From contig NZ_JAELXW010000001.1 of the NCBI RefSeq assembly GCF_016428645.1, positions 124,001 to 188,000 on the forward strand: 64,000 nt of DNA, written 5' to 3'. This DNA is from Glycomyces salinus. Its GTDB lineage: Bacteria; Actinomycetota; Actinomycetes; Mycobacteriales; Micromonosporaceae. Shown in pieces: positions 1 to 64,000 of the stretch (positions are counted from its first letter, which is position 1; each line of letters starts with the position of its first letter). Position numbers and translations under genes: made by a program. Under the pieces are notes generated by a model that searched no databases, was not told where the DNA came from, and worked only from the letters and a program-made list of their open reading frames with translations.

Positions 1-557
1 CCGGACTCGAACCGCGCGATCAGCTCGGCGATCGGCCGGGCCCGGTCGGCCTCGGTGTCGTAGTAGGAATTGAAGATCTGCAGGAAGATCCACTGCGTCC
101 ACTTGAAGAAGTCCGGGTCGGTGGTGGCGAACTCCCGACGGGTGTCGTAGCCCATGCCCAGGGTCCGCAGCTGCTCCTTGTAGCGGGCGATGTTCTCGGC
201 GGTGATCTCGGCGGGCTGGCGGCCGGTGGCCACGGCGTACTGCTCGGTGGGCAGGCCGAAGGCGTCGAAGCCCATCGGGTGCAGCACGTTGTACCCGGCC
301 ATGCGCAGGTAGCGGGAGTACACGTCGGTGGCGATGTAGCCCAGCGGGTGGCCCACGTGCAGCCCCTCCCCCGAGGGGTAGGGGAACATGTCCATCACGA
401 ACTGCTTCGGGGCCCCGGCCCGAGGGTGGTCCGGCTCGGCCAGGTCGCCGGCGGGATTGGCCGCCCGGAAGGTCCGCTCGGACTCCCAGCGGGCCTGCCA
501 GCGCGGCTCGATCTCATTGGCCAGGCGGGCGTCGTATCGGTACGTCGGTTCGCTCAT
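1..557 (-). CDS. leuS: Leucyl-tRNA synthetase, N-terminal part (runs off the window)
   Basis: Cytoplasmic class I aminoacyl-tRNA synthetase that charges tRNA-Leu. Only the first 185 or so residues are present; the rest lies beyond base 1. The translation carries the LeuS N-terminal signature with the class I HIGH-type motif as HVGH in [16 protein letters not shown], then [12 protein letters not shown] and the segment [13 protein letters not shown] that is typical of LeuS. The ATG at 557 gives [20 protein letters not shown]; the upstream ATG at 567 is out of frame. About 190 nt separate this start from a short Leu-rich leader ORF, which suggests attenuation control. Identification is secure; the truncation is only the window edge. 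Confidence 0.95.
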
Positions 558-629
558 CGGTGGTCATCCTGTGGCTCGTGTGCTTCTTCGGTTTCGGTCG
601 GCGTATTCGGGGAATCTAACCCAGACACG

Positions 630-684
630 AAAAAACCCCTGAACACGCCGGGCCAATTTATGGCTCGCAAGCTCGCCAAGGGGG
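630..684 (-). terminator. Possible transcription attenuator in the leuS leader
   Basis: Read on the minus strand, a GC-rich segment starting CCCCCTTGGCGAGC ends in AGGGG followed at once by six T residues (positions 635 to 630), between the leader peptide and leuS. Short pairings are possible (CCCCT with AGGGG, TGGC with GCCA), but I cannot draw one long clean stem. The attenuator reading therefore rests on the T tract and its position. Confidence 0.35.
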
Positions 685-713
685 TCGCCGCGCTGAGGTT
701 CAGATCAGCACGG

Positions 714-746
714 CTATATAAGAAGCAGCTCGAATCGCCGAGGCAT
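714..746 (-). CDS. Putative leucine leader peptide of leuS (10 aa)
   Basis: A minus-strand ATG at 746 opens MPRRFELLLI and stops at TAG. It contains three consecutive Leu codons, CTG CTT CTT, and CTT is visibly uncommon in the surrounding genes. A -10-like TACACT lies 6 nt upstream of the ATG, so the peptide would be translated from a leaderless transcript. Leucine leader peptides that sense charged tRNA-Leu are known for leucine genes in actinobacteria; the match to leuS here is my inference from codon content and position. The ORF is too short for statistics. Confidence 0.55.
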   Translation of the reverse strand: MPRRFELLLI

Positions 747-752
747 GGCCCC

Positions 753-758
753 AGTGTA
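753..758 (-). promoter_or_regulatory. -10 element of the leuS leader transcript
   Basis: The minus strand reads TACACT, fitting the actinobacterial TAnnnT -10, and ends 6 nt before the leader-peptide ATG at 746. No convincing -35 is visible. The rest of 558-890 shows no gene; the long plus-strand reading frame there is a shadow. Confidence 0.5.
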
Positions 759-890
759 GCCGATCGCTCCGCAGGTGGCGCGGCCTATTCGGTGGGGCTG
801 TCGAGCTGGGAGCGGCCGAGTACGATTGCGGGCAAGCGACGATCACGGCACGCCTTCCCCGCTCCATGAACCACATCCCCGGGAGGACCA

Positions 891-1898
891 TTGGCTTTCG
901 AGTCATCCCCGCAGCAGGCACAGGCGCAGGCGCCGACACCTTTGAGCCCGCAGGAGTTCAAGGCGACGGCCGAGGCGATCCTGACCAATGTCGAGTGGGT
1001 CATCGAGGGCAAGGCCCCGACGATCCGGCTCGCTCTGGCGGTGATGCTCGCCGAGGGCCATCTCTTGCTCGAGGACGTGCCGGGGGTGGGCAAGACCCAA
1101 CTGGCCAAGGCCCTGGCGAAGTCGGTCGACTGCACCGTCCGGCGCATCCAGTTCACCCCCGACCTGCTGCCTTCGGACGTGACCGGAGTCAGCGTCTTCG
1201 ACCCCGAGAAGCGCGACTTCGTCTTCAAGGCCGGAGCGATCTTCGGCAACCTGATCCTCGGCGACGAGATCAACCGGGCCAGCCCCAAGACCCAGGCCGC
1301 GCTCCTGGAGTGCATGGAGGAGCGCCAGGTCACCGTCGACGGCAACACCTACCGGCTGCGCAGCCCGTTCATGGTCATCGCGACCCAGAACCCGGTGGAG
1401 ATGGAGGGCACCTACCCCCTCCCCGAGGCCCAGCGCGACCGCTTCGCCGCCCGCCTGGCCATCGGCTACCCGGACGTGGGCGCCGAGCTGGCGATGCTCG
1501 ACCACCGCGGCGAGTTCAACCCGCTGGAAGCACTCAAACCCGTGTGCGACGGCGAGACCGTGGTGCGCATGATCGCGACCGCCCGCGCCGTCCACCTGGC
1601 CCCCGAGCTCAAGCGCTACGCGGTGGACCTGGTCAACGCCACCCGCTCCAACGCGCAGCTCAAGCTCGGGGCGAGCCCGCGGGCGACGCTCCAACTGCTG
1701 CGGTGCGCGCGGGTCCTGGCGGCCATGGACGGCCGCGACTTCGCCCTGCCCGACGACATCCAGCAACTGGCCGTCCCGGTGCTGGCCCACCGTCTCATCC
1801 CGACCGCCGAGACCACCATGGGCGGCGGCGACAGCACCGCGATCGTGGCCGACATCCTCCGCCACGTCCCGATCGTCTCCCAACCGGGGAGGTACTAG
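891..1898 (+). CDS. MoxR-family AAA+ ATPase
   Basis: A 335-residue MoxR ATPase, thought to act as a chaperone that assembles or activates partner proteins with DUF58 or VWA domains. Walker A is visible as EDVPGVGKTQLAKALA (about residues 60-75) and Walker B as LILGDEINRASPKTQ (about 120-135); the sensor region follows in MVIATQNPVEMEGTYPLPEAQRDRF. The TTG start at 891 follows GGGAGGACCA. A DUF58 protein begins two bases after the stop and a transglutaminase protein follows, the classic MoxR/DUF58/TgpA-like operon. The family is certain; the substrate is unknown. Confidence 0.93.
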   Translation: MAFESSPQQAQAQAPTPLSPQEFKATAEAILTNVEWVIEGKAPTIRLALAVMLAEGHLLLEDVPGVGKTQLAKALAKSVDCTVRRIQFTPDLLPSDVTGVSVFDPEKRDFVFKAGAIFGNLILGDEINRASPKTQAALLECMEERQVTVDGNTYRLRSPFMVIATQNPVEMEGTYPLPEAQRDRFAARLAIGYPDVGAELAMLDHRGEFNPLEALKPVCDGETVVRMIATARAVHLAPELKRYAVDLVNATRSNAQLKLGASPRATLQLLRCARVLAAMDGRDFALPDDIQQLAVPVLAHRLIPTAETTMGGGDSTAIVADILRHVPIVSQPGRY

Positions 1899-1900
1899 GG

Positions 1901-3148
1901 GTGGAGCTCACCGGGCGCGGGAAGACCCTGCTGGCCGTGAGCCTCGCGGTCGGACTCACCGCCCTGGCGGTGGGCGAGGGAGACCTGCTTCGGGCCGCCA
2001 TGCTGGCCGCGGTCGCGCCACTGGGCGGACTGCTGATGCTGCGCTGGACGCGCCCGCTCCTGGAGTCGAACCGGATCCTCAATCCGGCGCAGGTCGAGGC
2101 CGGCCAGCACACGCAGGTGCGGCTGGGCATCCAGAACATCGGCAGGCGCCGGCCCCCGGCGCTGATGCTGGAGGACCGCATCCCCTACCGGCTGGGAAAC
2201 CGGCCCCGTCTGGTGCTCGAGCGCCTGGCCCCGGGTTCGCGGAGCGTGGTGAACTACACGATCACCCCCGGCGCGCGCGGCTCGTACGAACTGGGACCGC
2301 TGCGGGTGCGCTCGTCCGACCCGTTCGGCCTGGCCGTGTCCAACCAGGAGTTCCCGATGACGACCGAGCTGATCGTCACCCCGCGCATCCAGCCGCTGCC
2401 GAGCCTCAGGCTCCCCGGCGGCGCGGGGCTGTCATCGGACGAGTCTCAGGCGCAGGCGGTGTCGATCACCGGCAGCGACGACATCGCCATCCGCGAGTAC
2501 CGCCACGGCGACGACCTGCGCCGCGTCCACTGGAAGGCCAGCGCGCACCGCGGTGAACTGATGGTGCGCCGCGAGGAGCAGCCCTGGGAGAACTCGGCCA
2601 CGATCCTCCTGGACACCCGCCGGGGCGCCCACCGCGGCGACGGCGACCAGTCCAGCTTCGAGTGGATGGTGGAGGCCGCCGCCTCCGGCACGGCTCGCAT
2701 GACGCGCGACGGCATGTCGCCGCGGCTGGTGACCGCCGACGCCGAGTTCGAGTGCCGCCGGGGCGACTACTCCCAGGCGCTGCGGTACCTGGCCACGGTC
2801 GTGGTCGGGACCGGTTCGCCGATCGAGCACATGGTGGAGAAGACCAAGCGGCACCGCTCGGCCTCGGCGCTGGTGGCCCTGCTCGGCCACCTTTCGCCCG
2901 AAGAGGCCGCGCTGCTGGCGCAGTTGGCGCGCCGCGGCGGGCACTGCGCCGCGCTCCTGCTCGACCCCGTCCGCTGGGGGCCCTCGCACGGTCCGGGCGA
3001 CCCGCGCGAGGCGGCCTTCACCCAGCAGCACCACCGGGCCGCCGCGACATTGAGGAGCGGGGGCTGGCAGGTCATGCCGGTCGTCGCCGGGACCGATCTG
3101 CGGCGGATATGGGCCCGCCTCGGAATGTGGAAAGCGGTGGCGGCGTGA
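1901..3148 (+). CDS. DUF58 domain membrane protein
   Basis: 415-residue protein with two N-terminal hydrophobic segments (about residues 7-45), then a beta-rich region and the DUF58 core. The DUF58 hallmark is seen in DDIAIREYRHGDDLRRVHWKA (RxYxxGDxxRxIxW type), followed by GELMVRREEQPWE. DUF58 proteins have a VWA-like fold and partner MoxR ATPases; their precise role is unknown. The GTG start lies two bases after the moxR stop, and the 3' end overlaps the transglutaminase gene by 4 bases (GTGA), indicating translational coupling. Confidence 0.9.
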   Translation: MELTGRGKTLLAVSLAVGLTALAVGEGDLLRAAMLAAVAPLGGLLMLRWTRPLLESNRILNPAQVEAGQHTQVRLGIQNIGRRRPPALMLEDRIPYRLGNRPRLVLERLAPGSRSVVNYTITPGARGSYELGPLRVRSSDPFGLAVSNQEFPMTTELIVTPRIQPLPSLRLPGGAGLSSDESQAQAVSITGSDDIAIREYRHGDDLRRVHWKASAHRGELMVRREEQPWENSATILLDTRRGAHRGDGDQSSFEWMVEAAASGTARMTRDGMSPRLVTADAEFECRRGDYSQALRYLATVVVGTGSPIEHMVEKTKRHRSASALVALLGHLSPEEAALLAQLARRGGHCAALLLDPVRWGPSHGPGDPREAAFTQQHHRAAATLRSGGWQVMPVVAGTDLRRIWARLGMWKAVAA

Positions 3149-5481
3149 ACTCACAGCGGCACGCCACACTCGTGGCCGCGGCGAGCATCGCGATCACCCT
3201 GACGCCGATGCTGGGCCTGTTCTCCGGGCTGGGCTGGACGATTCCGCTGCTGGCGACGATCGCGGTCATCTCCGGCTCGGCGGGACTGGTACGCGCCGGC
3301 GGGCGCGGCCAGGGACTCCAGACGCTGGCGATGGCCGGCGCGCTGCTGGTGCTGCTGACGGTCGGGTTCGGCGGCGGCACCGGGTTCCTGTTCGTCGTGC
3401 CGACCCCGGCCACCTTCGAGCACTTCGCGAACCTGGCCGCCGCCGGGATCTCCGACATCATCGTGCTGGCGCCCCCCGTCGAGGCCGAGGGCGGCATCCT
3501 GTTCCTGACGATGTTCGGCGTCGGCCTCGTGACGATCCTCCACGACATGTTCATCGTCGGGCTGCGGACCCCGGCCCTGGCCGGGCTGACGCTGCTGACG
3601 ATGTACCTGGTGCCGGTCTCGGTCTCCCCCGAGGCCACCTCCTGGTTCTGGTTCATCCTCCCCGCCGCCGCCTACCTGTGGATCCTCGCCGACGACAACC
3701 TGCGGCGCGTCTCCCGCTTCGGGCACCGGTTCACCGGCCAGGGCCACCTGGTGGGCCCGCGCTTCCCCTCGCCGCTGGCCGCCTCCGCGAGGGTCAGCGG
3801 AGCGCTGTTCGTCGCCGTCACGCTCGCCCTCCTGACGATCATCCCGACCAACACCTCCGGCCTGCTCGACCAGGTGGCCCAGGGCTACGGCGAGGGCGAC
3901 GGGCTCGGCGACGGCTCCTTCGGGGCCGTCGACCCCTGGGCCCAGCTCGGCGGCGCCCTCAACCGGCCCGACACCATCGAGGTCGCCCGTGTCACCACCG
4001 ACGATCCGACCCCGTTCTACATGCGGATGCACGTGGCCGACGACCTCGTCCCCGACCGCGGTTTCGGCCCCGGCGACTGGGACGACGTCCAGCCGCTGGA
4101 CACCTTGCCCTACGACGGCGGCGACGTCTACTCGGCGACCGTGGAGAACCTGGAGCTGATCGACGAGGTCGCGCCCGTCTACGGCGACCCCGTCTCGGTC
4201 GACCTGGGCGACGAGTGGGGCGTGGAGTCCGAGACCGGCGTCATCCGCAGCGAGGACTCCAGCATGGCCGACGTGGACGAGTTCTCGTTCGAGTTCACCG
4301 ACTTCCAGTTCGACGAGAACATACTGGCCGGGACCGACCCGCTTCCGGAGGACGACCCGATCCGCCAGTACTACACCGACCACCCCGGGGACATCCCCGA
4401 GCTCGACGACTACGTCGAGGAGGCCACCGCCGGGGCCGATAGCGACTTCGACAAGGTTCGGGGCGTGCTCGACTTCCTGTCGACCGAGAACGGCTTCACC
4501 TACGACGAAGAGGTCGGCAACAGCGGCAACGACGAGGCGATCCTGAACTTCCTGGAGTCCGGGGAGGGCTTCTGCCAGCAGTACGCGAGCGCGATGGCCT
4601 GGATGCTGCGCGTGGCCGACGTGCCCACCCGGGTCGTCATCGGTCTGAGCAAGGGCAGCTACGACGGCGAGCAATGGACCCTCACCAGCAACAACTTCCA
4701 CGCGTGGGTCGAGGTCTACTTCGACGGGCAGGGCTGGGTGCCGTTCGACCCGACCCCTGGCACGGGCGTGTCCGGTTCGCTCAACATCCCCTGGGACGAC
4801 GAGCCCGACGAGAGCATCGAGGAGCCCGACGAGGGCACCGAGTCCCCCACCGACGAATCGAGCGCCTCCGATGAGGCCTCCGGGGCCCCCAGCGAGGAGC
4901 TTCCGGAGTCCCCGACCCCCGACAGCGACGCCGGAGCCATCGGCCAGAGCGACGACTCGGGAGGGTTCAACCCCGCGTGGCTGTCGCTGGCGCTGCTGGC
5001 GGTGCTCCCGCTGATCCCGCTGCTGTGGCGATCGGCCCTCAGGTGGACCCGGTTGCGGCCGAAGCGCCTGAGCGCCGTGAGCGCCTGGGACGAGACGGTC
5101 GACCTCGCCCGCGACTACGGCATGCCCGTGGGCGACGCGCAGACGCCGCGGCAGGCCGCGGCCTCGCTCGCGCAGGCCGTGCCGGCCTCGCGGGCGCCCG
5201 TGTCCGCGCTGGCTTCGGCGGTGGAGCTCCACCGGTACTCCGGCCGCGGCGCGCTGATCGACGGGCTCCCCGACGCGGTCAAGGATCTGCGGATCGCGCT
5301 CGACAAGAGCGTCGACCAGCGGACCCGGTTCCAGGCGATCTTCCGGCCGGCGTCCCTGGCCGATCGGTTCTCGGCCTGGCGCGAGCGCGTCTCGGGCCGC
5401 CGCGATCGGAAGCGGCCGACGCTGCGGTGGCCGCGGCGTTCGAACGCGGGCCGTCCGGGACCTGTCACAGGCCGCCCGTAG
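3145..5481 (+). CDS. Transglutaminase-like membrane protein (TgpA type, DUF3488/DUF4129)
   Basis: 778-residue membrane protein, third gene of the MoxR operon. About six N-terminal membrane helices precede a large acidic extracytoplasmic region with a papain-like transglutaminase core: the Cys is in GEGFCQQYASAMAWMLR, the His in NNFHAWVEVYF and the Asp in WVPFDPTPG. An Asp/Glu/Ser-rich linker, one further membrane helix (WLSLALLAVLPLIPLLW) and a cytoplasmic DUF4129-like tail follow. The complete triad suggests an active enzyme, probably working on envelope peptides or proteins. GTG start chosen for the GTGA overlap with the DUF58 gene. Confidence 0.9.
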   Translation: MNSQRHATLVAAASIAITLTPMLGLFSGLGWTIPLLATIAVISGSAGLVRAGGRGQGLQTLAMAGALLVLLTVGFGGGTGFLFVVPTPATFEHFANLAAAGISDIIVLAPPVEAEGGILFLTMFGVGLVTILHDMFIVGLRTPALAGLTLLTMYLVPVSVSPEATSWFWFILPAAAYLWILADDNLRRVSRFGHRFTGQGHLVGPRFPSPLAASARVSGALFVAVTLALLTIIPTNTSGLLDQVAQGYGEGDGLGDGSFGAVDPWAQLGGALNRPDTIEVARVTTDDPTPFYMRMHVADDLVPDRGFGPGDWDDVQPLDTLPYDGGDVYSATVENLELIDEVAPVYGDPVSVDLGDEWGVESETGVIRSEDSSMADVDEFSFEFTDFQFDENILAGTDPLPEDDPIRQYYTDHPGDIPELDDYVEEATAGADSDFDKVRGVLDFLSTENGFTYDEEVGNSGNDEAILNFLESGEGFCQQYASAMAWMLRVADVPTRVVIGLSKGSYDGEQWTLTSNNFHAWVEVYFDGQGWVPFDPTPGTGVSGSLNIPWDDEPDESIEEPDEGTESPTDESSASDEASGAPSEELPESPTPDSDAGAIGQSDDSGGFNPAWLSLALLAVLPLIPLLWRSALRWTRLRPKRLSAVSAWDETVDLARDYGMPVGDAQTPRQAAASLAQAVPASRAPVSALASAVELHRYSGRGALIDGLPDAVKDLRIALDKSVDQRTRFQAIFRPASLADRFSAWRERVSGRRDRKRPTLRWPRRSNAGRPGPVTGRP

Positions 5482-5491
5482 TCTGGGCGCC

Positions 5492-7186
5492 GTGTACGAG
5501 AGCGGAGTCAGCACAGGCTATTCACAGCCCACGCTCGACAGCCTGGGCACCCCGCTGTCCGAGGTGACGTTCTGCGTGGTCGACCTGGAGACCACCGGAC
5601 TGGCCGCCGACGCCTGCGGCATCACCGAGATCGGCGCGGTGAAGGTCAAGGGCGGCAAGGTGCTCGGCGAGTTCTCCACGTTGGTCAATCCCGGGGAGCC
5701 GATCGATCCGAGGGTGACACGGCTGACCGGCATCACCGACGAGATGGTGGCCGACGCTCCCGGCGTCGAGGCCGTGCTGCCGATGTTCCTCGAGTTCGCG
5801 TCCGGATGCACGCTGGTGGCGCACAACGCGGGCTTCGACATCGGGTTCCTGCGCCATGCCTGCGAGCTGTGCGACACCCGCTGGCCGCGGCCGCCGGTGA
5901 TCGACACGGTCGTCCTGGCCCGGCGCCTGACCGAGCGGAGCGAGATCCCCAACCGTCGGCTGGGGACGCTGGCGCGGCTGTTCGGCTCGCCGGTCACACC
6001 GAACCACCGCGCGCTGGACGACGCCCGCGCCACCGTCACCGTCCTGCACGGACTCATCGAGCGCGCCAGCGGCCACGGCGTGGTGACCGACGCCGACCTG
6101 GCCGAGTTCTGCCGGGCGATCCCCTCGGAGCTGCAACGGCGCAAGCGGCACCTGGCCGACGGGCTCCCGCACGCGCCCGGCGTCTATATCTTCCGCGACG
6201 CCGACGACCGGGCGCTCTACATCGGCGTGTCGGTGGACGTGGCCGCGCGGGTCCGCAGCTACTTCTCGGCGGCCGAGCAGCGGCGGCGGCTGCGGGACAT
6301 GATCGCCTCGGCCGAGCGGGTGGAGGTCGTCGAGTGCGCGCACCGGCTGGAGGCCGGGGTGGCCGAGCTGCGGCTCATCTCGGGCGGCAAGCCGCCCTAC
6401 AACCGGGCCCAGAAGCATCCGGAGCACCGCAGCTGGGTGCGGCTGACCGACGAGCCGTATCCGCGCCTGACGATCTCCAGGAAGCCTCCGCGGCCGGGCG
6501 AGCCGCGCCTCGGGCCGTCCTCGGGAACCCAGGCCCAGGCCGCGATCGACGCGATCGAGGAGGCGCTGCCGATCCGGCGGTGCAAGACCCGCCTGTCGCC
6601 GAAGCGGACCTCGCCCTCGTGCATCCTCGGCGAGATCGGGCGGTGCCCCGAGCCGTGCCGCCACGAGGTCTCGGTCGAGCAGTACGCCCGGATCGCGGCC
6701 GAGACCGCCCGGGCGATGGACGACCCGGCCCCGGTGGCCGAGGCGGTGACCGGGCGCCTGGCCGAGTTGGCCGGGGCCGAGCGCTTCGAGGCCGCCGCCG
6801 CCAAGCGCGACGAGCTGACCGCGTTCCTGTCGCTGGCCGCCTCCACCCAGCGGCTGCGCCGCCTGGTCGACGCCGGGGAGATCATCGCCGCCGGGCGGGC
6901 CCCGTCCGGCGGCTGGGAGGTGGCGGTGATCCGCCACGGCCTCCTGGCCGGAGCGGTGCGCACGCCCCCGCGGGTCGATCCGATGCCGCTGATCGGCCAG
7001 ACCCGCCGGACCTCCCGCGCGGTCGAGCCGGCCGGCGACGTCCTCGACGCCGCCCACGCGGCGGAGGCGAGCCTGCTGCTCCAGTGGCTGGCCCGCCCGG
7101 AGGTGCGCCTGGTCTCGGTCGAGTCGGAGTGGTCGTGTCGGCTCGACGGCGCCGAGCGCTGGAGGGACCACCTGAACCCCGGGTGA
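5492..7186 (+). CDS. DEDDh exonuclease fused to a UvrC-like GIY-YIG nuclease
   Basis: 564-residue fusion common in actinobacteria. The N-terminal DnaQ-type exonuclease has the DxE motif in CVVDLETTGLAADACGITEI, later HNAGFDIGFLRHA and HRALDDARATV (Exo III, DEDDh). A GIY-YIG domain follows (APGVYIFRDADDRALYIGVS, about residues 228-247), then a Cys-rich segment, CKTRLSPKRTSPSCILGEIG with RCPEPCRHE, and a UvrC-like C-terminal part. It lacks the full UvrC C-terminal nuclease, so it is a Cho-like repair nuclease rather than UvrC. GTG start 10 bases after the preceding stop. Its exact DNA-repair substrate is not established. Confidence 0.9.
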   Translation: MYESGVSTGYSQPTLDSLGTPLSEVTFCVVDLETTGLAADACGITEIGAVKVKGGKVLGEFSTLVNPGEPIDPRVTRLTGITDEMVADAPGVEAVLPMFLEFASGCTLVAHNAGFDIGFLRHACELCDTRWPRPPVIDTVVLARRLTERSEIPNRRLGTLARLFGSPVTPNHRALDDARATVTVLHGLIERASGHGVVTDADLAEFCRAIPSELQRRKRHLADGLPHAPGVYIFRDADDRALYIGVSVDVAARVRSYFSAAEQRRRLRDMIASAERVEVVECAHRLEAGVAELRLISGGKPPYNRAQKHPEHRSWVRLTDEPYPRLTISRKPPRPGEPRLGPSSGTQAQAAIDAIEEALPIRRCKTRLSPKRTSPSCILGEIGRCPEPCRHEVSVEQYARIAAETARAMDDPAPVAEAVTGRLAELAGAERFEAAAAKRDELTAFLSLAASTQRLRRLVDAGEIIAAGRAPSGGWEVAVIRHGLLAGAVRTPPRVDPMPLIGQTRRTSRAVEPAGDVLDAAHAAEASLLLQWLARPEVRLVSVESEWSCRLDGAERWRDHLNPG

Positions 7187-7347
7187 CCATTCGCTATGCG
7201 ACATTTCGCCCAGAGCCGGATTCGGAACCCTTTGCGCCTCTTGCGAATCGGCTCCAGTGATGAAATCCGACAACCGCAAGTGTCGATTCTCACCGAGGAT
7301 CGTTGTACATCTAGAATGCGGTCATCTCTGGGCATCGGAGGCTCTTC

Positions 7348-9075
<1,728 letters not shown>

Positions 9076-9095
9076 GCGGTCGCACCGGACGCGAG

Positions 9096-9127
9096 AGGCG
9101 GGCCGCGCCTTCCGGTGCGGCCCGCCT
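9096..9127. terminator. Bidirectional hairpin between rshA and qcrB
   Basis: Perfect 11-bp stem, AGGCGGGCCGC with GCGGCCCGCCT, around a 10-nt loop, between two convergent genes. There is no T tract, as is common for high-GC actinobacterial terminators. A competing GCACCGGA/TCCGGTGC pairing overlaps it. Confidence 0.75.
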
Positions 9128-9142
9128 GTGTTCGTCTCGGCC

Positions 9143-10726
9143 TTACTTGTGGCCGGCCTCGATCTCGTCGCGGCTGGTCCCGCCGTTGTCGGAGGGTTCC
9201 TCGATCGACTTGAAGAAGCCCTTGTCGGTCGGCGGCAGGGCGCCGACCCGGTTCATCTTCTTCGGCACCGGGGCGCCGGAGTACTCCAGCTCGGTGTGGC
9301 CGTGCTCGTCGGGCTCGGCCAGCGGTTGGTGCACCTCGTAGAAGCGGCCGTCCGGGTCGCGCATGAGGATGCCGGTCTCCAGGCCGTGCGCCAGAACCTC
9401 CCGGTCGTGCTGCTGGAGTCCCAGGCAGATCCGGTAGGTCAGGTAGTACGACAGGATCGGCAGCACCACGATGCCGATGCGACCGCCCCAGGTCATCGCG
9501 TTCAGGCTGATGTCGAACGTCTCGGCGAACACGTCGTTGCCGCCGGAGACCACGCCGATCAGCCAGAAGACGATCACCATGACGCCGACGCCGGTGCGGG
9601 CCGGAACGTCGCGCGGGCGCTGGAGCAGGTTGTGGTGGCCGCGGTCCTTGGTGAATCTGCGCTCGATCGCCGGATACAGCAGCGGCAGCAGGACCGACAG
9701 GCCCATGCCGACGATGCCGGGCCAGAACACCGGCGCCAGCGTGAAGTACGGGGCCATCCTGAACTCCCAGGCCGGGAATAGCCGGATGAGGCCGTCCAGG
9801 TACATGACGTAGAAGTCCGGTTGCGAGCCCGAGGAGACCACCGAGGCCTCGTACGGACCGAACAGCCAGACCGGGTTGATCTGGAACAGCCCCGCCATGG
9901 CAGCGACCACGCCCCAGATGAACAGCATGAACCCGACCTGCTTCATGACGTAGTTCGGGAACATGCGGAAGCCGACCACGTTGTGCTCGGTGCGTCCCGG
10001 TCCCGGCCACTGCGTGTGCTTCTGCGCGAACACCAGGCCGACGTGGACGGTGATCAGCGCCAACAGGATCAGCGGGAACAGGAACACGTGGAAGATGTAG
10101 ATCATCGAGATGACGCTGTCGCCCGGGAAGGGCCCGCCGAACAGGGCGGCCGAGGCCCACGGGCCGATGAACGGGATCGACGCGGTCATGCCCTCCATGA
10201 TGCGGAGGCCGGTGCCGGACAGGCCGTCGTCGGGCAGCGAGTAGCCGAAGAAGCCCTCGAAGAAGGCCACCCAGAACATCAGGATGCCGATCAGCCAGTT
10301 GGTCTCGCGCGGCGCGCGGAACGCGCCGGTGAAGAAGATCCGCATCATGTGGACCAGCATCGAGGCCATGAACAGCAGCGTCGCCCAGTGGTGCATCTGC
10401 CGCATGATCAGGCCGCCGCGGACCTCGAACGAGATGTCCAGCGTCGACTCGTAGGCCTTCGACATTCCCACGCCCTGGAGCGGCACGTAGGAGCCCTCAT
10501 AGGTCGTGTGCGCCATCGACGGCTCGAAGAACAGGGCCAGGAACGTGCCGGTCAGCAGCAGCAGGATGAACGAGAACAGCGCGATCTCGCCGAGCAGGAA
10601 CGACCAGTGGTCCGGGAAGACCTTGTTCATCAGGACCCGGGCCGGCCTGGCGAGCTTGAAGCGGTCGTCGAGCTCCCCGCCGGCCTTGGTCATCAGGCTG
10701 TCGGCATTGCCGTTGCGGCGTTTCAC
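9143..10726 (-). CDS. qcrB: Cytochrome bc1 complex cytochrome b subunit
   Basis: 527-residue membrane subunit that carries hemes bL and bH and oxidises menaquinol in the bc1-aa3 supercomplex. Heme-ligating His pairs are visible in MHHWATLLFMASMLVHMMR and in the helix containing HVFLFPLILLALITVHVGL. The PEWY-type Qo motif is not obvious in the expected spot, as is usual for actinobacterial QcrB, whose C-terminal part is also longer than in proteobacteria. The GTG start overlaps the qcrA stop (GTGA). Last gene of the leftward qcrC-qcrA-qcrB unit; ends in a shared hairpin with rshA. Confidence 0.95.
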   Translation of the reverse strand: MKRRNGNADSLMTKAGGELDDRFKLARPARVLMNKVFPDHWSFLLGEIALFSFILLLLTGTFLALFFEPSMAHTTYEGSYVPLQGVGMSKAYESTLDISFEVRGGLIMRQMHHWATLLFMASMLVHMMRIFFTGAFRAPRETNWLIGILMFWVAFFEGFFGYSLPDDGLSGTGLRIMEGMTASIPFIGPWASAALFGGPFPGDSVISMIYIFHVFLFPLILLALITVHVGLVFAQKHTQWPGPGRTEHNVVGFRMFPNYVMKQVGFMLFIWGVVAAMAGLFQINPVWLFGPYEASVVSSGSQPDFYVMYLDGLIRLFPAWEFRMAPYFTLAPVFWPGIVGMGLSVLLPLLYPAIERRFTKDRGHHNLLQRPRDVPARTGVGVMVIVFWLIGVVSGGNDVFAETFDISLNAMTWGGRIGIVVLPILSYYLTYRICLGLQQHDREVLAHGLETGILMRDPDGRFYEVHQPLAEPDEHGHTELEYSGAPVPKKMNRVGALPPTDKGFFKSIEEPSDNGGTSRDEIEAGHK

Positions 10727-11841
10727 TCTTCATCCTCCTCGGGGAGGCTCGGGCGGTTCCAGAACGCCGGTCCCGGGGGCACCAGGAAGTCGGACGTGGC
10801 GACGAAGTGCCCCTCCTGCTCGTCAACTGTAATCGGCAGCATCGGCAGGTGCCGCGTCGCCGGTCCGAAGATCGGGGCGGCATTGTCGATCACGTTGAAC
10901 TGCGACTGGTGGCACGGGCACAGGAGCCGCTGGCTCTGCTGCTCGTAGAGGCTGGCCGGGCAGCCGACGTGGGTGCAGATCTTGGAGTACGCGACGAAGT
11001 TGCCCCACATCGCGTCGACCTCTTGATACATCGGGTAGAGGTTCTCGCGCAGCTTCTCGGCGTCCTGCTCGCGCAGGTGGATCAGCAGCGTCGGGGCGTT
11101 GGCGAACTCGTTGCTGGCGCCGTGCTCGATCGCCGGGAAGACGGTGATCTGGCCTCCGACCGAGACCATGTCGGGCCGGACCAGGGCGCCGTCCTTCATC
11201 ATCAGGCCGACCGGGTCGCCGTCGTTGTACCGCTCGGCGTTCCAGGCGGTGACCATGAGCGAGTCGCCGGGGTCCTTGATCAGGCCGCCGAGGGGGGCGA
11301 CCGCGGCCAGGCCGAGCGGGGCGGCGCCCAGCAGAGCGGCCTTGACAAGGAACGGACGGCGCTTGAGCCCCATGTCCTCGACCGTCGTGTCGACCGTGGA
11401 CTCCGCGATGCGGCGGTCCTCCGTGGACGAGCCGCCGTCGTGGCGGTCCTGGACCAGCTCCTCGACCGGCAGCAGCTTCTTGGCCCAGGTCAGGACGCCC
11501 ACGGCGAACAACAGCAGCGACAGGCCCAGCGTGACGCCGAGGATCGGCGTGTACCACGTCTGCGGGTCGCGCCAGGAGGCGGTGCCGTCGTACTCCCAGG
11601 GCCACCAGATGTAGGCCACCACGAACAGGGTCGCGAACAGGCCGGCGCCGAGGAAGAGCCCGCCGACGATGCGCTCCATGCGCTTCTCGGCACCGGTCCC
11701 CGGCTTGGGGAACCGCGGCTCGTAGTGGATGATCTCGATGTCGTCCCGGCGCAGGCCCTCGCGGTAGACCTCGAAGCGAGTGAGCTTCGGATCGCTCAGG
11801 TCCACTTCGTCGGGCCGGTTCTCATCGTTGTGGGCACTCAC
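10723..11841 (-). CDS. qcrA: Rieske iron-sulfur subunit of the bc1 complex
   Basis: 372-residue actinobacterial Rieske protein with three N-terminal membrane segments instead of one, as expected for this lineage. The [2Fe-2S] cluster ligands are seen in CTHVGCPASLYE and LLCPCHQSQFN (two Cys, two His). The segment RRPFLVKAALLGAAPLGLAAVAPLGG forms the third membrane helix. It transfers electrons from menaquinol to the diheme cytochrome QcrC. The ATG at 11841 overlaps the qcrC stop by 4 bases. Confidence 0.95.
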   Translation of the reverse strand: MSAHNDENRPDEVDLSDPKLTRFEVYREGLRRDDIEIIHYEPRFPKPGTGAEKRMERIVGGLFLGAGLFATLFVVAYIWWPWEYDGTASWRDPQTWYTPILGVTLGLSLLLFAVGVLTWAKKLLPVEELVQDRHDGGSSTEDRRIAESTVDTTVEDMGLKRRPFLVKAALLGAAPLGLAAVAPLGGLIKDPGDSLMVTAWNAERYNDGDPVGLMMKDGALVRPDMVSVGGQITVFPAIEHGASNEFANAPTLLIHLREQDAEKLRENLYPMYQEVDAMWGNFVAYSKICTHVGCPASLYEQQSQRLLCPCHQSQFNVIDNAAPIFGPATRHLPMLPITVDEQEGHFVATSDFLVPPGPAFWNRPSLPEEDEE

Positions 11842-12644
11842 GATTTACCTGCAATCCAGAGCGTGGCCAGCAGCAGCGCGCTGATGCCGACCAGGAAGAT
11901 GGCGAGACCTTCCGTCGAAGGTCCGAATCGTCCGAGGTCGAATACGCCGCCCGGGTCCTTGTCGTCGTTGACGATGTATTGGACGTAGGCGATGATGTCG
12001 GCCTTCTGCTCAGGGGTGAGCTCGTTGTCGGCGAAGACCGGCATGTTCTGCGGTCCGGTGAGCATCGCCTGGTACAGCTCCTCGTCGCTGACCCCGATCA
12101 GGTCCGGGGCGTGGGCGCCCGAGGAGAGCGCCCCGCCGCCGCCGGCGAAGCCGTGGCAGGAGGAGCAGTTGACGCGGTAGAGGTCGCCGCCTTCGGCGGT
12201 GTCGGCGTCCTCGACCAGGATCTCGAGGTCGTCGGGCACCTCGGCGCCGCCGCCGAGGTACTCGATGTAGGCGCCGAGCCACTCGGCCTCCTCCTCGGTG
12301 AACACCGGTTCGCCCGAGGGGGCCTGGGCGCCCTGGGCGGCCATCGGCATGCGGCCGGTGTTCACCTGGAACTCGACCGCGCCCGAGCCGATGCCGATCA
12401 GGCTCGGCCCGCGGCCCTCCACGCCCTCGCCGTTGTCACCGTGGCAGCTGATGCAGCTGGTGTCGTAGAGCTCCTGGCCCTTGACGACCTCGGAGTCGAT
12501 GGCGTTGTCTTCGGCCTCCTGGGCGTACAGACTCGGCGCGAACGCCGAGTAAAGCCCGCCGACGATGACCAACGCGCCGGTGAACCTGGCCAGCGCGCCG
12601 AGGCGCTTGCGCCAGCCTCGCCGCCGTTTCGCTGATGCAGCCAC
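11838..12644 (-). CDS. qcrC: Diheme cytochrome c subunit of the bc1 complex
   Basis: 268-residue membrane-anchored diheme cytochrome c. Two CxxCH heme sites are visible, CISCHGDNGEG and CSSCHGFAGGG, each in its own c-type domain; N-terminal (LGALARFTGALVIVGGLYSAF) and C-terminal (GLAIFLVGISALLLATLWIAG) helices anchor it. It replaces a soluble cytochrome c by passing electrons directly to the aa3 oxidase. GTG start preceded by AAGGTGG. First gene of the qcrCAB unit; about 150 nt upstream separate it from the ctaE stop, with a possible own promoter there (TACATAAT, minus strand). Confidence 0.95.
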   Translation of the reverse strand: MAASAKRRRGWRKRLGALARFTGALVIVGGLYSAFAPSLYAQEAEDNAIDSEVVKGQELYDTSCISCHGDNGEGVEGRGPSLIGIGSGAVEFQVNTGRMPMAAQGAQAPSGEPVFTEEEAEWLGAYIEYLGGGAEVPDDLEILVEDADTAEGGDLYRVNCSSCHGFAGGGGALSSGAHAPDLIGVSDEELYQAMLTGPQNMPVFADNELTPEQKADIIAYVQYIVNDDKDPGGVFDLGRFGPSTEGLAIFLVGISALLLATLWIAGKS

Positions 12645-12671
12645 GGTTGTTTGCCACCTTTATCTAGCTCG

Positions 12672-12683
12672 CTCACCGGTGAG
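12672..12683. repeat. Perfect 12-bp palindrome upstream of qcrC
   Basis: CTCACCGGTGAG lies between ctaE and qcrC, about 28 nt upstream of the qcrC start. It could be a regulator site; no matching regulator is in the window. Confidence 0.35.
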
Positions 12684-12797
12684 GGCTGTGGGGTCCTCTC
12701 CGGCCGGGCCACCGCCTCCGGGGGGCGGGAGCCGCTTGTCTCGGGATTATGTATCACGGGCGATACCGTGAATCTGGTAGTCCGGGCCCCTGGAGCC

Positions 12798-13412
12798 CTA
12801 GGTGAAGTAGATCGTCAGCGGATAGATCATCGCGAACAGCGCGATCCACACGACATCGACGAAGTGCCAGTAGTAGGACACCACGATCGCAGCCGTGGCC
12901 TGGGCGGGGGTGAAACGCCCCATCGTGGAGCGGATGAGGAAGAAGATGAAGGCGACCAGGCCGCCGGTCACGTGGAGCCCGTGGAAGCCGGTCGTCAGGT
13001 AGAACATCGACCAGAAGCCGTCGCTGGCGATGGTGTGACCCTCCACGACCAGCTCCCGGTACTCGTTGACCTGGCCGAGGACGAAGATCAGGCCCATGAC
13101 GAAGGTGATCGCGAACCAGCGCCGCAGCCCGTACACGTCGCCGCGCTCGGCGGCGAAGACGCCGAGCTGGCAGGTGATCGAGGAGGCGACCAGGATCACC
13201 GTGAACACCAGGGCATAGGGGAAGTTCAGGTGATGGCCGGCCTCGACCCACAGCTCCGGGGCGGCGGCGCGGATGGAGAAGTACATCGCGAACAGGCCCG
13301 CAAAGAACATCAGTTCGCTGCTCAACCACACGATGGTGCCGACGCTGACGACGTTGGGCCTCGTCAGCGAATGAATTCGGCTGGGGTCGATAGTTGCTTC
13401 GGCGGCAGTCAC
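12798..13412 (-). CDS. ctaE: Cytochrome c oxidase subunit III
   Basis: 204-residue membrane subunit of the aa3 oxidase, with five hydrophobic helices. The sequence [20 protein letters not shown] is the conserved actinobacterial CtaE start, and [18 protein letters not shown] and [14 protein letters not shown] are classic subunit III segments. I place the start at GTG 13412 because a -10-like TAATAAT ends 6 nt upstream (leaderless), and the 204-aa length agrees with mycobacterial CtaE. In-frame ATGs further upstream (13442, 13466) have no ribosome site. Upstream of qcrCAB on the same strand, as in other actinobacteria. Confidence 0.93.
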
Positions 13413-13418
13413 GCGCAC

Positions 13419-13425
13419 ATTATTA
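13419..13425 (-). promoter_or_regulatory. -10 element of ctaE (leaderless)
   Basis: The minus strand reads TAATAAT, ending 6 nt before GTG 13412. A strong -35 is not visible. This element fixes the preferred ctaE start. Confidence 0.55.
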
Positions 13426-13597
13426 CGGTCCGTCGAGTGCATCCCGCGCATGGGGTGTCTTTTCACCGCGTGTCGCCTCGGAGTAGGCTTCCGGCCTCAC
13501 TCGCCCGAGTGCCCAGGTCATCCAGGGTACGGCCACAGTAGGCGGTGGATTCGGCCCGAGCGGACGCGCCGCCCTTCCCCTTTCGGTGTGGCCGGTT

Positions 13598-13603
13598 TAA
13601 TAT
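13598..13603 (+). promoter_or_regulatory. -10 element of the receiver-like gene (leaderless)
   Basis: TAATAT ends 7 nt before GTG 13611, giving a leaderless transcript divergent from ctaE. Together with the ctaE -10 it marks the 13413-13610 segment as a divergent promoter region. Confidence 0.55.
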
Positions 13604-13610
13604 GCGAGGC

Positions 13611-14036
13611 GTGAGTACTTCAACGACTGAGTACGCGGTCCTGCTCTACAGCCACCGCCCCTCCGTGATCGAGCAGATGCGCTCGGCGATCGGCGAGGAG
13701 CCGGCCGAGGGAGTGAAGATCGAGTACGCCGTGTCCGGGGACTACGACGACGCGGTAGCGCTGATCGACAAGTACGCGATCGATCTGGTGCTGCTCGACG
13801 GCGAGGCCCAGCCGGCCGGGGGCCTGGGCATCGCCAGGCAGCTGCGCGACGAGCTCGACGACCCGCCCGCGATCGCGGTGGTCCTGGCCCGGGCCGCCGA
13901 CCAGTGGCTCGCGGCCTGGTCGCGGGCCGACGCCGCCCTGACCCACCCGCTCAACCCGGTGACGACCGCCGAGACGGTAGTAGACTTGCTGGTCAGCCGC
14001 CGCTCGGCCGCATTGCCCTCGCAGCGCGCGGCCTGA
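13611..14036 (+). CDS. Stand-alone degenerate response-regulator receiver protein
   Basis: 141-residue protein with a CheY-like fold pattern and no output domain. The phosphoacceptor-like Asp is kept in LVLLDGEAQPAGGLGIARQL, but the paired N-terminal acidic residues are missing (AVLLYSHRPS where DD is normal), and the Lys of the usual TKP motif is His (ALTHPLNP). Phosphorylation by a kinase is therefore unlikely. It sits between ctaE and trpD, as related receiver-like genes do in streptomycetes. Start GTG 13611 chosen for the leaderless promoter. Function unknown; a role with the respiratory genes is only suggested by location. Confidence 0.75.
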   Translation: MSTSTTEYAVLLYSHRPSVIEQMRSAIGEEPAEGVKIEYAVSGDYDDAVALIDKYAIDLVLLDGEAQPAGGLGIARQLRDELDDPPAIAVVLARAADQWLAAWSRADAALTHPLNPVTTAETVVDLLVSRRSAALPSQRAA

Positions 14037-14068
14037 GTTCCGATCCGGCTATCCCAGGGAGTCCCCCG

Positions 14069-15130
14069 ATGACCGATACGACCTGGCCCGCTGTCCTCGC
14101 GCGCCTCTCCGGCGGCGGCCACCTCGACGAGGCCAGCGCCGACTGGGCGATGGCGCAGATCATGGCGGGCAAGGCCGACCCGGCCCAGCTCGCGGCCTTC
14201 GCGGTCCTGCTGCGCTCGAAGGGCGAGACGGCCGAGGAGATCGCCGCCATCGCCGGGCGGATGCTGGCCGAGACCACCCGCATCGACGTCTCGGACCTGG
14301 GCGTGGCGGTCGACATCGTCGGCACCGGCGGCGACGGTTCGAACAGCGTCAACATTTCCACGATGGCGGCGGTCATCGTCGCCGCCACCGGCGTGCCGGT
14401 GATCAAGCACGGCAACCGCTCCGCCTCCTCCTCGGTCGGCTCGGCCGACCTGCTGGAGGCGCTGGGGGTCGACCTCGAGGCCGAGGCCGAGCGGGTCGAG
14501 GCGTCGGTCCGCGAGGTGGGCATCGGCTTCTGCTTCGCCCGGACCTTCCACCCCGGGATGCGGCACGCCGGGCCCGTGCGGTCCGCGCTCGGCATCCCGA
14601 CGGTGTTCAACGTGCTCGGCCCGCTGACGAACCCCGGCCAGCCGAAGGCGGGCCTGATCGGCTGCGCCGACCCGCGCATGGCGCCGCTGATGGCCGAGGT
14701 CTTCGCCCAGCGGGGCGCCTCGCTGTTCGTCGTCCGCGGCGACGACGGCCTGGACGAGATCTCGACGATGTCGACGACCACCGAGTGGATCGTCTCGGGC
14801 GGGCGCGTCTCGGAAGGCTCGATCGACATCGAGGAGTTCGGCCTGGTCAAGGCCGACGCCGAGGCGCTGCACGGCGGCGACATCGAGTACAACACCAAGG
14901 TCGCGCGGGACGTGTTCGCCGGGAAGGCCGGTCCCGTGCGGGACGCGGTCCTGGTCAACGCCGCGGCGGCCCTGGCCTCGCGGGAGGCCCTGATCGACGG
15001 CGTCGACCTGCACGACACGGCTCGGCGGCGCTCGATGATGCTGGCCGGGATCGAGAAGGCCCTCAAGGCGGTCGAGCAGGGCTCGGCCACGGCGCTGGTC
15101 GAGCGCTGGGCCGAGTTCAGCAGGTCCTGA
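14069..15130 (+). CDS. trpD: Anthranilate phosphoribosyltransferase
   Basis: 353-residue cytosolic enzyme of tryptophan biosynthesis that joins anthranilate and PRPP. The PRPP site VGTGGDGSNSVNIST (about residues 87-101) and KHGNRSASSSVGSADLLEALG are intact, as is FNVLGPLTNPGQPKAGLIG. The ATG at 14069 follows AGGGAG with about 7 nt spacing. It starts 32 nt after the receiver-like gene, so the two are probably cotranscribed. Other trp genes are not nearby, as is usual for this locus in actinobacteria. A good intrinsic terminator follows. Confidence 0.96.
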   Translation: MTDTTWPAVLARLSGGGHLDEASADWAMAQIMAGKADPAQLAAFAVLLRSKGETAEEIAAIAGRMLAETTRIDVSDLGVAVDIVGTGGDGSNSVNISTMAAVIVAATGVPVIKHGNRSASSSVGSADLLEALGVDLEAEAERVEASVREVGIGFCFARTFHPGMRHAGPVRSALGIPTVFNVLGPLTNPGQPKAGLIGCADPRMAPLMAEVFAQRGASLFVVRGDDGLDEISTMSTTTEWIVSGGRVSEGSIDIEEFGLVKADAEALHGGDIEYNTKVARDVFAGKAGPVRDAVLVNAAAALASREALIDGVDLHDTARRRSMMLAGIEKALKAVEQGSATALVERWAEFSRS

Positions 15131-15144
15131 GGCGCGAAGAGCGG

Positions 15145-15170
15145 AAGGCGGGGCACATGCCCCGCCTTTT
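15145..15170 (+). terminator. Intrinsic terminator of trpD
   Basis: AAGGCGGGGC and GCCCCGCCTT form a 10-bp stem with an ACAT loop, running into TTTTCT. Located 15 nt after the trpD stop; the same stem may also serve the convergent gene ending at 15177. Confidence 0.88.
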
Positions 15171-15176
15171 CTCCTG

Positions 15177-15959
15177 CTACCGGGTGAACTCGTCCAGCTC
15201 GTCCCGGGGCGCCGGGCGCCCGGAGTCGGTGGGCGGGTCGGAGCGGATGAGGATGGCGTTGCACTCCTCGCAGCGCAGGACCTCGTCGATCGGGGCGGCC
15301 TGGATCGGGGCCATGTCGGCCGGGGACTTCTCGATCCGGCAGCTCCCGCAGCGGCGGCCGACCAGTTCGGCGGCGGCGATCGGCTGACGGGCGTGGATGC
15401 GCTCGTAGAGCTCGACGAGCCGGTCGGGGATCGCGATCGTGAGCGCCCGCCGGTCGGAGGAGGCGTCGTCGGTCTCGGTCTTGAGGCGCTCGAGCTTCCC
15501 GGCGTGGTCGGCCTCGGCCTCGGCGAGGGCGCGCTCGGCCTCCTCGGCCTGGGACCGGCTCTCGGCCAGTTCGCCTTCGAGGCCCTCGCGGCGCTCCATG
15601 TACTCCAGTTCGTCGTCCTCGAGGCTGTTCTGGCGGCGGGCCAGTGACTCCAGCTCGCTCTGGAGCCCTTCGAGCTCCTTGGGGGCGGCCGCGCCCGAGG
15701 CCATGCGGCTGCGGTCGTTCTCGGCGCGCTTGGTGACGAGCTCGACCTCCTGCTCGATGCGCTTGATGTCGCGGTCGAGGTCGGCGATGTCGGCCTGGAG
15801 GGAGGCGACGCGGTCGTTCAGCGCCTGGATGCGGCGCCGGGCCGCGGGAACGGCGTCGTCGGCCTCGAGTTTTCGGCGTCGCTGGTCGAGCTGCGTGAGA
15901 GTGGTGTCTACTGCCTGCAATTCGAGCAGGCGTCGCTGGTCGAACAGGTCGGCTTTCAA
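15177..15959 (-). CDS. Coiled-coil protein with C-terminal C4 zinc ribbon
   Basis: 260-residue protein of the widespread DUF164-like zinc-ribbon family. Residues of about 10-180 are a heptad-rich, highly charged coiled coil; the C-terminal zinc ribbon has CGSC and CEEC pairs in RRCGSCRIEK and LRCEECNAIL. These proteins are thought to act as nucleic-acid-binding or scaffold proteins, without a settled function. The TTG at 15959 is preceded by GGGGGGAA and overlaps the stop of the NIF3-like gene by 4 bases (TTGA); the pair is conserved in many actinobacteria. Confidence 0.85.
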   Translation of the reverse strand: MKADLFDQRRLLELQAVDTTLTQLDQRRRKLEADDAVPAARRRIQALNDRVASLQADIADLDRDIKRIEQEVELVTKRAENDRSRMASGAAAPKELEGLQSELESLARRQNSLEDDELEYMERREGLEGELAESRSQAEEAERALAEAEADHAGKLERLKTETDDASSDRRALTIAIPDRLVELYERIHARQPIAAAELVGRRCGSCRIEKSPADMAPIQAAPIDEVLRCEECNAILIRSDPPTDSGRPAPRDELDEFTR

Positions 15960-16783
15960 GCTCGGTTCCCCCCGGTGTTCTGGTGGATCGTCCACGGATC
16001 GGTGTCGATGTCGGAGACCGAGACGTCGTCTACGAGTTCCGACAGGTGTCCGGCCACAGTATCGAGCCAGGGCCGCTCGGTCGCCCAGTGGGCGGCGTCG
16101 ATGAGCGCGGGTCCGCTGCGGGCGGTGTGCTCGCTGGCCGGATGGTGCCGCAGATCGGCGGTCAGGTAGGCGCCCGCGCCGGCCGCGGCCGCGTCGTTCA
16201 GGTAGCCGTCTCCGGCCCCGCCGGAGACGGCCACGACGCTGACGCGGCGGTCCGGCTCCCCCGCCGCGCGCAGGCCCCAGACCGTCGGCGGCAGCGCCTT
16301 CACGGCGCGGTCGACCAGGTCGGCCAGGCTCAGCGGGGCCGGCAGGCGGCCGACGCGGCCGATGCCGCGCCCCGAGCCCTCGTGCTCGGGGCCGGTGAGC
16401 GGGCGCAGGGGCCGCAGGTCGACCAGTCCGAGCCGGTCGGCCAGGGCGTCGGACACGCCCGGGTTGGCCACGTCGGCGTTGGTGTGGGCGACGTAGAGGC
16501 CGATGCGCCGCTCGATGAGGGTGTGGACCAGGTCGCCCTTGTACTCGGCCGGGTCGAGGCTGGAGACGCCGCGCAGCAGCAGCGGGTGGTGGGCGACGAT
16601 GAGGTCGGCGCTGGTCGCGATCGCCTCGGCGACGGTCTCGGGCACCACGTCGACCACGCACAGGACGCGCCGCACCTCGATGTCGTCCCTGCCGCAGACC
16701 AGGCCCACGCGGTCCCATTCCTCGGCCCAGTGGCGCGGGTAGATCCGGTCGAGAGCGGCGGTGACCTCGCTGAGCTTCGGCAT
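15956..16783 (-). CDS. NIF3-like dinuclear metal centre protein
   Basis: 275-residue member of the NIF3/YbgI family (often called GTP cyclohydrolase 1 type 2), which forms toroidal hexamers with a two-metal site. Metal ligands are recognisable in LIVAHHPLLLRG (HH), the following IGLYVAHTNAD and the C-terminal LIDAAHWATERP. The biochemical role is not firmly known. The ATG at 16783 gives MPKLSEVTAALDRIYPRHWA, the normal family start; the longer frame upstream has no support. Coupled to the downstream zinc-ribbon gene. Confidence 0.88.
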   Translation of the reverse strand: MPKLSEVTAALDRIYPRHWAEEWDRVGLVCGRDDIEVRRVLCVVDVVPETVAEAIATSADLIVAHHPLLLRGVSSLDPAEYKGDLVHTLIERRIGLYVAHTNADVANPGVSDALADRLGLVDLRPLRPLTGPEHEGSGRGIGRVGRLPAPLSLADLVDRAVKALPPTVWGLRAAGEPDRRVSVVAVSGGAGDGYLNDAAAAGAGAYLTADLRHHPASEHTARSGPALIDAAHWATERPWLDTVAGHLSELVDDVSVSDIDTDPWTIHQNTGGNRA

Positions 16784-16882
16784 GGGACCAGTGTATTGAG
16801 TGGGTCCGGGACCCGAGCAGCATAGGTGTCCCGGACCCACGCGCTGTGCCGACTTACGGCTCCGCAAGCGTCGCCGTGGGTG

Positions 16883-18121
16883 CTAGTTCAAGGCTCCCAC
16901 CTCGTCGGCCAGTCGGCGCAGCTCCGGAGCCGGCTCCCCCTTGGCGCGGTGCAGGATCTGATCGATCAGCTCGACCGCCACCGGGCGGCAGCGGATCTCG
17001 GCCGGAGCGGTCTGGTCGGCGGTGGCCAGGGCCCGGCCCGCGCGCTCGATGTCGCCGACCTGGATGCAGGCCCTGGCCATGTCGAGCCAGTGGTGAGCGC
17101 GGCGCTCGGCGACCAGTTCACCGAAGGCGCGCCGGTCGATCCGGTCGTGGATAGTCAGGGCGTCGCCGCCTTCGCCGAGCTCGACCAGCGCGGCGGCGCG
17201 GTGGAGTTTGACGTTGGTCGGCCCGAAGGAGGTGTAGTAGTAGTTCGCGTCCCTGCCGAGGATGTTCGCGGCCCGCTCGGCGCTGTCGATGAGGTCGGCG
17301 CTGGTGGCCGGCTCTCCGGCCAGGGCCGCGGCCATGGCTCCCTGGAGCAGGAGCGCGCCGTAGACGCTGATCGCGGCCGGGCCCGCCTCCTCTCCCCCGG
17401 TCTCGCTGATGAGGCCGTGGGCCACCTGGACGTTGAGGTCCAGGGCGGCCTGGTAGCGGCCGAGCGCCCGGAGCGCGTTGGCGACGCGGGTGGTGGCGAT
17501 GCCGGCCAGGAGCGGGTCGTTGCCGCGCTGGGCGGCGCTGATCGCGCGGTCGGCGGCGAGCCAGGCGAGTTGTGCTTCACCGAGCTTGCGGAGCACTGTG
17601 GAGGCGATCTGGTAGACCTGCGTCATCAGTTCGGCGGCGTCGGCGCTGGTGCCGCCGACGGGGTTCTCCTCCGCGACGGGAGTGTCGCGCAGGAGCTGGA
17701 TGAGCGATCGGGCCACGACCGGGTAGTGGCCCTTCTCGAAGGCGAGCCAGGCGTAGTTGACCGATCCTCTCAGGTCGGGAATGGGGGTCGGCTCTATCGG
17801 AGCCGCCTCCAGGAAGCGGCCGAGCCGCTCGTAGCGTTCGAGGGATTGGCGGATCGATTCGACCTCGACCTGGTCGAGGCAGCCGCCGAGTCCGGGCCTT
17901 CGTTTCGGTTCGCGGCCGAGGAGTTGGCCGGCGTCTATGCTGAGCGCCTCGGCGATCTCGGTGATCACCGAATACTTGTCGAGTCGCCGCACTCCTCGCT
18001 CGATCTTGTCGACCCAGCTCTTGGATTTGCCGATCTGGTCGGCGAATACCTGCTGCGACATTCCGCGGCGATGTCGCCAATATGCGACTCGCCGCCCCAT
18101 CGGTTGTGTTTCCGACTCCAT
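16883..18121 (-). CDS. XRE-family regulator with C-terminal TPR-like region
   Basis: 412-residue cytosolic protein. An N-terminal Cro/C1-type helix-turn-helix covers about residues 9-68 (RRVAYWRHRRGMSQQVFADQI, then SKSWVDKIERGVRRLDKYSV). The rest is an alpha-helical repeat region rich in Ala and Leu, like the TPR-bearing XRE proteins that are abundant in filamentous actinobacteria and often respond to a small ligand or partner protein. The target is unknown. The upstream 18122-18522 segment has strong dyads that could be its sites. Confidence 0.85.
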   Translation of the reverse strand: MESETQPMGRRVAYWRHRRGMSQQVFADQIGKSKSWVDKIERGVRRLDKYSVITEIAEALSIDAGQLLGREPKRRPGLGGCLDQVEVESIRQSLERYERLGRFLEAAPIEPTPIPDLRGSVNYAWLAFEKGHYPVVARSLIQLLRDTPVAEENPVGGTSADAAELMTQVYQIASTVLRKLGEAQLAWLAADRAISAAQRGNDPLLAGIATTRVANALRALGRYQAALDLNVQVAHGLISETGGEEAGPAAISVYGALLLQGAMAAALAGEPATSADLIDSAERAANILGRDANYYYTSFGPTNVKLHRAAALVELGEGGDALTIHDRIDRRAFGELVAERRAHHWLDMARACIQVGDIERAGRALATADQTAPAEIRCRPVAVELIDQILHRAKGEPAPELRRLADEVGALN

Positions 18122-18195
18122 CAGACCCCACCGTCCTTATAGGAGTTACACGTAATGATCGGGCTTCGTGATTCCGAAGCTGTTGTTCAGTTGGC

Positions 18196-18237
18196 GGCGA
18201 CGGCCGCTCCCGCGACCAGACGGTCGCGGCCGTCGCC
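18196..18237. repeat. Large GC-rich hairpin upstream of the XRE gene
   Basis: GGCGACGGCC pairs with GGCCGTCGCC and, inside it, GCGACC pairs with GGTCGC around an AGAC loop; a 6-nt bulge interrupts the left arm, so 16 bp can form. It lacks a T tract. It is the main structure in the otherwise gene-poor 18122-18522 stretch, where a shorter GCTTCG/CGAAGC dyad (18162-18180) also occurs. Confidence 0.6.
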
Positions 18238-18495
18238 TTCGGGGGGAGTTCGATTCTCGGCGGCGTCCAGAAGTCTCGGTCTTCCCAGCACGCATGCCGC
18301 CGGATTCGCGCCCCGACAATATGTATCTACAGGTTTTCGACGCCCGGCACAACGCTCGGGAGGCTCGAATGTCACTCTCCGCGAATGGGCTACTTACAGT
18401 ATTCCGCGATCCGGACTGATGTCTGTCGCTTATGTGAGGCAGTGGTGGGTTTGAGACACCCGAACGCGGGAAATCTGCACATGCAGCGTGCCTAT

Positions 18496-19512
18496 TCAGG
18501 GTCGCGCTTCGTTGTGTCGGATATGAGACACAACCGAGTCCTGGAGCGGCGCGCCCACCGGCATGCCTTCGTCACCGCCCTCGCCGTCGCGGTCGGAACC
18601 ACGGCCGCGGCAGGGGGCATCGGCTTCCTGGTCGCCTTCTCGGCGCTCGCCGGATGGGTGGTGGTCGGCCTGGGCGCGGCCACGGCGCTGAGCGTGTGGC
18701 TGGAGGCGGGCCTCGATTAAGTTCAGCCGAACCACCAGGCAGCGGCCGCCCTGGTAAACGCCCCCGTCCACATTGAGGACGAGCCCGTCGCAGTAGCGCC
18801 GCGCCTGGGTCACCTGCTCCGGCTCCAGCTCGGTGGTGTCGGGGATGGTCGAGTGGCCGTGGATGACCTCCTCGCCGCCGAACGAGCGCAGCATCGCCCG
18901 CACCCGCTTCGGGCCGTCGTCGCCCATGAACTCGTGGCGGCGGGTCAGCTCGCGGAACAGCTGCCACCACTCCTCGGGCTCGTCGGAGGCCAGGACCGCC
19001 CGGACGGCGGTGTTGACCGCCTCCTCGCTGCGCCCGTACCCGAGGTAGCTCTCGGCGTCGGAGTGGACCAGCAGCGACTGGTCGACCAGGTGGACGACCC
19101 GGCGGGAGGCGAGCCAGTCGAACTCGTCCTCGGTCAGCTCCTCCAGCTCGTCCTCGAAGCCGCCGTTGAGCACCCACCAGTGCAGGAACTGCCGGTCCTG
19201 GCCCTCCACATCGGTGAAGGTCTCGTCGCCGAAGCGCTTCGAACCCAGGACCAGCACCTCGTGGTTGCCCAAGAGCGTGTCGACGGTCCCGCCGTCGGCC
19301 GCCGCCTGGCCGGCCAGGCGGCGCAGCAGGCGCAGCACCTCCACGCCCTGGCGGCCCCGGTCGAACAGGTCCCCCAGGACCCACAGCCGCGCCTCGCCGC
19401 CGGTCCAGGTGGCGTCCTCATCGACGAGCCCGCGCCCGCGCAGCGCCTCGACGAGAGCGTCGCAATGGCCGTGGATGTCGCTGGCCACGAACAGCGGACT
19501 CGATTCAGGCAT
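18496..19512 (-). CDS. Calcineurin-like metallophosphatase with an unusual C-terminal tail
   Basis: 338-residue Ser/Thr-phosphatase-like protein. Metal and phosphate motifs are intact: FVASDIHGH (DxH), WVLGDLFDRGRQ (GDxxDRG), TLLGNHEVLV (GNHE) and later VIHGHSTI. The recognisable domain ends near GGVYQGGRCLVVRLN (about residue 262). The last 75 or so residues are Arg, His, Gly and Asp rich and look like an antisense shadow of the small membrane ORF on the other strand, so the true end may be near 18730 if a base is wrong here. Substrate unknown; protein dephosphorylation or signal-nucleotide hydrolysis are possible. Confidence 0.82.
   Translation of the reverse strand: MPESSPLFVASDIHGHCDALVEALRGRGLVDEDATWTGGEARLWVLGDLFDRGRQGVEVLRLLRRLAGQAAADGGTVDTLLGNHEVLVLGSKRFGDETFTDVEGQDRQFLHWWVLNGGFEDELEELTEDEFDWLASRRVVHLVDQSLLVHSDAESYLGYGRSEEAVNTAVRAVLASDEPEEWWQLFRELTRRHEFMGDDGPKRVRAMLRSFGGEEVIHGHSTIPDTTELEPEQVTQARRYCDGLVLNVDGGVYQGGRCLVVRLNLIEARLQPHAQRRGRAQADHHPSGERREGDQEADAPCRGRGSDRDGEGGDEGMPVGAPLQDSVVSHIRHNEARP
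18512..18533. promoter_or_regulatory. Dyad around the start of the small membrane ORF
   Basis: TTGTGTC and GACACAA are perfect inverted repeats spaced by GGATATGA, which includes the ATG at 18523. It may be an operator; a related TGAGACAC word also occurs about 80 nt upstream. Confidence 0.4.
18523..18720 (+). CDS. Putative small membrane protein (65 aa)
   Basis: A 65-residue ORF with a basic start (MRHNRVLERRAHRHAF) and two hydrophobic stretches (VTALAVAVGTTAAAGGIGF and LVAFSALAGWVVVGLGAAT). Codon third positions are almost all G or C, the coding pattern of this genome. Its ATG lies inside a perfect dyad, TTGTGTC with GACACAA (18512-18533). It overlaps, antisense, the tail of the metallophosphatase ORF. 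No family recognised; real-gene status is likely but unproven. Confidence 0.5.
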   Translation: MRHNRVLERRAHRHAFVTALAVAVGTTAAAGGIGFLVAFSALAGWVVVGLGAATALSVWLEAGLD

Positions 19513-19640
19513 GGCCCTGATACTAATGCGGGGCGGCGGCGTTCGGAGAGGATGCGGCCCGTCGCTTTCCCGGTTGCCGGTCGGGACCGGTGGGAATAGG
19601 ATTTCGCCACCGCCGCCCGTCGAATCGAGAGGGATTCCCC

Positions 19641-21686
19641 GTGACCGACAACCCGTTCCTGACCGTCTCCGACCTGCCCTACAGCCTCCCGAAGTTCGCC
19701 GACATCGAGGTCGAGCACTACCGGCCGGCCTTCGACGCCGGCATGGACGAGCAGCTCGCCGCCGTCCGGGCCATCGCGCGGAACCCCGACGAGCCGACCT
19801 TCGAGAACACGATCGTCGCCCTGGAGCGGACCCAGGAGGGCGTGCTCGGCCGCGTCAGCCATGTCTTCTTCAACAAGAACACCTCGGACACCAGTCCCGA
19901 ACTCCAGCAGATCGAGACCGAGTACAGCCCCAAGCTGGCATCCCACGAGGACTCGATCCTGCTCGACCCGGAGCTGTTCGCCCGGGTCGACTCGCTGTGG
20001 CGGCGACGCGACGAGATCGGGCTCGACGAGCAGGACGAACGGCTCCTCGAGCGGTACCACACCGAGTTCGTGCGCGGCGGGGCCGCGCTGGACGCGGACG
20101 GCAAGACCCGCCTCGAGCGGATCAACGCCGAACTGGCCGAGCTGTCGGCCAAGTACAACCAGCAGGTACTGGCCGACATCAACGACGCCGCGGTGCACGT
20201 CACCGACCGCGCCCAGCTCGACGGGCTCGGCGAGGAGGCCCTCGCCGCGGCGGCGGCAGCGGCCGCCGACCGGGATCTCGAGGGCTACCTGCTGACCATG
20301 GAGCTGTTCAGCTGCCACCCGAAGCTGGAGCGGCTGACCGACCGGAGCCTGCGCGAGCGGCTGTGGCGGGCCTCGACCTCGCGCGGCTCCGAGAACGCCT
20401 CCACGCTGCTGTCGATGGTGCGGCTGCGGGCCGAGCGGGCCCGGCTGCTGGGTTTCGACCACCACGCCGCCTACATCGCCGCCGACCAGACCGCCGGGAA
20501 CGCCGAGCTCATCGCCGAGCGCCTCTCGGACCTGGCCAGGGCCTCGGTGCGCAACGCCCGCCGCGAGGCCGCCGAGCTCCAGGAGCTCATCGACGCCGAG
20601 GGCGGCGGCTTCGAGCTGGCCGCCTGGGACTGGTCCCACTACGCCGCGAAGGTGCGGGAGTCGAAGTACGGCTTCGAGTCCGAGGCGCTCAAGCCGTACC
20701 TGGAGTTGGACCGCGTCCTGTTCGAGGGCGTGTTCCACGCCGCCGAGCTGGAATTCGGCCTGACCTTCCGCGAGCGGGAGGACCTGGTCGGCTACCACCC
20801 GGAGGTCCGCGTCTTCGAGGTCTTCGACGCCGACGGGACCGCGCTGGGCCTGTTCCTGGCCGACTTCTTCACCCGCGACTCCAAAAAGGGCGGGGCGTGG
20901 ATGAACGCGCTGGTGGTGCAGGCCGACTTGACCGGTGAGAAGCCGGTGGTGGTCAACAACCTCAACATCGTCAGGCCCAGCGAGGGGCAGCCGGCCCTCA
21001 TCAGCGCCGACAACGTGCGGACGATGTTCCACGAGTTCGGGCACGCCCTGCACGGGCTGCTGTCGGCCTGCCGGTACGGCAAGACGTCGATGACGTCCAC
21101 GCCGAGGGACTTCGTCGAGTACCCCTCGCAGGTCAACGAGATGTGGATCCGCTGGCCCGAGGTGGTCGCGAACTACGCGCGCCACCACGAGACCGGCGAG
21201 GCCGCGCCCGCCGAGCTGCTCGAGCAGTGGGGCGACTCGGGCTCGTTCGGCGAGGGTTTCGCCTCGACCGAGTACCTGGCCGCGGCCATTCTCGACCAGG
21301 CATGGCACCGGCTCTCCCCCGAGGAGGTGCCGGAGGCCGGCGACGACCCCGCCGCGGCCGTCGAGGACTTCGAGCGCGCGGCCCTGACCGAGGCCGGCAT
21401 CGCGGTGGACCAGATCGCGCCGCGCTACCGCTCGGGCTATTTCGCGCACATCTTCGCGGGCGGCTACTCGGCCGGGTACTACTCCTACATCTGGTCGGAG
21501 ATCCTGGACGCCGACACCGTCGAGTGGTTCAAGGAGAACGGCGGCCTGACCCGCGAGAACGGCGACCACTTCCGCGAGCACCTGCTGAGCCGGGGCGGCT
21601 CGATCGACCCGATGGAGTCCTACCGCCGCTTCCGCGGCCGCGACGCCGAGATCGACCCGCTTCTGGAACGCCGCGGCCTCAAATAG
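19641..21686 (+). CDS. M3-family zinc metallopeptidase (Dcp-like oligopeptidase)
   Basis: 681-residue cytosolic M3 peptidase, similar to peptidyl-dipeptidase Dcp and oligopeptidase A, that degrades short peptides. The zinc site is in MFHEFGHALHGLLS (HExxH), with the third ligand in GFASTEYLAAAIL. The family marker YRSGYFAHIFAGGYSAGYYSY is complete. GTG start at 19641 chosen because GAGAGGGA precedes it and MTDNPFLTVSDLPYSLP is the normal start. Monocistronic, divergent from the metallophosphatase. No secretion signal. Confidence 0.93.
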   Translation: MTDNPFLTVSDLPYSLPKFADIEVEHYRPAFDAGMDEQLAAVRAIARNPDEPTFENTIVALERTQEGVLGRVSHVFFNKNTSDTSPELQQIETEYSPKLASHEDSILLDPELFARVDSLWRRRDEIGLDEQDERLLERYHTEFVRGGAALDADGKTRLERINAELAELSAKYNQQVLADINDAAVHVTDRAQLDGLGEEALAAAAAAAADRDLEGYLLTMELFSCHPKLERLTDRSLRERLWRASTSRGSENASTLLSMVRLRAERARLLGFDHHAAYIAADQTAGNAELIAERLSDLARASVRNARREAAELQELIDAEGGGFELAAWDWSHYAAKVRESKYGFESEALKPYLELDRVLFEGVFHAAELEFGLTFREREDLVGYHPEVRVFEVFDADGTALGLFLADFFTRDSKKGGAWMNALVVQADLTGEKPVVVNNLNIVRPSEGQPALISADNVRTMFHEFGHALHGLLSACRYGKTSMTSTPRDFVEYPSQVNEMWIRWPEVVANYARHHETGEAAPAELLEQWGDSGSFGEGFASTEYLAAAILDQAWHRLSPEEVPEAGDDPAAAVEDFERAALTEAGIAVDQIAPRYRSGYFAHIFAGGYSAGYYSYIWSEILDADTVEWFKENGGLTRENGDHFREHLLSRGGSIDPMESYRRFRGRDAEIDPLLERRGLK

Positions 21687-21719
21687 GGGCCGGTTGAGCC
21701 GGGGCCGTACGGCCTCGGC

Positions 21720-23432
21720 TCACAGTGCCATGGGGATCTCGAACGGGGAGGCCACCGGGAAGTACGACTCGAGGAAGCGCCGCAGCATCCCCGAGCGCTC
21801 ATCGGCGGCGGCCTCGGTCAGGCCCGCGTCGTTGATGCAGAAGGTCTCCCGGTCGCGCCGGTCCAGCAGTTCGGCCAGCCGTTCGGCCAGGTCGGGGCGG
21901 CCCAGTTCGAGGTAGGCGTGCCGGTTCGCCCCGGGCACGGCCCGCCCGGTCAGGAAGGCGTAGTAGTGCTGGAGGGTCACCACCGACAGGTCGGAGACGT
22001 CCCGGAAGGTGCTGGCGGCGGTCCGGGCGTGGGCGTCGCCGAACTCCTTCTCGATCTCGGCCAGGACGCTGCGCTGCATCGGGTAGGGCACGTGCTTCAT
22101 CATGCGGGTGACCGTGCGCCCGAATGCGGCCTCGACCAGGGATCGGTCGTTCTTGAAGGCCGCGTTCGGGGGCGTGTCGGCCGCGCTGACCGGTTCCTGG
22201 TCGATGAAGGTGTCGGACGGGAAGAACCGGGCGAGCCCGTTGGGTTCGAAGAACAGCTGCGGTCCGACCGGGCGGCCCAGGAACATGTCGTCGTTGAAGT
22301 ACAGGAAGTGCTCTGAGAGGCCCTCGATGCGGTGCAGCTGGGATTCGATGGCGTGGGAGTTGAAGGTCGGCAGGCACTCGGGGTCGTCGAACAGGTCCCG
22401 GTGGTCGACCACGGTCAGGCCGGGCGCATCGGGGTCCAGCCAGGAGGGCCGCTGCTCGTCGGTGACCAGGTAGATGTGGCGGATCCACGGGGCGTGGGCG
22501 TGCAGCGAGCGCAGGGAGTAGCGCAGTTCGTCGCGGTCGGCGTAGCGGGAGGCGCTGGCCGACTCGGGGTGGTAGGGCTCGTTCCGGGCGTCGGCGCGGC
22601 GGCGCAGCCAGGCGTGGTCGTGGCCGTCCACCCAGGTGTAGACCGCGTCGATCGGGAAGCCGGCGTGGTCGGGTCCGGGCTCGGCGAACTCGGGCCGGGT
22701 GGGCAGTTCGGGCAGGACGGCGCGCGGGCCGGCGGCGAGGGGGTTGAACAGCCGCCCCGGCGCGGTGACCGAGGCGGAGTCGCGGCGGATGACCGGACTG
22801 ATCCGGTTGTGCCGCGGGGCGACCAGGTGCCCGTCGCCGGGGTCGGTCCAGAACTCGACCTCGCAGCCGTGCTCGGGCCCGAACACGACGTTGCGGGTCG
22901 GGTCGGTCCACAGCCAGTCGGCGCGGACCATGGGGACGTCGGACAGGTCGGCGCGGCTGGGCCAGGCCGGGCGGTTCAGGGCCGACTCGGACTCCAGATA
23001 GGCCGGTTCGGGCACTGAGAGGCGGCCGCCGGTGGAGTCGCACAGCATGCCGAGTGCGCCGCACACGCGCTGGCGGTCGGCCTCGGACACGCCGAGGACG
23101 GGTCGGGTGAGGCTGAATCCGGGGACGGCGAAGAAGTCGACGCCGATGGCGCCCAGGAGTGTCGCGACGATCTCGAAGTTGCGCCGCCACACCTCGAGCG
23201 GGGTGGGGGCGGGCAGGGAGTAGGCCGGTCGGATCTGGAAGGCGTGGAGAATGTGGCTGGAAGCGAGGTCGGTGAAGAACCGGTAGGGTTCGGACACCTC
23301 GGCTCCGCCGCTCGGCTCGGCCGCTGAGGGAGGGTCGACGGGTCGGGGGACGGACAGACGCGGGGTCTTGTCGACCGTGGAGTGGAACCGGGCTGAGCGG
23401 GTTGCGATTCGACGCTCGTATTCAGCGGACAT
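21720..23432 (-). CDS. Stealth-family phosphotransferase (capsule or wall polysaccharide)
   Basis: 570-residue Stealth protein, a family that includes hexose-1-phosphoryltransferases building phosphate-linked polysaccharides. Conserved regions are visible: CR1 in FPIDAVYTWVDGHDHAWLRR, CR2 in DELRYSLRSLHAHAPWIRHI, CR3 in HFLYFNDDMFLGRPV and CR4 near the C terminus. The ATG at 23432 is preceded by AGGAGG at ideal distance; the longer frame is unsupported. No other glycan genes flank it, so its polymer is unknown. It lies alone between the M3 peptidase and a 2H phosphoesterase. Confidence 0.88.
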   Translation of the reverse strand: MSAEYERRIATRSARFHSTVDKTPRLSVPRPVDPPSAAEPSGGAEVSEPYRFFTDLASSHILHAFQIRPAYSLPAPTPLEVWRRNFEIVATLLGAIGVDFFAVPGFSLTRPVLGVSEADRQRVCGALGMLCDSTGGRLSVPEPAYLESESALNRPAWPSRADLSDVPMVRADWLWTDPTRNVVFGPEHGCEVEFWTDPGDGHLVAPRHNRISPVIRRDSASVTAPGRLFNPLAAGPRAVLPELPTRPEFAEPGPDHAGFPIDAVYTWVDGHDHAWLRRRADARNEPYHPESASASRYADRDELRYSLRSLHAHAPWIRHIYLVTDEQRPSWLDPDAPGLTVVDHRDLFDDPECLPTFNSHAIESQLHRIEGLSEHFLYFNDDMFLGRPVGPQLFFEPNGLARFFPSDTFIDQEPVSAADTPPNAAFKNDRSLVEAAFGRTVTRMMKHVPYPMQRSVLAEIEKEFGDAHARTAASTFRDVSDLSVVTLQHYYAFLTGRAVPGANRHAYLELGRPDLAERLAELLDRRDRETFCINDAGLTEAAADERSGMLRRFLESYFPVASPFEIPMAL

Positions 23433-23695
23433 CGACACCTCCTGACGCAAAGCAGTGGCAGATCCGGCGGCTGCCGGAGATGCATTCGGTCGGCGGCCGC
23501 CTTGGATGTGCACTGCCGGCGGCCGTCGAGGATGTGTCCGGTCGGCGAATGCCGAGGGGAGTCCGGCCGGCGACTCTGCCGCGGGGTTGCCCTATGCGGC
23601 GCTGCGAGAAGCGGATCCTTCGTCGGCCACGTTTGAACGCCACGTGGCCGGACTCTGACACATGCCTCAACAGTAGGCCACAGACCGGTGACGAG

Positions 23696-23725
23696 ATAGT
23701 GTCAGAAAAACGTCTGTAACGTCAA
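23696..23725 (-). promoter_or_regulatory. Candidate promoter upstream of the Stealth gene
   Basis: Minus strand: -35 TTGACG (23725-23720), 18-nt spacer, -10-like CACTAT (23701-23696). It lies about 265 nt upstream of the Stealth start. The rest of 23433-23783 shows only GC-rich, weakly repetitive sequence and no gene. Confidence 0.4.
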
Positions 23726-23783
23726 CTGATCGAAGATTCACCCTGCGTTAAACTCGCGGGCGTCAGGCTCGGTTATGCCGAGA

Positions 23784-24428
23784 TCAGCTCTGCCCCAAAG
23801 GGATTCGCGCGACGTTCTCCCAGGTGTAGGAGGAGGCGCCGGAGGTCTGGAACACCCGTACCAGTTCCACTCCGGTCACTGTGATATTGGTCCTCCCGGG
23901 TCGGACGTCCCGCAGGTGGTTCTGGACGTGCCCGCGGGCGTCGTCGTCTCCGGCCGAATCGGACCGGTAGGACAGCGAGACGTGTCCGGGCCCGCCGCAG
24001 GGCCGCCCGACACCGCCGTCGACGACCTCGTCGATGACCTCCACGCAAGTGGTGACCAGGCGCTGGAAGTCGCGGTCCGGGAAGGTGTCGAGCATGATGG
24101 CGCTCATCGAGGCCAGCGCCGGGCCGACGGTCAGGTCGAAGGCCGGCAGCTCCCCCACCCGTCGCCGCAGCCGCTCGACCAGAAGCGAGCGGGTCGTCTC
24201 GGTGACGGTGGCCGCGTCGCATTCGACGGAGGCGATGGTGGCGTGGAGCCACTCGTGCGGCACCGGGACGTCTCCGGGCGCCTCGTCGATGACCGGCCGG
24301 TAGGAGTCGGCCAGGGTCTTCACCTCTTCGAGGTCGGTCAGGTAGACGTGGAGCTTGGTCCAGCCTTCGGGCCAGGTCTGGCCCGACCTGGGGGCCTCGC
24401 GCTCGGGCGCAGGCGCAGAATAAGTCAC
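23784..24428 (-). CDS. 2H phosphoesterase (2'-5' RNA ligase-like)
   Basis: 214-residue protein with the two HxTx/HxSx motifs that define the 2H superfamily: LHATIASVE (about residue 60) and GHVSLSYRS (about residue 155). Family members cleave or ligate 2'-5' phosphodiesters or cyclic phosphates in RNA; the substrate here is unknown. GTG start at 24428 preceded by GAGGAAA at 8 nt. It could take part in RNA repair or nucleotide-signal breakdown; there is no RNA-repair partner beside it. Confidence 0.75.
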   Translation of the reverse strand: MTYSAPAPEREAPRSGQTWPEGWTKLHVYLTDLEEVKTLADSYRPVIDEAPGDVPVPHEWLHATIASVECDAATVTETTRSLLVERLRRRVGELPAFDLTVGPALASMSAIMLDTFPDRDFQRLVTTCVEVIDEVVDGGVGRPCGGPGHVSLSYRSDSAGDDDARGHVQNHLRDVRPGRTNITVTGVELVRVFQTSGASSYTWENVARIPLGQS

Positions 24429-24528
24429 GGGAGAGTTTCCTCGGTGAGTGCGCAGGAGGTGCGGTGTCCCGGACGGGACCCGCGAGAAGGAAGCCACCGA
24501 ATGATACGGGTGTCATCGTCAACGGAGT

Positions 24529-24750
24529 CTACACAGCGGTGGCTAACTCCGCCGACCCGCGACCGGTGTGGCGGACCGCACTGGCGATCTTGAGGCAGCC
24601 ACCGATCACGGCGAGAGGCACCGAGGCGATCAGGAGGCGGTCGCCGAACCCTCCGGGGAAGAACAGCGCCGCGAAGATGGCGATGAATGCGAGGAAAAGC
24701 ACGAAACTGGGGGCGTAGTCGTCGGGATCCGAATCCGTTTTCGAACTCAC
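24529..24750 (-). CDS. Small two-helix membrane protein (73 aa)
   Basis: 73 residues with an acidic N terminus and two hydrophobic helices (FVLFLAFIAIFAALFFPGG and LLIASVPLAVIGGCLKIAS). The minus-strand -10-like TAGGGT ends 6 nt before GTG 24750, giving a leaderless message. It resembles small actinobacterial membrane proteins of unknown function; no family name can be assigned from sequence alone. Divergent from proC. Confidence 0.65.
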   Translation of the reverse strand: MSSKTDSDPDDYAPSFVLFLAFIAIFAALFFPGGFGDRLLIASVPLAVIGGCLKIASAVRHTGRGSAELATAV

Positions 24751-24906
24751 GCCACGACCCTATCGGCATTTCCGGTCCGGTTGGGTACGAGCGGGTCCCG
24801 GGCGACGGGCCGGGCGGGCTTCACGAGGCCGCGCGGCGGCGACCGGCGGCGAATCGGTTCGGAGCTGGCACAATCGATGGGGCAACCGATTTCGAAGGAG
24901 GAGCGG

Positions 24907-25713
24907 ATGCATACGGTGGCGGTGCTGGGAGCTGGAAAGATGGGCCAGGCGATCCTGTCGGGCCTGCTGCGCGCGGGCTGGGAGAGGTCATCGGTGGTCG
25001 CGACGGCGCGGAGCGCCGATCGCGCGGCGGCGCTGCGCGAGCGGTACGGCGTCGAGGTCGCCTCGAACGCCGAGGCGGTTCGCCGGGCCGACGTCGTGGT
25101 CGTGGCGGTCAAGCCGCAGGACGCCGCGAGCCTGCTCGAGGAGCTGGCCGGGGAGTTCGATTCCAGCGCCCCGGTGGTGAGCATCTGCGCCGGCCTGCCG
25201 ACCTCCTTCTTCGAGAAGCGGCTGCCCGACACCACACCGGTGGTGCGGGCGATGCCGAACACGCCCGCGCTGGTCGACGAGGCGATGACGGTGCTGTCCC
25301 CCGGCACCCACAGCGACGCGACGTGCCTGGCCGCGGTCGAGGAGCTGTTCAAGCCGCTGGGCCGGACCCTGGTCGTCGAGGAGCGGCACCAGGACGCGGT
25401 CACCGCGATCTCGGGTTCGGGGCCCGCCTACTTCTACTACCTCGCCGAGGCGATGACCGAGGCCAGCGTGCTGATGGGCCTGCCGCGGCACGTCGCCGTC
25501 GAGCTGGTCTCGCAGACCGCGCTGGGGGCGGCGCGGATGCTGCGCGAGGCCGACTCCTCTCCGGTCGAGCTGCGGGAGGCCGTGGAGTCCCCGGCCGGGA
25601 CCACCATCAGCGCGGTCCGGCGCCTGGACGACCACCGGGTGCGCTCGGCGGTCAACGACGCCATCGAGGCCGCGCGGGACCGGGCGCGGGAGATCGCCGA
25701 CGAGTACGCCTGA
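24907..25713 (+). CDS. proC: Pyrroline-5-carboxylate reductase
   Basis: 268-residue NAD(P)H-dependent enzyme, the last step of proline biosynthesis. The dinucleotide site VAVLGAGKMGQAILSGLL is at the N terminus; VVRAMPNTPALV and the C-terminal signature covering ISGSGPAYFYYLAEAM and ESPAGTTISAVRRLDD identify ProC. ATG at 24907 with AAGGAGGAG immediately upstream; the longer frame that begins earlier is unsupported. Monocistronic, ending in a clear terminator. Confidence 0.96.
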   Translation: MHTVAVLGAGKMGQAILSGLLRAGWERSSVVATARSADRAAALRERYGVEVASNAEAVRRADVVVVAVKPQDAASLLEELAGEFDSSAPVVSICAGLPTSFFEKRLPDTTPVVRAMPNTPALVDEAMTVLSPGTHSDATCLAAVEELFKPLGRTLVVEERHQDAVTAISGSGPAYFYYLAEAMTEASVLMGLPRHVAVELVSQTALGAARMLREADSSPVELREAVESPAGTTISAVRRLDDHRVRSAVNDAIEAARDRAREIADEYA

Positions 25714-25733
25714 CCTGCGATCGGACCGATCAG

Positions 25734-25765
25734 CCGCGGCGCCTGGCGCGCCGCGGTTTCTTCTT
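25734..25765 (+). terminator. Intrinsic terminator of proC
   Basis: CCGCGGCGC pairs with GCGCCGCGG (9 bp, loop CTGGC), followed by TTTCTTCTT. Located 20 nt after the proC stop. Confidence 0.9.
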
Positions 25766-25811
25766 GCCCGCGAGATTCTGAAATCGCCGATCAAAATCGA
25801 GAGCAGTGATC

Positions 25812-25840
25812 TTGACAAAGGGCGACCCGCGTGCGATCGT
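25812..25840 (+). promoter_or_regulatory. Promoter of the epimerase-like gene
   Basis: Consensus -35 TTGACA (25812-25817), 17-nt spacer, -10-like GATCGT (25835-25840). A dyad operator lies just downstream of the expected start of transcription. Confidence 0.6.
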
Positions 25841-25851
25841 TGATCTCAACA

Positions 25852-25866
25852 GAGAGCAGCGCTCTC
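25852..25866. promoter_or_regulatory. Operator-like dyad, TetR type
   Basis: GAGAGC-AGC-GCTCTC is a perfect 6-bp inverted repeat just downstream of the promoter and 22 nt before the epimerase-like start. Sites of this shape are typical TetR-family operators; no tetR gene is in the window. Confidence 0.5.
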
Positions 25867-25887
25867 GCATTCGAAGGGAAACTCGCC

Positions 25888-26835
25888 ATGACCGACCACG
25901 TCGTACTCGGCAAGGGCCAGATCGGGTCCACCGTCGCCGCCATCCTCGCCGAACAAGGCGAGCGGGTCCGCGTCCTCAGCCGCTCCGGCGGCCGGAGCAC
26001 CCCCGGCATCGAGCACGTCAAGGTCGATGCCCGCGACCCGCAGGCCCTCACCGCGGCCTCGGCCGGCGCCGACGTCATCTACAACTGCCTCAACCCGGCC
26101 GGCTACCACCAGTGGGCCCAGGAGTGGCCGCCGATGTTCGCGGCCATCCTGGCCGCCGCCCGTGCGGGCGGCGCGAGCCTGGTCAACACCGGCAACCTCT
26201 ACGTCTACGGGCCGGTCACCGAGCCCATGACCGAGCGCACCCCGCTGCGCTCCCCCGGCGAAAAGGGGCGGATCCGCATCCGGATGTGGAACGACGCCAT
26301 GGCCCTCCACGAGCAGGGCGACATCCGCTTCACCGAGGCCCGGGGCTCGGACTACTTCGGGCCCGGCGCGCTGGCCGACGCGATGCTGGGCGAGCGGATC
26401 GTCCGCCCCGTCGTCGAGGACAAGATCGTGTCGGTGGTGGGCGATCCGGACGCGCCGCACAGCTTCACCTACATTCCGGACGTCGCCTCGGCGCTGGTGC
26501 GGCTCGGCGGAGACGACCGCGCCTGGGGCCGCCCCTGGCACGTGCCCACCGCCCCGGCCAGGAGCATGCGCGAGATGATCGGGGCCATGGCTGGTGTCCT
26601 CGGCCGAGAACCGGCCCCGATCCGCCGTCTCCCGTGGTGGGTCCTGATACACGCGATAGGCGCGTTCCAGCCGCACCTGCGCGGACTCAAAGAGACACGG
26701 CACCAGTGGGACGGTCCCTACATCATGGAGTCCGCCGACTTCACCGAAGTGTTCGGCGACAAGCCGACCGACACCGACACCGCGCTCGCCGAGACTCTGG
26801 AATGGTGGGGCGAGCGGCCGGCCGCCCTCCGGTGA
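25888..26835 (+). CDS. NAD-dependent epimerase/dehydratase-like protein
   Basis: 315-residue extended-SDR-like protein. An N-terminal dinucleotide site is seen as VVLGKGQIGSTVAAILAEQG (GxGxxG type), followed by a Rossmann core and NTGNLYVYGPVTEP, where the catalytic Tyr would lie. It resembles NAD(P)-binding epimerases of unassigned substrate. The ATG at 25888 follows GAAGGGAAA; the longer frame would start inside the promoter. A TetR-type dyad in the leader suggests inducible expression, perhaps by a xenobiotic or metabolite. Confidence 0.78.
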   Translation: MTDHVVLGKGQIGSTVAAILAEQGERVRVLSRSGGRSTPGIEHVKVDARDPQALTAASAGADVIYNCLNPAGYHQWAQEWPPMFAAILAAARAGGASLVNTGNLYVYGPVTEPMTERTPLRSPGEKGRIRIRMWNDAMALHEQGDIRFTEARGSDYFGPGALADAMLGERIVRPVVEDKIVSVVGDPDAPHSFTYIPDVASALVRLGGDDRAWGRPWHVPTAPARSMREMIGAMAGVLGREPAPIRRLPWWVLIHAIGAFQPHLRGLKETRHQWDGPYIMESADFTEVFGDKPTDTDTALAETLEWWGERPAALR

Positions 26836-26899
26836 CGGAGCGGTCACCGTCTAGACGCTTGCTGGCAGAAATAAGCGGATACCTGTTCTAATGGCGGGC

Positions 26900-27337
26900 A
26901 TGCGCGAAATACAACAAGGCCGGTTCGAGGAACTCGACGGCGCGACGGTGTTCGGGCTGGCCCGCCTCAGACAGGACGTGTTCGTGGTCGAGCAGGACTG
27001 CGCCTACCCCGACCTCGACGACAATGACTTCGCCCCGGAGACGGTGCACTTCTGGATCGGCGAAGGAACCTCACCGGTTGCCTGCCTGCGGCTGCTGCGC
27101 GACGGGCCCGGCTGGCGGATCGGCCGGGTCTGCTGCGTCCCGGCCGAACGCGGGCGGGGCCTCAGCGGAACGATGCTGACCGCGGCCCTCGACCAGGTCG
27201 GGCCGGAAGCGGAAGTGGTGCTCGACTCCCAGGTCCAGGCGTCCGGGTTCTACCGGCGCTACGGCTTCGTCGAGGACGGACCCGAGTTCATCGAGGACGA
27301 CATCTGGCACGTGCCGATGCGGCGCATCGGGAAATGA
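26900..27337 (+). CDS. GNAT acetyltransferase, ElaA type
   Basis: 145-residue N-acetyltransferase resembling ElaA. Acetyl-CoA loop residues lie in RVCCVPAERGRGLSGTML (R-x-x-G-x-G/S type), followed by LDSQVQASGFYRRYGFVEDG, the usual GNAT beta-bulge and C-terminal pattern. The ATG at 26900 is preferred because the -10-like TCTAAT ends 7 nt upstream; ATG 26891, three codons earlier, is the alternative. The acceptor substrate is unknown. It is followed by its own terminator. Confidence 0.85.
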   Translation: MREIQQGRFEELDGATVFGLARLRQDVFVVEQDCAYPDLDDNDFAPETVHFWIGEGTSPVACLRLLRDGPGWRIGRVCCVPAERGRGLSGTMLTAALDQVGPEAEVVLDSQVQASGFYRRYGFVEDGPEFIEDDIWHVPMRRIGK

Positions 27338-27385
27338 GCGCGGCCCGGCACGGCGCTACGGGAGACGAGCGAGGAACGAAGGAAA

Positions 27386-27416
27386 GGCGGGACGCCCCGG
27401 CTCTGGACGTCCCGCC
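27386..27416 (+). terminator. Hairpin terminator of the ElaA-type gene
   Basis: GGCGGGACG pairs with CGTCCCGCC (9 bp) 49 nt after the stop, followed by a C/T-rich stretch. No long T tract. Confidence 0.7.
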
Positions 27417-27568
27417 CCCTGTTCCCCTCTCATGAAAGGCCCTCGCAGGTCTCCGAAGGGTCGATACCGGAAGTTTCAGGTGAAGTACTCCCCCGAACGT
27501 ACGGCGGCCTGCTAGCGGCTTCATCCGGTCCGGCACCGCAAGTGTGCCAATTTCCCGGCGATCCGAAC

Positions 27569-27590
27569 TGAAAGTTTCGCGAAACTTTCA
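27569..27590. promoter_or_regulatory. 22-bp perfect palindrome (LacI-type operator candidate)
   Basis: Two GAAA-S-TTTC words (GAAAGTTTC and GAAACTTTC) face each other across CG to give a perfect 22-bp palindrome. It overlaps the -35 of the promoter just downstream. Similar words occur in front of the sugar-transport operon at 41.7 kb. A related CGAAACTTTC element is known near actinobacterial xylanase genes. Confidence 0.65.
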
Positions 27591-27614
27591 TCCGAAGTAT
27601 CGGTATGTTACGAT
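27585..27614 (+). promoter_or_regulatory. Promoter under the 22-bp palindrome
   Basis: -35-like CTTTCA (27585-27590), 18-nt spacer, -10 TACGAT (27609-27614). Transcription would begin near 27621, and a repressor on the palindrome would block the -35. Confidence 0.5.
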
Positions 27615-27620
27615 CCGAAC

Positions 27621-27720
27621 GTCGGCGCTGTCAACACCAGCGACGGCATACCACTGTGGTGGAGATGTGAGGGGCTCTGCCGCAAACAGCAGAGGGGGCC
27701 GGCGAAAGCCGGCCCCCTCT
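27621..27720 (+). ncRNA. Candidate small RNA, about 100 nt
   Basis: A short unit from the promoter above to a perfect hairpin, with no credible ORF. Internal pairings include GCTG/CAGC, ACCAC/GGTGG and CTCTGC/GCAGAG. The end is AGAGGGGGCCGGC and GCCGGCCCCCTCT, a 13-bp stem with a GAAA loop, but no T tract follows. It may instead be a leftover promoter region. The palindromic operator hints at sugar-linked control. Confidence 0.35.
27691..27720. terminator. 13-bp GAAA-tetraloop hairpin
   Basis: Perfect 13-bp stem with a GAAA loop, able to act on both strands between the candidate small RNA and bfr. Confidence 0.7.
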
Positions 27721-27735
27721 CGCGCGTTCGCCCTA

Positions 27736-27795
27736 GGGGTGTCTGGTGGTCCCGAACGGACCGAATACAGACCGTTCGGGACCACCAGACACCCC
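27736..27795. repeat. 60-bp inverted repeat with 24-bp perfect arms
   Basis: Left arm GGGGTGTCTGG...CCCGAACGG (27736-27759) is perfectly complementary to the right arm (27772-27795) around a 12-nt loop. It ends one base before the bfr stop codon region. It probably terminates bfr transcription, but perfect 24-bp arms are far longer than a usual terminator; a mobile or extragenic palindromic element is possible. Confidence 0.8.
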
Positions 27796-27796
27796 C

Positions 27797-28279
27797 TTAG
27801 TCGCCCTCGGGCTGCTCGATGAGGGTCTGGAGGTAGAGGCTCTCCCCCAGCTTCTCGATCAGGTCCAGCTGGGTGTCCAGGTAGTCGATGTGGTGCTCCT
27901 CGTCCTTGAGGATGCTCTCGAAGAGGTCCCTGGAGACGTAGTCCTTGACCGACTCCATGTGCTCGATGCCGCGCTTGAGGCGGTCGATCGCCTCCACCTC
28001 GATCTCCCGGTCGCAGCGGAAGATCTCGGGGACCGACTGGCCGATCCGCAACGGGAAGAGCCGCTGGTAGTTCGGCAGGCCGTCCAGGAAGAGGATGCGG
28101 TCGGTGAGGATCTCGGCGTGGCGCATCTCGTCGAGCGACTCGCTCCGGGTGTACTTGGCCAGCTTCGTGTAGCCCCAGTTCTCCTGCATCTTGTAGTGCA
28201 GGAAGTACTGGTTGATGGCGGTCAGCTCGGCCGTCAACTGCTCGTTGAGGAACTCGATGACTCTCTCGTCGCCCTGCAT
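27797..28279 (-). CDS. bfr: Bacterioferritin
   Basis: 160-residue heme-containing ferritin subunit that forms 24-mers storing iron. Ferroxidase ligands fit E18, E51, H54 and the EEHH cluster near 126-129; the heme-ligating Met is M52 in LDEMRHAEILTDRIL. Length equals that of typical Bfr. The ATG at 28279 follows AAGGACGGA; the earlier frame is unsupported. bfd lies upstream on the same strand and an IdeR-type box lies in front of bfr, so the pair is iron-controlled. Confidence 0.97.
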   Translation of the reverse strand: MQGDERVIEFLNEQLTAELTAINQYFLHYKMQENWGYTKLAKYTRSESLDEMRHAEILTDRILFLDGLPNYQRLFPLRIGQSVPEIFRCDREIEVEAIDRLKRGIEHMESVKDYVSRDLFESILKDEEHHIDYLDTQLDLIEKLGESLYLQTLIEQPEGD

Positions 28280-28379
28280 GTCGCTCCGTCCTTCCCACGG
28301 TGTTCCCAGGCCGGCGTCGGGCCGGCGATTCCCAGCGTAGGGCGAGGTCGGGGACGGTATCCAGTCAGGAATGCCTAAA

Positions 28380-28398
28380 ATAGGACAACCTAGCCTTA
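28380..28398 (-). promoter_or_regulatory. IdeR/DtxR-type iron box upstream of bfr
   Basis: Minus strand TAAGGCTAGGTTGTCCTAT matches the 19-bp DtxR consensus at about 15 positions by my count. It is about 100 nt upstream of bfr. A -10-like TATTTT overlaps its 3' side, so iron could repress rather than activate; position alone does not decide. Confidence 0.65.
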
Positions 28399-28441
28399 CC
28401 AAGGGTAGTGGTATACACCGATAAACGGGGTTTCAGGGGCC

Positions 28442-28630
28442 TCAGGCCGCCGCGGCGGCCGGCTCGGAGGCGAAGTAGTTCTCGATCATGTCGGCCAGCC
28501 GCTCGCGGCAGTTGCCGCAGCCGGTCCCGGCCTCGCAGGCGTCGCCGATGGCGTCCTCAGTGTGCGCGCCGGCACGGATGCACTCACGGACCTCCTGGTC
28601 GTGGACTCCGTGGCAGATGCAGGCGTACAT
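28442..28630 (-). CDS. bfd: Bacterioferritin-associated ferredoxin
   Basis: 62-residue [2Fe-2S] protein of the Bfd family, which passes electrons to bacterioferritin so that stored iron is released. The cluster ligands show as C4-x-C6 (MYACICHG) and C38-x2-C41 (GTGCGNCRERL). ATG at 28630 with GGAGGG just upstream. It lies 162 nt upstream of bfr on the same strand. An IdeR-type box covers its promoter region, consistent with induction under iron limitation. Confidence 0.95.
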   Translation of the reverse strand: MYACICHGVHDQEVRECIRAGAHTEDAIGDACEAGTGCGNCRERLADMIENYFASEPAAAAA

Positions 28631-28663
28631 CGCCGCCCTCCGAGATAATTAGGCCGGACTAAA

Positions 28664-28682
28664 GAAGGTATGCCTAACCTAC
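28664..28682 (-). promoter_or_regulatory. IdeR/DtxR-type iron box upstream of bfd
   Basis: The plus strand reads GAAGGTATGCCTAACCTAC, about 15 of 19 matches to the DtxR consensus. It lies 34-52 nt before the bfd start; a minus-strand -10 TAATTA follows near 28645-28650. This arrangement fits iron-dependent repression. Confidence 0.7.
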
Positions 28683-28720
28683 ATTGCGCGGAGGATTCCG
28701 GCAACCGCCCGTTCGGACGA

Positions 28721-29740
<1,020 letters not shown>

Positions 29741-29751
29741 ACCCTAACGCG

Positions 29752-30777
29752 CTAATAGGGATTGATACCGCTCCCGATGCCGAGCACCGGCAGGTACATG
29801 CGCTCGCCGTCGGCGGTGAAACCGTCGTAGACGATGTCGAACAGGTCCTGGATTCCGAAGGCGCGAAGCGCGTCGACCATCATGTGCGCGGCCTGCGTGG
29901 TGGCGGACCGGTCCGAGGACGGGAAGCTCCGCGACCAGTTCGGCTGGCCGCCGCTGGGGGCGCGGTAGCCCATGCCGGGCAGGCTCGAGAGCCCGCCCCG
30001 CCAGGTGCCGGTCACCGCTGCCGAGGCCTCGACCCGCAGGCCGCCGTCGACGAACGCGGCCACGTACCGCGCCGACCAGTCGCTGGTGCGCAGCAGGACC
30101 GTCCCGGAGGTGTCGATGGTCGGGACGTCGGCGGCCATGTCGCCCAGCAGGGAGCTGAGGCGCTCGGTGAACTCGCCGAGCTCGTAGCAGGCCGGCTCGG
30201 GCGGGTGCTTGGACTTGCGGGCGTACGCCTGCCAACCGGAGACGTCGCCCTTGCCCACGGCGTGGGCCTCGAGCTGGTCGAACAGCTCCGGCGAGAGCAG
30301 CCGCAGGTTCACCCCGCCGTGGAAGCGGCGCAGGTGCAGCTCGAACACGAGCTGGCCGCGGTGCCAGCGGACCCACGGCCCGCCGTCGCCGCCGCGGACT
30401 TCGGGGGCGCCGAGCTCGTTCATCATGGTCCGCAGCACTTCGCGGAAGATCAGGGTGCGGTGGTTCTCGCCCTGGCGCCCTCGCTCGGCCGACCGCAGCA
30501 CCATCACTTCGATGGAGTAGAAGTCGGCGCGCCCCGAAACCGGGGTACCGGGTGGAATGGAGTCGGCGATGGCGTCACCGGTGGCGTATCCGGTCTCAGC
30601 CCGCCACATCCCGATGTCGACCTCGGCCGAGCGGACGTTCCATCCCAGGCTCGCCATGGCCCGTTGCAGGTCCTGCTTTGTCCAGCGCCCGAAATCCGTC
30701 TGTCGGGCGCGGCGGATGAGCTCGATGAGCTGCGGTTCGTCCATCCGATGTGTGCCGAGCATCCGGTACTGCGCCAA
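29752..30777 (-). CDS. Protein of unknown function (341 aa)
   Basis: I do not recognise this protein with confidence. It has no membrane segment or signal peptide. The N-terminal half carries LIELIRRARQTDFGRWTKQD and LGWNVRSAEVDIGMWRAETG; the C-terminal half ends in YDGFTADGERMYLPVLGIGSG. Trp-rich, mixed alpha/beta, probably two related subdomains, reminiscent of small actinobacterial families found near secretion or immunity genes, but this is only an impression. Starts ATG 30777 or 30744. Located upstream of threonine aldolase. Confidence 0.75.
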   Translation of the reverse strand: MAQYRMLGTHRMDEPQLIELIRRARQTDFGRWTKQDLQRAMASLGWNVRSAEVDIGMWRAETGYATGDAIADSIPPGTPVSGRADFYSIEVMVLRSAERGRQGENHRTLIFREVLRTMMNELGAPEVRGGDGGPWVRWHRGQLVFELHLRRFHGGVNLRLLSPELFDQLEAHAVGKGDVSGWQAYARKSKHPPEPACYELGEFTERLSSLLGDMAADVPTIDTSGTVLLRTSDWSARYVAAFVDGGLRVEASAAVTGTWRGGLSSLPGMGYRAPSGGQPNWSRSFPSSDRSATTQAAHMMVDALRAFGIQDLFDIVYDGFTADGERMYLPVLGIGSGINPY

Positions 30778-30828
30778 TCCGTCCGTGATGGGCCCGACTG
30801 GGTTGCGACACCCAGCGGCTCGCTGCGT

Positions 30829-30847
30829 TTAGGGTAGCCTTGCCTCG
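30829..30847. promoter_or_regulatory. Possible IdeR box between the unknown gene and DUF3159
   Basis: TTAGGGTAGCCTTGCCTCG matches the DtxR consensus at about 14 of 19 positions, weaker than the two bfr-region boxes. It lies in the divergent promoter region. Confidence 0.4.
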
Positions 30848-30879
30848 TCGTATCGGCACTAGCGGGTAAGGGTTGGCGG

Positions 30880-31578
30880 TTGTCTTCTACGGAGTCCGAC
30901 ACTGTGCGACAAGACACGCTCGTCAGCCTACTAGGCGGCAGGCGAGGAGCCTTCGACGCCACCGCTCCGCTCATAGTGTTCGTCCTCACGTGGCTCCTGA
31001 CCGGCAATTCCATCCTGTGGGGCGTGGCGGCCTCGGTGTTGTGCGCGGCGGCGATCGCCGCGGTGCGGCTGGCGCGGGGCACCAAGCCGCGCGCGGTGAT
31101 CTTCGGGCTGCTCTCGGTGTGCCTGGCAGGGGTCATCGTGCTCTACACCGGCCGCGCGGCCGACATCCTCCTCCCCCGCATCCTGACCAACGCGGCCAGC
31201 GCCCTGGTCTGGGCGGGCTCGATCGCGGTGCGCAGGCCACTGCTCGGTCTCATCGTGGGAGCCCTCCTGGGCCAGAGGACCCGCTGGAGATCGGACCCGG
31301 CCCTCCTGCGCGCCTACAGCGCGGCCTCTTGGGCCTGGGTCGCGATGTACACCCTGCGAGTGGCGGTCCTGACTCCGTTCTGGAACTCGGACGAGGACGA
31401 GATCGCCGTGATCGGCGGAGGCGTGGTCCAAGTCCTCCTGTCCTACCCCCTCCTGATCGCCTGCCTGGCCGTCTCAGGGTGGATCATCAAGGCAAACCTC
31501 CCCGGGCCCCACCCCGGCATCCGCCATCCCCGCGCCGTCGACGAAGCGGCCCCGATCCGGCCGCACGCCCCGGACTGA
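30880..31578 (+). CDS. DUF3159 family membrane protein
   Basis: 232-residue integral membrane protein with about six hydrophobic helices, of the actinobacterial DUF3159 family, recognised by the LLGGRRGAFDATAPLIVFVL start and RRPLLGLIVGALLGQRTRWR. Function unknown; related genes often neighbour ion-channel or transport genes. TTG start at 30880, with GTG 30904 as an alternative. Divergent from the unknown gene; a possible iron box lies between them. Confidence 0.8.
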   Translation: MSSTESDTVRQDTLVSLLGGRRGAFDATAPLIVFVLTWLLTGNSILWGVAASVLCAAAIAAVRLARGTKPRAVIFGLLSVCLAGVIVLYTGRAADILLPRILTNAASALVWAGSIAVRRPLLGLIVGALLGQRTRWRSDPALLRAYSAASWAWVAMYTLRVAVLTPFWNSDEDEIAVIGGGVVQVLLSYPLLIACLAVSGWIIKANLPGPHPGIRHPRAVDEAAPIRPHAPD

Positions 31579-31697
31579 CCCCGGCCCGGCGGTCCGGCGA
31601 CGCCCGCGCTTCCCGGCAGCCCCAGGACCAGCGCCGCACCTGTGTCGACCTTCCGACATCACCGGTTCTATGACCTACATGGACTGAAGAGCTTCAA

Positions 31698-31703
31698 TAT
31701 ACT
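31698..31703 (+). promoter_or_regulatory. -10 element of the Pycsar-effector-like gene
   Basis: TATACT, a strong -10, with transcription expected near 31710. The -35 region is weak. Confidence 0.55.
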
Positions 31704-31721
31704 GGTTCCCTACGGGGAACC
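31704..31721 (+). promoter_or_regulatory. Inverted repeat over transcription start and ribosome site
   Basis: GGTTCCC-TACG-GGGAACC: a perfect 7-bp repeat right after the -10, containing the GGGGAA ribosome site. It could be an operator or, in RNA, a hairpin hiding the ribosome site; either would keep a toxic effector low. Confidence 0.55.
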
Positions 31722-31722
31722 T

Positions 31723-32406
31723 GTGACCGAGCGACGTCCGACACCTCCGTCGGACAGCCGCTCGCCCGGATACCGCCGATGGGATCCTCCGATGAGCCAC
31801 CATGTGAGAGATACCGAAGCGTCCGTGCCGTTAGAGCCGGTGACCAACCGCCGGAACCCGGCGGCCGGCCGGAAGGGCCCTGCCCTGGGCGGCTCGGCCG
31901 ACCGGACCGCCCCTTGGGAGCAGTTCGATCTCGCCGTCGAAGACCTGCACCGGGCCGGCGACCTGGCACGCATGGAGATCGCCCGGGCGGACGCCAAGGC
32001 GGCGTCGCTTGCGGCCATAGCGATCCCGATCGCGGGCATACTCCTGGCGGTCCCGTCCTTGACCACGCTGGAGGCCCACAATCTGGTGCTCGCTTGGACG
32101 GCCGCGTCGTTCATGCTGCTAGGAGTCGGCTACCTCGGGTCAGTGGTCTGGCCGAACCTGCGCGGGAACGTTGGAATATCTTTTGTCTCCGCCACTTCTC
32201 CCGAACAACTCGTGAAAGTCTCTGTGGACCATTCCCAGGATCCTGACGAGCGACGCACCTACGCCGCGAGAGAATCCAACCTGCTCGCACGGCTTGCAAC
32301 TGCAAAATTCCGGCGCGTCCAGAAGGCGATCCTATGCCTCGGAACGGGAACCCTGCTCATTTTCGTGATTTGCGTCTCCGTGACACTATCAGTCCATAAT
32401 GCATAG
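31723..32406 (+). CDS. Pycsar-type membrane effector (PycTM-like)
   Basis: 227-residue protein with the layout of the PycTM/DUF5706 family: helix with the hallmark ARMEIARADAKAASLAA, two adjacent membrane helices (AIAIPIAGILLAVPSL and AWTAASFMLLGVGYLGSVVW), a cytosolic segment, then SNLLARLATAKFRRVQKAI and a last helix (CLGTGTLLIFVICVSVTLSV). Known relatives kill phage-infected cells by damaging the membrane when a pyrimidine cyclase makes cCMP or cUMP. No cyclase is in the window. GTG 31723 follows GGGGAA; ATG 31792 is an alternative. Lower GC than its neighbours suggests transfer. Confidence 0.72.
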   Translation: MTERRPTPPSDSRSPGYRRWDPPMSHHVRDTEASVPLEPVTNRRNPAAGRKGPALGGSADRTAPWEQFDLAVEDLHRAGDLARMEIARADAKAASLAAIAIPIAGILLAVPSLTTLEAHNLVLAWTAASFMLLGVGYLGSVVWPNLRGNVGISFVSATSPEQLVKVSVDHSQDPDERRTYAARESNLLARLATAKFRRVQKAILCLGTGTLLIFVICVSVTLSVHNA

Positions 32407-32468
32407 TCGATGAACACTAAGCATCCCTTGTAGTTATACAGGGCAATGGACGCCGGCCGAATCACGTT

Positions 32469-32499
32469 GGGGAGCCGGACGAAACGCGTCCCGCTCCCC
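32469..32499 (+). terminator. Hairpin after the effector gene
   Basis: GGGGAGC-c-GGACG pairs with CGTCC-c-GCTCCCC (12 bp with one C-C mismatch, 5-nt loop), 62 nt after the stop. No T tract. The remaining 32500-32680 holds an imperfect GAGAA/TTCTC repeat and no gene. Confidence 0.6.
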
Positions 32500-32680
32500 C
32501 AGTGCCGCCGAGTCCCGACTCCTGCCGACTACTGATTCCCACTGAGCGAGAAGGGGAGGGAGCGTTTTCTGCTCCTTTCTCGAACAGGACTGCCATTTGG
32601 TGCCAGCGTGGCCTGTCGGGAACAATCGTCATGTTTGCTCGGCTTGTGTTGAGTCGAGCAACCCGACGGCAGGGGGAACC

Positions 32681-33247
32681 GTGGACGAAGGACGACCACC
32701 TCGCGGTGACAGCGGCAGCCGACTCATCGATCTGGCCCAGCGACTGGTGCTGAAGAAGGGGTTCGATCCCGACGATTTCGTGATCTCAGGCAGCGCCAGG
32801 CTGTGGCTGAGCGGCCACCGCGACCGGATCTCGGACATCGATATCGTCGCCCGCGGCGAGACCTGGTCGAGGGCTCTCGAGCTGGTCTACGACGGGCAGG
32901 GATACCTTGCGACGACTCACATCAGCGGAGCCAAGGTCGTGAAGCTGCACGGCGGGCTGATCGAGGTGGCCGATCACTGGTTCATGGAGGGCAGTGACAC
33001 CGACGACCTCATCGATTCCGCCGAGATCATCGATGGCCTCCGCTACTTCGGTTTCGGAGAGATCATCGCTTACAAGCTCAAGCTCTTCCGACCCAAGGAC
33101 CGCGCAGACCTGGCCCGAATGGGGCTCCTGCCCGACTCGCCTCCGCGATGGCCGTACCCCTCCGGTCGGATCGAAGTGCCTCGGCAGGTGCCGCGCGAAG
33201 CGGGGAACCGGCAGCCCGGGAACCGGGCGACTTTAGTGACGGTTTGA
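32681..33247 (+). CDS. Polymerase-beta-fold nucleotidyltransferase-like protein
   Basis: 188-residue protein. The NTase signature appears as VISGSARLWLSGHRDRISDI followed by DIV (GS then DxD), with a third acidic position in LIEVADHWF and a C-terminal EIIAYKLKLFRPKDRADLA, the K...KDxxDL pattern of AbiEii- and MNT-type proteins. It may transfer a nucleotide to RNA, protein or a small molecule. GTG start at 32681 preceded by AGGGGGAACC. It lies 274 nt after the effector gene, the only other accessory gene here; the C-terminal 40 residues look unstructured. Function uncertain. Confidence 0.65.
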   Translation: MDEGRPPRGDSGSRLIDLAQRLVLKKGFDPDDFVISGSARLWLSGHRDRISDIDIVARGETWSRALELVYDGQGYLATTHISGAKVVKLHGGLIEVADHWFMEGSDTDDLIDSAEIIDGLRYFGFGEIIAYKLKLFRPKDRADLARMGLLPDSPPRWPYPSGRIEVPRQVPREAGNRQPGNRATLVTV

Positions 33248-33270
33248 TCGGCTCCCGCTCCGCGCGAAGC

Positions 33271-35262
33271 TCATCGATGCTGGCGGATCACCGCGCAGGT
33301 GTTGGGTCGGAGGGGCTTGGTCGGGGTCCATTCGGTGTCGGTCAGTAGGTCGCGGCCCTCGGCCGGGATCCTGGCCTCTTGGTCGGTGTGGTTGAGGGCG
33401 AATAGGTAGGAGCGGCCGTCGTCGTGGGTTCTGCGGACCGTTTCCACACCGGTGGGGAGGTCGGGGAACTCCGGTTCCAGGTCCAGGCGGTCCAGGAACG
33501 GGTTCAGGTCTTCGGGGCGGGTGGTGAGGTACCAGACTCGGCCGGAGCCGATCCGGCGGTGGAAGACCGCCGGGCCATGCGGGTATTCGGTGTAGGTGGC
33601 GATCACTTCGGCCCCTTCGGAGACCGCCGTCTCGGCCCAGAGTCGACCCGTCGTGCCGTCGTCGAGGGCGACCGACTCGTCCTCTCGCAGCGGGACGTGT
33701 TCGACCACGCGGACGCCGAGCAGGTCGCGGAGGGCGCCGGGGAGGCCGGGGTGGACGTGTTCGTTGCGGTCCATGACGCCCGAGAAGGGGCCGACGACGA
33801 GGGTGCCGCCGCCTTCGACGTAGCGGCGGAGGTTCGCGTCGTCGTCGAGCATCTGGAGGGACGGGGCGAAGACCACCGGATACCGCGAGAGGTCCTCGGC
33901 CGGGTGGGCGATGTCGCAGACCACGCCGCGCTTCCAGAGGGCCGCGTGCCAGCGCCGCAGCTCCGGGAAGGGCGCCATGGACGACGAGAGCTGGCCGGGG
34001 GTGTCGAAGGCCCAGACCGACTCGTAGTCGAGCAGGATCGCCGCCTGGGGCTCGACGGTCGAGCCCTTGACCTCGGCCAGGTTCTTGAGCCACTGGCCGA
34101 GCTGGACGGCCTCCTGGAAGGTCTTGGTCTCGCGGCCGCCGTGGGGCACCATCGCCGCGTGCCAGCGCTCGGTGCCGTATCGCGATGCGCGCCATTGGAA
34201 GTACATGGCGCCCTCGGAGCCGTGGGCGACGTAGCCGAGGGAGTGGCGCAGCTGCTCGCCGGGCCGCTTGGGGAAGCCGCCGCCGCGCCAGGCCGAGGAG
34301 TTCGCGGACTGCTCCATGAGCAGCCACGGCTGTCCGTGGGCGAGGCCGCGGGAGAGGGCGGAGGCGTAGGCGACCTGGGGCTCGTATGCGATCTCGTCGC
34401 CCGGGATGAGGTAGTGGTCGACGGCGATGAGCCGGTTCTCGCCGTTGAGGTCCTCTCCCCAGCGGAAGTAGTCGTTGCCGGCGAAGTTCCCGGTGACCAT
34501 CAAGTTCGTGGTGATGGGCTTGTCCGGGCTGTGCTCGGCGATGGCGGCGGCCTCGGAGTCGAACAGCCGCAGCCGGGCGTCGGAGCCGAAGCGGCGGAAG
34601 TCGAGCACATGGCCGGGGTTAGGGGTCTCGGCGCAGGCGCGCGGCGGCAGGACCTGCTCCCAGTCGGTGAAGGTCTGGGACCAGAAGGTCGTCCCCCAGG
34701 CGCGGTTGAGGCCGTCGAGGTCGCCGTAGCGCTCGCGGAGCCAGGTCCGGAACTCCGTGGCGGCGAGGTCGCAGAAGCAGGACCGGTAGTACTCGTTGCC
34801 GACGTGCCACATCGCCAGGGCCGGGTGGCCCGCGTAGCGTTCGGCCAGTTTCGAGGCCATCTCGACCACGGCCTCCTGGTAGGCCGGGGCGTGCGGGCAG
34901 TACTCGGCGCGGGCGCCGTAGTACAGGCGGTGTCCCTCGGGAGCCACCGGGAGGGTCTCGGGGTGGGCATGGGAGAACCACGGCGGCGGGGAGGCGGTGG
35001 AGGTGGCCAGGTCGGCCCTGACACCGCCGTCGGCGAGGAGGTCCATGATGTCGTCGAGCTGCCCGAACTCCCACTTGCCGGGGCCTGGGTTGATGCTCGC
35101 CCAAGAGAAGACATTGACCGTGGCGACGTTGACGCCGGCCTCGCGCATCAGCGCGATGTCCTCTTCCCAGACTTCGCGTTCCCACTGCTCGGGGTTGTAG
35201 TCGCCGCCGAAGGCGAGCCCGTCGACGGTGGGCATGATGTCTCGTACTGGTTTCGGTGACAA
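33271..35262 (-). CDS. GH42 beta-galactosidase
   Basis: 663-residue glycoside hydrolase family 42 enzyme removing terminal beta-galactosyl residues from short oligosaccharides. Acid/base Glu is E157 in MWHVGNEYYRS, nucleophile E317 in PWLLMEQSA; a Cys cluster (CFC, near 162-164) resembles the GH42 zinc site. Three domains as usual: TIM barrel, trimerisation domain and a small beta domain. No signal peptide, so it acts on imported sugars. TTG 35262 follows GAAGGAA; ATG 35235 is an alternative. Follows a five-gene uptake operon on the same strand. Confidence 0.93.
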   Translation of the reverse strand: MSPKPVRDIMPTVDGLAFGGDYNPEQWEREVWEEDIALMREAGVNVATVNVFSWASINPGPGKWEFGQLDDIMDLLADGGVRADLATSTASPPPWFSHAHPETLPVAPEGHRLYYGARAEYCPHAPAYQEAVVEMASKLAERYAGHPALAMWHVGNEYYRSCFCDLAATEFRTWLRERYGDLDGLNRAWGTTFWSQTFTDWEQVLPPRACAETPNPGHVLDFRRFGSDARLRLFDSEAAAIAEHSPDKPITTNLMVTGNFAGNDYFRWGEDLNGENRLIAVDHYLIPGDEIAYEPQVAYASALSRGLAHGQPWLLMEQSANSSAWRGGGFPKRPGEQLRHSLGYVAHGSEGAMYFQWRASRYGTERWHAAMVPHGGRETKTFQEAVQLGQWLKNLAEVKGSTVEPQAAILLDYESVWAFDTPGQLSSSMAPFPELRRWHAALWKRGVVCDIAHPAEDLSRYPVVFAPSLQMLDDDANLRRYVEGGGTLVVGPFSGVMDRNEHVHPGLPGALRDLLGVRVVEHVPLREDESVALDDGTTGRLWAETAVSEGAEVIATYTEYPHGPAVFHRRIGSGRVWYLTTRPEDLNPFLDRLDLEPEFPDLPTGVETVRRTHDDGRSYLFALNHTDQEARIPAEGRDLLTDTEWTPTKPLRPNTCAVIRQHR

Positions 35263-35276
35263 GGGGGTTCCTTCAA

Positions 35277-35290
35277 GGATAGCGTTATCC
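35277..35290. promoter_or_regulatory. LacI-like operator in front of the GH42 gene
   Basis: GGATAGCGTTATCC is palindromic except for one central pair, with the central CG typical of LacI-family sites. It lies 15-28 nt upstream of the GH42 start, inside the 36-nt gap after the transporter genes. Confidence 0.45.
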
Positions 35291-35298
35291 AGTCCGAC

Positions 35299-36312
35299 TC
35301 AGGATTCTGTCAGTTCGATCCCGCGCAAGTCAAGCTCCTCGCTCCTGACGCAGCGGACCCCGCCTTCGAGGTCGACGGTGCCGGTGTCGCACCGTCCCGG
35401 TTCGGCGTACCGGCACCGGCCGGCGAAGGCGCAGCCCGCGGGCGGGTTCGAGGGGTCGGGCAGCTCGTCGGCCAGCAGGATCCGGCCGCCGCGGTCGCGC
35501 AGCGACGGATCGGGGACCGGCACGGCCGACATCAGCGCCTCGGTGTAGGGGTGGGCGGGCTTCTCGTAGAGCTCGGCGGTGTCGGCCAGTTCGACGATCT
35601 TCCCGAAGTACATGACCGCCACGCGGTCGGCGATGTTCTCGACCACCGAGAGGTCGTGCGAGATGAACAGGTAGGTCAGCCCGTACTCGTCCTGGAGTTC
35701 GCGCAGCAGGTTGAGGATCTGGGCGCGGACCGAGACGTCCAGTGCGCTGACCGGCTCGTCGGCGATCACCAGCTTCGGGTCCACGATGAGGGCGCGGGCG
35801 ATGTTGACGCGCTGGCGCTGGCCGCCGGAGAACGCGTGCGGGTACCGGTCCATGTAGTCCGGGGACAGCCCGACCCTGCGCATCATCTCGGCCACCCGGT
35901 CCTCCAGCTCCGAGCCCTTCGCCTCCCCCATCGCGACCAGGGGGTCCCCGATGACCTGCCGGAGCGTCATGCGCGGGTTGAGCGAGGAGAACGGGTCCTG
36001 GAAGACCATGCGGATCTGGCGGCGGTAGCGGCCCTTCTCGCGGTTCTTGAGCCGCGTCAGGTCATTGCCGTCGTAGCGGATCGACCCGCTGGTGGCCTCC
36101 TGGGCGCCGACGATGGTGCGCCCCAGGGTGGTCTTGCCGCAGCCGGACTCGCCGACCAGGCCGAGGGTCTCGCCGGACCGCAGGGCCAAGTCGACGCCGC
36201 TGACGGCGTGGTTCTCGACGGTCGTGCGGCCGAGGAGGTTCCGCCGCACCGGAAATCGCACGTGGAGGTCCTGGATGTCGAGCAGCGGCTCGGTCTCGGG
36301 TGTCGCGGTCAT
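35299..36312 (-). CDS. Opp-type ABC transporter ATPase (OppF-like)
   Basis: 337-residue nucleotide-binding subunit. Walker [18 protein letters not shown], signature AFSGGQRQRVNIARAL and Walker B KLVIADEPVSALDVS are intact, and the C-terminal Cys-rich oligopeptide-family extension (CAFAGRCRYAEPGRC) is present. With the preceding ATPase it powers import of the binding protein's ligand. The ATG overlaps the stop of the OppD-like gene by 4 bases. Genome context with a GH42 enzyme suggests an oligosaccharide rather than a peptide. Confidence 0.93.
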   Translation of the reverse strand: MTATPETEPLLDIQDLHVRFPVRRNLLGRTTVENHAVSGVDLALRSGETLGLVGESGCGKTTLGRTIVGAQEATSGSIRYDGNDLTRLKNREKGRYRRQIRMVFQDPFSSLNPRMTLRQVIGDPLVAMGEAKGSELEDRVAEMMRRVGLSPDYMDRYPHAFSGGQRQRVNIARALIVDPKLVIADEPVSALDVSVRAQILNLLRELQDEYGLTYLFISHDLSVVENIADRVAVMYFGKIVELADTAELYEKPAHPYTEALMSAVPVPDPSLRDRGGRILLADELPDPSNPPAGCAFAGRCRYAEPGRCDTGTVDLEGGVRCVRSEELDLRGIELTES

Positions 36313-37322
36313 GCTCGGTCTCCTTCGGACTGGTCGTCGTAGAGCACGCACTGCGCGGTGCGGCCGCCGTCGAAGACCACTTCGGGCGGCTCGTCGAGGT
36401 CGCAGCGCCCGGCGATCGCCTCGGTGCAGCGGGGGTGGAACGAGCAGCCCTTCGGGCGGTGCAGCGGGTTGGGGACGGTTCCGGGGATGGTCGGCAGGTC
36501 CCGGCCCCGGTCGCGGCCCAGGACCGGGACCGAGCGCAGCAGCGCCTTCGTATAAGGGTGCTTCGGATCGGCGAACACTTCTTCGACACTCGCGCGCTCG
36601 ACCACCCGACCCAAGTACATGACGGCGACCTCGTCGGCCATCTCGGCGACGACGCCGAGGTCGTGGGTGATGAACATGACCGCCATGTGGTTGCGCGCCT
36701 GTAGGTCCCGAATGAGGTCGAGGATCCGGGCCTGAGTGGTGACGTCGAGAGCGGTCGTCGGCTCGTCGGCGATCAGCAGCGCCGGCTCGGCGCACAGGGC
36801 GATCGCGATCATGGCGCGTTGGCACATGCCGCCGGACAGTTGGAACGGATAGGCGTCGACGCGCCGCTCAGCGTCGGGGATGCCGACCAGGCCGAGGAGT
36901 TCGACCGCCCTGGCTCGGGCGGCCTTCTTGTCCATGCCGGTGTGGATGCGCAGCGCCTCGATCAACTGAGCGCCGATCGACCGGAGCGGCAGCAGCGACG
37001 CGGCGGGCTCCTGGAAGATCATTCCGATGTCGTCGCCGCGCAGCTTCTGGAGCCGCGGGTCCTTGTCGTCGAGAGAGAGGACGTCGAACGGCTCTTCGCC
37101 TCCGTGCCAGGTCACGGTGCCCGAGTCGATGGACCCCGGCTTTTCGACCAGCCGCAGGATCGATCGGGCGGTGACGGACTTGCCGCAACCGGACTCGCCG
37201 ACCACGCAGAGGGTCTTGCCCGCCTCGACGGTCAGTTCCACGCCGTCGACGGCCCCGACCTTCCCGTCGTAGGTGTCGAAGCTGGTGTGCAGCCCCGAGA
37301 TCTCCAGTAGTGGTTCAGACAT
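36309..37322 (-). CDS. Opp-type ABC transporter ATPase (OppD-like)
   Basis: 337-residue ATPase. Walker [18 protein letters not shown], signature [18 protein letters not shown] and Walker [16 protein letters not shown] are intact. The signature has a Met-Cys where LSGGQ-type usually has Gln-Arg spacing, which is tolerated in OppD proteins. The C-terminal extension with CSFHPRC is typical. Middle of the uptake operon; its start lies 7 nt from the permease stop. Confidence 0.92.
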
Positions 37323-37329
37323 CGCTCAC

Positions 37330-38472
37330 CTAGTGCTTGTACGGGTCGGCGGCGTCGCGCAGGCCGTCGCCGACGAAGTTGAAGGCCAGGACCACGATCA
37401 CGACCACCGCGCCCGGTATGAGCAGCCACGGGGCTCCCGAGAGGACGCTCCACTTGCTCGCCTCCTGGAGTTGCACGCCCCACGATATGGCCGGCGGCCG
37501 CAGCCCGAGGCCCAGCCAGGACAGCGCGGTCTCGGCCAGGATCATGGTCGGGATCGACAGGCTCAGCGCCGCGATGATGTGGGACGAGAACGAGGGCAGC
37601 ATGTGGCGGAACATGATCCGTCGGTGGCTGGAGCCGTCGAGCATCGCCGAGGTCACGAATTCCTCGCTGCGCATTGCGAGGAATCGGCCCCGGACCTCTC
37701 TGGCCAGGCCGGTCCATGCCACCAGCGCCAGGATCGTGGTGATGATGAAGTACCGCATCACCGGCCCCATGTCGACCGGCAGCGCGGCCGCGAGGCCGAG
37801 CCACAGCGGGATCGACGGCACGGCCATGATCAGCTCGATCAGCCGCTGGATGCCGTTGTCGATCCATCCTCCGAAGTAGCCCGACACCGCGCCGAGGACC
37901 ACGCCCAGCAGGAAGGCCAGCGCCACGCCGATGATGCCGACCGAAGCCGAGACACGGGTGGCGTACACCAGGTCGGTGAGCAGGTCCTTCCCGTCGGTGG
38001 TGGTGCCCAGCAGGTACATCGGGTCCTCGGGGTCCTCGGGGCCGATGAGGTGCCGGTCCCAGGGGATGAGGCCGAACAGCTCGTACTCCTCGCCCTTGAC
38101 GAAGAAGCCGATCTCGACCCTGTCCTCGGGGTCGGCCTCATAGGTGATGCGCAGGCTCCGCGGATCCTGCTCGGAGGTGTAGCCGTCGACGTGCAGGCCC
38201 CACTGGAAGCCTTCACCTCCGTCGGTGTCCCACAGCTTCAGCACCTGCGGCGGTGCGGCGGTGTAGTCCGAGTCGCGGTGCCGATCGTCGAACGGGGCGA
38301 GGAACTCCGTGAAGACGACCGCCACCAGCATTCCGATCAGCAGCCAGGCCGAGAACAGCGCGAGGCGGTGCTTCTTGAAGCCCCACCACACCAGTTGCCG
38401 CTGGGACGCGGTGGCGCGCTCGGTCTTCCTGTCGTCCTCGGGCGGAATTCCTTCGGTCTCTTTGAGGGTCAT
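37330..38472 (-). CDS. Opp-type ABC transporter permease (OppC-like)
   Basis: 380-residue inner-membrane permease with an unusually long extracytoplasmic loop after the first helix (about residues 60-175, rich in Asp and Glu), as in sugar-type members. The EAA-like cytoplasmic loop is seen near LAREVRGRFLAMRSEEFVTS. Six helices in all. Pairs with the OppB-like permease upstream; eight bases separate them. Confidence 0.9.
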   Translation of the reverse strand: MTLKETEGIPPEDDRKTERATASQRQLVWWGFKKHRLALFSAWLLIGMLVAVVFTEFLAPFDDRHRDSDYTAAPPQVLKLWDTDGGEGFQWGLHVDGYTSEQDPRSLRITYEADPEDRVEIGFFVKGEEYELFGLIPWDRHLIGPEDPEDPMYLLGTTTDGKDLLTDLVYATRVSASVGIIGVALAFLLGVVLGAVSGYFGGWIDNGIQRLIELIMAVPSIPLWLGLAAALPVDMGPVMRYFIITTILALVAWTGLAREVRGRFLAMRSEEFVTSAMLDGSSHRRIMFRHMLPSFSSHIIAALSLSIPTMILAETALSWLGLGLRPPAISWGVQLQEASKWSVLSGAPWLLIPGAVVVIVVLAFNFVGDGLRDAADPYKH

Positions 38473-38479
38473 CGTCGCC

Positions 38480-39475
38480 TCACCTCTGGTTTCCGAGTCG
38501 GATGCGGGGGTCGAGCCAGCCCAGCAGGAAGTCGGAGATCAGGGTTCCGATCACCGTGACGAGGCTGAGGACCATGATGATGGATCCGGCCAGGTACATG
38601 TCCTGCGATTTGAGCGCTCCGAGCAGGATCGGCCCGAGAGTGGGCAGGCCGAGGATCTGCCCGGTCACGATGTCCCCGACCAGCAGGACTGGGAGCACCC
38701 AACCGATCGTGGAGACGAACGGGTTGAGGGCCACCCTGAGCGGATACCGGCGCAGCAGCCGTCCCTCGGGGACGCCGCGGGCTCGGGCGGCGGTCACGTA
38801 CGGCCGCCGCAGTTCGTCGAGCAGGTTGTTGCGGATGACGCGGATCAGCCCCGCCACGCCGGCGGTGCCGATGACGATCATGGGGATCCACAGGTGTCCC
38901 AACAGGTCCAGCAGCTTGCCGAGGTTCCAGGACGCGTCGCACCACTCGGGCGAGCACAGCCCCGACGGGACCGAGCCGAACCAGGAGACGCTGAAGTAGA
39001 TGAAGATCAGCGCGATCAGGAAGTTCGGGGTAGCCAGTCCGAGGAAACCGACCGTCGTCGCGGCGTAGTCGCCGATCGAGCGCTGCTTGACCGCCGAGTA
39101 GATGCCGATGGCGAAGGCCAGCACCCAGGTGACGACCAGGGTGATGAGCGAGATGCCGAGCGTGGCGCCGAGGCGCGCCCCGATGACCTCCTTGACCGGT
39201 TTCTGGTGCTCGAAGGACATGCCCAGGTCGCCGTGCAGGACGATCTGCGAGAACCAGTGCCAGTACTGCTGGAATACGTTGCCGTCCAGGCCGTACCGCG
39301 CCCGCAGCTGCGCCACCTCGTCCGGCGTCAGTCTCGTGCCCTGCACCGCGTACCTCGCCTCGAGCGCGGTCACGAAGTCGCCGGGAGGCAGACTGATGAT
39401 CACGAACACGACCAGCGAGATCGCCAGCAATGTCGCCGCCATGTAGAACACACGGCGACCCAGGAATTGCACCAA
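38480..39475 (-). CDS. Opp-type ABC transporter permease (OppB-like)
   Basis: 331-residue permease with six membrane helices. The N-terminal QFLGRRVFYMAATLLAISLV is the classic OppB start, and RPYVTAARARGVPEGRLLRR is the EAA loop that contacts the ATPase. Second gene of the operon, 16 nt after the binding-protein gene. Confidence 0.92.
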   Translation of the reverse strand: MVQFLGRRVFYMAATLLAISLVVFVIISLPPGDFVTALEARYAVQGTRLTPDEVAQLRARYGLDGNVFQQYWHWFSQIVLHGDLGMSFEHQKPVKEVIGARLGATLGISLITLVVTWVLAFAIGIYSAVKQRSIGDYAATTVGFLGLATPNFLIALIFIYFSVSWFGSVPSGLCSPEWCDASWNLGKLLDLLGHLWIPMIVIGTAGVAGLIRVIRNNLLDELRRPYVTAARARGVPEGRLLRRYPLRVALNPFVSTIGWVLPVLLVGDIVTGQILGLPTLGPILLGALKSQDMYLAGSIIMVLSLVTVIGTLISDFLLGWLDPRIRLGNQR

Positions 39476-39491
39476 TGTCCTCTACCTCGAC

Positions 39492-41546
39492 CTATTTGTC
39501 CTCGGTGATGTACCACTGCTCGGGCGAGGCCGGTCCCGGCGTCCCGTAGGTCGGGTTCTCCGGCATGGGCCCGCCGACGTTCTTGAGCCGGTCGGCGACG
39601 ACGCACCAGCCGCCATGGCCCCGCACCGTGCCGATCGCGTAGAACTCCTCCTTGGCGATGTCCAAGATCTGCCCGAACAGCTCGTCGCGGACCGCCGGGT
39701 CGGCCTCGGTCTTGAACTGGTTGAGCAGGTCCCACTGCTCCTCGATGGGGGCCGGGGGCTCTGCGACCAGATCCTCCTCGGTCGAGCCGTTGGTGTAGAG
39801 CTCCGACCACTGGCGGCCGAAGAAGGCCCCGCCGCCCGCCCCGGCGGCCATGTACCAGTAGCACGAGGTGTGCTCGTCGATGTGGCCTCCGTCGCCGGTC
39901 CAGACGGTGGCGTCGTAGTCGAACTCGTTGATGAGGTTCTGCCAGTTCTCGCGGGGCTGGCTGTTGATGTGCATCGTGACGCCCGCCTCGGCCCACCAAC
40001 CCTTGATCATGTCGAGGGCGTCGATCCAGATCGTGCCCAGGAGGGCGTCGTCGGCTACGGCCATCGTGAACTCCAGTGGCGTGCCGTTCGGAGCCGTCCG
40101 AGTCGAGCCGGACAGCTCGTACCCCGCGTCGTCGAGGATCTGGTTGGCCAGGTCGAGGTCGAACTCGGTGTACTGGGTGGCGAACTCCTCGTCGTAGAAC
40201 CGCGATTCGGGCCTGGGCGCGGGCTGGCTGGGCTCGCCGACGCGGTTCCAGAGGACGTCGATGAGCTCCTGCCGGTCGATCGCGTGCGACATCGCGATGC
40301 GGAACTGCTTGTCCGAGAAGATTTCTCGCAGGCCGGCGTCGCGGTGGTTCAGGTTGAACCCGATGTTCATGTCGCTGGAGTAGGTCGACTCCAGCTCCAC
40401 GACCTTGTACTCGCCGTTGGCCTCGCCCTCGACGGCGTCGGCGCGGTGGGCGTTGTCGTTGAAGTGCCTCGAGTGGAACTCGTAGTCGCCGTTGATGGCG
40501 TGGGCGAACATCGTCTCCACATCGGAGGTGATGTCGAAGCGGACTTCGTCCATGTAGGGAAGCTGGCTGCCCTCCTCGTCGACCTTCCAGTAATACGGAT
40601 TGCGCTCGAACAGGGAGGACTCGGCGTCGGAGATCGGCTGCTTGCAGACCCACGGCAGTAGGGTCGGCAGGTCGGGGTTCTCCCACTGCTGGCTCCAGAG
40701 GTGACCCAGCGCGGTGAAGCGGGCGACCCAGCTGTCGTATCCCTCGTCGAGGGCCTCCTGCTCGGCGTTCTCGTTGTAGTCGATGTGGAACTGCTCGAGG
40801 TAGTGGCGCGGGTACATGGTGAAGCGCTGCCCGGAGACGCCGACCGCCATGTCCTCCTCGAACAGCGGTTTGGGGCTGCTGAAGCGGACGATGAAGGTGT
40901 AGTCGTCGACGATCTCGAGTTCGATGGGCGTGCCGTCGGCGGCGGTGAGCTCGCTCGGGACGGCCTCGGTCAGCTCGGTGTTGAGCGCGACGTCGTTGTA
41001 GGCGAATTCGACGTCGGCGGTGGTCAGCGGCTCACCATCGGACCACTTGACGCCCTCGCGGAGGGTGATGGTGAATTCGGTCGCGTCCTCGTTCGCCTCG
41101 AAGTTCGAGGCGATGTTCGGCCTGATCTCGGTCCAGTCGCGCGAGCGTTCGAGCAGGTGGCCGTCGTTGATGGTGCGCCACAGCCAGGGGCCGTCGGCGG
41201 CACCGGTGACGGTGGAGTTCCAGGTGCCTCCGTATACGCCCATGGATTCGGCGACGGTGACGACCTGCGGCTCTTTCGGAAGGCGCTCCTCGACCGGCGG
41301 GAGGTCGCCGGCCTCGACGCGCTCGGCGAGCATGGGGGCCTCGGAGCCCTTCTCGCCGCCTCCGCCGCCGGAATCGGAATCAGTGGAGAACCAGCCGCAT
41401 CCGGCCGCGGAGGCCGTCAGCGCGGTTCCGCCGGCGACGACGAGTCCGCGCCGGGTGACCGTGGGGTCGGGCCATGGGGCCGACCCGGAGCTCTTCTGGT
41501 TGCGCCTGTTGAAAAGCATGCTGGACTGGGGGTTGCGAGTGCTCAT
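39492..41546 (-). CDS. Solute-binding lipoprotein of the Opp-type transporter
   Basis: 684-residue family-5 binding protein. A Tat-type signal (TVTRRGLVVAGG, Arg 32-33) leads to a lipobox with Cys50 in ASAAGC, so it is probably a folded-export lipoprotein. The core has TITLREGVKWSDGEPLTTAD, the family-5 signature. It would capture the oligosaccharide (or peptide) that the GH42 enzyme then processes. ATG 41546 follows AAGGAG at 11 nt. First gene of the operon; two LacI-type operator candidates lie just upstream. Confidence 0.92.
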   Translation of the reverse strand: MSTRNPQSSMLFNRRNQKSSGSAPWPDPTVTRRGLVVAGGTALTASAAGCGWFSTDSDSGGGGGEKGSEAPMLAERVEAGDLPPVEERLPKEPQVVTVAESMGVYGGTWNSTVTGAADGPWLWRTINDGHLLERSRDWTEIRPNIASNFEANEDATEFTITLREGVKWSDGEPLTTADVEFAYNDVALNTELTEAVPSELTAADGTPIELEIVDDYTFIVRFSSPKPLFEEDMAVGVSGQRFTMYPRHYLEQFHIDYNENAEQEALDEGYDSWVARFTALGHLWSQQWENPDLPTLLPWVCKQPISDAESSLFERNPYYWKVDEEGSQLPYMDEVRFDITSDVETMFAHAINGDYEFHSRHFNDNAHRADAVEGEANGEYKVVELESTYSSDMNIGFNLNHRDAGLREIFSDKQFRIAMSHAIDRQELIDVLWNRVGEPSQPAPRPESRFYDEEFATQYTEFDLDLANQILDDAGYELSGSTRTAPNGTPLEFTMAVADDALLGTIWIDALDMIKGWWAEAGVTMHINSQPRENWQNLINEFDYDATVWTGDGGHIDEHTSCYWYMAAGAGGGAFFGRQWSELYTNGSTEEDLVAEPPAPIEEQWDLLNQFKTEADPAVRDELFGQILDIAKEEFYAIGTVRGHGGWCVVADRLKNVGGPMPENPTYGTPGPASPEQWYITEDK

Positions 41547-41656
41547 CGGTGAGCGCTCCTTCCGTGGTCGGTCGCGGCCGTGGGGCGGCCGAGGGGTTTC
41601 ATGGCCCTCCAGGAGGCCATGGCGACGGGGCCCGGCTCGAACCCCGCCGTCAAAAC

Positions 41657-41670
41657 CGAAAGCGCTTACA
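41657..41670. promoter_or_regulatory. LacI/GalR-type operator 1 of the sugar operon
   Basis: CGAAAGCGCTTACA (minus strand TGTAAGCGCTTTCG) has the perfect core AAGCGCTT and fits the LacI-family consensus well. It lies 111 nt upstream of the binding-protein start. Confidence 0.6.
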
Positions 41671-41687
41671 AAACTTCCGGAACGTAT

Positions 41688-41701
41688 CCGAAAACTTTCG
41701 G
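41688..41701. promoter_or_regulatory. CGAAA-type operator 2 of the sugar operon
   Basis: CCGAAAACTTTCGG, palindromic except for one central pair; the same word family as the palindrome at 27569. It lies 18 bases from operator 1. Confidence 0.5.
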
Positions 41702-41812
41702 TAATGACGGTGAGACTACGGCAACACATTTTTCGCGTCAAGCCTGGTCGACTCGTGACAAGATCACGATCGGATCACGATTGGCAATCGCATTCCACAA
41801 GATATCCCGTCC

Positions 41813-42307
41813 TCAGGACCGAAACTTTCGGCCGGAAGCCGGTCCGAGACGGTGACTTCCCCACAGACTCCGCATCACGAAGATCTTCTCGTCCAACCCC
41901 TCGTCAACGGCCAGGCCGCGTCCGGAGTATGGGGCGCGCAGCCGCCACGGCCCGCGCGCCGGGTCGACCGGGTAGAGCACCGGGACGGTGCGGCCGCCGC
42001 GGCGCTCCGCGCGGATGTCGGCCACGGCAGTCCAGCGCCAGCCGCACTCGCCGCCGCCGGCGATCGGGCGGATGCCGCGCTCGTCGACCACCACGCCGAC
42101 ACGCCGCGAGCCCCACACGGCCACCGTCCAGGCGATGACCACCGCCGCCAGGACGATCGCGCCCAGCGCCCCGGGCCGCCAGCGGCCGGAGACGGCCATG
42201 TGGATGACGGCCGGGAGGAGGGCGACCAGGCAGGACGGCGAGGCGATGAGGAGCGTCCGCGCGGCGATCTGGCGCGGTGTCGGCCGGAATGTGATCTTGG
42301 CAGCCAC
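41813..42307 (-). CDS. Membrane protein with a PH-like C-terminal domain
   Basis: 164 residues: two membrane helices (about 16-65) followed by a small basic beta domain with VGVVVDERGIRPIAGGG and GWRWTAVADIRAERR. The pattern is that of bacterial PH-like (bPH) membrane proteins of unknown role, and is similar to the neighbour at 42445. GTG start. Divergent from that neighbour. Confidence 0.7.
   Translation of the reverse strand: MAAKITFRPTPRQIAARTLLIASPSCLVALLPAVIHMAVSGRWRPGALGAIVLAAVVIAWTVAVWGSRRVGVVVDERGIRPIAGGGECGWRWTAVADIRAERRGGRTVPVLYPVDPARGPWRLRAPYSGRGLAVDEGLDEKIFVMRSLWGSHRLGPASGRKFRS
41819..41831. promoter_or_regulatory. CGAAA-type operator 3 (inside the PH-protein 3' end)
   Basis: CCGAAACTTTCGG is a perfect 13-nt palindrome, 270 nt upstream of the binding-protein gene. 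It overlaps the last codons of the next gene, so it could be chance or a remote operator. Confidence 0.35.
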
Positions 42308-42444
42308 CGCGTATCACCGCCGGACTCGAAGTGAGGTTCCTGATGTGATCGTGCCATGCGGGACCGGTACGTCAAGCGACAATCCCCCAGAAACCGGACC
42401 AGACCGGAGTACGACCCCAGGCGGCCGTGTGTCAACATCGGAAG

Positions 42445-42885
42445 ATGAGCTCAGCCGCGTCCGCCTCCTCGCCCCGCCTGCGCATCCGCCGCTCGGCGGC
42501 GGTGACAGTCGCCGCCTTCGTCACGTGGCTGACCGCCGCTCCCCTGGCGCTGGCGCTCATGGTCGAGCAGCCCTTCCTGCCGGCCCTGTCGATCGCGCTC
42601 GGCGCGGCGCTGCTGGCCGCGCCGATCCTGGTCTCGCTGTGGGCCTGGAGATCGGGCGTCGACGTCACCGCCGAGGGCATCGCGGTGCGCGGCCTGTTCT
42701 CCCGGCGGCACATCGCCTGGGAGCGCATCGACGGCTTCGCCACCGGCAACGAGGGCGTGGCGGCGATACTGGACGACCAGTCGCAGGTGCGCCTGATGCC
42801 GATGCGACCCGAGAACCTCCCCCAGGTACTGGAGGTGGGAGGCCAGGAACTGCGGGACGCTCCCCCGGCCGAGGACGAGCGCTAG
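42445..42885 (+). CDS. Membrane protein with a PH-like C-terminal domain
   Basis: 146 residues: two helices (VAAFVTWLTAAPLALALMV and LSIALGAALLAAPILVSLWAW), then a PH-like beta domain with VDVTAEGIAVRGLFSRRHIA followed by WERIDGF. It parallels the neighbouring 41813 gene and may share its origin. ATG 42445 chosen; GTG 42427 is possible. Its stop overlaps the end of the convergent dehydrogenase gene. Confidence 0.72.
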   Translation: MSSAASASSPRLRIRRSAAVTVAAFVTWLTAAPLALALMVEQPFLPALSIALGAALLAAPILVSLWAWRSGVDVTAEGIAVRGLFSRRHIAWERIDGFATGNEGVAAILDDQSQVRLMPMRPENLPQVLEVGGQELRDAPPAEDER

Positions 42886-43793
42886 TAACCGTCGCTGACG
42901 ACGTTCTCCAGCGGTTCCCCGGCCGCGAAGCGGCGGATCTGCGGCCCCACCGGGGCGTAGGCGCGCCCGATCAGTCCGTCGGTGGAGGCCCCGACATGCG
43001 GCGTGATCAGGGCACCCTCGAGGTCCCACAGCGGGTGTCCGGCCGGAAGCGGCTCGGGCTCGACCACGTCGACGGCGCACCGCAGGCGGCCCGAGGCGAC
43101 CTCGGAGACCAGCGCGTCGGTGTCGACGATGGGCCCGCGAGCGGCGTTGACCAGCAGCGCGCCGTCCTTCATCTGGGAGAGGAACTTCGCGTCCACCAGC
43201 CCGCGGGTGGCCTCGGTGAGCGGCAGGATGAGGACCACCACGTCGTGCTCGGGCAGGAGCGCGCCGATCTCGTCGATGCCGTGGACGCCATCGCGCGGGC
43301 GCCTGGCGACCTTCGTGACCTCGGTGCCGAGCAGTGTGAGGACGTCGGCGACCTTCTCGCCGATGTCTCCGGCGCCGAGGATCAGCGCCCGCTTGTCGGT
43401 GACGGTGGTGGTGAACTCGACCTTCCACTCGTGGTGGACCTGCTTTCGCGCGAAGAGGTCGAACCCTCGCAGGGCGGCGATGACGGCGCCGACGGTCCAT
43501 TCGGCGGTCACTCCGGTGTGGACTCCGCGGGCGTCGCAGAGCACGACCCCCTCGGGGACGGCGGGAACCCACACCTCGGCGCCCGCGCTGAGCAGCTGGA
43601 CCGCCTTGAGGTTCGGCATGTCCTCCAGCGGCGTGGTTACCTTCGACTTGGCCAGGAACGGCGGCACCCAGAACTCGACCTCGGCCGGGTCGGAGGGGTA
43701 GTCGCCGCGGCCCGAGAACACCTCGACCTCGACCTCGTCGGGCAACGGTCCGAGGAGTGGGCGACCCTCCTCGTGAGCGATCCATACCTTCAT
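42882..43793 (-). CDS. D-isomer-specific 2-hydroxyacid dehydrogenase
   Basis: 303-residue NAD(P)-dependent enzyme of the 2-hydroxyacid dehydrogenase family. The Rossmann motif is LILGAGDIGEKVADVL; catalytic Arg, Glu and His lie in NAARGPIVD, VDVVEPEPLPAGHPLW and ITPHVGA. Substrate unassigned; phosphoglycerate, glyoxylate or other 2-oxo acids are all possible. ATG 43793 chosen (MKVWIAHEEGRPLLG); the upstream frame is a shadow. Confidence 0.88.
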   Translation of the reverse strand: MKVWIAHEEGRPLLGPLPDEVEVEVFSGRGDYPSDPAEVEFWVPPFLAKSKVTTPLEDMPNLKAVQLLSAGAEVWVPAVPEGVVLCDARGVHTGVTAEWTVGAVIAALRGFDLFARKQVHHEWKVEFTTTVTDKRALILGAGDIGEKVADVLTLLGTEVTKVARRPRDGVHGIDEIGALLPEHDVVVLILPLTEATRGLVDAKFLSQMKDGALLVNAARGPIVDTDALVSEVASGRLRCAVDVVEPEPLPAGHPLWDLEGALITPHVGASTDGLIGRAYAPVGPQIRRFAAGEPLENVVSDGY

Positions 43794-43842
43794 CGGGCCC
43801 AGCCTAGTCGACGGCGGGACGTTCGGAACTAGGCTGGAGGCC

Positions 43843-45000
43843 ATGCGCCGATCGACTCCGGCGGCTCTGGTTGCCGCAGCCACCCTCACGCTCGCCTCGT
43901 GCTCGTTCGGCGAACCGCCCGAGCCCGAGGCCGGGCAGCCACCGAACCTGCCGACGCCCTCCGAAGGGGCGCAGGAGGAGCCGGCGAGCTTCCTGAACGT
44001 CGTCGCCGAGAACCTCGAGGTGCCCTGGGGCATGGACTTCCTGCCGGACGGAGCGGCCCTCATCGGCGAGCGCGACTCCGGCCGCATCCTGTCGATCACC
44101 GTCGCCGAGGACGGGACACCCTCGGAGCCGGAGGAGGTCTACGTCGTCGAGGACATCGACTCGGAGGGCGACGGGGGCCTGCTCGGACTGGCCGTCTCCC
44201 CCGACTACCAGGAGGACTCGACCGTCTACGCCATCTACACGACCGACGAGGACAACCGGGTCGCCGCGATCGACCTCGCGGGCGAGGACGAACCCGAGCC
44301 GATCCTGACCGGCATCCCGTCCGGGCCGTCCGCCAACGGCGGCGCTCTCGCCTTCGGCCCCGAGGGGAACCTGTGGGCGGCCACCGGCGACGCCGGGAAC
44401 CCGGAGCTGGCGCAGGACCCCGATTCGCTGGGCGGCAAGATCCTCAGCGTCACCACCGAGGGCGAACCGGCCGAGGGAAACCCCGATGCGGAGTCGCCGG
44501 TGTACTCCAGCGGCCACCACAACGTCCAAGGGCTGGCCTGGAACCCCGACGGGCAGCTGTTCGCCAGCGAGTTCGGCGGCGATCTGGCCGACGAGATCAA
44601 CATGATCGAGGCCGGCGGCAACTACGGGTGGCCGATCTACGAGGGCCCGGCCGGCGACGAGGAGTACGTCGACCCGATCGCGTACTGGGAGCCGTTCGAG
44701 GCTACCTGCTCGGGCACGGCCTTCGCCGAGCAGACGCTGGTGACCGCGTGCCTGCGGGGCCAGCGCCTGTGGATACTCGAGTTCGACTCGAACGGTGCGG
44801 TCGCCGGCGAACCGCGTCCGACGCTCGAGGCGGAGTACGGTCGGCTACGATCGGTCGCCATGGGCCCCGACGGGATGCTGTGGCTGACCACCTCGAATCG
44901 CGACGGAGAATGCGTCGCCGAACGCGGTTGCACGGTCGGAGAGACCGATGATCGCGTTCTTCGCTTCGCCACCGCATACGCCGCGGAAGGAAGAATCTGA
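43843..45000 (+). CDS. Glucose/sorbosone dehydrogenase-like lipoprotein
   Basis: 385-residue six-bladed beta-propeller of the soluble PQQ-dependent sugar dehydrogenase family. A signal peptide ends in a lipobox with LASC (Cys20), so it is probably a surface lipoprotein. Markers include LEVPWGMDFLPDGAALIGER, GGLLGLAVSPDY and GGNYGWPIYEG; PQQ use is inferred from family. ATG with GGAGG 4 nt upstream. Its last base overlaps the next start. Confidence 0.88.
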   Translation: MRRSTPAALVAAATLTLASCSFGEPPEPEAGQPPNLPTPSEGAQEEPASFLNVVAENLEVPWGMDFLPDGAALIGERDSGRILSITVAEDGTPSEPEEVYVVEDIDSEGDGGLLGLAVSPDYQEDSTVYAIYTTDEDNRVAAIDLAGEDEPEPILTGIPSGPSANGGALAFGPEGNLWAATGDAGNPELAQDPDSLGGKILSVTTEGEPAEGNPDAESPVYSSGHHNVQGLAWNPDGQLFASEFGGDLADEINMIEAGGNYGWPIYEGPAGDEEYVDPIAYWEPFEATCSGTAFAEQTLVTACLRGQRLWILEFDSNGAVAGEPRPTLEAEYGRLRSVAMGPDGMLWLTTSNRDGECVAERGCTVGETDDRVLRFATAYAAEGRI

Positions 45001-46574
45001 TGGCTCGACCGATCGCTTCGAAGACCAGGGCGGCCTGGAGCCGTGCCGGACGCGGGGCGAAGCGGGCGTGGAGGCGGGCCCGGGCGGTGTCCCGGAGGGT
45101 CCGCTCGTCCTCCGGCGCCCGTCGCCTCGGCTCCGCCGTCGCCGTCCTCCTGATGGGCACCGTCGCCGCGGCGGGCGGGCTGCTGGTGGGCAGCACGCAG
45201 GCCGACATCGGGCCCTTCGGCACGACCCTGGCCGTCCATCCGGACTTCCGCGGCGAGACCGTGGTCAACATCCCGCCGCTTGGCGACGTCGTCTTCGACA
45301 GCCATGACGGGCCGCTCGGCCTGAGCATGCGGCTGGACTCGGTCGACCCCGAGGCGGCGCAGGGCATCATCAACACCCCCGACGGGGTCACCTCGGCCTC
45401 CCAGCACCTGGCCTCCGAGGTCACCGCCGCGGTCGTGCGCGTCGTCGTCGAGGCGCTGGCGGTGGTGACGCTGTTCGGGCTGCTGGTGGGGGCGCTGGTG
45501 TTCCGGAACATGCGGCGCACCCTCCTGACGGGACTGTCGTCACTGGCGGTCACCGCGTCCCTGCTGGGCTACTCGGCCTCGACCCTGCAACCGGAGTCGA
45601 TCGCCGAGCCCCGCTACGAGGGGCTGCTGGCCTACGCCCCGCAGGTGGTCGGCAACGCCGAGGACATCGCCGACAACTACGAGCAGTACGTGGCGAACCT
45701 CCAGAAGTTCGTCACCAACATCTCCTCGTTCTACGCCCTGGCCACCGACCTCCCGCAGCTGGAGGTCGACGACGACACCATCCGGGTCCTGCACGTCTCC
45801 GACATCCACCTCAACCCTTCGGCCTGGCACGTCATGGAGTCGGTGGTCGCCCAGTTCGACATCGACGCCGTGGCCGACACCGGCGACCTGAACGACTGGG
45901 GCTCGGAGCAGGAGGCCGAGATCTTCTCGCGCGGGGTCACCCAGATCGACGCGCCGTACGTATTCGTCAAGGGCAACCACGACTCGGCCACGACCGTCGC
46001 GGCGCTGGCCGCCTACGACAACGTGACCGTGCTCGACGGGGAGGTCCAGGAGATCGCCGGGCTGCGGTTCGCCGGGGTGGCCGATCCGCGATTCACCCCC
46101 GACAAGGGCGATCAGCCCTCCAGCGAGTACGCCCAGCAGATGCTCGAACAGGCCGGCGAGCGGCTCCGCGAGGTGATCATCGACTCCGGGGGCGCCGATG
46201 TGGCGATGGTCCACGAGCCGCCGATGTCGGTGCCGCTGACCGGAGAGGTGCCGCTGGTCCTGGCCGGGCACACCCACAAGCGGGCCGTCCAGGACCTCGG
46301 CGAGGGCACCACGCTGATGGTCGAGGGCTCGACCGGCGCGGCCGGACTGCGCGCCTTCGCCAACGAGCAGGTGCTCAAGATGGACATGGACGTCCTCTAC
46401 TTCGACCCCGACACGAAGGACTTGGTCGCCTACGACTCGATCTCGGTCGGCACCGTCGGCGAATCGGACATCACCCTCGACCGGACCATCGTCCCTCCCG
46501 ACGACGAGACCGAGGAGATCCCGGACGGCCAGACCCCGACCGAGGTCGAGCCCTCCACCGAGCCCGAGGACTGA
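45000..46574 (+). CDS. Membrane-anchored calcineurin-like metallophosphoesterase
   Basis: 524 residues. A very basic N terminus and two to three membrane helices (GSAVAVLLMGTVAAAGGLLV, then AVVTLFGLLVGALVFRN and LLTGLSSLAVTASLLGYSAS) precede a metallophosphoesterase domain with VLHVSDIHLNPSAW, VADTGDLNDWG, VFVKGNHDS and VLAGHTHKRAV, all metal ligands present. The tail is acidic and low-complexity. Probably hydrolyses a phosphoester outside the membrane or at its surface; the substrate is unknown. Coupled to the lipoprotein gene (TGATG). Confidence 0.85.
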   Translation: MARPIASKTRAAWSRAGRGAKRAWRRARAVSRRVRSSSGARRLGSAVAVLLMGTVAAAGGLLVGSTQADIGPFGTTLAVHPDFRGETVVNIPPLGDVVFDSHDGPLGLSMRLDSVDPEAAQGIINTPDGVTSASQHLASEVTAAVVRVVVEALAVVTLFGLLVGALVFRNMRRTLLTGLSSLAVTASLLGYSASTLQPESIAEPRYEGLLAYAPQVVGNAEDIADNYEQYVANLQKFVTNISSFYALATDLPQLEVDDDTIRVLHVSDIHLNPSAWHVMESVVAQFDIDAVADTGDLNDWGSEQEAEIFSRGVTQIDAPYVFVKGNHDSATTVAALAAYDNVTVLDGEVQEIAGLRFAGVADPRFTPDKGDQPSSEYAQQMLEQAGERLREVIIDSGGADVAMVHEPPMSVPLTGEVPLVLAGHTHKRAVQDLGEGTTLMVEGSTGAAGLRAFANEQVLKMDMDVLYFDPDTKDLVAYDSISVGTVGESDITLDRTIVPPDDETEEIPDGQTPTEVEPSTEPED

Positions 46575-46601
46575 CCCCGGCGCCGGCCCGCCGATCCGCC
46601 G

Positions 46602-47942
46602 TCACATCAGCGGGCCGAGCACGAAGGCGGCGATGGAGAAGTACAGGACCAGACCGGTCGCGTCGCACAGGGTCGAGACCATCGGCGCCGAGATGACGGC
46701 CGGGTCGATGCGGACCTTCCTGGCGATCAGCGGTAGGAAGGCCCCGACGAAGGTCGACCAGGTGCAGATCGTCAGCAGCGTCAGGGCGATGACGAGGCCG
46801 ATGTCGGGCCCGTAGAAGACGGCGACCAGAGGCCCGCCGACGATCGCGAGCATCGCCCCGAGCAGCACTCCCACCCGGCCCTCGCGCCAGATGATCCTGA
46901 TCGTGTCGGAGAAGCGGACCTCGCCGACGGCCATGGCGCGGATGATGACCGCCGATGCCTGGGAGCCGGAGTTACCGCCCACGCCGGTCAGCAGCGAGAT
47001 GAACACCGCCAGGACCGTGACCTCCTCCAGGGCGGCCTCGTAGTAGTTGAGCACCGAGACCGTCAGCGTCCCGGCCAGGCCCAGCAGGAGCAGCCACACC
47101 GCGCGCTTGCGGGCCAGAATGAACACCCCGGCCGACAGGTAGGGGCGCTCGAGCGGCTCGGAACCGCCGGACAGGGCCGCGTCCTCGGTGTCCTCGGCCT
47201 CCAGGACCTCCATCGCGTCGTCGAAGGTGATCAGGCCGACCAGGCGGTCCTCGTGGTCGACGACGGGCAGGGCGGCCAGGTTGGCCTCCTGGATCAGGCG
47301 CGCGGCCTCCTCCTGGTCGGTGTCGGTGCGGACCTGGTGGTGGTCCTCGGCCATGAGCGAGGCGACCTCCGAGTCCGGGTCGGCGGCGACCAGGTCGGGC
47401 AGGGCCACCGTGCCCAGCAGCTTGCGGTGCCCGTCGGTGACCGGGAGGACGTCCAGGTGGCGGGGGCGTTCCCGCAGGTGCCTGATGCGCTCGATCGCGG
47501 CGGCGGCGCTCATAGAGGCGCGCAGCGAGACGTAGTCGGGGGTCATGATGCGCCCGGCCGACTCGGGGTCGTAGCCGAGGAGCCGGGCGGTGGAGATGCG
47601 CTCGGCCGGACTCAGCTGGGCCTGGAAGCGGGTGGCGACCATCGCGGGCATCTCGTCGAAGAGCTTGGCCCGGTCGTCGGCCTCCATGGAGTCGAGCAGG
47701 TCGCGGACGGTCTCGGTCTTGAGCGCGTCGAGCAGTTCCTGCTGGTGGACGGTGTCGAGTTCCTCGAAGACGGCGAGCGCGCGGTCCTTGGGGAGCAGCC
47801 GGAAGCGGACGGCCTGGTCGGCCAGGTCCACGCGGGGCAGCTCCTCTGCCAGTTCGACGGTCGAGGAATCGGCCAGTTCCAGGCGAAGGGCCGCCAGCTC
47901 GTCGACGGCCGCCGGGGAGATCGGGTGGATGGTCTGCGACAT
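46602..47942 (-). CDS. mgtE: Magnesium transporter MgtE
   Basis: 446-residue MgtE-type Mg2+ channel. An N-terminal MgtE domain (LLDSMEADDRAKLFDEMPAM), two CBS domains (MTPDYVSLRASMSAAAAIER and the second near 205-260) and a C-terminal five-helix pore with GVGGNSGSQASAVIIRAMA are present; in the family, Mg2+ binding to the N and CBS domains closes the channel. ATG 47942 follows AAGGAGG at 8 nt; GTG 47951 lies too close to the ribosome site. A leader ORF with acid and proline residues lies upstream. Confidence 0.95.
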   Translation of the reverse strand: MSQTIHPISPAAVDELAALRLELADSSTVELAEELPRVDLADQAVRFRLLPKDRALAVFEELDTVHQQELLDALKTETVRDLLDSMEADDRAKLFDEMPAMVATRFQAQLSPAERISTARLLGYDPESAGRIMTPDYVSLRASMSAAAAIERIRHLRERPRHLDVLPVTDGHRKLLGTVALPDLVAADPDSEVASLMAEDHHQVRTDTDQEEAARLIQEANLAALPVVDHEDRLVGLITFDDAMEVLEAEDTEDAALSGGSEPLERPYLSAGVFILARKRAVWLLLLGLAGTLTVSVLNYYEAALEEVTVLAVFISLLTGVGGNSGSQASAVIIRAMAVGEVRFSDTIRIIWREGRVGVLLGAMLAIVGGPLVAVFYGPDIGLVIALTLLTICTWSTFVGAFLPLIARKVRIDPAVISAPMVSTLCDATGLVLYFSIAAFVLGPLM

Positions 47943-48019
47943 CTCAGCCACCTCCTTACACGGGGTTGCTGCCGTGCCCGCCTGCGGTGGTGTGAAAGCC
48001 GCGGTCGAGGACGCCCGCC

Positions 48020-48106
48020 TCAGAATGCAAGGGGACGCGGGGCACGGTCATGAGCGAATGGGAAGAACTCGTCGGTATCTCGACTGGGACTGGGGTCGTC
48101 GCCCAC
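48020..48106 (-). CDS. Putative Mg2+-sensing leader peptide of mgtE (28 aa)
   Basis: GTG 48106 follows GAGGAGG at 8 nt, exactly the layout seen at mgtE itself. The peptide begins MGDDPSPSRDTDEFFPFA and continues HDRAPRPLAF, i.e. rich in Asp/Glu and Pro near the start. Such residues destabilise ribosomes at low Mg2+ in enterobacterial MgtL-type leaders, which resemble this one. It ends 77 nt before mgtE. The function is inference from sequence logic; the peptide may also be only a chance ORF. Confidence 0.6.
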   Translation of the reverse strand: MGDDPSPSRDTDEFFPFAHDRAPRPLAF

Positions 48107-48188
48107 TTCGCTCACCTCCTCAGGCCGTGCACCTCTCGGTGGCGTCTCTGGGCCCGTCGGGGCCCGTCTGCCGCGCTCAAGCGTAACA

Positions 48189-48217
48189 GCGGCACCGGCC
48201 CTTCGGGCCGGTGCCGC
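48189..48217 (-). terminator. 13-bp hairpin after gatB
   Basis: GCGGCACCGGCCC and GGGCCGGTGCCGC form a perfect 13-bp stem with a 3-nt loop, 28 nt after the gatB stop and just before the mgtE leader region. A minus-strand -10-like TACGCT follows and may start the mgtE transcript. A GGGCCC/GGGCCC hairpin (48148-48165) lies further on. Confidence 0.75.
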
Positions 48218-48244
48218 GTGGTGATTCGCTGTGGTTTCAGCCGC

Positions 48245-49732
48245 TCAGGTGAGTTTGTTCAGAATGAGTTCACGCACCGTCTTGGCGTCGGCCTGGCCCT
48301 TGGTGGTCTTCATGACCGCGCCGATGAGGGCCCCGGCGGCGGCGTGCTTGCCGCCGCGGATCTTCTCGGCGACGTCGGGGTTGGCCGCGATGGCCTCCTC
48401 GACGGCGGCCTCCAGCGCGCCGGTGTCGGAGACGACTTCGAGGCCGCGCGCGGCGGCGACTTCGGCCGGGCCGCCCTCGCCGGCCAGGACACCGTCGATG
48501 ACCTGGCGGGCCAGCTTGTCGTTGAGCTTGCCGTCCTCGACCATGCCCTGGAGCTCGGCCACCTGGGCCGGGGTGACGGCCAGGGCGCCGAGCTCGGCGC
48601 CGGTCTCGTTGGCGCGGCGCGAAAGCTCGCCCAACCACCACTTGACCGCGCCGGAGGCGCTGGTCCCGGCGGCGATGGTCGATTCGATCAGTTCGACCGC
48701 GTCGGCGTTGACCACCGACTGCATCTCCTTGTCGGCCAGGCCCCATTCGGCCTGGAGCCGCTCGCGGCGCTTGCGCGGCGGCTCGGGCAGCGAGGCGCGC
48801 AGCTCCTCGACCCATTCGCGGGAGGGCTCCATCACGGCCAGGTCGGGCTCGGGGAAGTACCGGTAGTCCGTCGCCTCCTCTTTGGAGCGTCCGGGGCTGG
48901 TCTCGCCGCTGGCCTCCTGGAAGTGGCGGGTCTCCTGGACGATCTTCTCGCCGCCGTCCAGCAGCGCGGACTGGCGCCGGACCTCGTAGCGGACGGCCCG
49001 CTCTACGCTGCGCAGCGAGTTGACGTTCTTGGTCTCGGTGCGGGTCCCCCAGGCGTCGCCGGGTTTGTTCAGCGAGAGGTTGACGTCGCAGCGCATCGAG
49101 CCCTGCTCCATGCGGACATCGGAGACGCCCAGGGAGCGGACGATGTCGCGCAGCTCGGTGGCGTAGGCGCGCGCGACCTCGGGAGCGAGCTCGGCGGTGC
49201 CGGCGACCGGCTTGGTGACGATCTCGACCAGCGGGATGCCGGCGCGGTTGTAGTCGACCAGGGACTCGGTCGCGCCGTGGATGCGGCCGGTGGCGCCTCC
49301 GACGTGGAGGGTCTTGCCGGTGTCCTCTTCGAGGTGGACGCGCTCGATCTCGACCCGGTAGGTCCGGCCGTCGACGGCCACGTCGACGTAGCCGTCCTCG
49401 CAGAGCGGCTCCTCGTACTGGGAGGTCTGGAAGTTCTTCGGCATGTCCGGGTAGAAGTAGTTCTTCCGGGCGAAGCGGGTCCATTCGGCGATGCGGCAGT
49501 TCAGGGCCAGGCCGATCTTGATGGTGGCCTCGATCGCGGCCCGGTTGGCCACCGGCAGGGCCCCGGGCAGCGCCAGGCACACCGGGCAGACCTGGGTGTT
49601 GGGCTCGGCGCCGAACTCGGTCGAGCAGCCGCAGAACATCTTGGTGTTCGTGTCGAGCTCGATGTGGGTCTCGAGCCCGAGGACGGGCTCGTAGGCGGCC
49701 ATCGCGGCCTCGTAGGTGTTGAGTTTCGTCAT
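48245..49732 (-). CDS. gatB: Asp/Glu-tRNA amidotransferase subunit B
   Basis: 495-residue GatB, the kinase-like subunit that activates misacylated Glu-tRNA-Gln or Asp-tRNA-Asn and binds tRNA through its C-terminal YqeY-like tail. [20 protein letters not shown] and [20 protein letters not shown] are the standard N-terminal signature, with the Cys zinc site (FCGCS, CPVC). Ends with a normal tail domain. It lies 5 nt after the gatA stop; third gene of gatC-gatA-gatB. Confidence 0.97.
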
Positions 49733-49737
49733 GACTC

Positions 49738-51240
49738 CTACTTCCCAATCTCGGGCGCGGTGTCGGCCAGCGGGGTCTCCTGGGTGGACTCCAGGGCCGC
49801 GGCGACGCGGTAGGCGATGTCGTCGCCCAGGACCGGGCCCATGACCTGGAGGCCGACGGGCATGCCTTCGGAGAGACCGACCGGGACCGAGACGCCCGGT
49901 CCGCCGTAGAGGTTCGACGGAATCGTGTAGAGGTCGGCGAGGTACATCTGGTACGGGTCGCCGGTGCGCTCGCCGAACTTGAAGGCGATGAACGGCGTGG
50001 TCGGGCTGACCAGGGCGTCGACCTGATCGAAGGCGGCCTCGAAGTCGCGCTTGATGAGCGTGCGGACCTTCTGGGCCTGGCCGTAGAAGGCGTCGACGTA
50101 GCCGGCGGACAGCGCGTAGGTGCCCAGGATGATGCGGCGCTTGACCTCGGGGCCGAAACCGGCCTCGCGGGTCAGGCTCATGACCTCCTCGAGGCCGCGC
50201 TGACCGTCGTCGCCGCTGCGCAGGCCGTAGCGGACCCCGTCGTAGCGGGCCAGGTTCGAGCTGGCCTCGGAGGGGGCGATGAGGTAGTAGGTCGGCAGCG
50301 CGTACTTGAAGGACGGGCAGGAGACCTCGACGATCTCGGCGCCGAGTTTGACCAGCCGGTCGACCCCGGACTGGTAGGCGTCGACGACGCCGGACTCGGC
50401 CGCGTCCGCGCCCTCGGCGAACTCCTTGACGACGCCGAGCCGGACGCCGCTGAGGTCGCCGCTCGCGCCGTGTCTGGCGGCCGTGGCCACCTGCGGGACG
50501 GGCGCGTCGATCGAGGTCGAGTCGCGCGGGTCGTGCCCGGAGATGACCTCGTGGAGCAGAGCGGCGTCGAGGGCGTTGCGCGAGACCGGGCCCGGGGTGT
50601 CCAGCGAGGACGAGAAGGCGATGAGCCCGTAGCGGGAGTTGGAGCCGTAGGTCGGCTTGCCGCCGAAGGTGCCGGTGACGGCGCCGGGCTGGCGGATGGA
50701 CCCGCCGGTGTCGGTGCCGATTGCGAGCGGGGCCATCTTCGCGGCCACCGCCGCGGCCGAACCGCCGCCGGAGCCGCCGGGGATGCGCCCGGTGTCCCAG
50801 GGGTTCAGGGTCTTGCCGAAGGCCGAGTACTCGGTGGAGGACCCCATGGCGAACTCGTCCATGTTGGTCTTGCCGAGTATCGGCATCCGCGCGGTCTTGA
50901 TCCGCTCGACGATGGTCGCGTCGTAGGGCGGGATCCAGCCTTCGAGGATCTTGGAGGCGGCGGTGGTCGGCATGCCCTTGGTGACCACGACGTCCTTGAT
51001 CGCGATGGGGACGCCGGCGAGCGGGCCGAGCTCCTCGCCTCGGGCGATGGCCGCGTCGACCTCGGCCGCGGTGGCCAGGGCGCCCTCGCGGTCGACATGC
51101 AGGAACGCCTTGATCTCTCCGTCGACGGCGTCGATGCGGTCGAGGTGGGCCTCGGTGATCTCGTACGAGGTGGCGCGGCCGGTGCGTATGGCCTCGGCCA
51201 TGTGCACGGCGGTCTGGTCTATGGCGCGGTGTCCGGTCAT
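49738..51240 (-). CDS. gatA: Asp/Glu-tRNA amidotransferase subunit A
   Basis: 500-residue amidase-signature subunit that frees ammonia from glutamine. The Ser-cisSer-Lys machinery is visible: [16 protein letters not shown] (Lys) and [15 protein letters not shown] followed by [13 protein letters not shown] (Ser and cis-Ser). Typical length. Second gene of gatCAB; start 2 nt after gatC stop. Confidence 0.97.
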
Positions 51241-51242
51241 GA

Positions 51243-51542
51243 CTAGGCCTCCTCGTCCAGGATGCGCGGTACGCGGAAGCGGTCCTCGGCGGTGTCGGGT
51301 GCTCCGGCCAGGACGTCCTCGCGCGGCAGGGAGGGCTGGTGCTGGTCTTCCCGGAACACGTTCACCAGCGGCACCGCGTGCGAGGTCGGCTCGACCCCTT
51401 CGGTGTCGACCTCGCCGAGGGTCTTCATCGATTCGAGGATGACGTCGAGCTGGCCCGCGAAGGCGTCGAGCTCGTCATCGGTGACTTCGAGGCGGGCCAG
51501 TCGCGCCAGATGCGCGACTTCCTCGCGTGAAATCGTACTCAC
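51243..51542 (-). CDS. gatC: Asp/Glu-tRNA amidotransferase subunit C
   Basis: 99-residue GatC, a small stabiliser of GatA and Gat[21 protein letters not shown] is the family N-terminal signature, and the usual [12 protein letters not shown] motif near the middle is present. First gene of the operon; the upstream 51543-51682 holds only the end of a neighbour and a hairpin. Confidence 0.97.
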
Positions 51543-51633
51543 GACAGGCGTTTCCTAACGGTTCTTAGCTGCGGGAAGACCTATCGAGTCTAGATGCCCC
51601 GCGACCTGTCGGCCACGGGGCCCTGGCGCGGCG

Positions 51634-51670
51634 CGAAACGCGGCACCGCGCTCGGCGGCACCGCGTTTCG
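51634..51670 (-). terminator. Hairpin after the DASS transporter gene
   Basis: CGAAACGCGG and CCGCGTTTCG form a 10-bp stem with an inner repeat of GCGGCACCGCG, 13 nt after the stop at 51683. No T tract. Confidence 0.6.
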
Positions 51671-51682
51671 AGGCGTGTCGGG

Positions 51683-53194
51683 CTAGAGGAACACCCACAT
51701 GACGACGGTGTACATCGCGGCCATGATGAGGACCAGCGAGATGACGTTGAGCAGCGCGCCGCCCCGGACCATCTGGCCGATCCTGATCTGGCCGGAGCCG
51801 AATACGATCGCGTTCGGCGGCGTGGCGACCGGCAGCATGAACGCCATCGTCGCGGCCAGGGCGGTCGGGATGAGCAGCGTGAGCGGCGCGATGCCGAGCC
51901 CGGCGGCGACCCCGGCCATGACCGGCAGGAACGTGTTGGTGGTGGCGGTGTTGGACGTCAGCTCGGTCAGCAGGAGCACGGAGGCGGCGACGACCAGGAC
52001 GACCACCCAGGTGGGTATGCCTTCGAGGGCGGAGACCTGCTCGCCGATCCAGACCGACAGGCCCGTGCCGCTGACCTGCGCCGACAGCGCCAGGCCGCCG
52101 CCGAAGAGCAGCAGGATGCCCCACGGCAGCTCCTTCATCGCGACCCAGTCGAGGACGCGGGTCCCGTCGGACTTGACCGGGATGAGGAACAGGGCGATCG
52201 CCGCGGCCATGGCCACCATGGCGTCGTTGTAACTGCCGAACCAGGTGTTGTTCTCGACGAACGTCTCGTTCTGCCCGAGCAGTCCGAAGCCGATCCAGCT
52301 CGCGGCGGCGAGGAAGAACACCGCCGCCACGGTCCACTCGGGACGACTCATGCGCCCCAGTTCGGACAGCTGGCCACGGATGAGCTCGCGGCTTCCGGCG
52401 ATCTCGCGGATGCGGGGAGGGAAGACGACCCGGGTGAGGACCAGCCAGGCGAGGACCAGGAACACCACGGCGAGGGGGATGCCGACGACCATCCATTCGG
52501 CGAAACCGATGACGATGCCGTACTCCTGCTCGGCGAAGCCCTTCAGGAGCGCGTTGGGCGGGGTGCCGATGAGGGTGGCGACCGAGCCGATGGAGGCGGC
52601 GTAGGCGATGCCGAGCAGCAGCGCGGTGGAGAAGTTGCGGTCGCGGTTCTCGCCGTCGCCGAGCAGGCTGAGCACGGCCAGGCCGACGGGGTACATCATC
52701 ACGGTGGTCGCGGTGTTCGAGACCCACATGGAGATGAACGCGGTGGCGATCATGAATCCGGCGATGAGCATGACCGGGTTGGTGCCGACGCGGGAGACGA
52801 CGCCGAGGGCGAAGCGCCGGTGCAGGTTCCAGCGCTGCATGGCGAGGCCGATGACGAACCCGCCCATGAACAGCCAGATTATCGGGTTGGCGTAGGGGGC
52901 GACGGCCGTGGCCATGCCGATGGGTTCGCCGGTGTCGGCGCCGACGACGAAGGGGAAGGCGACCATCGGGATCAGGGCGGTGACGGCCAGGGGCAGCGCC
53001 TCGGTCATCCACCAGACCGCCATGAGGACGGCGACGGCCGCGACGAATCGGGCCGAGGCGGACAGTTCGCTGGACAGGAGCGCGAGGTAGACGATGAGGC
53101 CGAGGACGGGGCCGGCGGCCAGTCCGATGCGGCGGCGCAGCCGCAGACCGGCGGTTGGAGGGGCCTCGCTGGGTATCGAGGTGGTAGTCGTCAT
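51683..53194 (-). CDS. DASS/SLC13-family Na+-coupled carboxylate transporter
   Basis: 503-residue inner-membrane transporter with about 11 helices. The two SNT motifs that bind substrate and sodium are VSNTATTVMMYPVG and LTSNTATTNTFLPV. Probable substrates are dicarboxylates or related acids; sulfate is less likely. ATG 53194 with AAAGG upstream. Monocistronic. The upstream 53195-53551 is gene-free and shows no clear element beyond the 5' leader. Confidence 0.9.
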   Translation of the reverse strand: MTTTTSIPSEAPPTAGLRLRRRIGLAAGPVLGLIVYLALLSSELSASARFVAAVAVLMAVWWMTEALPLAVTALIPMVAFPFVVGADTGEPIGMATAVAPYANPIIWLFMGGFVIGLAMQRWNLHRRFALGVVSRVGTNPVMLIAGFMIATAFISMWVSNTATTVMMYPVGLAVLSLLGDGENRDRNFSTALLLGIAYAASIGSVATLIGTPPNALLKGFAEQEYGIVIGFAEWMVVGIPLAVVFLVLAWLVLTRVVFPPRIREIAGSRELIRGQLSELGRMSRPEWTVAAVFFLAAASWIGFGLLGQNETFVENNTWFGSYNDAMVAMAAAIALFLIPVKSDGTRVLDWVAMKELPWGILLLFGGGLALSAQVSGTGLSVWIGEQVSALEGIPTWVVVLVVAASVLLLTELTSNTATTNTFLPVMAGVAAGLGIAPLTLLIPTALAATMAFMLPVATPPNAIVFGSGQIRIGQMVRGGALLNVISLVLIMAAMYTVVMWVFL

Positions 53195-53551
53195 TGACTG
53201 CCGAGCCTTTCGCGTATGAGGACAATGCGGTTTTCGCGGACTGGACGGGTGATACCTGCACTATCCCGCAAACGCGACCCTGTGACAAGCGACACAGCAA
53301 GAAAACCGTGGGCGCGGTTCGAGCCTCCCGAGCCCGGGAGCGTCGCGGCGCACGCCGGATGGCGGCCGGGCCGTTTCGGCGCGATGGCCGAGCGCCGACC
53401 GGTGCGTTGCGGGTGGGACGTCAGTGGCGGGGATGGCCTTCTCTGGCACCCCGGCGAGGGTCGATTCCTCCTTTATGGGAGGAATTGTGGTTTGCAGCTC
53501 ACCTCCATCGGGCGTGAAAACGTGGCGGAGGCAACCGTTGATACAGAATCG

Positions 53552-55678
53552 TTACCGGATGGTAGGCAACCTCCGGCGACCCGGGGGCGTCCCGCGTGTC
53601 CTGCGGTTCCTCCTGCACGCCAAGGGTTCACGGCTTTCGCGCGGCAGCTCCGCTCCCCCGCCGGCCAGGGGCCGCGACCAGGGAACGGACCGGCCCTGAG
53701 GAACTGGGACCAGAGGCCCCTTCAAAATGCCTCGATCGTGGTCTATGATTGGTGTCACTGGTTCGGAACGGGTTTCCTGGTTTCCTTTCTGTTTCCTTGC
53801 TAAGAACGAGTCGGTGGGTGTTCCGACTTGTGGTGGTGTTCTCGAGCCAGTGCGGGCCCCGGGCGAAAGCCCGGGGCCCGATTCTTTTGCCCGGGTTCCG
53901 ACTCGGGACTCCTCCGGGTTCACCGACGGCTCCCCGTGCCAGGCCCGCCAGAGTCCCGCGTAGTGACCGTCGAGGGCGATCAGCTCCTCGTGGTCGCCGA
54001 GCTCGGCGACCTTCCCTTCCTCGACGACGGCGATGCGGTCGGCGTCGTGGGCGGTGTGGAGGCGGTGGGCGATCGCGATGACCGTGCGGCCCTCCAGGAC
54101 CGCGCCGAGGGCGCGCTCGGTGTCGCGGGCGGCGCGCGGGTCGAGCATCGCGGTGGCCTCGTCGAGGATGACCACGTCCGGATCGGCCAGGATGATGCGT
54201 GCCAGGGCGATCTGCTGGGCCGAGGCCGCGTCCAGCTCGCGGGAGGTGCCGCCGAGCCGCGTGTCGAGCCGCTCGGGCAGGTCGAAGGCCCAGTCGGCGC
54301 CGACCGCGGCGAGCGCCGACTCCAGCTCCTCGTCGGAGGCCCCAGCTCTGGCCAATATGAGGTTGTCGCGCAACGTGGCGCTGAAGACGTGGTGCTCTTG
54401 GGTGACGAGGGTGACGCGCCTGCGCCGCTCGTCGAGCGGCAGCGCGGCCACCTCGACGCCGCCGATCGTCACCGCGCCCGCGCGGGGCAGGTCGGAGCCG
54501 GAGATGAGCCGGGCGAGGGTCGACTTGCCGGCCCCGGAGGGCCCGACCACGGCCAGGCGCTGCCCGGCCGGGACTGACAGGCTCACCCCGTGGAGGACGT
54601 CGCCGCCGCCCGGGTAGGCGAAGCGGACCTCGCGCAGCTCGACCGTTCCGTCCTGCGGTCGTTCAGAGGTCGCGTCCGCCTCGTTGTCCTCGGCCAGGGC
54701 CACGCCCTCGATGCGGGCCAGGGCCGCGAAGCCGCGCTGGACGCGCTCGACCCACATCAGGATGTGGTCGAGTGGGAACATGATCTGGCGGGTCAGGACC
54801 GCGCAGGAGGCGACCATGCCGAGGGTGACGCCGTCCTGGAAGTACATGGCGCCGCCGATGAGCAGGACGGCGGCCGTCGGCAGCGCGTAGGTGCCGTCGA
54901 GGAACGGGAAGAAGACGCTGCGCAGGAACAGCGTGTAGCGGGCCGCGCCCCAGTGCTCGGCGACGGTGTCGTCTCCGGCTCGGCGGCGCTGGTCTTCGAG
55001 CCGGTGGGCCTCGGTGGTCCGCGCGCCGTCGGCCGAGGCGCCGATCGTGTCGCCGATGCTCGATTCGGCCTCGCGCTCGCGCAGGTACCCGTCGCGGGCG
55101 CGCTTGAGGTACCAGCGGGTGCCGATCGTGATCGGCGGGACGGCCACGAGCATGCACAGGCCCAGCAGCGGGCTGACCCACAGCATCGCCGCGAAGTACA
55201 CCAGGACCTTCAGGATCGAGACCGTCACCTCGGGCAGGCCGTCTCGGAACAGGCCCCCGGCCTCGGGCACGTCGGCCGAGGAGCGGGTCATCAGGTCGCC
55301 GGAGCCGGCCCGCTCGATCACCGGCATGGGCAGCCGCAGCGACCGGTCGACGAACTCCTCGCGCATCTTCGCCGAAAGCAGCTCGCCGAGCCGGTGGGAG
55401 ACGAAGGTGCCCAACCAGGTGAAGGCGATGACGGCGACGACGGCGGAGGCCAGGCCGATGGCGAGCCGGTCGACACCCTCGGCCGTGCCGCCCGCGGCTA
55501 TGCCGTCGATGATCTCGCCGAGCAGGAGCGGCGCGACCGCGGCGGCCACGGCCGCGATCAGGTGGAGGCCGACGGCCACCAGGGCGCGCCGCCTCTCGGT
55601 CAGCAGCAGCCGGGCGAAGGCGCGGCGCACCTCGGCGCGCTCGGCGACCGGGAGCTGGTTTCGTGCCTGAGTGCTCAC
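53552..55678 (-). CDS. ABC exporter half-transporter with an extended 3' ORF
   Basis: 708-residue ORF: an exporter-type membrane domain (about residues 25-310), then a nucleotide-binding domain with Walker [17 protein letters not shown], a modified signature [18 protein letters not shown] and Walker [14 protein letters not shown]. The recognisable protein ends near [14 protein letters not shown] (about residue 584); the remaining 120 or so residues are low-complexity and overlap an antisense RNA candidate, so the true end may be upstream. GTG 55678 overlaps the partner gene (GTGA). A heterodimeric exporter of unknown substrate. Confidence 0.85.
53721..53749 (+). promoter_or_regulatory. Promoter of the candidate small RNA
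   Basis: -35 TTCAAA (53721-53726), 17-nt spacer, -10 TATGAT (53744-53749). Ideal spacing and a near-consensus -10 in a high-GC setting; transcription expected near 53756. Confidence 0.65.
53756..53889 (+). ncRNA. Candidate small RNA, about 130 nt
   Basis: A self-contained unit from a good promoter to a textbook terminator with no credible ORF. The middle is pyrimidine-rich with three TTTCC words (GGTTTCCTGGTTTCC and CTTTCTGTTTCC), complementary to GGAAA-type ribosome sites, suggesting an antisense role on mRNA starts. It is antisense to the 3' tail of the ABC exporter ORF, where the terminator lies in the low-complexity extension. No known RNA family recognised. Confidence 0.55.
53853..53889 (+). 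terminator. Intrinsic terminator of the candidate small RNA
   Basis: CGGGCCCCGGGC and GCCCGGGGCCCG form a perfect 12-bp stem with a GAAA loop, followed by ATTCTTTTG. The T-rich tail exists only on the plus strand, which argues for a plus-strand transcript. Confidence 0.85.
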
Positions 55679-57411
55679 TGTTCCTCCCGGGTGACCAGGG
55701 CGTGGTAGTCGGGGCGGGCCTCGGAAAGCTCGCGATGGGTGCCGGTGGCGACGACCTTGCCTTCGCGGAGGAAGACCACGGCGTCGGCGCGGCCGAGCCA
55801 CAGCGGCGAGGTCGTGGCCACGGCGGTGGCCCTCCCGTCGCGGATCGCGGCGATGCGCTCGACGATGCGGGCCTCGGTGTGCGAGTCGACCGCGGAGGTC
55901 GGCTCGTGCAGCAGCAGGATCTCGGGGTCGGCGGCCAGGGCGCGGGCCAGCCGCAGCCGCTGGCGCTGCCCGCCCGAGAGTGTCCGCACCTGGTTGTCCA
56001 CCTCGGTGTCGAGTCCCTCGGGCAGCGCGTCGACGACGTCGGCGGCCGAGGCGGCCTCGACGCACTTCTGGACGCGGTCGGCGCCGTCGCGTCCGGCGAT
56101 GATCTGGGTGACCGTCCCGGCGAACAGGTACGAGTCGTGCTCGGCCACGAGCACGCGCCTCCGCAGTTCGCCGCGCTCCATCCGGTCGACGGGAACGTCT
56201 CCGAAGCGCGCGCCGGTGTGGTCGTATCCGCCGAGGCGGTCGAAGATCTCGGACACGTGGTCGGAGTCGGAGGAGGCGATCGCGAGCAGTCCTCCGGCCG
56301 CGACGGTGAGCCCGGAGTCGGGGTCGTGGAGGTCGGCGCCGGTGCGCGGGCCCGGCCGCGGTCGCTCGGCGGCGACCGGTTCGGGCACGGTCAGGAGGTT
56401 GCAGACCTTGCCGGAGGCGATGCGGCCCTCGATGACGCGGTAGGTGGTGCCGATGAGCCAGTGGACCGGCAGCAGGAGCGCCCCGGTGTAGCCGAAGGCG
56501 GCGACCATCTGGCCCGGAGTGATGTCCCCGGCGGCGACGAGGCGCCCGGATATCCACACGACGACGCCGAGCAGGATCGCGGGCGTGCCTTCGCCGAGGG
56601 CGTTGAGCCAGGCCCTGGGGGCCGCGACCTTGTAGCCGGCCTTCCGCAGCTCCTGGGAGTCGCCCCGGTAGGAGGCGCTGAAGCGCTCCTCGCCGCCGAT
56701 GCCGCGCAGGACGCGCAGGCCGGAGACGATGTCCGAGGCGCGGTCGGTGATGTCGCCGATCCGGTCGCGGTAGGTCTGCTGGCGGGCTTGGAGGCGGGTG
56801 AGGACCGGCCCGGTGATGACGCCGACGAGGCCGACGCCGATGAAGATGGTCAGTCCGAGGGCCGTGGAGGTGTTGAACAGCAGGACGCCGACGGCGATGA
56901 GGCCGGCGGTGCAGCCGACCAGCGGCGAGAGGCCGTCGATGGCGTCGGCGATGCGGCGGATGTCGGTCGCTCCGATGCTGACGACTTCGCCGGTGGTGAC
57001 CTGGCGGCGCAGCTCGTGGCCGAGGCGGCTGACCTTCCGGGTGGCCAGTTGCAGGGTGCGGTAGGCGGCGTCCATGCGCCACCAGACCGTGAGCCGGTGC
57101 GAGAGCACGATGGCGCCGGCGCTGACGAAGCCGGCGGCGACGAGCGCCAGCGACCAGGCCGTGAGTGCTCCCCAGTCGCCTTGGCGCAGGCCGTAGTCCA
57201 CCGCGCCGGTCAGGAAGTACGGCAGGAGCGGCAGCCCGCCGAGCGCGACCGCGGAGGTCAGGAGCGCGGCGGCGGCCAGTCCCTTGCGGCGGGTGGCGAG
57301 CCAGAGCAGGTAGCGCCAGGGCCGGGTGGGAGGGGACGCGTGCACGCCCCTCGAGCCGTCGGGGGCGACAGGGTCTTCGAGCGGGAGTTCGGGAGCACGG
57401 AGAAAGCTCAC
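55675..57411 (-). CDS. ABC exporter half-transporter (partner of the downstream gene)
   Basis: 578-residue half-transporter. The membrane domain covers about residues 20-310; the nucleotide-binding domain lacks a proper Walker A ([17 protein letters not shown] where GxxGxGKS is expected), but keeps the signature [17 protein letters not shown] and a Walker B-like [13 protein letters not shown] with His for Asp. One site of the heterodimer is thus degenerate. GTG 57411 preferred because a -10-like TACGGT ends 6 nt upstream. Divergent from the arsR gene. Confidence 0.88.
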
Positions 57412-57417
57412 TTGCCG

Positions 57418-57443
57418 ACCGTACGGTAAGCGTCCGACAGTCG
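57418..57443. promoter_or_regulatory. Promoter and dyads of the ABC exporter operon
   Basis: Minus strand -35-like TTGCCG, 18-nt spacer, -10-like TACGGT. Two palindromes overlap it: ACCGTACGGT (57418-57427) and CCGAC-A-GTCGG (57433-57443). They suggest an operator for an unlinked repressor. Confidence 0.45.
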
Positions 57444-57538
57444 GCAAACCATTAAGCCCCGGCGCCGTGCGGGACGGCCGCCAGCGCCCGCCCGGTGTCG
57501 CGGGCGGGCGGCGCGGGCCGAAATTCCGCGGCGACCGA

Positions 57539-57880
57539 TCAACCGACGGCGCGGTGGGGGCTTCCGCTCACGTGGGAGGCGTGGGAGAGGGCCTGTTCGA
57601 GCAGGGGCCGCACGTGGTGGTCGGCGGCGGAGTAGTAGACGAAGGTGCCTTCGCGGCGGGTGGTCACGAGCCCGGTCATGCGCAGCTTGGCCAGATGCTG
57701 GCTCACCGCGGTCGGCTTGGCGCCCACCAGGTCGGCCAGGCAGGCGACGTTCTCCTCGCCTTGGAGCAGGGCCCACATCAGCTTCAGGCGCGTCGGGTCG
57801 GAGAGCATGCGCAGCGCCTCGCTGGCGATCTGGACCTGCTCCTCGTCCGGCATGTCGAAGTCCGGGATCCCGTCGTGCAT
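57539..57880 (-). CDS. ArsR/SmtB-family metal-sensing repressor
   Basis: 113-residue winged-helix repressor. The recognition helix region is [20 protein letters not shown]. An alpha-5 metal site is complete: D87-x-H89 and H100-x2-H103 in [20 protein letters not shown], the same spacing as in zinc- and cobalt-sensing CzrA-type proteins. The Cys in ENVACLADL may take part. It is divergent from the P1B-4 ATPase with a shared operator, so metal binding should release repression of efflux. Confidence 0.93.
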
Positions 57881-57900
57881 GGAGGCAAGCTTATCCCGTC

Positions 57901-57930
57901 TTGCTATCTTCGTAGTTGCGAAGATACGAT
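57901..57930 (+). promoter_or_regulatory. Promoter of the metal-efflux ATPase
   Basis: -35 TTGCTA (57901-57906), 18-nt spacer, -10 TACGAT (57925-57930). The -10 ends 7 nt before ATG 57938, so the message is leaderless. Confidence 0.65.
57905..57926. promoter_or_regulatory. ArsR-type operator between arsR and the ATPase
   Basis: TATCTTCG-TAGTTG-CGAAGATA: a perfect 8-bp dyad that fills the spacer between -35 and -10 and lies 25 nt upstream of the arsR start. One bound repressor would block both divergent genes. Confidence 0.75.
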
Positions 57931-57937
57931 GATGCGT

Positions 57938-59830
57938 ATGTTCGAGAGAATGTTCAGGGTTCCGGACGTCCGGTGGGCGGTCGCCTCGCTGGCCTGTTTC
58001 GCCGCCGGCGGGCTCGCCCAGTTCCTCGGGGCGCCCTCGTGGCTGTGGCTCGGGCTGTACGCGGCCTGCTACGCCACCGGCGGCTGGGGCCCGGCCTGGT
58101 CGGGCATCACCGCGCTCGCCAAGCCGCGCTTCGAGGTCGACCTGCTGATGGTCATCGCCGCGGTCGCCGCGGCGGCCATCGGCCAGTGGTTCGACGGGGC
58201 GCTCCTCATCGTCATCTTCGCGACCTCCGGCGCCTTGGAGGCGGTCCTGACCGAGCGCACGGCCGACTCGGTGCGCTCACTGCTCAACCTCGCGCCCGAG
58301 CGCGCGGTCCGCCTCGCCCCGGACGGGGAGCAAGTCGTCGACGCCGCCGAACTGGCCTCGGGCGACACGATCCTGGTCCGACCCGGCGACCGGGTTCCGG
58401 CGGACGGCGAGGTCCTCGCCGGAGAATCCGAAGTGGACGAGTCGAGCCTGACCGGCGAGCCCCTGCCCCACCGCAAGGCCCCGGGTGCGCACGTCCTGGC
58501 CGGCACCGTCAACGGCACCGGTGCGCTGACGGTCGCGGTCACCCGCGACCCGTCCGACTCGGTGCTGGCCCGCGTGGCGCGGCAGGTCGAGGAGGCCTCC
58601 GAGGCGAAGTCGAAGACCCAGCTCACGATCGAGCGGGTCGAGCAGCCCTATTCGCTGTCGGTCGTGGCGGTCACCTTGGCGCTCATCGGGTTCCCTCTGG
58701 CGTTCGGCGCGGCGTTCGAGCCGACGCTGCTGCGGGCGATGACGTTCATGATCGTGGCCAGCCCCTGCGCGATCGTGCTGGCGACGATGCCGCCGCTGCT
58801 GGCGGCGGTCGCATTGGCCGGTCGCCATGGCGTGCTGGTCAAGAGCGCGTTGATGATGGAGCGACTGGCCGGAGTCGACCGTGCCGCCTTCGACAAGACC
58901 GGGACCCTCACCACCGGCCGGCCCGAGGTCGAGCGCGTCGTGGCGCTCGACGGGGACGAGACACGCCTGCGGCGGCTCGTCGCCGCGGCCGAGTCCGGCA
59001 GCGAGCACCCGATCGGCAGGGCGCTGGCCCGCCTCGGTCCCGGGGGCGGCGCCGAGGAGTTCCAGGCCGTGCCCGGGCGCGGCGTGCGCGCGGTCGTCGG
59101 CGGCGTCAAGGTCGCGATAGGCCATCCGGTCCTGTTGGAGGAGGCCGATGATCCGGGCGAGGCGCTACGGGCCGCGGCGGCGATGGAGGCCGAGGGCCTG
59201 ACCGTCTCGGTGGTCGTGGCCGACCGGCGCCCGATCGGCGTGGTCGGTCTGACCGACCGGATCCGCCCCGAGGCGGCCGAGGCGATCCGGCGGCTGTCCG
59301 ACCGGCTCGACGCGCCGCCCCGGCTGCTGACCGGCGACAACCCGGCGGCGTCCCGCCGCGTGGCCGACCAGGTCGGCATCGGCGAAGTCGAGGCCGCGCT
59401 GCTGCCGGGCGACAAGGCCGCCAGACTGGCCGGGACCAGGACGCTCTACTGCGGCGACGGCGTCAACGACGCCCCGGCGCTGGCCGCCTCGCATGTCGGC
59501 GCGGCCATGGGCGGCACCAGCTCCGACCTGGCGCTCCAGTCGGCCGACGTGGTCCTGGTCGGCCGCCGCCTGACCGCGCTGCCCGCGGCGGTCGACATGG
59601 CCCGCAAGGCCAGCCGCGTGGCCAGGGCCAATCTGATCTTCGCCGCGAGCGTCATCGTGGTCCTGTCGGCCTGGGACCTGTTCGGGCACCTGCCGCTGGT
59701 ACTGGGCGTGGCCGGACACGAGACGTCGACGGTGATCGTCGGCCTCAACGGCCTGCGGCTGCTGGCGGGCCGCCACTGGAACGAGCCTCGCGTCCCAGTG
59801 GCGGAACGCGTCGAGGTCAAGACCGGGTGA
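57938..59830 (+). CDS. P1B-4-type metal-exporting ATPase (CtpD/CtpJ-like)
   Basis: 630-residue P-type ATPase without an N-terminal metal domain. The phosphorylated Asp is in DKTGTLTTGRP; TGEPLPHRK, GDGVNDAPALAAS and a C-terminal helix pair complete the core. The transmembrane metal motif is SPC (MIVASPCAIVL) and the sixth helix has HETST, the P1B-4 pattern for cobalt, iron(II) or nickel. Paired with an ArsR sensor. Start 57938 fits the -10; ATG 57929 and 57932 are alternatives. Its 3' end overlaps erm by 14 bases. Confidence 0.92.
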   Translation: MFERMFRVPDVRWAVASLACFAAGGLAQFLGAPSWLWLGLYAACYATGGWGPAWSGITALAKPRFEVDLLMVIAAVAAAAIGQWFDGALLIVIFATSGALEAVLTERTADSVRSLLNLAPERAVRLAPDGEQVVDAAELASGDTILVRPGDRVPADGEVLAGESEVDESSLTGEPLPHRKAPGAHVLAGTVNGTGALTVAVTRDPSDSVLARVARQVEEASEAKSKTQLTIERVEQPYSLSVVAVTLALIGFPLAFGAAFEPTLLRAMTFMIVASPCAIVLATMPPLLAAVALAGRHGVLVKSALMMERLAGVDRAAFDKTGTLTTGRPEVERVVALDGDETRLRRLVAAAESGSEHPIGRALARLGPGGGAEEFQAVPGRGVRAVVGGVKVAIGHPVLLEEADDPGEALRAAAAMEAEGLTVSVVVADRRPIGVVGLTDRIRPEAAEAIRRLSDRLDAPPRLLTGDNPAASRRVADQVGIGEVEAALLPGDKAARLAGTRTLYCGDGVNDAPALAASHVGAAMGGTSSDLALQSADVVLVGRRLTALPAAVDMARKASRVARANLIFAASVIVVLSAWDLFGHLPLVLGVAGHETSTVIVGLNGLRLLAGRHWNEPRVPVAERVEVKTG

Positions 59831-60626
59831 GCGATTCGAACAGCCGGAGCCACGACTGGGGCGGGACCAGGCCGACCGGCAGGTCGCGGGCGACGCCGGC
59901 GGCCTCGCAGGCCCGGTCGGCCCGCCTCGGCCCGACCGACCGGCGCAGCGAGGCGTGGAGCGATCCGCCGACGCCGGTGAAGCCGAGCTCGACCAGCCGC
60001 CGGTACTCCCCCAGCGCGCGGTGCGGCAGGAGTGGTCGCTGACGCCGCCGGACGTGGAGCACGGCGGAGTCGACGCTCGGCACCGGCCGGAAGTTGCGCT
60101 TGCCGATGCGCCGCCCGAGGGTGAACTCCCAGGCCGGCCAGTGGGCGACGGTCAGCTTGGTCCACCGGCCGAAGTCGCCGGTGTGCTTGCGGGCGAACTC
60201 GAGCTGGGTGACCAGCGTCGCCGAGGTCAGGTGGCGGGTCTCCAGGCACCAGCGGACGCACTCGGTGGTGAGTCCGTACGGGATGTTGGCGACGACCGCG
60301 AACGGTTCGTCGGGGAGACGGGCGTCGCGGAAGTCGGCGTGGACGCAGCGGAGCCGGTCGTCGCCGGCGTTGCGGCGGCGAAGGCGATCGGCGAAGCGGC
60401 CGTCCTTCTCGAAGGCGAGGACCCTCCGGGCCCGGCCCAGCAGTTGGCGGGTGAGCATGCCGTCGCCGGGGCCGATCTCGACCACCAGGTCGTCGGGCCC
60501 GACTCGGGACGAGTGCGCGATCATCCGGGCCACGCCCGGGTCGATCAGGAAGTTCTGCGACAGGCGCTTGCGGTTGGAGGCGCGGCGCGGGTTCTGGGCA
60601 TGCGGATTGGAACGGTTTCGCGGCAT
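59817..60626 (-). CDS. erm: 23S rRNA adenine N6-methyltransferase (Erm)
   Basis: 269-residue Erm enzyme, dimethylating (or monomethylating) A2058 of 23S rRNA and so conferring macrolide, lincosamide and streptogramin B resistance. SAM motif VVEIGPGDGMLTRQLL, the catalytic NIPYG and the basic RNA-binding start RASNRKRLSQNFLIDP are as in actinobacterial Erm proteins; the NIPY form separates it from KsgA. ATG 60626. A leader peptide and candidate WhiB7-type promoter lie upstream. Confidence 0.93.
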   Translation of the reverse strand: MPRNRSNPHAQNPRRASNRKRLSQNFLIDPGVARMIAHSSRVGPDDLVVEIGPGDGMLTRQLLGRARRVLAFEKDGRFADRLRRRNAGDDRLRCVHADFRDARLPDEPFAVVANIPYGLTTECVRWCLETRHLTSATLVTQLEFARKHTGDFGRWTKLTVAHWPAWEFTLGRRIGKRNFRPVPSVDSAVLHVRRRQRPLLPHRALGEYRRLVELGFTGVGGSLHASLRRSVGPRRADRACEAAGVARDLPVGLVPPQSWLRLFESLTRS

Positions 60627-60770
60627 GGGAGAGCTCCGAACGGAGTAGTCGAATCAGGACTGTTGATTCGCCCAGGCCCCATGCCAAGTGCGGGTTCGAC
60701 GAACGGCCGACGGCCGTCGGTGAGAAGAGCCCCGAGTCGAGTCGGGGTCAAGAAGCGGCGCTGGCGGAGC

Positions 60771-60842
60771 CTAGGCTTCCGCGCGCAGCCTGATGAAGAA
60801 GGCGGGCGCGAAGCAGGCCCCGCTCATCAACGTGGTTCCCAT
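60771..60842 (-). CDS. Putative erm leader peptide (23 aa)
   Basis: ATG 60842 opens MGTTLMSGACFAPAFFIRLR, then AEA and TAG. The motif Arg-Leu-Arg near the end is a known macrolide-dependent stalling signal in Erm and Msr leaders. A -10-like TAGAGT ends 7 nt upstream, so translation is probably leaderless. Between it and erm lie CCCCGA/TCGGGG, a perfect CCGACGG/CCGTCGG palindrome and a CTCCG/CGGAG hairpin that covers the erm ribosome site. Function is inferred from this layout. Confidence 0.65.
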   Translation of the reverse strand: MGTTLMSGACFAPAFFIRLRAEA

Positions 60843-60849
60843 GGGTCCC

Positions 60850-60887
60850 ACTCTAGCGTCCGCTCGGCGAGGGCGTCGATCGGTTTT
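60850..60887 (-). promoter_or_regulatory. WhiB7-type promoter of the erm leader
   Basis: Minus strand: AAAA (60887-60884), 4 nt, -35-like TCGACG (60879-60874), 18-nt spacer, -10 TAGAGT (60855-60850). An AT-rich run just upstream of the -35 is characteristic of WhiB7 promoters. Confidence 0.5.
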
Positions 60888-60915
60888 CGAGCCGGGACGC
60901 AGTAGGCTGCCGGGC

Positions 60916-61878
60916 ATGTGGAATCCCAAGGACCCCAACGCGCTCGCCTCGGCCTCGCTCACCGGTCTGAGCGTCGGGGACGCGTTCGGCGAGCAGTTCT
61001 TCGACACCGCCAACTGGGGTTCGGTCCCGTTCCCCGGGCGCCAATGGGAAGAGCCGGACTACTCCTCGGGCGACCTGACCGAGCGGTTCCTGGCGGCCGA
61101 CCTCACTCCAAAGGGCCCGTGGCCCTGGACCGACGACACGCAGATGGCCTGCACGGTCGTCGAGCAGCTCCGCTTCGGCGGCGGCATCGACCCCGACCGG
61201 CTCGCCGGGGCCTGGGCGGAGCGAGTCGAGCTCAAGCGCGACTACGGCCCGTCGGTGCTGGCGATCCTCGACGCGGTGCGCCAGGCGCGGCCGTGGCGGC
61301 CCGTGGCGGCGGCGGCCTTCGACGGCGCCGGGTCGCTCGGCAACGGCTCGGCCATGCGGATCGCGCCGCTCGGGGCCTGGTTCAGCGACGACCTCACCCA
61401 CGCCGTGGCCCAGGCCCGGCTGGCGAGCGAGGTCACCCACGCCAGTCCCGACGGCATCGCCGGGGGCATAGCGGTGGCGGTCGCGGCGGCCGTGTCCGCG
61501 CGGCGCGGCACCGCCAGCCGCGACGAGCTGCTGGAGACCGTCATCGCCCGCACGCCCGAGGGCGAGGTCAGGGCCGGTCTGCGGGCCGTGGCCGGGATCG
61601 GCTGGGAGGCCGCGGCCACCGGGGTCGCCTCCGAGGTGGGCAACGGTCACCGGACCCTGGTCACCGACACCGTCCCTTTCTGCGTGTGGGCGGCGTTCCG
61701 GCACCTGGACGACTATCAGCTCGCGATCCGCACCACCGTATCGGTCGGCGGCGACATCGACACCAACTGCGCGATCGTCGGGGGCATCGTCGCTTCGGGC
61801 GCGGGATTCAATACGGTCCCTCAGGCGTGGATCGCCGCGCGCGAGCCGCTCCCCGACTGGGTCGGGACCGAGCGCTAG
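60916..61878 (+). CDS. ADP-ribosylglycohydrolase family protein
   Basis: 320-residue DraG/ARH-like hydrolase that would remove ADP-ribose from a protein, nucleic acid or small molecule. Metal and ribose motifs: SVGDAFGEQF, PWTDDTQMACTV and VGGDIDTNCAIVGGIVASG (GGDxDT). ATG 60916 chosen because TAGGCT ends 7 nt upstream (leaderless). The partner transferase is not in the window. Its end overlaps the symporter stop by 4 bases (convergent). Confidence 0.9.
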   Translation: MWNPKDPNALASASLTGLSVGDAFGEQFFDTANWGSVPFPGRQWEEPDYSSGDLTERFLAADLTPKGPWPWTDDTQMACTVVEQLRFGGGIDPDRLAGAWAERVELKRDYGPSVLAILDAVRQARPWRPVAAAAFDGAGSLGNGSAMRIAPLGAWFSDDLTHAVAQARLASEVTHASPDGIAGGIAVAVAAAVSARRGTASRDELLETVIARTPEGEVRAGLRAVAGIGWEAAATGVASEVGNGHRTLVTDTVPFCVWAAFRHLDDYQLAIRTTVSVGGDIDTNCAIVGGIVASGAGFNTVPQAWIAAREPLPDWVGTER

Positions 61879-63374
61879 CGCAGTTGCTCGGGCGAGAGCA
61901 GCTCGCCCGAGCGGCTGAGGCGGCCCGGAAGGTGGAGGCGCAGGACCGACTCATCGGCCCATTCGGGGATCGCCGCGGGGCGCGAGGCCAGGATCATCGT
62001 CGCGAACGCGAGCGGCACGGTCCAGATCGCGGGCTGGGCCAGCAGGACTGAGACCGCGCCCGGCTCCAGGTCGGTGAGGACGGTGACCATCGCCGCGCCG
62101 GTGGAGGTCCCGACGCCCACCAGCAGGCCCGCGGTCGCGCCGCCCGCGGTCAGGCCGCGCCACCAGATCCCGAGGGTCAGCAGGGGGCAGAACGTGGACG
62201 CGGCCACGGCGAACGCCCAGCCGACCAGGACGTTGATGTCGACCTCGGCGGCGGGCAGCGCCAGCGCCACGGCCAGACCGGTGCCCGCGGCGACCCCGGC
62301 GCGCAGCCGCGAGAGCGAACCGCCGAACAGGTCGTGCGAGAGGCCCCCGGCCAGCGCCAGCAGCAGCCCCGAGGAGGTCGACAGGAAGGCCGCGAACGCC
62401 CCGGCGGCCACCAGCGCGGTCAGGACCGCCCCGACCATGCCCGGGGCGATCTCCCCCGGCACCAGGACGGTGACCACGTCGGTCTCGGAGGGATTGGGCG
62501 CGACCACGCGGCCCAGCAGCCCGTAGACGACCGGGAACAGGTAGAAGACCCCGAGCAGCACGATCACCCCGACCGCGACGCGGCGGGCGGCGCGGGCCCC
62601 GGCGACGGTGTGGAAACGCATCACCACGTGCGGCAGGCCCATCGCGCCGAGCGTGGTGGCGATCAGGATCGACACGGTCGACAGGACCGGCTGACCCGCG
62701 CCGTCGAGGTCGAGCAGCGGGCGCGCCCAGTCGGGGTCCAGGCCGGTCGGGGCGAATGCCTGCTCACGCCGCTCGGGCCCGGCCAGGAAGATCAGGAACA
62801 GCGCCGGGACGGCGATGAAGGCGAGCTTGAGCAAGTAGTGGAACGCCTGGACGTAGGTGGCCGAGCGCATCCCGCCGACGGCGATGGTCGAGGAGACGAC
62901 CAGGCCGGCGCCGACCACGCCGACCCAGTACGGGACGCCCGAGACCAGTTCGAGGACCACGCCGGCGGCCTTGAACTGCGGGATGAGGTACAGCAGCATG
63001 ATGACCAGGACGACCAGGCCGCACATGCGCCTGATCCGCCGCGAGCCGAGCCGGTACTCGGCGAAGTCGGGGACGGTGTAGGCCCCGCTGCGGCGCATCG
63101 GCCCGGCCACGAGCGCCGCGACCAGCACGTACCCGGCGGTGAAGCCGACGCCGTACCACATCGCGCCCACGCCGTTCTTGACCAGCAGCCCGGCCAGGCC
63201 GAGCACGGAGGCGGCCGAGACATACTCCCCGGCGATCGCCATGGCGTTCCAGCCGGGGACGATGCGCCTGGAGGCGACGAGGAAGTCGGGGGTCGAGCGC
63301 GCCGCGCGCACCCCCCACACTCCGATGACGACGCTGGCGACGAGGACCAGGCTGATCGAGGCCAGGCCCAGCAT
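61875..63374 (-). CDS. SSS-family Na+/solute symporter
   Basis: 499-residue symporter with about 13 helices. The SSS core is visible: GWNAMAIAGEYVSAASVLGL (first sodium-site helix), LGAMGLPHVVMRFHTVAGAR and FAAFLSTSSGLLLALAGGLS. Monocarboxylates such as acetate or pyruvate are likely substrates, from family and from the regulator type. ATG 63374 overlaps the stop of the small membrane gene (TGATG). Confidence 0.9.
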   Translation of the reverse strand: MLGLASISLVLVASVVIGVWGVRAARSTPDFLVASRRIVPGWNAMAIAGEYVSAASVLGLAGLLVKNGVGAMWYGVGFTAGYVLVAALVAGPMRRSGAYTVPDFAEYRLGSRRIRRMCGLVVLVIMLLYLIPQFKAAGVVLELVSGVPYWVGVVGAGLVVSSTIAVGGMRSATYVQAFHYLLKLAFIAVPALFLIFLAGPERREQAFAPTGLDPDWARPLLDLDGAGQPVLSTVSILIATTLGAMGLPHVVMRFHTVAGARAARRVAVGVIVLLGVFYLFPVVYGLLGRVVAPNPSETDVVTVLVPGEIAPGMVGAVLTALVAAGAFAAFLSTSSGLLLALAGGLSHDLFGGSLSRLRAGVAAGTGLAVALALPAAEVDINVLVGWAFAVAASTFCPLLTLGIWWRGLTAGGATAGLLVGVGTSTGAAMVTVLTDLEPGAVSVLLAQPAIWTVPLAFATMILASRPAAIPEWADESVLRLHLPGRLSRSGELLSPEQLR

Positions 63375-63709
63375 CAGGAGTCGGCCTCGATGCGTTCGGC
63401 TCGGCGGACGTGCGCCGCGGCCAGGGCCAGCAGCAGCGGGTAGGGGGCGAGGAACAGCACCGCCCAGCCCCAGCGGCCGGAGCTCAGCCCCGCCGCGACC
63501 AGCAGGACCGCCAGGAGGGCGGCGAGCAGGAGGCCGGTGCGCAGGGCGAGGCGGCGCTGGCGTTTGAGGGCGCGCTCGGCGGCCTCCATGTCGATCGCGG
63601 TCGAGGACATCGGGGGGCGCCCGGCGCGGTCGACCCGCCGCATCGCGTCGCTCCTGCGGCGCAGCGCCAGGCGGGTCTGGGGGCTGGTGATGCGGACCCG
63701 TTGGTTCAT
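63374..63709 (-). CDS. Small two-helix membrane protein of the symporter operon
   Basis: 111 residues with a basic, cytoplasmic N terminus and two hydrophobic helices (TGLLLAALLAVLLVAAGLSS and WGWAVLFLAPYPLLLALAAA). Small membrane proteins of this kind commonly accompany SSS carboxylate symporters. It overlaps the LytTR gene by 4 bases and the symporter by one, so all three are coupled. Confidence 0.8.
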   Translation of the reverse strand: MNQRVRITSPQTRLALRRRSDAMRRVDRAGRPPMSSTAIDMEAAERALKRQRRLALRTGLLLAALLAVLLVAAGLSSGRWGWAVLFLAPYPLLLALAAAHVRRAERIEADS

Positions 63710-64000
63710 GGACGGCTCCGGTCCCGGCTCCTCGCCGCCTGGAGGAGGCGCTCGCGCAGCAGCCGGGCATGGCGGCGGCTGACCGGGACCTCCCCGGCGT
63801 CGGTCACGGCGACCAGCCCGGAGCTGGAGGTGACCCGCAGTTCGGTGACGGCCGCGAGGTTGACCAGGTAGGAGCGGTGGGCGCGCACGAACCCGGCCGG
63901 CTCCCACGCCTGTTCAAGATAGGTCAGGGACTGCCGCAGCAGGTGCGAGTCGGTGCCGATGTGCAGGCGCACGTAGTCGCCGTGGGCTTCCACGAAGGCG
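63706..64000 (-). CDS. LytTR-type DNA-binding regulator, C-terminal part (partial)
   Basis: The last 97 or so residues of a LytR/AlgR-type response regulator; the N-terminal receiver lies beyond base 64000. FVEAHGDYVRLHIGTDSHLL, FVRAHRSYLVNLAAVTEL and VPVSRRHARLLRERL are the LytTR signature. It probably controls the coupled symporter genes in response to an extracellular carboxylate through a sensor kinase outside the window. Confidence 0.92.
   Translation of the reverse strand, partial: AFVEAHGDYVRLHIGTDSHLLRQSLTYLEQAWEPAGFVRAHRSYLVNLAAVTELRVTSSSGLVAVTDAGEVPVSRRHARLLRERLLQAARSRDRSRP

Follow-up and report, generated by a model that had tools for sequence, protein, structure and literature searches.

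Control of Mg2+ uptake by leader peptides that act through ribosome destabilization has been described for enterobacteria. According to the part of PMC11282234 that treats MgtL, ribosomes dissociate at low Mg2+ on negatively charged residues near the start of the peptide, and the Rho site before mgtA is inaccessible. The portion of PMC8092293 devoted to mgtQ of Salmonella describes an 8-codon ORF that precedes mgtB and is led by a strong AGGAGG; its residues Asp2 and Glu5 reduce translation of the ORF itself and, via alternative stem-loops, increase the expression of mgtB.

For Mycobacterium, the sections of PMC12810186 that concern upstream ORFs report that M-boxes control a conserved uORF2 (Rv1805A), which is called mycobacteria-specific and whose role is described as unclear; Rv0115A is an M-box-free homolog or paralog of Rv1805A. 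M-box leaders with uORF2 are shown there for pe20 and rv1535, mgtE-type M-boxes are placed elsewhere in Mycobacterium, and an M-box (ykoK, RF00380) is reported before mgtE in B. subtilis. The part of PMC11109978 that covers the mgtE motif finds it exclusively in Thioalkalivibrio.

The leader studied here precedes mgtE in Glycomyces salinus and lies in a window of 64,000 nucleotides, the whole stretch of DNA that was analyzed. It shares with mgtL and mgtQ, as portrayed in those portions, a short ORF before a Mg2+ transporter gene, acidic residues early in the peptide (Asp2 and Glu5 in mgtQ, EPDP in MgtL, Asp3-Asp4 in Glycomyces), and RNA pairings (candidate pairings in Glycomyces) that overlap or follow the ORF. 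Like them, the Glycomyces ORF (hereafter uORF) has its own ribosome site, is kept in relatives, and carries acidic and proline codons within its first few positions. The systems differ in phylum and transporter family (MgtE in Glycomyces); Asp3-Asp4-Pro5 is part of an ORF of 28–39 aa, whereas mgtQ has only 8 aa, and a candidate helix (H1) stands in place of the mgtQ stem-loop set 1:2, 2:3, and 3:4. The heads are too short to be aligned meaningfully, and convergence appears likelier than common descent.

With mycobacterial uORF2, as far as the cited sections describe it, the Glycomyces uORF has in common its own ribosome site, a position between the leader and a Mg2+-related gene, and a conserved N-terminal head with proline. 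It differs by the absence of an M-box, behind which the published Rv1805A (unlike Rv0115A) is located, and by its acidic DD head. Pro7, which those sections give as conserved in the mycobacterial peptides, is present only in the window and in two other loci (L003 and L016); 19 of the 22 genus loci are without it. The first-pass annotation of this DNA knew of no described example of such a leader. An M-box-free, acid-headed leader ORF before an actinobacterial mgtE was indeed not encountered in the full-text literature searched, a scope that leaves many subscription papers and bioRxiv outside, but mycobacterial M-box leaders that carry a conserved uORF2 are already in print (PMC12810186, in the sections cited above).

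A leader ORF upstream of mgtE in Glycomyces

All features of the locus are encoded on the minus strand. The gene order, as read from the ORF list and the sequences, comprises gatC-, gatA-, and gatB-like genes (names that we presume from their sequences), a GC-rich hairpin, the uORF, and mgtE. The 13-bp hairpin after gatB (48189..48217), evident by direct reading, perhaps marks the end of the gat transcript. Adjacent to it, 82 nt upstream of the uORF start, is a promoter-like sequence, TGTTACGCT (48180..48188). In 16 of the 22 genus loci, a T(G/T)NTANNCT block, which may function as a promoter, occurs 47–120 nt before the uORF; a scan with the sigma-70 consensus found no promoter match. The region between the promoter-like block and the uORF (48123–48172) has little similarity to other Glycomyces sequences (20-nt windows, identity 0 to 0.30), and the leader in the window seems to be longer at its 5' end than that of most Glycomyces.

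The first-pass annotation had described a leader peptide region at 47943–48115. The ORF is real; conservation in relatives puts its start at 48106, and it ends at 48020 (48020..48106; 28 codons plus stop; VGDDPSPSRDTDEFFPFAHDRAPRPLAF, with the GTG start read as Met). Direct reading gives GTG (48106), GGC GAC GAC CCC AGT CCC AGT CGA GAT and so on to TGA (end 48020), that is, 28 sense codons. The ORF list also contains a further in-frame GTG upstream (48115–48113), which overlaps the uORF ribosome site; GTG 48106 is the start that relatives retain. The ribosome site of the uORF (GGAGGT, 48114..48119), supported by direct reading and by the relatives, is separated from the GTG by 7 nt. The annotation had correctly noticed that this layout (GGAGGT, 7 nt, start codon) is identical to that of mgtE, where GGAGGT (47950..47955) is followed after 7 nt by ATG 47942.

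The mgtE gene itself (46602..47942) encodes 446 aa with MgtE_N, CBS, and MgtE domains (Pfam). In most relatives, its ribosome site is preceded by a CCUC that can pair with GAGG; the window has CCCC, with one mismatch. A pairing of CCACC (47990–47986) with GGTGG (47952–47948) had also been proposed. Both motifs are present in the window, but CCACC occurs in the uORF–mgtE spacer of just 3 of the 22 Glycomyces loci, and the pairing is therefore probably due to chance.

Conservation of the leader ORF

All 22 genus genomes examined contain mgtE, and each of their 23 mgtE loci (one genome has two mgtE contigs) is preceded by a GGAGGT-led ORF whose peptide begins with [MV]GDD. The start MGDD(P)..SRDT is shared by 22 of 22 genomes, and a less exact form of it is kept in two related genera of the same family (VNDDPGDSRGVDRFF in L031 and MGDDPGSSCDYQRFF in L032). 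Asp3 and Asp4 are present in all 22 genus loci and Pro5 in 21; of 24 rows, 23 encode Pro5 by CCC or CCT. The exception in both cases is L004. The separately initiated leader ORF with an early Asp-Asp-Pro start and without an M-box, as the annotation had recognized it, is thus a feature of Glycomyces and two related genera. Among the loci with 79–90% MgtE identity, 18 belong to Glycomyces and one to an Actinomycetes MAG (19 in total).

A search pattern consisting of the ribosome site and TGGGCGAYGAYYCY matched in 21 of the 22 genomes, always directly before mgtE, with two matches in the genome that has two mgtE contigs and a single match in each of the other 20. The reversed pattern, used as a control, gave 0 matches. 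The sole genome without a match (G006) has a longer spacer; its uORF is nonetheless recognizable by direct inspection. The printed upstream sequences of the two mgtE loci of the two-contig genome (G002; L021 on C13 and L024 on C31) look identical and possibly represent an assembly duplicate; L024, which appears identical to L021 of the same genome, was excluded from the alignments.

The mean pairwise identity among the 22 genus rows (20-nt windows) is 0.87–0.90 over 48122–48063, compared with 0.79–0.84 around the mgtE ribosome site and 0.74–0.79 at the first mgtE codons. The best-kept stretch of the intergenic region consists of the uORF ribosome site and about 14 codons. The absence of such an ORF from related mgtE 5' regions, which the first-pass annotation had named as evidence against a leader, did not materialize: the ORF was kept in 22 of 22. 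Because the start is kept throughout the genus, the pattern is confined to these sites, and substitutions are biased in frame (see below), the ORF exceeds what chance would produce. Judged by these alignments, the uORF is conserved across the genus and two neighboring genera.

Constraint on peptide and nucleotides

Alignment, codon usage, and a frame test delimit a conserved head, GDDPxxSRD (uORF codons 2–10; 48077..48103). The frame test, which counts differing codons among distinct rows (hence row pairs, not events) and excludes L004 with its in-frame insertion, compared 23 rows over codons 2–9. The ratio of synonymous to nonsynonymous differences was 63:57 in frame, whereas the two other frames gave 27:118 and 7:121. 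With the genus rows only, the ratios were 30:24 in frame versus 15:46 and 0:61 in the other frames. The restriction of coding-type substitutions to the reading frame indicates that the head of the uORF is kept as a peptide. Searches with nine uORF peptides against NCBIfam and with six against Pfam yielded no family above the cut-off and one sub-threshold match each.

The codons AGT CGA GAT are unchanged in all 22 genus rows. All three are rare in the window, where codon usage was determined from its own genes only (seven genes, 2958 codons): AGT accounts for 2.3% of Ser, CGA for 4.2% of Arg, and GAT for 7% of Asp. In many relatives, AGT CGA GAT is preceded by GGA and TCT, which are rare as well (8% of Gly and 0.6% of Ser, respectively). 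As read from these alignments, the uORF head is constrained in its nucleotides in addition to its peptide.

Complementarity between the uORF and the mgtE leader

The 3' half of the uORF varies in length and frame; the uORF comprises 28 to 39 codons across the genus, and the spacer between its stop and mgtE ranges from 49 to 100 nt. Within this region, 18 of the 22 genus loci have a CCGTG that starts at +59, counted from the uORF start codon (57, 58, 64, and 71 in the remainder). Its frame nevertheless varies, with three frames overall: L004, L005, and L007 depart from the other genus loci, as does L032 outside the genus. The counterpart of CCGTG is CACGG, which begins 34–36 nt upstream of the start of mgtE in 21 of the 22 loci; L005 has GCGCGG there. 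The complementarity kept between CCGTGCYC in the uORF and GRGCACGG before mgtE defines the two strands of H1, which were located in the window by alignment and pairing analysis: the 5' strand is CCGTGCCC (48040..48047, at +59) and the 3' strand GGGCACGG (47972..47979, with CACGG beginning 34 nt before the mgtE start codon).

Standard pairs make up 96.9% of H1 over 24 rows, and two pairs are changed on both sides (C-G, U-G, U-A); L032, whose probable 3' strand is located inside an insertion and is mis-columned, was retained in the alignment. Two further candidate hairpins could form. A small one, GTCG-CGAC, is 91.7% paired; the other, CCUC-GAGG at the ribosome site of mgtE, is 95.7% paired. In the pooled set of three helices, 95.3% of the cells are paired, compared with 32–52% in slid versions, and 29 of 500 shuffles reach this paired fraction as well as the count of cells with changes on both sides. 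The real values were reached by 215 of 500 shuffles for both-side-changed pairs, 109 of 500 for the covariation score, and 492 of 500 for further pair types. The covariation in H1 is weak, and the case for this candidate helix depends more on fixed geometry in a variable region.

Folding of the 24 rows with ribosome masks revealed no switch in the accessibility of the mgtE ribosome site, whose mean predicted unpaired fraction was 0.15 for free RNA, 0.14 with an early ribosome, 0.17 with a ribosome at the stop codon, and 0.17 with a ribosome on H1. The mean fraction of H1 in the predicted ensembles was 0.25 (free), 0.43 (early ribosome), 0.18 (at the stop), and 0 (on H1), with medians of 0.025, 0.34, 0.015, and 0; that is, the models predict H1 to be mostly unformed. 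Two other candidates picked by eye were discarded: an alternative CACG:CGUG pairing at the ribosome site of mgtE is broken in several relatives, which have CAUG or CGCG, and an anti-ribosome-site CCUC in the 3' half of the uORF is missing in at least L001, L003, L004, L005, L016, and L022.

Absence of the M-box

Neither the M-box (RF00380) nor any other Rfam family was detected in the window at the gathering score. At E values up to 10, the region 47900–48320 showed no M-box and five weak Rfam matches, all at the GC-rich hairpin. The genome to which the window belongs yielded 0 M-boxes, as did the 22 genus genomes in a search with stricter filters, where 4 of the 61 genomes searched had one; at the level of the class, M-boxes are present in 15 of 246 genomes. 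If the promoter-like block is a promoter, its distance of 47–120 nt from the uORF (16 of 22 loci) would be too short for a 169-nt aptamer. The M-box does occur before paralogous mgtE genes in two genomes of related genera in the same family (L048 and L049; full M-boxes with 102.8 and 102.9 bits), whereas it is absent from the Glycomyces leader. By eye, the M-boxes of L048 and L049 are followed by a hairpin with a T-rich tail and then by a separate uORF (MPGRSSRV... and VPGRSTTT...GDSSR), a tandem arrangement of M-box and uORF.

A possible ribosome-based Mg2+ sensor and its alternatives

The uORF very probably acts as a cis-regulatory element, a role that is well supported. Our main reading, to which we assign a probability of roughly 0.45, is that it represents a cis-acting leader peptide gene through which the ribosomes that translate it govern the expression of mgtE; their early drop-off at low Mg2+ would allow H1 to form and favor mgtE. 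With enough Mg2+, ribosomes would traverse the uORF and hold H1 open. At low Mg2+, they would slow down or dissociate at Asp3-Asp4-Pro5 and at the rare codons that follow, before reaching H1 at +59, and H1 would form. A ribosome stopped or lost at codons 3–10 should leave H1 intact, whereas reading past about codon 15, a limit derived from usual ribosome footprints, should melt it. In analogy to MgtL and MgtQ, the H1 state should favor mgtE, either by freeing its ribosome site or by denying Rho access to the spacer.

This reading is favored by the conservation of the uORF in all 22 genus genomes and the two related genera, the highest identity in the intergenic region, the coding-type substitutions in frame, the geometry of the H1 strands, the absence of an M-box, the published effects of early acidic codons in mgtQ and MgtL, and the acidic residues frequent in M-box-free uORFs elsewhere (see below). 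The lack of a switch in the folding results and the weak covariation count against it. Because folding with ribosome masks gave a flat response, the direction of the switch rests on analogy, and it is from the enterobacterial systems that we infer a Mg2+ response at all. The acid-head logic for Mg2+ is plausible, although not every uORF of the wider group (see below) has an acidic head, and those of g23 lack an early Pro. The interpretation put forward in the first-pass annotation is partly supported. If true, the occurrence of such a leader without an M-box, in a phylum remote from the enterobacteria, would point to the ribosome as a general gauge of Mg2+ that evolution has tapped more than once.

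The strict conservation of rare codons would also fit an element that operates mainly as RNA, in which the rare-codon block AGTCGAGATAC with its GTCG-CGAC hairpin and H1 carry the function, the peptide is of minor importance, and translation only opens or closes the RNA. AGT CGA GAT without synonymous change in 22 loci, the recurrence of in-frame AGT in distant lineages, and the pairing of the small hairpin (91.7%) are all in line with this explanation, but it is difficult to reconcile with synonymous changes that are favored in frame 0 only (including TCC or TCT versus AGT, all Ser, between genera) and with an AGT that is in frame in 18 of 23 uORFs yet off frame in only 2 and 0; we consider it unlikely. 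Less likely still is an attenuator-like sensor that relies not on acidic drop-off but on a delay in decoding, either at the early Pro codon (through m1G37 tRNA-Pro) or at Ser AGT. In mgtL, Pro-codon decoding is reportedly tied to m1G37 tRNA-Pro, which is made by the Mg2+-dependent TrmD. The CCC or CCT codon of Pro5 in 23 of 24 rows and the conserved AGT agree with such a sensor, whereas early Pro is missing from the g23 uORFs and serine supply has no evident link to MgtE.

A role of the uORF product as a micropeptide with a function in MgtE activity or assembly would fit the conserved N-terminal peptide, and the same has been proposed in print for mycobacterial uORF2 (Rv1805A; PMC12810186, in the sections on this ORF). 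We nevertheless regard it as very unlikely for Glycomyces, where the C-terminal half shifts frame in 3 of 22 genus loci and the length varies from 28 to 39 aa while the nucleotides CCGTG stay, and where no membrane segment is apparent in the peptide by eye. A similarly slim chance is given to a uORF that merely loads ribosomes or couples translation for constitutive expression of mgtE, with no sensor involved. Although the strong GGAGGT with a spacing equal to that of mgtE and the absence of a switch on folding would be expected in that case, the stop codon is located 49–100 nt before mgtE, which is far for simple coupling, and the fixed peptide head would be left unexplained.

AGT-marked leader ORFs in other Actinomycetota

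Leader ORFs elsewhere in the phylum were identified by a mechanical rule (GGAGGT, 5–9 nt, ATG or GTG, 15–60 aa, ORF end before mgtE) in 110 mgtE 5' regions of Actinomycetota outside Glycomyces (86 plus 24 from a list of 80 loci, of which only those from this group that the set did not yet contain were taken). The rule returned 23 uORFs in 22 of the 110 loci and none in the other 88, which makes the uORF a minority feature. An in-frame AGT within codons 2–16 is present in 18 of the 23 uORFs, compared with 2 and 0 of 23 in the other frames. The uORF of the window, with AGT at codons 6 and 8, falls into this grouping (made here) of GGAGGT-led ORFs with AGT in codons 2–16. AGT-uORFs precede some actinomycete mgtE genes both with and without an M-box.

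The heads of the uORFs found by the rule include MRSEPPS... (f8 g63 and f33), MRxRS[SP]xxD[AS][ED]PxHS (f34), and MDESPSSRG (Saccharomonospora); VADGDSSRR (g23) and MDESSSPGG (Nesterenkonia) are from outside the rule or the set. A uORF with the head VGDDPGSRSPG is located behind an M-box in a MAG of Nitriliruptoraceae. Among 28 M-box loci, a text motif identified the 3' end in 16 and none in 12, and the downstream region was read in the 16. Two of these (L194 and L195) are without a similar uORF, four (L198, L201, L202, and L203) were already in the set, and ten new loci were added, with uORFs such as MSPGDSPYP, MSSSDSPGR, and MSPGHSPR and with AGT at codon 6. M-box-linked uORFs of f8 g51, which we take to be Mycobacterium, start with MSPGDSP or MSSSDSP and likewise have AGT at codon 6.

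In a list of 43 uORFs chosen by eye from SD-led ORFs, and biased in that respect, in-frame AGT is present in 39; the AGT count obtained with the mechanical rule (above) repeats this one without choice by eye. An acidic residue in codons 2–5 occurs in 18 of the 20 uORFs on this list classed as M-box-free versus 12 of the 23 classed as M-box-linked, where L073 was classed as M-box-free via its scanned near-copy L072 and L078 as M-box-linked by eye (a partial M-box-like stretch; the scan at the gathering score gave no M-box). Reclassing L073 and L078 changes the counts to 19 of 21 and 11 of 22. Because the rows are mutually related, the difference represents a trend rather than a test.

The AGT-marked group, which is described here from sequence alone, overlaps partially with mycobacterial uORF2. 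It is conceivable, albeit rather doubtful, that these ORFs form an old, Actinomycetota-wide family in which an AGT-marked leader near an acidic or Pro head gates genes of Mg2+ and Mn2+ transporters, whether an M-box is present or not; in Glycomyces, which lacks the riboswitch, the ribosome would be the sole Mg2+ sensor via early drop-off at Asp-Asp-Pro and H1. If true, this would provide the orphan mycobacterial uORF2 with a function. The unexplained mycobacterial uORF2 can in any case be placed beside a wider group of uORFs, which suggests the testable idea that it is a cis-acting sensor rather than a working peptide.

AGT occurs two to four times within codons 2–16 of several M-box-linked uORFs (L189–L191, L196, L197, L199, L209, L210, L212, L216, and L255; for instance, AGT CCG AGT CCG AGT AGT in L255), a repetition that looks like a codon-level signal. 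Peptides of 18–19 aa with the head MRSEPPS precede mgtE in two families (L135 and L161 in f33; L143, L144, L154, and L226–L228 in f8 g63), with the variant head MHSEPPS in L228; the loci of this group have no M-box at the gathering score. In L081 (Saccharomonospora), CCGGGTGCC in the uORF is perfectly complementary to GGCACCCGG downstream, an H1-like geometry noticed by eye only.
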